Assembly: GCA_027064005.1 (NCBI GenBank) | Contig: JAMOQM010000106.1 | Span: 1-36,674 of the forward strand | Length of the DNA stretch: 36,674 nucleotides | Direction of reading: 5' to 3' | Source of the DNA: Candidatus Cloacimonadota bacterium | Lineage (GTDB): Bacteria > Cloacimonadota > Cloacimonadia > Cloacimonadales > JAMOQM01 | In this document: in pieces, positions 1 through 36,674 of the stretch | Position numbering within the stretch: position 1 is the first letter of the stretch | How the letters are laid out: each line of letters begins with the position of its first letter | The notes under the pieces: model-generated | What the model was told of the DNA's origin: nothing | Database searches by the model: none | The model's input: the letters and a program-made list of their open reading frames with translations, nothing else | Position numbers and translations under genes: made by a program

Positions 1-171
1 TCGGTTAAATCTATCTTCATACGTTTCTTTATTTGCTTCGCTTTCTAAAATTTGGAGAATGTGAATATCGTCGTTTAATAACTCGGATAAAAAACCTTCC
101 AATATCCCGAAATTAGCTTTACTTCTTAAAAGCTTTTTCATTGCCCAATCAAAACTAACCAATCTTCTCAT
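1..171 (-). CDS. Rpn-family PD-(D/E)XK nuclease/putative transposase, N-terminal fragment (runs off the window)
   Basis: The first 57 codons are visible, read leftwards from an ATG at 171-169, and the frame stays open to the window edge. A strong Shine-Dalgarno sequence, GGAGG at 180-176, fixes the start. The peptide begins MRRLVSFDWAMKKLLRSK and continues with NFGILEGFLSELL. This FDWAxKxLL...ILEGFLSELL pattern is typical of the N-terminus of the Rpn/YhgA-like recombination-promoting nuclease family (PDDEXK_2). The catalytic residues would lie beyond the edge, so activity cannot be judged. The family is often multicopy and mobile-element-like. A C-terminal piece of another member sits at the opposite end of the window. 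The family call is from pattern recognition and is moderately firm. Confidence 0.7.
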   Translation of the reverse strand, partial: MRRLVSFDWAMKKLLRSKANFGILEGFLSELLNDDIHILQILESEANKETYEDRFNR

Positions 172-350
172 TTTTCCTCCGAAATTATTCAAAAAATAAC
201 TATAATTATCAATATTTTTTTTATAATCTATTATATTTATGATATTAACAAAGAATTTCATTCTCTTAAAATATGTCAAATAAGTTATGGAATAAACTCT
301 GATTTCTTCGTAATTTTAAAAAATGTTTTCTCACAAACGTTTAGAGGTGA

Positions 351-391
351 AAACAAAAATTGTAGAACCAACGAAATGTTGATTCTACAAT
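351..391 (-). terminator. Rho-independent terminator of the beta-helix gene
   Basis: ATTGTAGAA at 359-367 pairs perfectly with TTCTACAAT at 383-391. After one mismatch, four further pairs close the loop gaaat. On the minus strand the hairpin is followed by TTTTTGTTTT, and it lies about 50 bases downstream of the stop codon at 444. On the plus strand a T-rich run also follows, so it may act in both directions. Confidence 0.7.
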
Positions 392-443
392 ATCTTAGTT
401 TTTTATTATTCAATCGGATTATCTAAGAATTTTCACATAGATT

Positions 444-3080
444 CTATTTTAAAATGAGAATTTTTTTCGTAGAAGTATATTTTCCTGATTTTAATCTATA
501 GAAATAAACACCGCTTGAAATGGTTCTATTGTTGTCGTCTTTTCCATTCCAAATAATTCTATGATTTCCTTTTGAATATTCTTGATTTGTTAGTGTTTTT
601 AATTTTTGACCTTTGATATTATAAACTGCTAAATTAACATTCCCATCAGTAGGAATTGTAAATGAAATGGTGGTTGAATTCCCACGTTTTGAACCTGATG
701 GGTTGAATGGATTCGGGTAATTTTGGGAGAGAATAAACTTCGGATGATTAACATGATTATCAGAATTGCCCACAACCCCGATTTGCAAAGTATTCGTTGG
801 CAAGGATTCTCCAATATCAGAAACAACAGTAAGATAATAGTCATGAACACCATCGTTTTCAATATTTATAGAATTTTGATCTGCCGGGATAGTTTGGATG
901 ATATTCCCATCTTGATATAGATTATAACAAATCCAAGTATCCGGATCGACAAGTCGAGGTGGACACCATGAAAGATGATAAACGTTATTATCCATTTCTT
1001 TGTCCCATAAAAAATCCGGTTTTACCGGAGAATCTGTGTAAGGATAAATCCAATTGTTATTTAAGGATAATGGGAGCAAAATGTTTTCTTCAGAAATATT
1101 GAAATTATTTATTGTAAATCTTTGTTCACTATTGAAACCGTTATCTTCATCATAATCATTAAATTGAACCAAACCTATTCCACGTACAAACCATCTTCTT
1201 GAGCTTAATTGATTTTGATAAGAATAATCTAAAATATAAGCCGTTTTGTTTTCATCATTAATAGACAATTCCTGAGTTCCAACACATTCCACGCTAATAT
1301 AACGGACATCTTCATCACCTATATCAGCGGTTATAAAAGTATCGCCAATATTGAGAGAATCAGGCACAAAAATTGCCTCTTGTTCAACCGGAATTACTTG
1401 TTCAACGCCATCTTCCATAAATGAAAAAGAGTATATTTTTACTGCATTATCTTCATGATATAAATTAAAAGCAAATTGGTTCATATTTATAAATTCAGAA
1501 ACCCATAATTGGTAAATATCGTGGCCGTCTTCCTGATAATTATTATCAATCGAGATTTTAATTGTTGGTTTTTCTGAAGTTAGATTTAAATCCATTCCGG
1601 TAATAATTTCACCTGCAGTAATTGTGATAATTTGTGGAGAAGTAACTCCTCCGTAAGCTGTTATCAAATCATAATGGTCAAAATCAGGATCTCCGATATG
1701 ATTTGTATAAAATCCAAAACATGCTAAATAATAATTGCCGGGTTCGTTAATGTAAATATTGAAATCACCGGGATTAGTCAATAAATCATAAGCAACCGGA
1801 TCAGAGTCAATAGATTGACCTTCAGCAAATAATCCAACGCCATAATATTGAACTGCATTTGCATCATTACAAGTTAGAGTTCCTGAAATTATAGAAGTTG
1901 TTGCCGGATCGAAAATTGGTTGATAGTTAACAACTCCGGTTCCCGAATTATCATTTGCATCAGTGATTGAAGCTTCAATTTCATTTTCGTCAGTTGTGCC
2001 CCAAAAGTTGTTTTGAGCACTAATATTTTGGGAAGTATTACAATAAATCGAGCTTGAATTTCCTTGAAAAACATTATCGTGAATTTTATTCATTCCATCA
2101 TCATCACAACAGTCATTAGAAAGATCTCCGAGATTTGCTCCGGCATCATTGATAATGTAAAATCCGGTATAATTACCGTAAATTTCATTGTCGAAGAAAG
2201 TTCCGTAACAGTTTGAACCGTAAAGCATTACACCTGCTCCTGAATTTGGATCTCCATCAACAAAATTATTTCGGATAATGTTTTGATTAACATAACCATG
2301 ACCTTGATAAAAATAAATTCCTGTCAGATTATTTTCGATGACGTTGTTGATAATGGTTGCATCAATATACCCGGAGTTAAGAATATTTGCTTCGGTAATT
2401 CCTTGTTTCCCATTATGGTGAATTCGATTATTTTGGATGGTTGGAGTATTTAGATTGCTGTCATTTTGAGTAGCAAGTTGAATTGCACCATAGTATTGAG
2501 TTCCTAAGCCACATTGAGAAATATCATTTCCACTAATCAAGGCATTTGAATTTCCAACAATATAGATTCCGCTTTTTTGAACTGTGTTAATTTTTGAGTT
2601 TAGAATTTCCATTTGAGGTGGATCTTGAAGATTAAAATCAAAAAGCTGAATACCTTCAAAACAATTTTCTATATGGGAAAATCTAATAAGCACTTTACTT
2701 TCTACAGATGAGATTGCGTAATGGTTATCTCCGGTTCCGGTGAAATAGCAATAAAATATTTTATTGTTTTCAAAAGAAGATTCAATTCTTAAACCGTTCC
2801 AGAAACCATTATCATTAGATTGGAAACGAATTGTGTCATTAATTGTGCCGATTGCCGAAATTTTACCGTTTACTGTTAATCGTGTGTCATTATTAAATAA
2901 AACCATTACACCCGGTTGGATTGTTAAAATTTCTCCGGTAGGAACAACCACATCTCCGGTTACAATATACGGGCTATTTTCTTGCGTCCAAGTTCCGGAT
3001 TGTTCTCCGGAAACATCAATTGAAAAAAGTCCAAAACAGAATGATAATATCAATATTATCATTAAACTAATCCTTTTCAT
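444..3080 (-). CDS. Secreted right-handed beta-helix protein with type IX-like C-terminal sorting domain
   Basis: This is an 878-residue exported protein. The start ATG at 3080 is preceded by GGAGGTAAAA, and residues 1-25 form a classical signal peptide (MKRISLMIILILSFCFGLFS). Residues of about 30-390 carry repeated short N-rich strands of the form NNxI..N..GI, typical of parallel beta-helix (NosD/pectate-lyase-like) folds. A stretch at about 395-510 resembles a carboxypeptidase-regulatory-like beta-sandwich. A fibronectin-like segment follows at about 690-770. The last 90 residues start with LSQNYPNPFNP and end in a Lys-rich strand, matching the FCB C-terminal sorting/anchoring domain, so secretion and cell-surface display are expected. 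No catalytic residues could be assigned; adhesion or polysaccharide binding are possibilities only. It is monocistronic, divergent from rmuC, and followed by its own terminator. Confidence 0.85.
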   Translation of the reverse strand: MKRISLMIILILSFCFGLFSIDVSGEQSGTWTQENSPYIVTGDVVVPTGEILTIQPGVMVLFNNDTRLTVNGKISAIGTINDTIRFQSNDNGFWNGLRIESSFENNKIFYCYFTGTGDNHYAISSVESKVLIRFSHIENCFEGIQLFDFNLQDPPQMEILNSKINTVQKSGIYIVGNSNALISGNDISQCGLGTQYYGAIQLATQNDSNLNTPTIQNNRIHHNGKQGITEANILNSGYIDATIINNVIENNLTGIYFYQGHGYVNQNIIRNNFVDGDPNSGAGVMLYGSNCYGTFFDNEIYGNYTGFYIINDAGANLGDLSNDCCDDDGMNKIHDNVFQGNSSSIYCNTSQNISAQNNFWGTTDENEIEASITDANDNSGTGVVNYQPIFDPATTSIISGTLTCNDANAVQYYGVGLFAEGQSIDSDPVAYDLLTNPGDFNIYINEPGNYYLACFGFYTNHIGDPDFDHYDLITAYGGVTSPQIITITAGEIITGMDLNLTSEKPTIKISIDNNYQEDGHDIYQLWVSEFINMNQFAFNLYHEDNAVKIYSFSFMEDGVEQVIPVEQEAIFVPDSLNIGDTFITADIGDEDVRYISVECVGTQELSINDENKTAYILDYSYQNQLSSRRWFVRGIGLVQFNDYDEDNGFNSEQRFTINNFNISEENILLPLSLNNNWIYPYTDSPVKPDFLWDKEMDNNVYHLSWCPPRLVDPDTWICYNLYQDGNIIQTIPADQNSINIENDGVHDYYLTVVSDIGESLPTNTLQIGVVGNSDNHVNHPKFILSQNYPNPFNPSGSKRGNSTTISFTIPTDGNVNLAVYNIKGQKLKTLTNQEYSKGNHRIIWNGKDDNNRTISSGVYFYRLKSGKYTSTKKILILK

Positions 3081-3317
3081 TTTTACCTCCTAAGCAAAAA
3101 ATCTTTAACTAATTTTGCTACCTATAAGAATTTTGAAAAGTTATTTTTTATTTTTTTCAGATTGTTTTTTTTGGGTAACATTTCCCCAAATTTTTTTAAA
3201 TAAAACAATTACAAATTATCATAACATTGGAAGTTCATTTATTATGATTATGAATTTTGGAAAAACGTTTTGACAAATACCACCACAAAAAAATTGATAA
3301 GTTACCGGAGGTTAGAA

Positions 3318-5069
3318 ATGCAAAATATTTTATTGGCTTTTGAAATAGGTGTTGTTCTTATTTTGGGAATAATTTTATTTTATCTTAATCGTTTATCTAA
3401 ACTATACACTAAGAGTATGTTAGATAATACTAAATTGGAAAAAAATGTTCTCAATCTTCAAAATAATTTTGATTTTCTTATGAAGAATCAGCAAAGTTAT
3501 TTTAAACAAAGCAGGGATGACTTTAATCTAAATTCTAAAAATTTACGGGAAGAAATTCAGAATATTTCTAATAATTTGAAAGGGCAAAATCTCGATAATA
3601 TTAGTTTTCAAAAAAATGAGTTTGCCGATTTTAAAAAAGATTTGACCGTATTTTTTGAGAAAATGTTTTCTCAGGAAATGACTAATTCTAAAGAATTAAA
3701 TGAGAAATGGGATAAATTGACAGATTCTATAAAAATTGAAATGAAAGAGATTAACGACTCGTTGCTTGAAAAAAATGATTTGTTTAGAAAAGATATTTCG
3801 GAAAAAATTACTATTTTAGGTAAAAATACTGAGGATATTTTGAAAAATTCAGGAATAAATCAAAATGAGAAATTGGATGGTTTTGGAAAAAATCTCTCAA
3901 ATGATATTGATGCTTTGAATAAATCTAATTTCAAATTTAATGAACAATTTAAAAAATCTATTGAGGATAAGATTACGGCATTTTCTGAACTTTCAAGTAA
4001 AATATTACAAGATTCTTCCGAAAATCAAAAAGAAAAATTAGAGAGTATTAATAAAGAAATGAAATCTTTGACTGAAATTAATGCTAAAAAAATTGAAGAG
4101 TTGAAAACTGTTCTTGATAATCAACTTAGCAAATTGCGTGAAGAAAATCGTTTGGAATTGGATAAAATGCGAAAAACCGTTGATGAACAACTTCAAGATT
4201 CGTTGCAAAAAAAATTGAATGAATCTTTCTCATTAGTATTGAAACAGCTTGAGCAAGTTTATAATGGTTTGGGAGAAATGAAAAAAATGGCTTCTGAAGT
4301 TGGAGGTCTTAAAAAAATTCTGGAGAATGTAAAAACCCGCGGGAATCTCGGAGAATTATTATTGGAAAATATTCTGGAAGAAATTTTATCGCCTCAACAA
4401 TTTATTAAAAATGCACAATGTAAGAAAAACTCCAAAGAGAGAGTAGAATTTGCTGTTGTACTTCCCGGAAAAGATGATGATAATAAAAATGTCCTATTGC
4501 CGATTGATTCCAAATTCCCAAAAGAAAATTATCAAAGACTTTTGGATGCTTATGAAATCGGTAATACCGATGAAATTAAAAATCAACAATCAAAATTAAA
4601 AGCTACGATTAAATCTTTTGCAAAAGATATTAGAGATAAATATATCAATCCACCAAATACAACTGATTTTGCAATTATGTTTTTACCGGCGGAAGGTCTG
4701 TATTCCGAAGTTTTGAGACATACAGGATTATTTGAATCTCTACAAAAAGATTATCACGTAAATATCACCGGTCCAACAACTTTTGCAGCCTTGTTAAATA
4801 GTTTGCAAATGGGATTCCGAACTTTGGCTGTTCAAAAAAGATCAACGGAAGTTTGGAAATTATTAGCTGCCATTAAAGTGAATTTTGGGAAGTTTAATGA
4901 GATTTTAGAAAAAACAAGAGCAAAAATTAATGATGCCGGTTCATTTATTGACAAAGCTACAGATAGAACGCGAATGATAAATAATAAATTAAATAAAATT
5001 ACAGATTTGCCTGAAAGTGAAACTAAAAATATACTTCCTGAATTTTTAGATAATAAAAAAGAGGTTTAA
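3318..5069 (+). CDS. rmuC: RmuC family DNA recombination protein
   Basis: A 583-residue RmuC homologue, a family implicated in limiting DNA inversions and rearrangements and related to nuclease folds. I place the start at ATG 3318 because GGAGG lies at 3307-3311. An in-frame TTG 48 bases upstream has no ribosome binding site and would bury the membrane anchor. Residues of about 5-25 form an N-terminal transmembrane segment (LLAFEIGVVLILGIILFYL). About 30-300 is a long Lys/Glu/Asn-rich coiled coil. The conserved RmuC domain fills about 310-565, with the signature TRGNLGELLLENILEEIL and a later LLPIDSKFP stretch. Its stop codon abuts the ispG start with no gap, which suggests co-transcription although the functions are unrelated. 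Confidence 0.93.
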   Translation: MQNILLAFEIGVVLILGIILFYLNRLSKLYTKSMLDNTKLEKNVLNLQNNFDFLMKNQQSYFKQSRDDFNLNSKNLREEIQNISNNLKGQNLDNISFQKNEFADFKKDLTVFFEKMFSQEMTNSKELNEKWDKLTDSIKIEMKEINDSLLEKNDLFRKDISEKITILGKNTEDILKNSGINQNEKLDGFGKNLSNDIDALNKSNFKFNEQFKKSIEDKITAFSELSSKILQDSSENQKEKLESINKEMKSLTEINAKKIEELKTVLDNQLSKLREENRLELDKMRKTVDEQLQDSLQKKLNESFSLVLKQLEQVYNGLGEMKKMASEVGGLKKILENVKTRGNLGELLLENILEEILSPQQFIKNAQCKKNSKERVEFAVVLPGKDDDNKNVLLPIDSKFPKENYQRLLDAYEIGNTDEIKNQQSKLKATIKSFAKDIRDKYINPPNTTDFAIMFLPAEGLYSEVLRHTGLFESLQKDYHVNITGPTTFAALLNSLQMGFRTLAVQKRSTEVWKLLAAIKVNFGKFNEILEKTRAKINDAGSFIDKATDRTRMINNKLNKITDLPESETKNILPEFLDNKKEV

Positions 5070-6137
5070 ATGACTAACTACAAAAGAAGAAAAACAAAAG
5101 AGATTTCTGTTGGAAATGTGAAAATCGGAGGAAATAATCCTATCTCAATTCAATCAATGTGCAGTACCAAAAGTTCTGAAGTTGAAAAAACAATTGCCCA
5201 AATAAATGAACTTGCTGAAAGCGGTTGCGAAATTGTTAGAATTGCGATTCCCAATATGGATGCAGCAGAATCCATCAAAGTAATAAAAAAAAGAACGAAA
5301 GTCCCGCTAATTGCCGATATTCATTTTGATTATAAATTGGCAATGCAATCAATTATAAACGGAATCGACGGATTAAGATTAAATCCCGGAAATATTGGGA
5401 GCGAAGCTAATGTTATCAAAGTAATTGAAGTGGCTAAAGAAAGAAAAATTCCCATTAGAATTGGAGTTAACAGCGGATCTTTATCAAAAGAAAAAGTTAA
5501 AAAATACGGAGTTAATGCAACTTCAATCGTCGAGAGTGCTTTGGAACACGTTGCGATTTTGGAAAGAAATCATTATGAAGAAATTAAAATTTCGGTAAAA
5601 GCATCTTCGGTCCCTTTAACTTTGGAATGCTATCGACTTTTATCGGGAAAAGTAGGTTATCCTTTGCACGTCGGAGTTACGGAAGCAGGCACGGATTTTG
5701 CCGGTACAATCAAATCATCAATCGGAATCGGGACTTTATTAGCGGAAGGAATCGGTGATACAATTCGAGTTTCATTGACTTCAAATCCGGTAAATGAAGT
5801 AAAAGTTGCCAAGGAAATTTTGAAATCATTAAATTTGAAAAAAGGTTTGGAATTTATTTCTTGCCCGACTTGCGGAAGAACTCAAATAAATCTTATTAAA
5901 TTGGCAAATGAAGTTGAAGAAAAAATCAAAAAATTTGAAAATTTACCGATAACTGTCGCAGTGATGGGTTGTATTGTGAACGGTCCGGGTGAGGCTCGAG
6001 AAGCCGATTACGGTATTGCCGGCGGAATTGACGAAGGATTGATTTTTAAAAATGGGGTTATTATAGAAAAAGTTCCGGAAAAAAATCTTATTCCTCATTT
6101 AATTAAAATGATTGAGAATGATTATAAATTGAAATGA
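5070..6137 (+). CDS. ispG: 4-hydroxy-3-methylbut-2-en-1-yl diphosphate synthase (IspG/GcpE)
   Basis: This is the penultimate enzyme of the methylerythritol phosphate isoprenoid pathway. It reductively opens methylerythritol cyclodiphosphate to HMBPP using a [4Fe-4S] cluster. The 355-residue length is that of the short bacterial form. The N-terminal TIM barrel carries VGNVKIGGNNPISIQSMCST and RIGVNSGSL. The C-terminal cluster domain shows the expected ligands: C265 and C268 in SCPTCGRT, C301 in VMGCIVNGPGEA, and E308 in the same motif. It starts directly after the rmuC stop, with GAGG just upstream. Its last four bases overlap the start of the next gene (ATGA), so the two are translationally coupled. 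Confidence 0.97.
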   Translation: MTNYKRRKTKEISVGNVKIGGNNPISIQSMCSTKSSEVEKTIAQINELAESGCEIVRIAIPNMDAAESIKVIKKRTKVPLIADIHFDYKLAMQSIINGIDGLRLNPGNIGSEANVIKVIEVAKERKIPIRIGVNSGSLSKEKVKKYGVNATSIVESALEHVAILERNHYEEIKISVKASSVPLTLECYRLLSGKVGYPLHVGVTEAGTDFAGTIKSSIGIGTLLAEGIGDTIRVSLTSNPVNEVKVAKEILKSLNLKKGLEFISCPTCGRTQINLIKLANEVEEKIKKFENLPITVAVMGCIVNGPGEAREADYGIAGGIDEGLIFKNGVIIEKVPEKNLIPHLIKMIENDYKLK

Positions 6138-7795
6138 GATTTTTCGCAGTATTAATTTTCCTATTATTTGATATTTTCTTATCAGCAGTCCCGGTGATTT
6201 CTAATATTGAGATTTCAGGAAATCGAGAATATAGTTCGGAAGAAATATTAAATTCTATTTTTATTCGAAAATTTGATAATTTTGAAATGTCTCAATTAAA
6301 AAAAATTGCAAATGATATTAATTCTTTTTATCGAAGTAAAAAGTATTTTAATGTCTTGATTGATTATCCAAAAGCTGTGCCAATCTCAAAAGATGAAGTA
6401 GAAATTTTCGTACAAATTCATGAATTTCCAAAATTAAGAATAAAAAATATTGAGATCTGCGGAGAAAGGTATTTTTCAGAAGCAAAATTAAAAGAGATAT
6501 TAAATATTAAAAAGTATCAAAATATCCAATCGATTAATTCATTATTAGAAAATATTGTCGAACTTTATTCTGAAAGAGGATATTTTTTTTGTGAAGCAAA
6601 ATTAGATTCTATCAAAGTAAAAAAAGATAATTTAATTCCCTATATTTCTATTAATGAAGGGAATTTATGCCGATTTAAAAAGTTTGTGTTTCGAGGAAAT
6701 AAAGTAACTAAATCCAATACTTTGATAAAACTTTCCGGCATTTCTAACCTAAAAAAAATTACGCCTGAAATTCTCCAAAAAGCTTCTGAAAATATCAAAC
6801 AAAAACAATATATTTCCGATTGCGAAATATTTCCAATAAATAAATCAACCTTATTATTTTCCGTAAAAGAAACAAAAACGACGAAATTAAACGGTTTAGC
6901 CGGATATAATTCCAAGTCAAAAACAAAAAAAATAACCGGTTTTATCAACCTTACTTTTATGAATCTATACGGAACGGATCGGGAATTATCACTTTATTGG
7001 AACAATACAAATTCAGAGAGAAGCACAGTTAAATTTACCTATCATGAATCAGGTTTATCGCGTTTTCCAATTGCAGCCGATTTTAAATTGCAACGAACGG
7101 AAAATGATTCTACTTCGATAAACAACACTTTTTCAACTTTCGTTTATTATTATAGTTTGAATGCAAAATATGGAATTAAATTTCAAGTTGATGATTTTTA
7201 TCCCGGTTCACGACGGCCAAAAATTATTGAAAAATCCTCGTATAAAAAAATTGGGATTTCGGGAGATTATAACAATTTGGATTATCTTATAAATCCTCAC
7301 TCCGGTTTTAGAATCAAATCGGAATATTCTCTGGTTTTAAATAAGATTAATACAAAATATAATAAAAAATATTCTTATGAAGTCAGCTATTCATTTTACA
7401 ATAAATTATATAAAAAATATGTCTCTGCAGTTTCACTGAATTGGAAAGAAATTCAAAATAAAAATTTACAATCTTATGAAAATTTTTTTCTTGGGGGAAA
7501 TCAAAATTTAAGAGGATTTCCCGAGGATTTTTTTTCAGGATACAAAATTGGCTGGATAAATCTGGAATTGCGATATATTTTGTCTCAAAAATCAAGGTTG
7601 TTTATTTTTCAAGATTACGGTTATGTGAAAAATAAGAATTTTACGATTGGAAAAATTGTGGGAACAGGATTTGGCTTGAGATTGAATACAAAAGTTGGAA
7701 TAGTAAAGATTGATTATGGAATTCATTATTATCAAAATAAATGGTTGAATCCGATGGATGGATATATCCATTTTGGAATAGAGACATATTTTTAG
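6134..7795 (+). CDS. Omp85/BamA-like outer-membrane assembly protein (POTRA repeats plus beta-barrel)
   Basis: A 553-residue protein with signal peptide MRFFAVLIFLLFDIFLSA. Three POTRA-like repeats follow at about 20-95, 96-175 and 176-245; each opens with an ISNIEISGN or IKNIEICGE type strand. The rest is a 16-strand-type beta-barrel ending in the terminal aromatic ETYF. The Omp85 hallmark appears as GGNQNLRGFPE near residue 455, the (V/L)RGF motif of the barrel lid. Proteins of this family fold or translocate outer-membrane proteins, so a diderm envelope is implied. At 553 residues with three POTRAs it is shorter than E. coli BamA (about 810, five POTRAs). TamA-like or a specialised paralogue is equally possible, so no symbol is given. 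It overlaps ispG by four bases. Confidence 0.88.
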   Translation: MRFFAVLIFLLFDIFLSAVPVISNIEISGNREYSSEEILNSIFIRKFDNFEMSQLKKIANDINSFYRSKKYFNVLIDYPKAVPISKDEVEIFVQIHEFPKLRIKNIEICGERYFSEAKLKEILNIKKYQNIQSINSLLENIVELYSERGYFFCEAKLDSIKVKKDNLIPYISINEGNLCRFKKFVFRGNKVTKSNTLIKLSGISNLKKITPEILQKASENIKQKQYISDCEIFPINKSTLLFSVKETKTTKLNGLAGYNSKSKTKKITGFINLTFMNLYGTDRELSLYWNNTNSERSTVKFTYHESGLSRFPIAADFKLQRTENDSTSINNTFSTFVYYYSLNAKYGIKFQVDDFYPGSRRPKIIEKSSYKKIGISGDYNNLDYLINPHSGFRIKSEYSLVLNKINTKYNKKYSYEVSYSFYNKLYKKYVSAVSLNWKEIQNKNLQSYENFFLGGNQNLRGFPEDFFSGYKIGWINLELRYILSQKSRLFIFQDYGYVKNKNFTIGKIVGTGFGLRLNTKVGIVKIDYGIHYYQNKWLNPMDGYIHFGIETYF

Positions 7796-7807
7796 AAGGA
7801 GTTTTTT

Positions 7808-8656
7808 ATGTACAACGATATGAGAGATTTGAAAGTAGGAGTTTATGTTGATGTCTCAAACATTGCTCAAAATGGCGGTTACGGAATGCATTACGATGTG
7901 TTGAGACAATTTGCTTGCCGAACCGGTGGCGTAGCAATGAGATTAAATGCTTATGTTGCCTATGATGAATCTGAAGCAAAACATAATCCGGAATATAAAG
8001 AAAAATCTATGAATTTTCACGCAATTTTACGAGATTTCGGTTATAAAGTAATCGTGAAAACCGTCAAATATTATCATGATATTATTAACGGTTCCGTTTA
8101 CGGAAAAGCCAACGCGGATTTGGATATGGCTGTTGATGCCTTATTACAATCCGAAAGACTGGATTACGTTTTATTGGTTACGGGAGACGGTGATTTTGTG
8201 CAGGTTGTTCGAGCTTTACAAAATAAAGGATGCCGAGTGGAAGTTACAGCTTTTGACAATGTTTCAAACGATTTGAAAAATGAAGCTGATATTTTTACCT
8301 CCGGTTATCTAATTCCTTATCTTTTACCAAGCAGTTATCATACCGACAAGAATGACAACAATTACGGTAAATGGGGCGAAATTAATCATCGAGTGCGGGG
8401 AATTTGTTATTCTTTTAATCATGAAAAAGGTTACGGATTTATGCGATATATGAAAAGTATAAGTCAAGGTCTTTGGATAACAGATACGCGAAAAAATGAA
8501 TCTCCTTACCATACTTGTTTTGTGCATCATTCGCAAATTCCGCAGGAAATTGATATTTCAACTTTGCCAAATAGAGAATATATTTTTGAATTCCAGATTA
8601 TTGAAGGAGATAAAGGTCTGCAGGCTGTTGACATAGAATTGATTTATCAATATTGA
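7808..8656 (+). CDS. NYN (LabA/DUF88-type) PIN-like nuclease domain fused to a cold-shock-like domain
   Basis: A 282-residue protein starting 12 bases after the Omp85 gene, with AGAAGGAG upstream. Residues of about 8-175 are an NYN/LabA-type PIN-like domain. The metal-binding acidic residues are visible: D15 and N18 in VYVDVSN, D104 and D106 in NADLDMAVD, and D127 and D129 in VTGDGDFV. NYN domains act as RNases or RNA-processing nucleases. Residues of about 195-282 look like an OB-fold cold-shock domain: EKGYGFMRY resembles RNP1, TCFVHHSQI resembles RNP2, and the C-terminus reads KGLQAVDIEL. The fusion suggests an RNA-binding module guiding a ribonuclease. The substrate is unknown. A strong terminator follows and closes the operon. 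Confidence 0.85.
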   Translation: MYNDMRDLKVGVYVDVSNIAQNGGYGMHYDVLRQFACRTGGVAMRLNAYVAYDESEAKHNPEYKEKSMNFHAILRDFGYKVIVKTVKYYHDIINGSVYGKANADLDMAVDALLQSERLDYVLLVTGDGDFVQVVRALQNKGCRVEVTAFDNVSNDLKNEADIFTSGYLIPYLLPSSYHTDKNDNNYGKWGEINHRVRGICYSFNHEKGYGFMRYMKSISQGLWITDTRKNESPYHTCFVHHSQIPQEIDISTLPNREYIFEFQIIEGDKGLQAVDIELIYQY

Positions 8657-8676
8657 TTTTTATTAAAACAAAAAAT

Positions 8677-8707
8677 GGGATAAACCTAAATCGGTTTATC
8701 CCTTTAT
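8677..8707 (+). terminator. Rho-independent terminator after the NYN-CSD gene
   Basis: A perfect 10-bp stem, GGGATAAACC (8677-8686) with GGTTTATCCC (8693-8702), has a six-base loop and a following tttat tract. It lies 20 bases after the stop codon of the upstream gene and ends the rmuC-ispG-Omp85-NYN block. Confidence 0.85.
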
Positions 8708-9004
8708 ATTACAGACCGTATTTTTTTAAGATTTTATTAACCTTCACGGCTTTATACCATTTTTTTTATTTTATTTTTATTTGAATTCACCTCACAAAAT
8801 GATTTTACGGAATTTTGATTTTCAATAGCAATTTTGAATTTACTAAATCAATTAATTTTTAAAAACATCTATCTTGACAAATTTAAAAGCGGAAAATTAC
8901 CTATTTCAAATAATTGTCGAAATATTGGGAAATCGATAAGAATGAGCTTTATGAATTCATCATTAGATGCTTTTAGAAAATGAAAAAAATCAGTGGGAGG
9001 AATT
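8708..9004. other. Intergenic stretch without a recognisable gene
   Basis: About 300 bases of AT-rich sequence lie between the terminator and the CGGC gene. No ORF with a ribosome binding site, no tRNA and no convincing hairpin was seen. A TTGACA at 8874-8879 has no acceptable -10 partner. The promoter of the CGGC gene should be somewhere here but I cannot place it. Confidence 0.5.
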
Positions 9005-9442
9005 ATGAAAATTGGCATTATTATTTGCGACAGATACAGAAATTGTGGGGGAGGAAAATGTTTCAGAGCAATGAAAAATAGGGAAGGTGCCTTTGATATT
9101 TATGAGAAAGATGAAAAATTAGAGATCGTTGGTTATGCAAATTGTGGAGGATGCCCTGGTGGAAATATTGAAAACGTTCCCGAAGAAATGATAAAAAACG
9201 GAGTGGAAAAAATACATTTTGCAACTGGTTTTGTTGTTGGATATCCACCTTGTCCTTACATTTCTCATTTTAAAAAATTTATTGAATCTAAGTATAAAAT
9301 CCCTGTTGTCGTTGGAACACATCCTATTCCGCAAAAATATTTTATAACTCATAATAAATTAAAAACATGGAATAGCAGTGAATGGCAAGATCTGATAAGC
9401 CCAATTTTAGCAGATGAAAAAATAAGGAAATCGTATGATTAA
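9005..9442 (+). CDS. CGGC domain-containing putative metal-binding protein
   Basis: A 145-residue protein whose start is set at ATG 9005 by GGGAGG at 8995-9000; an in-frame GTG at 8993 lies inside the ribosome binding site region and is rejected. The protein carries the features of the CGGC domain family (small cytoplasmic proteins predicted to bind metal through conserved Cys and His). These are C8 in IIICDRY, C14 and C19 in CGGGKC, C47 and C50 in the diagnostic CGGC, and C83 in YPPCPYISH followed by H88. No signal peptide or membrane segment is present. No biochemical function is firmly known for the family. It stands alone, about 100 bases before a two-component system. A role in redox or metal sensing is speculation. 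Confidence 0.85.
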   Translation: MKIGIIICDRYRNCGGGKCFRAMKNREGAFDIYEKDEKLEIVGYANCGGCPGGNIENVPEEMIKNGVEKIHFATGFVVGYPPCPYISHFKKFIESKYKIPVVVGTHPIPQKYFITHNKLKTWNSSEWQDLISPILADEKIRKSYD

Positions 9443-9485
9443 TAACAATTTTTGAAAATAAAGCAAAATTGATTGCGTAAATAAA

Positions 9486-9513
9486 TTGACAGTAACTCTT
9501 TCAAATATATTCT
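9486..9513 (+). promoter_or_regulatory. Candidate sigma70 promoter for the two-component genes
   Basis: TTGACA at 9486-9491 and TATTCT at 9508-9513 are 16 bases apart. The position, about 33 bases before the response-regulator start at 9546, fits a short leader. The -35 is perfect; the -10 is only a moderate match. Confidence 0.45.
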
Positions 9514-9545
9514 AATTTACAATGAAAAATTTCTTGAGGTAGCTT

Positions 9546-10115
9546 ATGACAAAAAAAAGAAAATTAATTTTAATTGTTGATGATAATTCAGAAAATAGAA
9601 AAGTTTTGGGAAGTTTATTAACTCAAAACGGTTATGAAGTTGGTTCGGCAAGTGACGGTTTTAAAGCACTTAAATTTATTGAAAACAAAATTCCTGATTT
9701 GATATTATTGGATGTAATGATGCCGGGAATGGATGGTTTCGAGGTTTGCAAAAAATTAAAAGAAAATCATTCCACAAACTATATTCCGATTATTTTTTTA
9801 ACAGCAAAAACTAATACTGAAGATATTGTAAAAGGTTTCAAACTTGGTGGTGTTGATTATGTTTCAAAACCATTTAATAGTGAAGAGCTTCTTGCCAGGG
9901 TTAATACTCATATTGAAATAAATGTTTTACGAGGGATTTTACCAATTTGTTCACGGTGCAAAAAAATTAGAGATGATGATGGCTATTGGCATTCTGTAGA
10001 AGAATATATTTCTGAGCATTCGGAAGTGCAATTTTCCCACGGTTTGTGCAAAACTTGTGCTGATGAAATGTATGGAGATGAACCTTGGTACACTAAAGAT
10101 AAGATTAAAGAATAA
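9546..10115 (+). CDS. Response regulator, CheY-like receiver with C-terminal four-Cys zinc-finger-like tail
   Basis: A 189-residue protein with TGAGGT before the start. Residues 5-125 are a complete receiver domain. The acidic pair is D12/D13, the phosphoacceptor D56 sits in LILLDVMMPG, and T86 and K108 (in YVSKPF) complete the active site, so it should be phosphorylatable. The tail, about residues 130-189, has CSRCKKI (C135, C138), H165 and CKTC (C168, C171). It resembles a zinc-binding extension seen after receivers in several environmental bacteria, and no DNA-binding domain is present. The histidine kinase gene begins 35 bases downstream, so the pair is probably co-transcribed and cognate. 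The output is unknown; it may signal through protein contacts. Confidence 0.9.
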   Translation: MTKKRKLILIVDDNSENRKVLGSLLTQNGYEVGSASDGFKALKFIENKIPDLILLDVMMPGMDGFEVCKKLKENHSTNYIPIIFLTAKTNTEDIVKGFKLGGVDYVSKPFNSEELLARVNTHIEINVLRGILPICSRCKKIRDDDGYWHSVEEYISEHSEVQFSHGLCKTCADEMYGDEPWYTKDKIKE

Positions 10116-10150
10116 TTGAGATTAACTTTTTCTAATATTTTGGAGTGAGC

Positions 10151-13100
10151 ATGAAGATTTGGTTGTTAAAAAAGATAAGTGCCTTAATTTTAGTAAATTT
10201 ATTCTGTATTCCTATTTTATTCGGATTTCCGGCGTCAAAAGAGCAAAATCGTCTAAGTAATTTAACAAAAGCTGAGCAAGAATACATCAAAAATAATCCC
10301 GAAGTAAAAGTTGCAACAATTAAACATTATATGCCGTTTTCATATCTTAACCATAACAAACCGGTAGGTTTTTCCGTTGATGTTCTAAAAACAATTTCCC
10401 AAAGAACAGGTTTAAAGATAAAATATTTCCCTGATGAATGGCATAATAACTTAACAAAATTTAAAGAGGGAAAAGTTGATTTAATTACCGATATTTCCTA
10501 TACTAAAGAAAGATTGAACTTCACTTCTTACACTAAACCTTATTATGAAGTTCCAATTGCCGTTTTGTCGAGAACAAGTTTTGAGGGATATTCCGGAGTA
10601 AAATCCTTAGCAGGTAAAAAAGTAGGCATCATTAAAGATGTTTATTTTAAATCAAAATTAGAAAAGATTAAAAATTTGGATATTGTGGAATTTACTGATA
10701 CTGAGAGCCAGATATCGGCTTTATCTTATGGAAAAATTGATGTTGCAATTGGCGATGAAGCTCAATCAATTTACATCTCTCAAAGTAATGGTTTCACGAA
10801 TTTGAAAATTGTTTCAGATTTCCAAATGGAGGGAATTAAAAAAGAAGATTTAAGAATTGGCGTAAAGAAAAATGATGAAGTGTTGTATTCCATTATTAAC
10901 AAAGGATTAAGTTCTATTACTGCTGAAGAGTTTAACGCTCTCAAAAATAAATGGTTTGGAATTGCTCAACCACAAAAACACCAAATTAAATTCACAGATA
11001 AAGAAATTCAATTTTTAGAAAAACACCCCGTTATCAAAGTTGGAACTGAAATGTCTTGGATGCCTTATGATTTTGTTGTTAATGACCAAGCTAAAGGTTT
11101 TTCTGTTGATTATATGAAATTATTAGCTAAAAAAATAGGAATTCGTTTAAAATTTATCCATAATTTGAAATGGACTGAATTGGAAAATAAATTTAAAAAT
11201 AAAGAAATTGATGTTTTACCTGCTTTATATATGAACGATTACAGAAAAAAATATACGAATTTTACCAATGCTTATCAATTTGGGGGATTAGCAATTTTTA
11301 CCAATAAAGATAATAAGGAAATTAGAAGTACGAATGATTTAAAAGGGAAAAAAATAGCATTGATGAGAGGGGACGGTACAAATAAAGAAATTTTAAGATT
11401 ATTCCCTAACGTTAAGCCTGTCTATTATGATTATATGGGCGAAGTTATTCGCAGTGTTTCGGTTGGTAAAACGGATTTTGCAATAAATTCTCCTTTACTT
11501 GTTCATTATTATTCTAAGGAAAGACGAATAGTAAATTTAAAAATAGTGGAATATTTGAACAACTATAATCGTTTGAATCAAATATCAGCCATATATATCG
11601 GTGTTAGAAAAGATTGGCCAATTTTTAGAGACATTTTACAAAAAGCAATGAATTTTGTTTCTGATAAAGAATTTCTTGAAATTGAAAATAAGTGGAAAGG
11701 TAATCTTGTGGAAACAGTTTCCGTTCCAAAATTAAAACTGACAAAAAAAGAAAAAGATTTTATCCAAGAGCATCCTATTATTCGAATGGAAAATGAGAAT
11801 GATTATGCTCCATACAGTTTTTATGAAAACGGTAAAGCCAAAGGTTATACTATTGATTTTATGAATTTATTGGCAAAAAAAATCGGAATTAAATTGGATA
11901 TCGTTACAAATCGTCCATGGAGCGAATATCTAAGAATGCTAAAAAATAAACAGCTGGATGTTATCGGGAATATAGTAAAAACTGAAGATAGAAGTAAATA
12001 TACAATATTTACTAAACCCGTTTATAAAGATCCTCCGATAATATTTTGTGATAAAAAAAATTCATTGTTAAATACTTTGGAACAATTAAACGGCAAAATT
12101 GTGGCTGTTCAAAAAGGTTATTGGTATGAAGAAATTCTCAAAAAAAACTATCCCGAAACAAAAATATTATTAACCGACAGTAATATTGAAGGAATAAAAG
12201 CCGTTTATTTCGGTAAAGCCGATGCAATTATCGGTAAAGCTCCGATAATACAAAATTTAATAATATCAAATGGATTTTCCGATATCATTCCAACCGGTCT
12301 TGCGAAATTTAAAAATTCTACAAATTATTATGACAGAATTGGTGTTAGAAAAGATTGGCCTATTCTCAGAGATATTCTTGAAAAAGCAATGGACAGTGTT
12401 ACTTTTGAAGAAAGGCAGAAACTCAGGAAAAAATGGATTTTAACAACTCCATATCAGCAAAAAATAAATAAGATAAAGTTAACATCTAAAGAAAAAGAAT
12501 ATTTATCAAAGCGAGGACCTATCAAAATGGGAGTTGACCCGAATTGGTTACCTTATGAAGCTATTGATAAAAATGGAAAATATATTGGAATTGTTGCCGA
12601 TTACATCAAATTGTTCGAAAAGCGAATTGGTAAAAAAATTGAACCTGTACTGACAAAATCTTGGAATCAAACCATTGAATTCGGGAAAACAAGAAAATGC
12701 GATATTTTTTCAGCAGCGGCTGAAACACCTAATAGATTAAAATATATGAATTTCACAACACCCTATCTTTCATTCCCAACTGTTATCGTAACAAAAGAAA
12801 ACGTTAAGTTTATAGCAGAAACAAAAGACATTTTGAACAAAAAAATAGCCATGATTGAAAACTATGCTATTTCGGAATTGCTTCAAAACAAATATCCTAA
12901 GATGAATGTAGTAAAAGTAAAAAATATTGATGAAGGATTTCATTTGGTAAATTCAGGGAAAGTCTTCGGATATATCGGAGCTTTACCACCAATCAGTTAT
13001 CAAATCCAAAAAACCGGAATGGTGAATCTTAAAATAGCAGGGAAATTGGAAACTAATTTTTATTTGTCCGTCGCTGTTAGAAATGATGAACCTGTCCTTC

Positions 13101-14821
13101 TCGTAATTATGCAAAAAGCCATTAATTCCATAACACCTGAAGATCGTCAAAAAATAAACAATAAGTGGCTTAGCGTAAATTATGAGCGAAAATTTGATTA
13201 CTCACTGTTTTGGAAAATATTTTCAATAATAATAATTATTCTGATTATTATTCTTTATTGGAATAGACGATTACATAATGAAATTAAATTTAGGAAAAAT
13301 ATAGAAAAAAATTTAAAAGAGACTTTTGCTGAATTGAAAATTGCTAAAGAAAAAGCTGAAGATGCCAATAAAGCAAAATCAGAATTTTTGGCAAATATCA
13401 GTCACGAATTAAGAACTCCTTTGAATGCCGTGATAGGATTTAGTGAACTCCTTACTTCAACAATGAAAAATCAAAAGCAAGAAAGTTATGTTTTTTCAAT
13501 TAAAACTGCCGGTAAAAGTTTACTGACTTTAATAAATGATATCCTGGATTTATCTAAAATCGAATCAGGAAAATTGAAAATTACAAAAGGTTTTGTGAAT
13601 TTACGAAATTTAATCCAAGAGATGAAAATAATTTTTAGTGAACAAATAAAATCTAAAAATTTAGAATTGTTGATAGAGATTGCTGAAGATGTCCCGGAAA
13701 TTATTATCTCTGATGAAATTAGAATGCGACAAATTCTGTTAAATTTAATTGGTAATTCTATAAAATTTACGGAAAAAGGTTTTATCAAAATCAACGTAAA
13801 ATTATTGAGTGCTAATAAAGAAACCAATCAAATTAATCTTGAGATTTCTGTTGAAGATTCAGGTATTGGTATTGAAAAAGATTCTATTGAAAAAATATTT
13901 GAAGCTTTTCAACAACAAAATGGACAAGATGCAAAAAAATATGGTGGAACCGGTTTAGGTCTCTCAATCAGTAGAAAATTGGCTCAAGGTATGGGTGGAA
14001 AATTACTTGTTTCAAGTGAATTAGGTCAAGGTTCGAAATTTAGTCTTGTGTTGGAAAATGTGGAAGTTTCTGTTTGGAATATCAAAAAAGAAAAAGATGA
14101 TTCTGAAATTGTGTTAGATAAAATTAAGTATGAAAATAAAAATGTAATTGTTATCGATAGTGTTGATAGTAATCGAGAATTGCTTAAAACAGCTCTAAAT
14201 AAGGCAGGAATTAATGTTGTTAGTGAGCCCGAGATAATAAAATCATATAAAAATGATTTCGTTGAAGCGATTGATTTGATTTTTATTAATTTTGCCAGCA
14301 CTAATTTAGATTTATCTTTGATAGAGAAAAATTGTCTAAATGTTCCTGTTGTTGCAATAATTAATTCTCAAAATGATAGAGAGGATTTACCAAATTTTGA
14401 GTGTATTGTTGATTTTATTGATAAACCGCTTGATTTGCGTAAGATTATCTTAATTTTAAAGAAATTTCTTGGTTCACCAAATTCAATAAAGAATAAAGAT
14501 AATTTAGATGAAAATGCTCTTCTTTCTGATCTGCGTAAAGTCAAAGGAGTCGAAAAAATGATGAATATTTTGAATGATGAAATTATGTCCTCGGTTGATA
14601 AAATTAAAAAGGCAATTGTGATTAGTGAAGTAAGCTCTTTTGGTGAAAAACTTATTGAAATTTCAAAAAAACATAGTTTTGACTATCTTTACCGCATAGG
14701 TGAAAAGTTTCTTGAATATGCTGATATGTTTGATACAGACGCAATTGAAAATGAAATAGAGAAATTGGAAAAAACAATTAAAGAGATAAATGAAATATAT
14801 AATGAAAGATTTAAATCTTAA
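10151..14821 (+). CDS. Giant hybrid sensor histidine kinase with four tandem SBP_bac_3 (Venus-flytrap) domains and a degenerate receiver
   Basis: A 1556-residue BvgS/EvgS-like sensor kinase. The start is ATG 10151 with GGAG at 10142-10145; the upstream in-frame GTG at 10145 overlaps that site. In order it has a signal/anchor segment (about 1-26) and four periplasmic family-3 solute-binding domains (about 36-271, 280-518, 530-765, 776-1008). Each of the four opens with a (L/F)TxxExx(F/Y)(L/I) strand. A transmembrane helix at about 1017-1039 is followed by a short coiled coil. HisKA comes next with H1085 in [10 protein letters not shown], then HATPase_c with [19 protein letters not shown] and GGTGLGLS. 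The receiver-like domain at about 1335-1450 has N1380 where the phosphoacceptor Asp should be. A helical tail lacking a classical HPt motif ends the protein. The ligand is probably small polar solutes such as amino acids (inference). It likely phosphorylates the adjacent response regulator. Confidence 0.93.
11600..11619 (+). repeat. Intragenic direct repeat, copy 1 (sensor-domain duplication)
   Basis: The 20-base string GGTGTTAGAAAAGATTGGCC is identical to 12341-12360, 741 bases (247 codons) downstream. It encodes the GVRKDWP motif at the end of sensor domains 2 and 3. The exact one-domain spacing indicates tandem duplication of the binding-domain unit. Confidence 0.85.
12341..12360 (+). repeat. 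Intragenic direct repeat, copy 2 (sensor-domain duplication)
   Basis: Second copy of the identical 20-mer at 11600-11619, at the end of the third solute-binding domain. Flanking codons have diverged in third positions while the peptide context RDIL(Q/E)KAM is kept. Confidence 0.85.
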
Positions 14822-14975
14822 TATGATTGAAATTAAATAAATTTAACCGAGGTTTTCTAGTATAAATATATAAAACTTCTGAGACATTAATCTCTAATAT
14901 GGCTGAAAATAACGTAAATTTATTTTCAAGTTTTTGCTGTTGCTAAAGAGTTATATTCATAATTTAAAATCAAGC

Positions 14976-15005
14976 TTGACAAGAAACTTGCGTGAAATTT
15001 TATAA
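14976..15005 (+). promoter_or_regulatory. Candidate sigma70 promoter of the rpsU-led operon
   Basis: A perfect -35 TTGACA at 14976-14981 is followed 18 bases later by TTATAA at 15000-15005; TTTATA with a 17-base spacer is an alternative register. It lies about 35-60 bases before the rpsU start, in the only long gap upstream of the macromolecular synthesis operon. Confidence 0.55.
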
Positions 15006-15037
15006 CTACATCTTGAAAAAAAAGGGGGTGAGGTTAA

Positions 15038-15247
15038 GTGCCTACAGTTTTCGCAAGAGATGGAGAAAATTTTGAAATACTTTTAAAGCGTTTCAAGAAA
15101 AAAGCAGAGAAAGCAGCGATTCTTTCCGATATTAAGAAACATCAACGTTATGTAAAACCTAGTGAAGAAAAACGTCGTCAAGAAAATGCTGCCAGAAGAA
15201 AAATGGCTAAAGCTTTGAGAAAAGTTAAAAATAATCCCTACGCATAG
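15038..15247 (+). CDS. rpsU: 30S ribosomal protein bS21
   Basis: A 69-residue basic protein with the bS21 pattern: FARDGENFEILLKRFKKK near the N-terminus, then KKHQRYVKPSEEKRRQE and a Lys/Arg-rich tail ending RKVKNNPYA. It starts at GTG 15038 with a very strong Shine-Dalgarno sequence, GGGGGTGAGG at 15024-15033. bS21 joins the small subunit near the anti-Shine-Dalgarno end of 16S rRNA and aids initiation. Here it leads the macromolecular synthesis operon, as in many bacteria where rpsU-dnaG-rpoD link translation, replication priming and transcription. A candidate TTGACA promoter lies just upstream and yqeY follows after six bases. Confidence 0.96.
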   Translation: MPTVFARDGENFEILLKRFKKKAEKAAILSDIKKHQRYVKPSEEKRRQENAARRKMAKALRKVKNNPYA

Positions 15248-15253
15248 GTTATT

Positions 15254-15691
15254 ATGAAAAACAGAATTAATGATGATTTGAAACTGGCAATGCGTTCCAA
15301 AGATAAAGAAAAACTTATGGTTCTTCGATCTTTGAAATCAGAATATAGAAATTTTGAGATTGATAAACATGGTGATATAACTGATTCCGAATTGATTAAT
15401 TTGATTCAGAAAGCAGTAAAATCAAGGCAACAATCTTATGAGCTATATATTGCCGGCAATAGAAAAGATTTAGCTGATGTGGAACTCAAAGAGATAAATA
15501 TTTTGAAAGAATATTTGCCTGCTACTTTATCTGAAGAAGAAATTGTTCGTGAAGTTGAAGAAGTTATTTCTGATATCCCGAACGCTTCCAAAAAAGATAT
15601 GGGTAAGATTATGAAGATTCTGAAAGAAAAATTATCCGGAAGAGTAGATGGTAAAACATTAAGCAATATTGTTAAATCAAAACTATCGTAA
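15254..15691 (+). CDS. yqeY: GatB/YqeY domain-containing protein
   Basis: A 145-residue, full-length YqeY-type protein. It opens MKNRINDDLKLAMRSKDKEK, contains LKEYLPATLSEEEIVREVEEVI and ends DGKTLSNIVKSKLS. The domain is the tRNA-binding helical tail of the GatB amidotransferase found as a stand-alone protein. A role in tRNA-dependent amidotransfer or aminoacyl-tRNA handling is presumed but not established for stand-alone members. It follows rpsU by six bases, an arrangement common in many phyla, and is followed by a terminator that separates rpsU-yqeY from the rest of the operon. Confidence 0.93.
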   Translation: MKNRINDDLKLAMRSKDKEKLMVLRSLKSEYRNFEIDKHGDITDSELINLIQKAVKSRQQSYELYIAGNRKDLADVELKEINILKEYLPATLSEEEIVREVEEVISDIPNASKKDMGKIMKILKEKLSGRVDGKTLSNIVKSKLS

Positions 15692-15717
15692 TCATTTTTT
15701 GGCTATTAAAATTATTT

Positions 15718-15743
15718 AAAGGGAGATTCGTCTCCCTTTTTTT
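15718..15743 (+). terminator. Intrinsic terminator/attenuator between yqeY and cvpA
   Basis: AAAGGGAGA (15718-15726) pairs perfectly with TCTCCCTTT (15731-15739) around a TTCG tetraloop, and the T tract runs to 15743. It sits only 15 bases before the cvpA start. It probably lowers transcription of the replication and sigma-factor genes relative to rpsU, comparable to the internal terminator of the E. coli rpsU-dnaG-rpoD operon. Confidence 0.85.
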
Positions 15744-15757
15744 CATTAGGAGACAAT

Positions 15758-16285
15758 ATGTTAGACATCATTTTATCGCTGTTTTTAGTGTTTTTTTTGT
15801 TTGTGGGATATAAAAAAGGTTTTATCTCATCAATTATTAGTCTTGTTGGTTTAAGTGCTATTGTTATTTTAATCGGGCGTTTTGCACCTTTGGCGAAAGA
15901 AGGTTTAATCGGGCGTTTTGCATTATCACCAATTTCTGCTACAGTTTTGTCTTATGTTTTGATTGTTGTTTTAATAATGTTAATAGCTAAAATTATAAAA
16001 ATAATTTTACACAAAATCATTATTTTTTTAGAAATGAATTGGTTGGATAAGTTGTTAGGTTCAGTGTTTGGCTTGCTGAACGGTGTTCTAATTCTAATGC
16101 TAATTGTTATTACGATTGATATCCTTCCTATTTCAGATAATATTTGGGAGCATACAAAAAATTCAAAACTAACTAACTCAATAAGAATTTTGACCCAAGA
16201 TGTTGAAAACAATTTATTAAATAAAATTCCTCAACCGAATATTGATAAAGGAAAAGTAATTAAGAAAATTAAAAAAATAGTATGA
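15758..16285 (+). CDS. cvpA: CvpA family membrane protein
   Basis: A 175-residue inner-membrane protein with four hydrophobic helices in its first 130 residues. It begins MLDIILSLFLVFFLFVGYKKGF, the usual CvpA opening with the short KKGF turn after helix 1. Later come the helix with LSYVLIVVLIMLIAKI and the GSVFGLLNGVLILM segment, both typical of the family. CvpA was named for colicin V production and has been linked to envelope homeostasis; its molecular function is unsettled. AGGAGA precedes the ATG. Its stop overlaps the mutS2 start by four bases (ATGA), a cvpA-mutS2 pairing common in bacteria. Confidence 0.9.
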   Translation: MLDIILSLFLVFFLFVGYKKGFISSIISLVGLSAIVILIGRFAPLAKEGLIGRFALSPISATVLSYVLIVVLIMLIAKIIKIILHKIIIFLEMNWLDKLLGSVFGLLNGVLILMLIVITIDILPISDNIWEHTKNSKLTNSIRILTQDVENNLLNKIPQPNIDKGKVIKKIKKIV

Positions 16286-18624
16286 ACGAATTTAAACAAT
16301 TAGAATTTGATAAAATAAAAAAATATATATCCGACCAGGCTGAATCTAATATAACAAAAAAATATATTTCAACCATTTTGCCTCTAAAAGATAAGAAAAA
16401 TATTGAAGAAAAATTAGCTACTTATTCTGAGTTCAAAGAATTTATTGATGAATATTCGGAAGTTTCTTGTGAGAAATTATCTGATTTAGATGAAGTTTTT
16501 AAGCACCTTATATTTAATTTTGAAGAATTCAAACAGATATATTATTCAATCAAAATGTCTAACGAATTTAGAAATAAAGTTGAGCAAATTAAAGACGAAG
16601 AAAATTTCAAAAAAATTATCACGATTTCAAAATCTATTACTTTGATGATTGGATTAGAAAGAAGATTTACCGAAATTTTTAATGATGAAGGTGAAGTTTT
16701 AGATAATGCTTCCCATAAATTGTCTTCAATTAGAAAAAGAAAAAAAGCTGCTCGAAATAGAATATTTAAAATTTTAAAAGGGAAATTTACTAATCCTCAA
16801 ACTGAAAAATTTATTCAAGATAAAATAATAACTCAACGTAATAATCGATATGTAATTCCGGTGAAAGAAAATTCTGTCGGGTTTTCAGATGGAATTGTGC
16901 ATTCAAAATCAGGAAGTAAATCATCAGTTTATTTTGAACCAAAAGAAATTTATGGTTTCAACAATGAAATGAATACTCTCGCTGATGATGAAAAACAAGA
17001 AATATATCGGATATTTACTGAATATTCCGCTGAAATAATTTCTCAAAAGAATGAGATATTAGAAAATGTAGAAGTCCTAAAAATAGTTGATTATTATCAG
17101 GCAATTTGTAAATACGCTAAAAAAGTTAAAGCAAATGTTCCTGAAATTGTAGATGAACCTAACCTGCAATTGCTAAATGCTCGTCATCCTTTACTTATTA
17201 TACAATTTAATGACAGAAATAAAGTGATACCCTTTGATTTATCAATCGATGAGAAATTTAGGATATTATTGATTTCCGGTCCAAATACAGGTGGTAAAAC
17301 AATTACTTTGAAAGCGATTGGATTATTGACAACTATGGCTTTAAGCGGTTTTCCAATTCCAGCCTCATCGAATTCAAAAATAGGAATTTTCACATCTTTT
17401 TTTGCTGATATCGGGGATGAACAATCTTTGGAAAATTCATTAAGTACTTTTTCTTCTCATATTAATCGCATTAAAAAATTAACAACTTTTGGGAATGAAA
17501 GATCTCTTGCTTTGATTGATGAAATCGGCTCTGCAACTGATCCTGAACAAGGTTCAGCTTTAGCTCAAGCAATTGTTGAAGATATGGTTCAAAAAAATAT
17601 GGTCGGCGTGATTACAACTCATTATACAAAATTAAAAGTTTTTGCCGAGCAAAATGATAAATGTGTAAATGCCTCGGTTCAATTTGATCCGATGACGCAT
17701 AATCCTACTTATAAATTTAATCTTGGAATTCCCGGAAATAGTTTTGCCATTGAAATTGCTACAAAGTTGGGACTTAATGAAAATCTTATTAAAAGAGCAA
17801 AAGAGCTTACCGGAGATTTGAACGTTGAATTGACTGATTTGATAAAAAAAATTGATGAACAAAGAAAAGAATTGGGCAAAGAAATTTATAGTTTCCAGCT
17901 GAAAAACAAACTTCTTGAACGAAAAATATCAGAGAAAGATAATATTATCAAAGATTTAGAATCATCAAAAAAAGAGATTCTTAAAAAATCTAAAATTAAA
18001 GCTCAGGAATATCTTCTTGAACTTCAACAAAAAATGAACACCGAGATTGAAGAAATTAAAAAGACAGATAGAATTGAAAGAAAAAGACTTTTAAAAGAAA
18101 GCTTGAAAAATGCTTCAACGATAAATCAAAGTATAAGTAATGATTTAAAAAAAATCAACCATAAGAATTTTGAGAAAATCGAAAAACCTGAGATTGGACA
18201 AAATGTATATGTTAATGATTTTGATAGTACGGGACGTATAATTGATTTTGGAAAAAACTGGGTTAAAGTTGAGGTTAATGGTTTTCATTATAAAACTTCT
18301 TTGGATAAAATTTCACCGGCAAAAGCTCAGAAAGAGAAAAAAGGATACGCAACTAACGGTATTTCAATCGCCGATAAATCTATTAATTTGGAAATTAAAT
18401 TATTGGGAATGACTTTTGAGGAGGCAAAACCGCTGGTTGATGAATTTATCGATAATGCTCTTTTGGGCGGATTAAATAAAGTTCGGATTGTTCACGGAAA
18501 AGGTACCGGTGTTTTACGACGAAAAATTAGGCAATATTTACGAAAAAATAATCGCATTGTTGAATTCTATTCTCCTCCTCAAGAAGCCGGTGGAGATGGA
18601 GTTACTGTGGTGAGTTTTGGTTAA
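16282..18624 (+). CDS. mutS2: Endonuclease MutS2
   Basis: A 780-residue MutS2, the recombination-suppressing and ribosome-rescue-associated branch of the MutS family without the mismatch-recognition domain. It has the helical clamp/core region (about 1-290) and the ABC ATPase with Walker A GPNTGGKT at 333-340. Walker B follows as LALIDEIGSATDP, then the TTHY motif. A long coiled coil (about 515-630), a KOW-like segment and a C-terminal Smr domain (about 700-780, with HGKGTGVLR) complete it. The Smr entry motif, normally LDLRG or LDLHG, reads IKLLG here, losing the acidic residue. The gene overlaps dnaG by one base (TAATG), so translation of the two is probably coupled. Confidence 0.96.
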   Translation: MNEFKQLEFDKIKKYISDQAESNITKKYISTILPLKDKKNIEEKLATYSEFKEFIDEYSEVSCEKLSDLDEVFKHLIFNFEEFKQIYYSIKMSNEFRNKVEQIKDEENFKKIITISKSITLMIGLERRFTEIFNDEGEVLDNASHKLSSIRKRKKAARNRIFKILKGKFTNPQTEKFIQDKIITQRNNRYVIPVKENSVGFSDGIVHSKSGSKSSVYFEPKEIYGFNNEMNTLADDEKQEIYRIFTEYSAEIISQKNEILENVEVLKIVDYYQAICKYAKKVKANVPEIVDEPNLQLLNARHPLLIIQFNDRNKVIPFDLSIDEKFRILLISGPNTGGKTITLKAIGLLTTMALSGFPIPASSNSKIGIFTSFFADIGDEQSLENSLSTFSSHINRIKKLTTFGNERSLALIDEIGSATDPEQGSALAQAIVEDMVQKNMVGVITTHYTKLKVFAEQNDKCVNASVQFDPMTHNPTYKFNLGIPGNSFAIEIATKLGLNENLIKRAKELTGDLNVELTDLIKKIDEQRKELGKEIYSFQLKNKLLERKISEKDNIIKDLESSKKEILKKSKIKAQEYLLELQQKMNTEIEEIKKTDRIERKRLLKESLKNASTINQSISNDLKKINHKNFEKIEKPEIGQNVYVNDFDSTGRIIDFGKNWVKVEVNGFHYKTSLDKISPAKAQKEKKGYATNGISIADKSINLEIKLLGMTFEEAKPLVDEFIDNALLGGLNKVRIVHGKGTGVLRRKIRQYLRKNNRIVEFYSPPQEAGGDGVTVVSFG

Positions 18625-20363
18625 TGGAAGATAGATTAATTCAGGAAATTAAGGATAGTAATGATATTGTCGATGTCATAAGTTCTTATATTCCGGTAAT
18701 TAGAAAGGGCAATGCTGTTATGGCGAGATGTCCTTTTCACGAAGAAAAAACTCCCTCATTTAGAATTAATGAATCAGGACAATATTTCAAATGTTTCGGC
18801 TGTGGAAAAGGTGGAAATGTAATTACTTTTGTTCGCGATTATGAACATATTACTTTTATGGAAGCTGTCGAAAAACTTGCGAATAGAGCGGGTATATCAA
18901 TTTCATCAGCTCCAAAAAGTAAGAAAAGATCAAAAACAGAATTGTTGTTAAATGTTTATCAAATGGCAAAAGACTTTTTCGTAAATAACCTTAAATTTGA
19001 AACTAAAGTTTATGAATATTTACAAAAAAGAGGATTGTCGTTAGAAACTCTAAAAAAATTTGAAATTGGTTACGCATTAGATTCTTTTAACGGACTGCAA
19101 AACTACCTGAAAAGAAATAATATCAACCAAAATATTTTAGAAAATTCCGGATTATTTGGCAAAAAAAACGATAGACTTTATGACATTTTTAGAAATAGAA
19201 TTATGTTTCCAATCCACTCATTGAACGGAAAAATAGTTGCATTCGGCGGAAGAGTGCTCTCTCCCGATCAAGGAGGCGGAAAATATATTAATTCACCGAC
19301 AACTGATATTTATCATAAAGGCGATCAACTTTATGGATTACATTTAACAAAATATGAAATCTCCAAAAAAAAATATGTTCTTATTTCTGAAGGATATTTA
19401 GATTTCCTGAGATTATATGAAAACGGATTTACAAATTCAGTTGCATCTTTGGGAACATCTTTAACAGAAAAACAGGTTAAGCTTTTGTCGCGATATACTG
19501 AAAAATTTATTCTATTATATGACGGTGATAATGCCGGACAAAAAGCAGCGGTTCGAGCTTCATCAATAATCATAAAAGAGGGATATTCTGCAGAAATTGC
19601 CGTTTTACCTTCCGAAGAAGATCCTGATAGTTATCTGATAAAATATGGAAAAGATGATTTACAGAAAATTATTGATAATGCCGTACCATTAATCGAGTTT
19701 GTTAAAAAAGATCAAAAACAATTCTCATCTCAAAGACAAAAAATAGAATTTTTAATGGAAATTGTACGAGAAAATTCTGATAATTTGACGAAAGATTTGT
19801 TAATAAAAGCAATTTCCGAAACATTTAGAATATCTGAAAATTCTTTATTTTCTGTTCTGAAACCAAAAAATTTAAGGATGCAAAAACAAGAAAAGTTAAA
19901 ATTAAAAGATCATTCTGAAGAACGTACTTTGATGGAATTTATTATTAATTCACCTAATTTGATAAAAAATGTTGCAGAAAGAGTAAAACCGGATTACTTT
20001 TTAAACGAAATTTACAAAAAATTATTTATAGAATTGTTAAAAATCACCGAAACTCATAAAATAGAGTCGGTGAGCGAATGGTTTGATCTTCAGGATGTAG
20101 ATAAAAAGATTATAGATCAAATTTCAGAATTTATCACGGATAATTATGGAAATGAAATAATTGATGAAATTATTAACTCAATGTATATTAGAAAGATTAA
20201 ATTAGATATAAAAAATATTAATAATAAAATAATGCTGTTTGGAGATAACATCGAAATGTTCAAAGCTTTGATCAAAGAAAAAGAGGATCTAAAAAATCAA
20301 TTAAATGAAATAATTGATAGTCCTTCCACACAATTTATTGCACAGAGGGGTCTGAATGAATAG
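18624..20363 (+). CDS. dnaG: DNA primase DnaG
   Basis: A 579-residue replicative primase that makes RNA primers at the fork. The N-terminal zinc-binding domain has C36, H39, C57 and C60 ([19 protein letters not shown]). The RNA-polymerase/Toprim core has E256 in SEGYLD and the D300/D302 pair in [12 protein letters not shown] and KYINSPTT motifs lie between. The C-terminal 150 residues form the helical helicase-interaction region, poorly conserved as usual. The length is normal for the family. It starts on the last base of mutS2. Its last eight bases overlap the start of rpoD in another frame, which is not a frameshift because both proteins are complete. Confidence 0.97.
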
Positions 20364-22101
20364 TTACAAAGATTATTTTAATCAACTTGTTGCCTTAGGA
20401 GAAGAAAAAGGATATTTGACTTTTAAACAAATTAATGATATTATTCCTAATACTCCTATATTTTTGGAAAAAATTGACGATTTAATTATTGATTTGAAGG
20501 AAAAAGGAATTGAATCAATAGATGAATCTATGAAGAAAATTTCCAAAAAAACCGTTAAAGTAAAAAGAAAAGAAGTTAAGGGAACTAAAAACCGTCGAGT
20601 ATATGATGACCCTGTGAGAATGTATTTAAAAGAAATGGGACGAGTACCTCTTCTTAGTCGTGAAGACGAAGTTCGTATTGCTAAAAGAATTGAAAGTGCT
20701 CAAAAGATGATTAACAAATATGTCTTTTTCTCAGGAAGTACTTTACGTGAAATGAAAAATTTTCTCCATAGATATCGAGAAGGACGAATTAAAATTGATC
20801 AGATTTTTCATAGTGATTATGGCAATATGATTGATGATAATCAAGAAGCCCAAATGATTGTCGATTATGCTGATTTGTTGAAAAACGTAGAAGATATCTA
20901 TCAGGAAATCGGTGAAATTCTCGATAACAGTGATTTTGACGAAGTTGGTGTTGCTAATAACCAAGAATATATTGATTCTCAAAGAAACAAAATTGTGGAA
21001 TTGTTTTCTAAATATAAATTCAACATTAAATTGATAAATCGCCTGGTTTATCGCATTAGAAGCTTAGTTGACCGAATTAAAGAAAGTCAAGTTCAAATTG
21101 CTAATCTAACCGGTAGAATTAAAAAATATGATATTGAAGAAATTTGTGTTTTCGGTAGAAGAGCGAAAAAATCGGAAGAAGATTTTGCTCTTGTGAAAAA
21201 GGAAACTAAACTCGATCCAAATATTTTTATCGAAACTTTAAGAAAAATAAAAAACGCCCGCAGAAAAATACGACGCGTTGAACTTGAATCAAGAATGCGT
21301 GCCGATGAAATGGTCTTTCTCTTATCTGAAATTGAAAGAGGAACAAAGATGAAAGACAGGGCTAAAAATGATATGATTGAAGCGAATGTTAGGCTTGTGA
21401 TTAGTATTGCGAAAAGATATAATAATCGAGGATTGGATTTCTTAGATTTGATTCAAGAAGGAAATACCGGTTTGATGAAAGCTGTTGATAAATATGATTA
21501 CCGTCGAGGTTATAAATTCAGTACTTATGCAACTTGGTGGATTAGACAAGCAATTACAAGAGCAATTGCTGATCTGGCCAGAACGATTAGAATTCCCGTT
21601 CATATGATTGAAACCATAAATAAAATTAATCGAACTAAACGTAGGTTGATGCAAAAATTGGGCAGAGAACCATTTCCTTCCGAAATTGCTGAATCTTTGG
21701 ATATTCCGGTTGATAAAGTAAAAAACATTCTCTCAATTGCCAAAGAACCGGTTTCTCTCGATAAACCTATTGGCTCTGAAAATGAAGATAGTATTCTCGG
21801 TGATTTTGTAGAAGATAAGATGACTATTTCTCCGGAAAGAACTGCTGAAAGAACTTTGTTAAAAAGACAAGTTGATTCGATTTTGCAAACACTTTCAACG
21901 CGAGAAGAACAGGTTATTCGATTACGATTTGGAATTGATGACGGATATCACCGTACTCTGGAAGAAGTGGGAAGCATTTTTGGTGTTACTCGGGAACGTA
22001 TCAGACAAATTGAAGATAAAGCATTGAAAAAGCTAAGACATCCGACAAGAAGCGATCTTTTACAAAAGTTTTTAAATAATTACGACTTAAATAATTCTTG
22101 A
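20356..22101 (+). CDS. rpoD: Primary RNA polymerase sigma factor (sigma70/RpoD)
   Basis: A 581-residue housekeeping sigma factor. A short region 1.1-like start is followed by region 1.2 ([19 protein letters not shown]). A non-conserved, Lys/Arg- and Asp-rich insert of about 200 residues comes next. Region 2 contains [18 protein letters not shown] and [16 protein letters not shown], the -10 recognition and melting helices. Region 3 has [14 protein letters not shown], and region 4 ends with [20 protein letters not shown], the -35 recognition helix. AGAGGGG precedes the ATG inside the dnaG end, and the overlap of eight bases implies coupled translation. It is the last gene of the rpsU operon here. 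Confidence 0.97.
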
Positions 22102-22150
22102 CATAAAAGGGGCTAAAATATTTTTTAATCCTGTTGTCGAAGTAATAAAG

Positions 22151-22226
22151 GGGCCTATAGCTCAGTTGGTAGAGCTTCCGGCTCATAACCGGACGGTCAG
22201 AGGTTCGACTCCCCTTGGGCCCACCA
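22151..22226 (+). tRNA. tRNA with CAU anticodon (elongator Met, or Ile2)
   Basis: A complete 76-nt cloverleaf with encoded CCA. The acceptor GGGCCTA pairs with TGGGCCC (one G-U pair). The D arm is GCTC/GAGC, the anticodon stem TCCGG/CCGGA has loop CTCATAA, and the T loop is TTCGACT. The anticodon stem lacks the three G-C pairs of initiator tRNA and the first acceptor pair is intact, so it is not fMet. Whether it reads AUG, or AUA after lysidine modification, cannot be settled from the sequence alone. It is notable that tilS, the lysidine synthase gene, follows. The T stem AGAGG/CCCCT contains an A51-C63 mismatch. Confidence 0.93.
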
Positions 22227-22233
22227 AATATAT

Positions 22234-22262
22234 AAAATCCTGCATTAAGCAGGATTTTTTTT
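22234..22262 (+). terminator. Rho-independent terminator after the tRNA
   Basis: AAAATCCTGC (22234-22243) pairs perfectly with GCAGGATTTT (22249-22258) around attaa, followed by a T run to 22262. It begins eight bases after the tRNA CCA end. Confidence 0.88.
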
Positions 22263-22350
22263 AATATGAAAATAATTTATTGATGATAATTGAAATTAAG
22301 GATGTCAACATTCACAAAGTCTCGTTAGTTATTGGGAACAAGGTATTAAA

Positions 22351-23775
22351 ATGACAGAACAATTTTTATTTAAATTTGAGAAGTATTGTAATCAACATCA
22401 ACTTTTTCATAATGGGGACAAAGTGATTGTTGGTTGTTCCGGCGGAGCAGATTCAATTGCCTTATTAACTTCAATTTGGTTGTTAAAAGAAAAATACGAT
22501 TTATCAATTTTAGTTGCTCATATTAATTATCATTTGCGAGGTAAAGAATCTAATGCCGATAAGGATTATGTTGTAAATTATTGTTTTCAACGAAACATTT
22601 CTGTTTTAGTAAAAGATTTAAACCTAAATCCTGATGATCCGGGAATGGAAGCCAAAGCACGATCTTTGCGAATGTCTTATTTTGATTCATTATTAGAATT
22701 ATATAATGCAAATTCAATTGCTCTTGGACATAATAAAAATGATCAAACGGAAACTGTTTTGTTCAGAATGTTTAGGGGTGCGGGTTTTACAGGATTGCGT
22801 GGAATACTCCCAAAAAATCAAAATAAAATACATCCTTTATTAGAATTTACAAGAAAGGAAATTGTACAATTTCTAAAATCAAAAAAAATTAATTGGCGGG
22901 AAGATCAAAGTAATTATAACACAGATTTTAGTAGGAATAAATTGCGCAATATTTATATTCCCAATATTAAAAAAGATTTTAATCCTAAATTAGATAACCA
23001 AATTACAAGAATGACAGAAATATTTACCCAAACTGAGGAATATTTTTCTAGAACAATTTATTTTCAATTTAAAAAAGAATTTGATTATTTCAAGATAAAA
23101 AAGGTGTTGAAATTTGATTTGGATAAAATAATAAAACTAAAACCTATTTTGAGATTTTATTTATTCAAAAAATGTTATAATTTATTAACGAATTCTTCGT
23201 TAGATTTTTATAGTAAAAATATGGATGAAATTGACAAAATACTTTCTTATGAGGGAAGCAAAGAAGTTTTTCTTCCCCATAAAGTATTGGTTCGCAAAAA
23301 ATATAAACACCTTTATTTTTTAGTTAGAACAAATCTTGATGAAAATAGTAACAACCCCGAAATTGTTGTTAAAGAAAAGGTTAGACGTGTTAATTTCGGA
23401 GGATTTAAAATCAAATTCGAGACTTTGAAAAAGAAACCAACCAGTTTAAAATCAGAACCAAATTTTGCCTATTTTGATTATCAAAAAATTGTCTTTCCAT
23501 TAACAATTCGATTTAGAAAAAACGGTGATAAATTTGTTCCGTTTGGTATGAGACATAATAAGAAATTAAAGGATTTTTTCATTGACGAAAAAGTGTCTAA
23601 ATTTGATAGAGATAAGGTAATAATTATCCAAGATTCAGAAAAAATTATTTGGATTTCAGGATATAGAATTGATGATCGAGTTGCTGTAAAAGGTAAAGCT
23701 GATAAAATTCTTAAAATTTCGTTCGATAAAGAATTACGAAGAAAGCTAAGAAAAGCAAAAACAAAGAAAAAGTGA
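22351..23775 (+). CDS. tilS: tRNA(Ile)-lysidine synthase
   Basis: A 474-residue ATP-dependent enzyme that converts C34 of tRNA-Ile(CAU) to lysidine, switching its decoding from AUG to AUA. The PP-loop reads SGGADS at 30-35 (in VIVGCSGGADS). Further N-type ATP pyrophosphatase motifs are HINYHLRGKESNADKDYV and LGHNKNDQTETVLFRMFRG. The C-terminal substrate-binding domain is recognisable from FPLTIRFRKNGDKFVPFG and KLKDFFIDEKV. The length is that of the long, three-domain form. It sits about 125 bases after a CAU-anticodon tRNA and leads a tilS-hpt-ftsH block, an order conserved in many bacteria. Confidence 0.95.
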   Translation: MTEQFLFKFEKYCNQHQLFHNGDKVIVGCSGGADSIALLTSIWLLKEKYDLSILVAHINYHLRGKESNADKDYVVNYCFQRNISVLVKDLNLNPDDPGMEAKARSLRMSYFDSLLELYNANSIALGHNKNDQTETVLFRMFRGAGFTGLRGILPKNQNKIHPLLEFTRKEIVQFLKSKKINWREDQSNYNTDFSRNKLRNIYIPNIKKDFNPKLDNQITRMTEIFTQTEEYFSRTIYFQFKKEFDYFKIKKVLKFDLDKIIKLKPILRFYLFKKCYNLLTNSSLDFYSKNMDEIDKILSYEGSKEVFLPHKVLVRKKYKHLYFLVRTNLDENSNNPEIVVKEKVRRVNFGGFKIKFETLKKKPTSLKSEPNFAYFDYQKIVFPLTIRFRKNGDKFVPFGMRHNKKLKDFFIDEKVSKFDRDKVIIIQDSEKIIWISGYRIDDRVAVKGKADKILKISFDKELRRKLRKAKTKKK

Positions 23776-23782
23776 GGATAAA

Positions 23783-24328
23783 ATGTCTAAAATTCATAAA
23801 GATATGACAAAAATTCTGTTTGATGCTGAAACTATTCAAAATAGAATAAAAGAATTAGGAAAAGAAATAACAAAAGATTATGAAGGGAAACGTCCGGTCA
23901 TAGTTTGTATTCTTCGGGGTGCAGTTGTCTTCATGACTGATCTTGTGAGAGCAATAGATTTACCTTTGGAAATAGATTTTTTTTCAATCTCAAGCTACGG
24001 AAGCTCAACCAAATCGTCGGGGATTGTAAAAATTAGAAAAGATATTGATACAGATATTAGCGGAAGAGACGTAATTGTAGTAGAAGATATTGTGGACACT
24101 GGTTTATCATTAGAATATATTTATGAATATCTTAAACATCATAATGTTAAAAGTGCCAAAGTTTGCGTGTTGTTGGATAAACCTAAAGCTCACAAAGTTG
24201 ATATTAAAATTGATTATCGTGGTTTTGATATTGGTAATGAATTTGTTATTGGATACGGTTTGGACTATGATGAAATTTATCGAAATATCCCGTATATTGG
24301 TATTCTTAAGGAGGAAATTTACAAATGA
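23783..24328 (+). CDS. hpt: Hypoxanthine phosphoribosyltransferase
   Basis: A 181-residue purine salvage enzyme that joins hypoxanthine or guanine to PRPP, giving IMP or GMP. The PRPP-binding motif VVEDIVDTGLSL holds EDIVDTG at 101-107. ILRGAVVFMTDL and the FFSISSYGSST flexible loop are also typical of the HGPRT branch of type I phosphoribosyltransferases. Lys and Asp residues for base recognition lie near DKPKAHKV. Length is normal. TGAGGATAAA precedes the start, seven bases after the tilS stop. Its stop overlaps the ftsH start by four bases. Confidence 0.95.
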   Translation: MSKIHKDMTKILFDAETIQNRIKELGKEITKDYEGKRPVIVCILRGAVVFMTDLVRAIDLPLEIDFFSISSYGSSTKSSGIVKIRKDIDTDISGRDVIVVEDIVDTGLSLEYIYEYLKHHNVKSAKVCVLLDKPKAHKVDIKIDYRGFDIGNEFVIGYGLDYDEIYRNIPYIGILKEEIYK

Positions 24329-26352
24329 ACCAAACCCCAGATAATAACCAAGAGCCAAATCAAAATAAAGGGAAAATGAAATTTCCTAAAATGAAAAAAC
24401 AACATACAATAACTTTTTGGATTGTAATGTTGTTATTTATGGTCTTTATTTACCAAATGTACACGGTGAATAAAGGGAAAATTAAAGAAATATCTTATAC
24501 TGAGATGATGAATAAAGCAAATAATAATGATCTGACGCGTGTGATTTTTAATGAAAAAGATGTTACAATGGTTGATCAAAAAAGACAGAGATTTCACACA
24601 TATTTACCGTTTCGTGATCCGGATTTAGTTAAAAAATTAGCTGCTAAAAATGTCTTGGTTTCATCAAGAAAACCTTCTCAATTAGTTGGAATTATAGTTT
24701 CCTGGTTACCATTTTTAATATTTATCGGTTTCTGGCTATTTATGATGCGTTCAATGCAGGGTGGAGGCAGTAAAGCTTTTAGTTTTGGGAAAAGCAAAGC
24801 TAAACTATTTGCAGGTGGAAAAACCAATGTAACGTTTAAAGATGTTGCCGGTGTTGAAGAAGCAAAAGAAGAATTAGAAGAAATTGTAGAATTTTTAGAA
24901 GACCCTAAAAAATTTCAGAAACTCGGCGGTAGAATTCCTCGTGGAGTCTTATTACTTGGCCGACCCGGTACAGGAAAAACTCTTTTAGCCAAAGCGGTAG
25001 CTGGCGAAGCAAAAGTGCCGTTTTTCAGTATGAGTGGTTCTGATTTTGTGGAAATGTTTGTCGGTGTCGGTGCTTCAAGAGTTAGAGATTTATTTGAACA
25101 AGCTAAAAAGAATGCACCTTGTATCGCCTTTATTGATGAAATTGATGCAGTTGGAAGATATCGCGGAAGCGGTGTTGGGGGTGGAAATGATGAAAGAGAA
25201 CAAACCTTGAATCAACTGCTTGTAGAAATGGACGGATTTGAACAAAATGATTCCGTAATTATTATTGCTGCCACAAATAGACCTGATGTTCTCGATCCTG
25301 CCTTGCTTAGACCGGGAAGATTTGATCGACAAGTTACGGTTGATTTACCTGATATTCGCGGTAGAGAAGCTATTTTAAAAGTTCACAGCAGAAAGTTACC
25401 GGTTGCAAAATCAGTTAGGTTGTCTTTAATTGCCAGAAGTACACCGGGATTTAGTGGTGCTGATTTGGCGAATCTTTGTAATGAAGCTGCTCTTTTGGCA
25501 GCGAGAAAAAATAAAACAAATATTTTTATGGAAGATTTTGAGGAAGCTAAAGATAAAGTAACTATGGGTAAAGCTAAACGTAGTCGAGTTATTTCTGATG
25601 AAGATAAACTGATTACAGCTTATCATGAAATTGGTCATGTTTTATGTTCCATTTTTCAGACTAAGACAGAGCCGGTGCATAAAGTTACAATTATCCCACG
25701 TGGATTTTCTGCAGGTGCAACTCATTATCTCCAATCCGATAAATCAAATTATTCCAGAGGATATTTAACTCAGAAATTGGTCGAACTTTTAGGAGGAAGA
25801 TCAGCTGAAGAAGTTAAATTTAATGAGATGACGACCGGAGCTTCAAATGACATTGATCGAGCTACAGATATTGCCAGAAAGATGGTTTGTAATTGGGGAA
25901 TGAGTGATGAGTTTGGACCTATATCTGTTCATAAAGAACAGGATAATGTATTTTTAGGAAAACAATTAGGTGAACATGATAATTACAGTAATGAAACAGC
26001 TCAATTAGTTGATGTAGAAATCAAAAAATTTATTGAACAAGCTCATAATAAAGCAAAAGAAATAATATCAAAACATTCTGATTTAATGAATAAATTAGCT
26101 GAAAAATTATTAGAGGAAGAAACTTTAGATACAGATGATTTATTTGAAATCATTATAAAGAATGTTAACGAAGACGAAAAAGAGATTGTTGAGAAAAAAC
26201 ATAATGAAGCTCTTCAATTCAGTATTAATTTATTACCTACGGATGAAGTGGAGGAAAAGGAAGATTTGGCTGAGAATGAATCTGAAAAAGAATCTGAAAA
26301 TGAAGGATTGTCGGCAGATAACGTTGATGAAAATAAAGAGGAAGAAGTATAA
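24325..26352 (+). CDS. ftsH: ATP-dependent zinc metalloprotease FtsH
   Basis: A 675-residue membrane-anchored AAA+ protease that degrades misfolded membrane and short-lived regulatory proteins. Two transmembrane helices (about 30-50 and 113-137) flank a small periplasmic domain. The AAA module has Walker A GRPGTGKT at 212-219, where family members normally have GPPGTGKT. Walker B is [12 protein letters not shown], the pore motif is FVEMFVGVG, and the second region of homology has [22 protein letters not shown]. The zinc site is HEIGH at 434-438, with the distal Asp in SNDIDRATD. The last 60 residues are an unusually long Glu-rich tail. It overlaps hpt by four bases and abuts hslV. Confidence 0.96.
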
Positions 26353-26883
26353 ATGGAAATGCGAGGAACAACTATTCTCGGTTATTTGCATGATGGTAAA
26401 TTAGCCATCGGTGGAGATGGACAGGTTACTCTCGGAAATACTGTGATGAAATCAAATGCCCTAAAAGTTCGAACTTTACATAATGGTAAAGTTGTAGCCG
26501 GATTTGCCGGAGCAACAGCTGATGCGTTTACTCTTTTTGAAAAATTTGAAGAAAAATTGAAAATAAATAAAGGCAATTTGAAAAAATCAGCGGTCGATTT
26601 AGCTAAAGACTGGCGATCAGATAAAATCCTTAGAAAACTTGAAGCTATGATAATTGTCGGGAATACTGAAAATTTACTTGTTTTAACCGGAACAGGCGAT
26701 GTTTTAGAACCTCACGATAATATGATTGCAATCGGATCGGGCGGGAATTATGCTTTAGCAGCCGCACGAGCTTTAGCTCAGAATACAGAATTATCTGTTA
26801 AGGATGTTGTTGAAAAATCTCTTTTAATTGCTTCGGATATCTGTATTTATACAAATAAAAATATTACAATTGAGGAATTATAA
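26353..26883 (+). CDS. hslV: ATP-dependent protease proteolytic subunit HslV
   Basis: A 176-residue proteasome-like peptidase forming double hexamers. The catalytic N-terminal threonine is exposed after removal of a short propeptide: the sequence starts [10 protein letters not shown], so T6 should be residue 1 of the mature subunit. [14 protein letters not shown] and the [14 protein letters not shown] motif are typical of HslV. It starts immediately after the ftsH stop, with GAGGAAGAAG upstream, and overlaps hslU by one base (TAATG). HslV is inactive without HslU, and their coupling fits fixed stoichiometry. Confidence 0.97.
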
Positions 26884-28235
26884 TGAAAATCAAAGATTTA
26901 ACTCCCACTAAAATTGTACAACAACTTGATAAATATATTATTGGGCAATCGAATGCTAAAAAATCAGTTGCAATTGCAATGAGAAACAGATGGAGAAGAT
27001 TGCAAATTTCCGGTGAGCTTCAAAAAGAAATTACTCCCAATAATATTATTCTTATTGGCCCTACCGGAGTTGGAAAGACTGAGATTGCCAGAAGATTATC
27101 ACAAATATCGAATTCTCCATTTGTAAAAGTAGAAGCTTCCAAATTTACCGAAGTCGGATATGTTGGACGAGATGTAGAAGCAATGGTTCGAGAATTATTG
27201 GATGTTGCTATCAATCAATTGAAAAGTCAAATGTCCGAGGAAGTTAAATCTAAAGCTTTAGAAAATGCTAAAGAGCGAATTTTAGATATTTTAATTCCGA
27301 TGCCAAAGATAGATGTAGATGATGTTGAGTCGGAAGAATCTCGAGATCGATATTTTAGAACTAGAGATAAGCTTTCCAAAATGCTCGATGAAGGTAAATT
27401 AGACGATAGAGAAATTGAAGTCGTAATCACCGATAAACAACCGCAATTTGAGTTGTTAACAAATATCGGAATGGATAATATCGATTTGAATATTGGGGAA
27501 ATGCTTTCAGGCATTATTCCCGGAAAAAAGAAGAAGAAAAACAATAAAATGAAGATTCCTGAGGCTTTGAAATATTTCATAAAAGAAGAATCTGAAAGAC
27601 TTGTACCTAAAGATAAAGTTGTGAATGAAGCAAAGAAATTGGTGGAAGAAAATGGGATTATCTTTATTGATGAAATTGACAAAATAGCATCTTCCGGTCC
27701 AAAACAAAATAATGATATTTCACGATCCGGTGTACAAAGAGATTTGCTTCCAATAGTTGAAGGTTCAAATGTACCAACGAAATATGGAATTATTAATACT
27801 TCTCATATTCTATTTATTTCTGCCGGAGCATTTAGTGTTTCGAAACCGTCAGACTTAATTCCGGAATTACAGGGAAGATTCCCAATCAGGGTTGAGTTAA
27901 ATAGTCTTCAGAAAGAGGATTTTATTAAAATCTTGAAGTATCCCAAAAATTCTCTCATAAAGCAATATATGGCTCTGTTTTTAACTGAAAATGTTGACTT
28001 AACTTTTGATAATGATGCCATTTCATTAATTGCGGAATTTGCTGAAACAGCTAATGAGAAAATGGAAGATATTGGTGCGAGGCGTTTACATACAATAATG
28101 AATACTCTCCTTCAGGATTATCTTTTTGATCTTCCCGAAAGTAAATTAAGTGAAATAAATATTACTGTTGATGAGGTAACTGAAAAGTTAAGTTCTCTGA
28201 TTGAGGATGAAGATTTATCGCGATATATTTTATAA
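26883..28235 (+). CDS. hslU: ATP-dependent protease ATPase subunit HslU
   Basis: A 450-residue Clp/Hsp100 unfoldase that feeds substrates to HslV. It opens with TPTKIVQQLDKYIIGQ. Walker A is GPTGVGKT at 59-66, followed by KVEASKFTEVGYVGRDVE with the pore loop. A charged, Lys-rich intermediate domain covers about 110-235. Walker B is IIFIDEIDKIAS. Sensor and arginine-finger stretches are in ELQGRFPIRVEL. The C-terminus reads EDLSRYIL, the conserved tail that inserts between HslV subunits to activate it. A convergent intrinsic terminator follows the stop. Confidence 0.97.
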   Translation: MKIKDLTPTKIVQQLDKYIIGQSNAKKSVAIAMRNRWRRLQISGELQKEITPNNIILIGPTGVGKTEIARRLSQISNSPFVKVEASKFTEVGYVGRDVEAMVRELLDVAINQLKSQMSEEVKSKALENAKERILDILIPMPKIDVDDVESEESRDRYFRTRDKLSKMLDEGKLDDREIEVVITDKQPQFELLTNIGMDNIDLNIGEMLSGIIPGKKKKKNNKMKIPEALKYFIKEESERLVPKDKVVNEAKKLVEENGIIFIDEIDKIASSGPKQNNDISRSGVQRDLLPIVEGSNVPTKYGIINTSHILFISAGAFSVSKPSDLIPELQGRFPIRVELNSLQKEDFIKILKYPKNSLIKQYMALFLTENVDLTFDNDAISLIAEFAETANEKMEDIGARRLHTIMNTLLQDYLFDLPESKLSEINITVDEVTEKLSSLIEDEDLSRYIL

Positions 28236-28242
28236 ATTCAAA

Positions 28243-28269
28243 AGCCCGATTTTTTCGGGCTATTTTTTT
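28243..28269 (+). terminator. Terminator shared by hslU and the convergent gene
   Basis: AGCCCGA (28243-28249) pairs with TCGGGCT (28255-28261) around a T-rich loop and is followed by seven Ts at 28263-28269. The 3' side of the stem includes bases of the TAG stop codon (28262-28260) of the minus-strand gene, so the two converging operons share one hairpin. It is weaker on the minus strand, where the T tract is interrupted. Confidence 0.8.
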
Positions 28270-29345
28270 AGCAATTTTTTAAGTTTTTCTTTTACTTCTA
28301 ATTTAGCAATTTTTTTTGCATCCTTGGTGGAAATTAAACTCAAACCGGTCCCGACAGCTTCATAATGTTTGAGGATATTTTTATTTTTTATAATGTATGC
28401 ATCACCTTTTATTTTCGCAAAATAACCTTGAATTTGACTTTTTCCGGAACTTATTGTCATATAATGTGTTTTAAATAAAATAGCTGTTTTTTGTCTGGAA
28501 ATCTTGTATCCGATTTTCATCAGATTTTCGTCAAAGAAATGATCAAGATTTTGAATAAGAGGTGGGGAATATCTATTAATCTGAATTTGTTGTTTCTTAA
28601 AATTAATATTTTTGGAAATTAGATTTCGGAAAAAGGATTTATTTTCAACATTGTTTAACTGAAAGGTTTTTACTTCATCAAATAACAAATTTATACTTCG
28701 GAAATTAGCTATATTTTTGAGAAAAATTTCCCCATTTGAATTAGTCGAATATTTTTTTCCATTTATCAAAAAATACAAATTCTTCATTGGATTACCGGCA
28801 AAAGATACAAGCATAATAGGAATATTTGAAGGAACGTTATTAATGATATTTATTGATTTGGCAGGGGAAAATCTAATTCGTCCGATTTGTAATTTAAGTT
28901 GCTCTATTTTTGCTTTTAAAACAATTTTTTGACTGTTATCAAAATTAATTGGGATAAGTAATTTATCAATATCTCTAATATTATTTATCATTCTCTCAAG
29001 ATTGTTTTCAATATATTCTTCCTCATTAATCATATTGAGGCGTGAGTTAAATTCTTTTTGCAGGATTGTGTTTAGTTTATCCAAATCAATATTGAACATT
29101 TTTTTATTCTTATCAAAAGTGATTAAATTATCAATTTTGGTTTTTGTGAAATTGTCTTTAATCAGCACATTTTTTAATGATAAATCCCTATTTAGTTTAG
29201 TTTGTAACTTTAAAATGACTTTTTGTTTGAATTGATTAAATTCAAATTGGTAATTTTTGGTTGAAGTGATTTTAATTGAAAAATTATTAGAAAATAAATT
29301 GGCAGAAATAATAAAAAATGCAAATAACAGTTTAACGAATTTCAA
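28260..29345 (-). CDS. Exported protein of unknown function, last gene of the kinase/FHA cluster
   Basis: I do not recognise a named family. With the TTG start at 29345, preceded by AGGAAGA at 29359-29353, the 361-residue product has a clean signal peptide (KFVKLLFAFFIISANLFS). An upstream TTG at 29375 would add ten polar residues and lacks a ribosome binding site. The mature part is Lys/Asn/Ile-rich, with a coiled-coil-prone stretch around 90-160. It ends with a segment of about 60 residues (YFAKIKGDAYIIKN ... GTGLSLISTKDAKKIAKLE) recalling LPP20/FlgT-like domains, whose last helix is rich in Ala/Lys; this similarity is weak. It overlaps the FHA gene by 14 bases, so it belongs to that operon and probably acts in the periplasm or outer membrane. 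Confidence 0.75.
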   Translation of the reverse strand: MKFVKLLFAFFIISANLFSNNFSIKITSTKNYQFEFNQFKQKVILKLQTKLNRDLSLKNVLIKDNFTKTKIDNLITFDKNKKMFNIDLDKLNTILQKEFNSRLNMINEEEYIENNLERMINNIRDIDKLLIPINFDNSQKIVLKAKIEQLKLQIGRIRFSPAKSINIINNVPSNIPIMLVSFAGNPMKNLYFLINGKKYSTNSNGEIFLKNIANFRSINLLFDEVKTFQLNNVENKSFFRNLISKNINFKKQQIQINRYSPPLIQNLDHFFDENLMKIGYKISRQKTAILFKTHYMTISSGKSQIQGYFAKIKGDAYIIKNKNILKHYEAVGTGLSLISTKDAKKIAKLEVKEKLKKLLKK

Positions 29346-31449
29346 AACTAAATCTTCCTGAGTTGAAAATCTCAAATTGTTTAAATATTTTTTCCGGCAA
29401 TTTACTTAAAGCGTCTATCATCATAAAATTGGGATGACTGTATTTTATTACTAAAGAATTTTTCTCAATCTGAGAATTAATTTTGCCGTTAAGAAGATTA
29501 ATACTACAAAAATTGTCATTCTTCAAATAGATGAAATCGGTATTAGATAGAGTTTTAACAACTTTTTTTATTAAATCATCTTTAAGTAGAGTTTGATCTA
29601 TTAATTCAACAAATTTAATCAAAACAAAATTTTTATAGTTTACTGTTTTAAAAATAAAGGTTTTAGCAATTGAAAAGGTTAAATCTGTTGAAATATTGTA
29701 AGTTGAGAATTTCTGGTTATTTATATAAGTACCATTTGTAGAATTCAAATCATTAATTGTGAAGCTATTGAAATTAAATAAAAGATGTTTTCCCGAAACC
29801 CAATTACATTTTATAATAATATCGTTTTGAGAATCTCGACCTAAAGTAATTACAGGTTTAGAAAAGATAATATAATTATGGGTAGTATAATTATCCAATA
29901 TATAGAGCTGAGAATATTCTGTATCCAAATTATTGGGATTAGTATTCAAAGATTTTTTTTTTTGATTGGAATCACTTTGCGGTAAATTCAAATCTTGGGA
30001 AAAATCCTCCGATATTTTGTTTTTTTTATTTGGGAAAACAATTCTAACTTTTTCCTCGGGAAGTTCTTTTAAATAGGCTTTTTTATTTTTTTGAAGGAAA
30101 TTTATCATTTCAATATCTTTTAGTTTCATGAAGTAAGAAATGGCGAAATCAAATCCTGAGCTGAATTCGTCTCTGTTTTTAGCTTCTGAGATTTTATCAT
30201 TAAAAATATCCTCAATTAATTCATATAAATCATTTTTACTGTTTGAAAGCAAGGAAGTTATATTTGTTCGTAATTGTTCTTTATCATGATGTATTTGCAA
30301 TTGATCCTGAAGATAGATCTGAAAGTTTATCAATTCCTTTATTTTTAATTCAGACGGTTCTGCGTTGATAATATCATTATAATATTCATAATATTTAAGT
30401 GATTCATTATCAAATTTTTTGGTTAAAAACAGATTAAACTTATCTTCAATTTGTTTCAAAGAAGGCGAGAGGTTTATCCATTCGATAAAATTGATATTTT
30501 TAAATTCATCAAAAACTTTAATTGATTTTAATAATCTGGAAACTGTTGAATAATCTACGGAATTGGGATTAATTAGGATTTTATTATAAGTTCTCTGCAA
30601 GACAGGGTAATCATTATTTAAAAAATTAAGAAAATCTCCATAAACTTCTTTAATTGTAAAAATTGTTTTGAAGTCGGAGCTATTAATATAAAGTTGAAGT
30701 GGAGTGAATAATTTTTCAAAAGAATCAATAAGCTGAACAATAACTTTCAGAGAAGGGAATTTTTTTTTCTTTTCGATCGAAATTAAGTGGTTAAAATAAT
30801 TATAGAGTGAAGTAAATTTGATGTTTATAAGATTTTTAATATTAATATAAAGTTGATTGTTTTTCTTTAATTCATTCTGGTAGTTTACTAATATTCCTTT
30901 GATTTTCATAACTTCAGTTAAACCAAATTTTTCATCCGGGATTTCTGTAAGTTCTTGAAGAGCATTAATTTTATCATTAAGCGTCAGACTGCTAAACATC
31001 ATTTTTCGATAATTGTTTGCAAGGGCAACATTTGTCTCTGACAAAACAGCAATAGCCATTCTTAAAGATTTCTCGAATTTTAGACGATTTGATTCGGCAT
31101 GGATATATTCTTCAATAAAATTGATAGTATAATTTAAGTAAGATGTTTGGATTTTATTTTTTAGACGTGTTACAGAAGGATCATTAAACGGGCTTTGTTT
31201 CATTTGAATATCACATTTTAGAATTTCAATCAATGCGTTTTTTAAATGATTAACATGTTTCCAACCGGTAAAATTTTTAGATAAAGTAAAATATTTTTGA
31301 GCTGCATAAAACCACTCTCTTGTAACAGGAGGCATTCCTAAAAACTTATTAAAAATTTTAGACGACCTATTCAAAGTGGCCAAATATTCTGCTGTTTCTT
31401 TACGAGCAACATCCTTCAAAGTACTAATTTTCTCAAAATAAATATTCAT
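29332..31449 (-). CDS. FHA-domain protein with long helical N-terminal region
   Basis: A 705-residue, apparently cytoplasmic protein (no signal peptide or membrane helix). Residues of about 1-470 are helical and Lys/Leu/Asn-rich with no family I recognise. A low-complexity QKKKS linker follows. An FHA domain lies at about 525-605 with all phosphothreonine-binding residues present: GRDS in ITLGRDSQND, the S..H of VSGKH, and the NSTNGTYINN loop. About 100 further residues follow the FHA. FHA domains bind phosphothreonine peptides, so the Ser/Thr kinase two genes upstream is the obvious partner (inference). AAGGAT precedes the ATG at 31449; the CsgG-like gene ends 12 bases upstream. Confidence 0.88.
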   Translation of the reverse strand: MNIYFEKISTLKDVARKETAEYLATLNRSSKIFNKFLGMPPVTREWFYAAQKYFTLSKNFTGWKHVNHLKNALIEILKCDIQMKQSPFNDPSVTRLKNKIQTSYLNYTINFIEEYIHAESNRLKFEKSLRMAIAVLSETNVALANNYRKMMFSSLTLNDKINALQELTEIPDEKFGLTEVMKIKGILVNYQNELKKNNQLYINIKNLINIKFTSLYNYFNHLISIEKKKKFPSLKVIVQLIDSFEKLFTPLQLYINSSDFKTIFTIKEVYGDFLNFLNNDYPVLQRTYNKILINPNSVDYSTVSRLLKSIKVFDEFKNINFIEWINLSPSLKQIEDKFNLFLTKKFDNESLKYYEYYNDIINAEPSELKIKELINFQIYLQDQLQIHHDKEQLRTNITSLLSNSKNDLYELIEDIFNDKISEAKNRDEFSSGFDFAISYFMKLKDIEMINFLQKNKKAYLKELPEEKVRIVFPNKKNKISEDFSQDLNLPQSDSNQKKKSLNTNPNNLDTEYSQLYILDNYTTHNYIIFSKPVITLGRDSQNDIIIKCNWVSGKHLLFNFNSFTINDLNSTNGTYINNQKFSTYNISTDLTFSIAKTFIFKTVNYKNFVLIKFVELIDQTLLKDDLIKKVVKTLSNTDFIYLKNDNFCSINLLNGKINSQIEKNSLVIKYSHPNFMMIDALSKLPEKIFKQFEIFNSGRFSFEIR

Positions 31450-31461
31450 TATACATCCTTG

Positions 31462-32076
31462 TTAAATAAAAAAGTACAAATAAAAAATCAAAAAATTAAC
31501 TAAAAGCCATATGAAAATAATAAAAATTCTATAATAACCTTTTGTCAAGAAATGTATATAAATTATTATAATTGTCGTAATTAGTAGTGTTAGAAGAAAG
31601 AATTTTACGCTAACCTTCACTTTTTGTTTCTCTGATAAGTGGTAAATATTTTTTGTTGTTCCATCTTTTATTGAATCAATTGTAATAAAATAATCTCTGA
31701 TAATAATTTTTTTTAAAATCAGATTTAAAGTTGTAGTTTTTCCTTTAACAAATATTGCCCAATCAGAAGGTAAAAATTTGTGAGATTTGGAATTCAAAAA
31801 ATGGGGCTCGTCTTGAAGCATTGCTTGTTTTGCCAAATCACTGAGATTTTTTCTATCAAGAATTGAAAAATAATTTTCTTTAAGAATTAGATCTTGAGTT
31901 TGTTCAATTAATTTGCGGTTCTCATTTGTAATGTTTAAAAAAGTAATGTGAGATTTTTTAGGAAGCGATTCTTTTAAAAATTTGTATATTTTTATTGCAG
32001 ATCTATTTTGAACAGCTGAATTATTGCAAAATAAAATAGTTGGAAATAGAAAAAGTAATATTAAATATCTTCGCAT
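31462..32076 (-). CDS. CsgG/LpoB-like exported domain with C-terminal membrane anchor
   Basis: A 204-residue protein with an N-terminal signal peptide (MRRYLILLFLFPTILFCNN); the Cys is not in a good lipobox. Residues of about 25-75 show the pattern of CsgG/LpoB/FlgO-like domains. These are a strand ending in ITFLNITNEN, a helix, then YFSILDRKNLSDLAKQAMLQ, comparable to the FxVVxRxxLxxILxEQ motif of the family. Two hydrophobic helices near the C-terminus (about 155-204) would anchor it in the inner membrane, with the domain facing the periplasm. Its ATG abuts the kinase stop directly with only a weak ribosome binding site, so translation is probably coupled. The family assignment is tentative. 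Confidence 0.72.
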   Translation of the reverse strand: MRRYLILLFLFPTILFCNNSAVQNRSAIKIYKFLKESLPKKSHITFLNITNENRKLIEQTQDLILKENYFSILDRKNLSDLAKQAMLQDEPHFLNSKSHKFLPSDWAIFVKGKTTTLNLILKKIIIRDYFITIDSIKDGTTKNIYHLSEKQKVKVSVKFFLLTLLITTIIIIYIHFLTKGYYRIFIIFIWLLVNFLIFYLYFFI

Positions 32077-35000
32077 TTATCTTTTAACCACTCTGAAACC
32101 GATAAAATTAGTCCTTGTATTTGCTTTTGCTGCACTTCGGTAAAACGTAATCATCTTCTTTTTATCAAATGACCAGGCACCACCTCTTAATGAATGCATC
32201 TGAAAACCGTTATCAAAAATATCTGTATCACTTCCTTTGGGATTTATTTCCGGGGAAATTTGATAATAATCTTTATCATAAACATCAGAACACCATTCCA
32301 TTATATTTCCACAAATTTCATAGATCCCAAGTTTAGAAGGTTTGTAAGTTTTTATTGGAACGACTGAATGCCATTTATTGTCATTATTCTCTTCCAAAAA
32401 ATTTGCATCTTTTAAGGATATTGTTGCCCCGGTTGGATAAAGAATTTCTTTCCCGCCATTTCTTGCGACAAATTCCCATTCTGCTTCTGTGGGTAAATAA
32501 CCTCCACTCCATTTGCAATATTCCTGAGCACCATACCAACTTACTTCAATTACCGGAAATGCATTATATGGTTCTTTTGGTACAAAAAGACCGTTTTTAA
32601 ATTCAATCATACAATGTGGACTCAGTATATTAATCCATTCAACATTAAAAGTTTTCTGATTACCTTTTGAATTTAGAAATTTACAAAATTGTTCGTTTGT
32701 AACATTTGTTTCCGAAATATAAAAACTTGAAAGTGTAACTTTATGAACGGGTGCATTTTTAAAACCGGATTTAAGGAAATCACCCATTTCGAAAGAATCA
32801 CCATTTATATGAACAAATTTGAGTTGAGGTTCGTTATTTTTTAACAATTCTTTTTTGGATATTTTTAGCCATTTATCTAATTTTAGAGCCGGATTTATTT
32901 TTAATGATTGGGATGCTGTTATGAAAATACCTTCAAATTCCTTATTCTTTTTATGATTTTTTATTTTTTGAATTATTTTTTTGAAGGTCAATTTAGATAA
33001 TTTTTTAAAAGATTTATTTTTAGAATCAGAATGAGCGAGAATTTTAAGATAATGAAGGGCGTTATTATTTTCCGGTGAATAGAGTTGTTGTAACTCCAAA
33101 TTTTTTTCAACAGCTTTAACGAGTTTGTCAAATTTCTCAGGGATTATTTTTGGGGCTTCCGGATTGTTTTTAGTTGTAATTTTCTTTTTAATTGGAGATT
33201 TTTTCTTTTTTATTGGTTTTGAAAATGAAGTTTTGAAAATATTTTTAATGATATTTATCATAGTTAAAATCAGGATAATGAATAAGAAAATCAGCAATTT
33301 TTCAATTATATTATAGTTATCACGATAAAATTCACTTTTTTTATTTTTACTATTAATATCGTTAAATATTTTTCTTTGATTAGGAAGTAATTGTGCGGAA
33401 TTATCAACATTGATAGATTTCAAAGAATTTGTTTTGTTTAAAATATTGAATGATAAACTTGGAAATGTGGTCAAAGCAATATTCTCTAATTTTTTAAAAT
33501 TTTGCACACCATTCAAATTCACTAATTTTGATTTAGATACGTCTAAGTCTGAAAGCTGTTTTAATCTAAAAATATTATTCAAATTAATTGCTCCACAATT
33601 AGATATATTTAATTTTGTGATGGAATGAACAGAATTAATTGAGTTTAAGCTGATTTGCGGATTCCCTGAAATATCTAACGCAGATAATAAAAATCTCTTT
33701 TTTAAAGGATATAATTTTTTTATATTTGAATCCGGATCAATTGATAAAGCTGAGATTGTATAAGGTAGATTCTCTATTTGGATGTGGTTTGCGTTTTTTT
33801 GAAGATTTATCATTACTCCAAATTTAGATATATTTTCTAAAGAATTTCTTAAGAAAATTATTCTTTGATTATTGATATTTAGAAATTCAAATTTAGCGTT
33901 TGTGATTAAATCATTACTATTTTTTAACTCTTTACCAACAAGGATTCCATTTTTATAGATTAAATTTTTATTAATGGAAATATTTAATTTTGGCTCATCT
34001 TTATAATTAAATTCATAAATAATATGCCCGTTTTCATCTTTTAACTGAACAAAATCTCCATATTCTAATTTAAGCTTTTCCGGGCTTTTCCCTTCAAATT
34101 TGAAATTAACAAAAGTTTGATAGTTGCCGGTTTTAAAAGGAATTAAATTGTTTTTATGAGAATGATTTTTAAAAATATTCATAAAATAAGGTTGGAGTAA
34201 AAAGAAAATTAAGAAAATCAAAAATAACATTAAATAAGCTTGTTTAAGATTATAATTATTTTTAGAATTTACAGAATCTGCTTTTTCTAAAAACGAGAAT
34301 AGTTTGGAAAATGGATAGGGTAAAACTTGGCGTTTTAATTTTTTTAAATCAGCAATTACTTCTTCCATAGAATTGTATCTGTCTTCCGGATACATTTCTA
34401 AACATTTTTTTAGAATTATATTTTTGGGATTTTTAGAAGAATTTATTTTTTTGGGAAGAATATAATCGGGTGTTTCATTTGAATCTAACTTAAATGGATA
34501 AGAGTTATGGAAAAGTTCATAAAGGACTATTCCAAAAGAAAAGATGTCAGATTTTAAAGATGGCTTTTCGCCCCATTTAATTTCGGGCGGTAAATAAGCC
34601 TGCGTACCTCTAATTCCGTTTTGAGATTTTTCCAATTCTATATTTGTTGCAATTCCAAAATCGGTAAGTTTGACTTCTTTTTTATTATTGATTAAAATAT
34701 TTTGGGGTTTAATATCTTGATGAATGACGAGATTGTCGTGAGCATATTTAATTCCTTTTGCCAAATCCAAAGCGATATTTAAACGATCATTATTTGATAA
34801 ACCGGATTTAGAATTGATGAACTCTCGAAGGTTTTGGCCTTCAAAATATTCCATATCAAGCAGAATATAGTCATGATTAAAATCAATGTCGAATATTCTC
34901 ACAATTGATGGATGGTTAAGATTTGCTAATATCCGGGCTTCGTGATTCAAATCATCGGCGAGCTCACTTAATTCTGATTGCTCACCGAGGATTTTAATCG

Positions 35001-35127
35001 CTTTATAAATTTTTAACTTGGTATCAAAACAATGATAAACTTCGGAAAATGTTCCACTTCCAATTTGATCGATAATTTTATAACGATCATTTACAATATC
35101 ACCATTTTTAAAAGAATATTTACTCAT
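32077..35127 (-). CDS. Transmembrane Ser/Thr protein kinase with leucine-rich ectodomain and C-terminal SUMF1/FGE-like domain
   Basis: A 1016-residue mosaic protein. Residues 15-270 are a Hanks-type kinase with a glycine loop IGSGTFSEVY, K45 in YKAIKIL and E63. The catalytic loop is HQDIKPQN (136-143, with Gln instead of the usual Arg), the DFG motif is at 156-158, and GTQAYLPPE is the substrate/P+1 loop. A hydrophobic helix lies at about 297-318, then an ectodomain with degenerate leucine-rich repeats around 475-590 (ITKLNISNC, LSDLDVSKS). A second helix (about 605-630) is followed by a Lys-rich linker (KPIKKKKSPIKKK). Residues of about 765-1016 form a SUMF1/formylglycine-enzyme-like fold with GYLPTEAEWEFVAR, GNIMEWCSDVYD, LRGGAWS and IGFRVVKR. 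No catalytic Cys sits near the end, so formylglycine formation is unlikely. It heads the minus-strand signalling cluster. Confidence 0.93.
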   Translation of the reverse strand: MSKYSFKNGDIVNDRYKIIDQIGSGTFSEVYHCFDTKLKIYKAIKILGEQSELSELADDLNHEARILANLNHPSIVRIFDIDFNHDYILLDMEYFEGQNLREFINSKSGLSNNDRLNIALDLAKGIKYAHDNLVIHQDIKPQNILINNKKEVKLTDFGIATNIELEKSQNGIRGTQAYLPPEIKWGEKPSLKSDIFSFGIVLYELFHNSYPFKLDSNETPDYILPKKINSSKNPKNIILKKCLEMYPEDRYNSMEEVIADLKKLKRQVLPYPFSKLFSFLEKADSVNSKNNYNLKQAYLMLFLIFLIFFLLQPYFMNIFKNHSHKNNLIPFKTGNYQTFVNFKFEGKSPEKLKLEYGDFVQLKDENGHIIYEFNYKDEPKLNISINKNLIYKNGILVGKELKNSNDLITNAKFEFLNINNQRIIFLRNSLENISKFGVMINLQKNANHIQIENLPYTISALSIDPDSNIKKLYPLKKRFLLSALDISGNPQISLNSINSVHSITKLNISNCGAINLNNIFRLKQLSDLDVSKSKLVNLNGVQNFKKLENIALTTFPSLSFNILNKTNSLKSINVDNSAQLLPNQRKIFNDINSKNKKSEFYRDNYNIIEKLLIFLFIILILTMINIIKNIFKTSFSKPIKKKKSPIKKKITTKNNPEAPKIIPEKFDKLVKAVEKNLELQQLYSPENNNALHYLKILAHSDSKNKSFKKLSKLTFKKIIQKIKNHKKNKEFEGIFITASQSLKINPALKLDKWLKISKKELLKNNEPQLKFVHINGDSFEMGDFLKSGFKNAPVHKVTLSSFYISETNVTNEQFCKFLNSKGNQKTFNVEWINILSPHCMIEFKNGLFVPKEPYNAFPVIEVSWYGAQEYCKWSGGYLPTEAEWEFVARNGGKEILYPTGATISLKDANFLEENNDNKWHSVVPIKTYKPSKLGIYEICGNIMEWCSDVYDKDYYQISPEINPKGSDTDIFDNGFQMHSLRGGAWSFDKKKMITFYRSAAKANTRTNFIGFRVVKR

Positions 35128-35206
35128 AACCTAATTGCGAATATTCACAAAAATTAATCAACCATTTTTTTTATTTTATTGAAAATATAAAGTATTGGTA
35201 GCATGA

Positions 35207-36373
35207 TTATTGTGAATTGTATTCAACAACAATAACTTTGCCATCGGTCGTGCAGGCAATTGTACCGCAATTAAAATGGTAATTTGCTCCGGAATAAGAT
35301 TGAGACGGTATTTCGGTTCCGTAAACTTGATAATGAGAAAATCTTGATAAGCTATGAGGATGTCCATAAGGATTACCGGTTCCAAAACTAATTCCGGCAA
35401 TTTTATTATTCTGATTTAATACCGCATTCAAAAATTCCGACGATGAAGATGTATGAGAACCATGATGTCCAACTTTTAAAACATCGGAAGAAAGAGGAAG
35501 GTTTGCTTCAATCATGTGTTGTTCTAAAGATCTTTCAGCATCTGCTGTTAATAAAAATTCCGCATCTCCATAGACAACATGCAAAACAAAACAAGAGTTA
35601 TTATCATTTGAATCTACACCATTCGGTACTCCAACATTCAAAATTTCCACACTGGCATTTGAATTCAAATCAAGGAAATCTCCAACTTGTTTGTTTTCGT
35701 GACTTTGAACAGTAAAATAATGATCGTAAGACATATCATCAGCTTCTCTAATATCACGAACTCCACCATAATGGTCTGAATCACTATGCGATTCTATCAA
35801 GTAGGTAAAATGATTAATATCGCGAGATCTTACATAATTTAGCATTATCGGTACTCCATCGCCATCCCAAGAACCGTCATCTTCGCCACCCGGTTGTCCC
35901 CAAGGAGGTTCATGTGTTCCAAATCCACCGTCAAATACAACATTTTCACCTTCGGGAGTAATTATCAGATTTCCTTCTCCTTGAGCGATATCAACAAAAT
36001 CTACTTCAAGGTGTGAATAATCTGTTTTAGTGGCAGTAAAATTTATGGTAGAATCTTGAATGGATGAATCATTTTCAACAACCAAAGTCATCGTAATATT
36101 TGATGTATTTGATTTTATCGGAATTGAAAATTTGATACTGTCTGTCATTGCGCCGGCAAGATATCCATCGTAATCTTTAGACAGATTGTCGGTAGATCTG
36201 TAGGAAAAATGTAAATTTACGGCCGACTTTGTTTGAACAGTTACAGTATTATTTTCAGTAGTTATTTTAGTTATTAAATGATTTGTTTGGCTTTGAACCG
36301 ATATTGGTGTATTAGTTCCACAACCAAAAATAAGCAATAATAATGCAATGCTTAAGATTATAATTTTTTTCAC
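35207..36373 (-). CDS. ComEC/Rec2-like metallo-beta-lactamase-fold lipoprotein
   Basis: A 388-residue exported protein. It starts at GTG 36373, with AAGGAGA at 36384-36378 deciding the start. Residues 1-18 are a lipoprotein signal, with the lipobox ending IFGC at C18. An Ig-like segment of about 90 residues precedes a metallo-beta-lactamase domain of the ComEC C-terminal type. The domain shows VDIAQGEGNLI, VVFDGG, the metal motif HSDSDHYGG, FLLTADAE, LKVGHHGSHTSSS and a late GHPHS. ComEC channel helices are absent, so this is a stand-alone extracytoplasmic hydrolase, possibly a nuclease or phosphodiesterase. Its start overlaps the stop of the upstream Rpn-family gene by four bases (GTGA). Confidence 0.9.
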   Translation of the reverse strand: MKKIIILSIALLLLIFGCGTNTPISVQSQTNHLITKITTENNTVTVQTKSAVNLHFSYRSTDNLSKDYDGYLAGAMTDSIKFSIPIKSNTSNITMTLVVENDSSIQDSTINFTATKTDYSHLEVDFVDIAQGEGNLIITPEGENVVFDGGFGTHEPPWGQPGGEDDGSWDGDGVPIMLNYVRSRDINHFTYLIESHSDSDHYGGVRDIREADDMSYDHYFTVQSHENKQVGDFLDLNSNASVEILNVGVPNGVDSNDNNSCFVLHVVYGDAEFLLTADAERSLEQHMIEANLPLSSDVLKVGHHGSHTSSSSEFLNAVLNQNNKIAGISFGTGNPYGHPHSLSRFSHYQVYGTEIPSQSYSGANYHFNCGTIACTTDGKVIVVEYNSQ

Positions 36374-36674
36374 TCTGTCTCCTTAGTTTTACTTTTATTA
36401 GTAAGCAAAATTTTATTTTTAATAATTTTTATTTCTTTTAGACTCAATCCGGTGATTTCGGCGATATCTTCAATATCGATTTGTTTGGTAAGCATTTTTT
36501 CTGCTATTTTAACGGTTTTATTTTTTTCACCTTCTTTTATACCATCTATTTTTCCACTGATATAATGAGATTCATACATACTTGCACCTTGATGAAGTTC
36601 CCATTGATATTTTTCATATTCCGCTCTTTCAGCTTCACTCATCTTCAGTACATCTAATTTTTCTTTGGCTTCTT
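36370..36674 (-). CDS. Rpn-family nuclease/putative transposase, C-terminal fragment (start lies beyond the window)
   Basis: The frame is open from the right window edge to the TGA at 36372-36370. An internal ATG at 36642 is not the true start, because coding continues upstream (EAKEKLDVLK before it). The visible part has the Rpn-family tail: a helical region with AEYEKYQWELHQ, then a GKIDGIKEGEKNKTVKIAEK charged linker and a terminal helix-turn-helix-like segment, DIEDIAEITGLSLKEI. The PD-(D/E)XK catalytic half is outside the window. Its last four bases overlap the metallo-beta-lactamase lipoprotein start, so the two are translationally coupled. It is a different copy from the N-terminal piece at the left edge. 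Confidence 0.75.
   Translation of the reverse strand, partial: EAKEKLDVLKMSEAERAEYEKYQWELHQGASMYESHYISGKIDGIKEGEKNKTVKIAEKMLTKQIDIEDIAEITGLSLKEIKIIKNKILLTNKSKTKETE

Follow-up and report, generated by a model that had tools for sequence, protein, structure and literature searches.

Four genes on the minus strand of the window, the whole 36,674-nucleotide stretch of Candidatus Cloacimonadota DNA analysed here, probably make up a single module, present in part of the Cloacimonadota, that signals from the envelope to the cytoplasm and in which an FHA protein would dock as an effector or a scaffold. We assign this reading a probability of about 0.6. The receptor-kinase/FHA module is real, conserved and of a known general kind, and is apparently undescribed; a search of the open-access literature found no paper describing the four-gene set. 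A single module is supported by the tight run of the genes up to a terminator-like site, their nested presence among genomes, the recurrence of gene pairs and an invariant FHA site.

The four head-to-tail open reading frames have the order and strand given in an earlier note on this DNA. They encode, all on the minus strand, a receptor kinase of 1016 amino acids (32077–35127), an LpoB/CsgG-like envelope protein of 204 (31462–32076), an FHA protein of 705 (29332–31449) and an exported protein of 361 (28260–29345). The LpoB-like gene starts directly at the stop of the kinase gene (0 nt), 12 nt lie between it and the FHA gene, and the exported gene overlaps the FHA stop. The run is closed by a hairpin terminator-like site with a 7-bp stem (28243–28261; no strand assigned, T run on the plus strand and a weaker one on the minus strand), which separates it from hslU, converging on the other strand. 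Upstream of the kinase gene, at a distance of 79 nt, is an unrelated metallo-beta-lactamase gene. It was rejected as a fifth member, since none was seen next to the module in other genomes, and no recurrent fifth gene was seen beside the module in different families. Elsewhere in the window, a very large sensor histidine kinase with four SBP_bac_3 (solute-binding-protein) matches (10145–14821) adjoins a response regulator (9546–10115), and a beta-helix protein (444–3080) shows weak matches to FlgD Ig and T9SS-type C-terminal sorting domains.

The receptor kinase, defined by its open reading frame, Pfam and a family alignment, begins with a Hanks kinase domain (residues 16–254; PF00069, E = 5.9e-52). 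This is followed by a first transmembrane helix (298–316), a predicted periplasmic region of degenerate leucine-rich repeats and a second helix (612–630), and then by a basic linker, a helical segment and a domain of the SUMF1/FGE fold (771–1015; PF03781, E = 2.1e-46). The helices were called by hydropathy, and exactly two hydrophobic helices lie between the kinase and SUMF1 domains in all nine aligned relatives. Leucine-rich-repeat models match the middle region in eight of the nine family members (LRR_4; best E value 2.3e-8), while the window's own copy gives no match at E ≤ 0.1. The chain of about 1,000 residues is 30–35% identical over its whole length to those of eight other genomes. An initial search for related loci with the kinase as query returned none; family-alignment searches later did find relatives. 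PADLOC matches are limited to the kinase domain and include no whole-protein match, and the identification as a known anti-phage defence kinase was rejected on that ground.

The sequence points to a cytoplasmic SUMF1 domain: the kinase requires cytoplasmic ATP, the pair of helices brings the chain back to the side of the kinase, and the second helix is directly followed by a strongly basic stretch. Only the middle region should be periplasmic. The proposed fusion of a kinase, two helices, a leucine-rich ectodomain and a SUMF1-like domain thus stands in its domains and helices, and the SUMF1 domain moves from the ectodomain to a predicted cytoplasmic position. The positions aligned with the two active-site cysteines of the formylglycine enzyme, which we take to be human C336 and C341, are not cysteine in any of the eight SUMF1 members covering the region. 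Users of the fold other than formylglycine enzymes, such as GldK/PorK and a Treponema variable protein, are among the matches of the domain.

The second protein, assigned from its open reading frame, alignment and Pfam at the family level, has a signal peptide, an LpoB/CsgG-like domain and two C-terminal membrane helices joined by a conserved KGY turn. One of the eight family members exceeds the Pfam LpoB cut-off (25.0 versus 22.3 bits), the others match weakly or not at all, and the window's copy alone has no Pfam LpoB match; the label CsgG-like is therefore kept for the family and not for the single sequence. Unlike LpoB/CsgG-like periplasmic proteins, the family is anchored by its two C-terminal helices, and the window's copy is not a lipoprotein by sequence. 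A search of the PDB with the family profile gave nothing usable, and the same was true of the exported family. The exported protein most likely starts at TTG 29345, where AGGA precedes the start by about 10 nt and the signal peptide follows immediately. The exported fourth reading frame of the earlier note is retained, its start at 29375 (371 amino acids) being corrected to 29345. The protein has no recognisable domain and its structure model reaches a mean pLDDT of 35; it is a kept partner directly 3' of the FHA gene.

The FHA protein, delimited by its open reading frame, Pfam, an AlphaFold model and alignment, has no membrane helix and consists of a conserved all-helical domain (residues 1–462), an FHA domain (about 515–600; PF00498, E = 5.4e-12 over 534–587) and a conserved C-terminal beta domain (600–705). 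In the model, built from four sequences (mean pLDDT 77), the helical domain extends up to residue 462 and a disordered linker leads to the FHA domain, which is followed by the further beta domain. A fold search with it returned FHA domains; helical-domain matches to Exo70, MUN and TPR folds were rejected at TM-scores near 0.1. A resemblance between the C-terminal end and a phospholipase-D-like protein of f8 genomes was likewise set aside as a chance local match. Among solved structures, the FHA part matches, for instance, the FHA domains of EmbR, GarA and OdhI, and its best NCBI family is actinobacterial FhaB, below cut-off. G537/R538, S552, H555 and T571-N572-G573-T574 make up a complete predicted phosphothreonine site in the window's copy, and these G, R, S, H, T, N, G and T residues are the same in every aligned row that reaches them, which bears out the complete site reported before. 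The alignment, inspected by eye, contains no conserved threonine before the FHA domain of the kind found in GarA/OdhI-type substrates. One FHA domain and two Hanks kinases were counted in the window's genome. The second of these kinases is a 1829-residue kinase-TPR-histidine-kinase fusion (G000:C56:21883-22623; L048 5156-10642) with relatives in most Cloacimonadota genomes searched.

With these parts, a state of the envelope would be sensed by the periplasmic region of the kinase, in probable cooperation with the exported protein and with the LpoB/CsgG-like protein anchored in the membrane. The cytoplasmic kinase would phosphorylate itself or a partner on threonine, and the FHA protein, the only one of its genome, would dock on that phosphothreonine, with its helical domain serving the scaffold or effector function. 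For the SUMF1 domain, which is non-catalytic and forms the cytoplasmic end of the kinase, the probable role is the binding of a protein or ligand that recruits substrate or regulates the kinase.

The catalytic residues are consistent with the phosphorylation step in most carriers. The window's kinase retains the complete motif set of an active Hanks Ser/Thr kinase, namely K45 (VAIK), E63, H136-D138, N143 and D156-F-G, and is a non-RD kinase. K45, H136, D138, K140, N143, D156 and F157 are invariant in the nine aligned kinases, and the lysine, the alpha-C glutamate, HxD, the asparagine and DFG are all retained in seven. The exceptions are the two kinases of genus g9 (genomes G008 and G020; loci L106 2606-5695 and L107 7865-10951), in which the DFG glycine is replaced by serine (DFS), the alpha-C glutamate is lost and the glycine loop is poor; the FHA partner retains its binding site in both. 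The simplest reading is a kinase that is active in most carriers and possibly a pseudokinase in one genus, where, given DFS and the missing glutamate, kinase activity may not be needed. This argues against a simple universal switch from kinase to FHA protein. The lack of a conserved threonine before the FHA domain and one genome, G010, in which a kinase is kept and the FHA gene is frameshifted also count against the module model.

The same residues bear on an unlikely alternative in which the kinase would serve chiefly as a scaffold. As a receptor that binds ATP it would assemble an envelope complex, and the threonines bound by the FHA protein would be phosphorylated by a different kinase of the cell, such as the kinase-TPR-histidine-kinase protein found across the phylum. 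The degenerate g9 kinases beside intact FHA sites suit this explanation, as do the presence of a second Hanks kinase in most genomes of the phylum and the arginine before the catalytic aspartate, which occurs only in G003, so that eight of the nine kinases are non-RD. However, non-RD kinases can be fully active, and the catalytic set kept in seven of nine family members argues for a working enzyme.

The association of the four genes was analysed by family-alignment searches over 126 Cloacimonadota genomes, the window's own (G000) included. A whole-length kinase was found in ten, of which nine also have a full-length or contig-cut FHA protein (G000, G002, G003, G004, G008, G010, G012, G016 and G020); the tenth, G023, is a genome 64% complete. 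The next matches of the kinase search are kinase-only or SUMF1-only and score much more weakly. The LpoB-like protein is present in eight genomes, all inside the kinase set (G000, G002, G003, G008, G012, G016, G020 and G023). Seven genomes, all inside the FHA set, have the exported protein (G000, G002, G003, G004, G008, G016 and G020), a count that leaves out three further matches with E values of 3e-4 to 6e-4. The absences of the LpoB-like gene from G004 and of the exported gene from G012 can be explained by contig ends. In G010 the FHA gene is broken into two overlapping reading frames by a frameshift or an assembly error (L036 10020-12127; G010:C2), and no partners were detected. Outside the phylum, a sparse sample of about 260 genomes yielded no full-length relative of the kinase or the FHA protein, the matches being confined to kinase, SUMF1 or FHA domains. 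These distributions support a co-inherited set, with the FHA, LpoB-like and exported sets all nested in that of the kinase. With phylogeny ignored, the hypergeometric p is 6e-13 for the overlap between the kinase and FHA sets and 4e-8 to 4e-11 for the other pairs; the genomes are not independent. The whole-length kinase alignment and this strong co-occurrence place the four genes beyond chance association.

Gene order is conserved in part. All four genes lie together in the window's genome and, across a contig break, in a second family: one contig of G002 ends, after the kinase and LpoB-like genes, two thirds of the way through the FHA gene, and another begins with the remainder of that gene followed by the exported gene. 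The expected conservation of the order in a relative is therefore observed in full once, with partial orders elsewhere. The LpoB-like, FHA and exported genes share one locus in G003, whose kinase is on another contig; the LpoB-like and FHA genes are adjacent in G012, and the FHA and exported genes in G004. G008, G016 and G020 carry the kinase and LpoB-like genes at one locus and the FHA and exported genes at another. In family f9 the set thus occupies two loci without the loss of any of the four genes. The kinase/LpoB-like pair recurs in families f1, f3 and f9, the LpoB-like/FHA pair in f1, f3 and f4, and the FHA/exported pair in f1, f3, f4, f5 and f9.

These distributions could also arise if the neighbours were co-inherited without a common pathway and shared only through the carrier families being one lineage, an explanation we consider improbable. 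All carriers belong to six families of one order, and in a marker tree of one gene, the phylum-wide kinase-TPR-histidine-kinase protein, which covers four of the six carrier families, f1, f3, f5 and f9 branch at an unresolved base; the p values therefore overstate independence, and one ancestral origin is possible. Nevertheless, every adjacent pair recurs in different families despite differing surrounding genes, and f9 keeps the set at two loci. The four families branch separately in the marker tree, and no bootstrap tree out of 200 unites them in a single clade (3–4 changes), which suggests, for this one gene and these four families, that the four genes were probably jointly lost or gained more than once. 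The kinase and FHA protein trees both recover f9; the f4 pair forms a branch in the kinase tree and is unresolved in the FHA tree.

A detached type VI secretion (T6SS) regulatory module of the PpkA/Fha1/TagR type that would act on a secretion machine, contractile or not, encoded at another site of the genome shares three module types in principle, a kinase, an FHA protein and a SUMF1 fold (PMC3953482), and is hardly credible given that TssC/VipB (PF05943) was found in none of 12 genomes searched, ten of them carriers, with a positive E. coli control, that no T6SS genes were recognised in any module neighbourhood, and that the SUMF1 domain is part of the kinase chain and predicted cytoplasmic. 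The earlier note would have counted extension of the cluster into a known T6SS in close relatives against its proposal; with no sheath gene in any carrier genome, that objection does not arise. The idea of a rewired PpkA/Fha1/TagR switch finds no support, the FHA domain being closest to FhaB (below cut-off) and the SUMF1 domain being fused to the kinase on the predicted cytoplasmic side; nor does the cluster hold a PppA-type phosphatase gene.

If the four genes form one module, it would be a compact, separate receptor-kinase/FHA set of an uncultured phylum. As the window's genome has only two kinases of the Hanks type and a single FHA protein, the pairing of kinase and reader is testable almost without cross-talk, and the family provides a natural series from intact to apparently dead kinases beside a conserved FHA site, as well as a new FHA-linked helical domain. 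Tentatively, the module might serve a Cloacimonadota-specific control of envelope stress or growth, in which the leucine-rich-repeat kinase and the LpoB-like protein would form one sensor, a new class of FHA scaffold with a 460-residue helical domain would carry the signal, and in one genus the kinase would have become a pseudokinase that acts as a scaffold, with recruitment of the FHA protein preserved. Genomes of family f10 (L044, L047; G078:C59, G064:C58) have a cluster of another kind, in which Hanks kinases are combined with FHA proteins that bear a zinc ribbon and with a phosphatase-like protein (contains GNLSDVGRVRDENQD); the kinase/FHA toolkit of the phylum thus seems to come in two alternative forms. 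On one further contig (G032:C118 253-6992), 7 kb hold at least four Hanks kinases encoded by separate genes.

That a receptor kinase can work with an FHA reader is an established principle, and the best-studied cases are those of Actinobacteria and of bacteria with T6SS. The T6SS threonine phosphorylation pathway comprises PpkA, Fha1, PppA and TagQRST (PMC3953482), and resembles the present set in its membrane Ser/Thr kinase, its FHA reader and a SUMF1-fold protein upstream. The window's set differs in having no sheath or phosphatase gene, in the fusion of the SUMF1 domain to the kinase, in the leucine-rich ectodomain and in the LpoB-like partner. No PP2C phosphatase is found by Pfam within the four genes, the one of the window's genome being on another contig; since TssC/VipB is also missing from the carriers, the pathway serves only as an analogy for the cooperation of a kinase and an FHA protein and not as a sign of family membership.

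The kinase-CLec proteins of cyanobacteria, some of them diversified by retroelements, likewise combine a Hanks kinase with a C-terminal C-type-lectin-like (SUMF1/FGE-like) fold (PMC7517822). By contrast, the C-terminal domain of the window's kinase is conserved and not hypervariable, and is accompanied by a transmembrane leucine-rich part and an FHA operon partner. A reading as a variable protein of a diversity-generating retroelement (DGR) was rejected, as no VR/TR repeats of at least 40 bases occur at 28000–36674. The T9SS ring lipoprotein GldK/PorK also uses the SUMF1 fold without formylglycine-enzyme function, but is a periplasmic lipoprotein without a kinase. PknB-type transmembrane kinases with FHA partners (GarA/OdhI, FhaA/FhaB) share the plan of a single-chain receptor kinase and an FHA reader, and the NCBIfam matches of the two proteins, PknB_PASTA_kin (216 of the 450 bits needed, over the kinase region only) and FhaB, point the same way, both below cut-off. 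The window's kinase differs from them in having no PASTA repeats by Pfam and in its two transmembrane helices with a leucine-rich loop and a predicted cytoplasmic SUMF1 domain, and its FHA partner, which has no conserved N-terminal phospho-acceptor threonine, carries the long helical domain instead.
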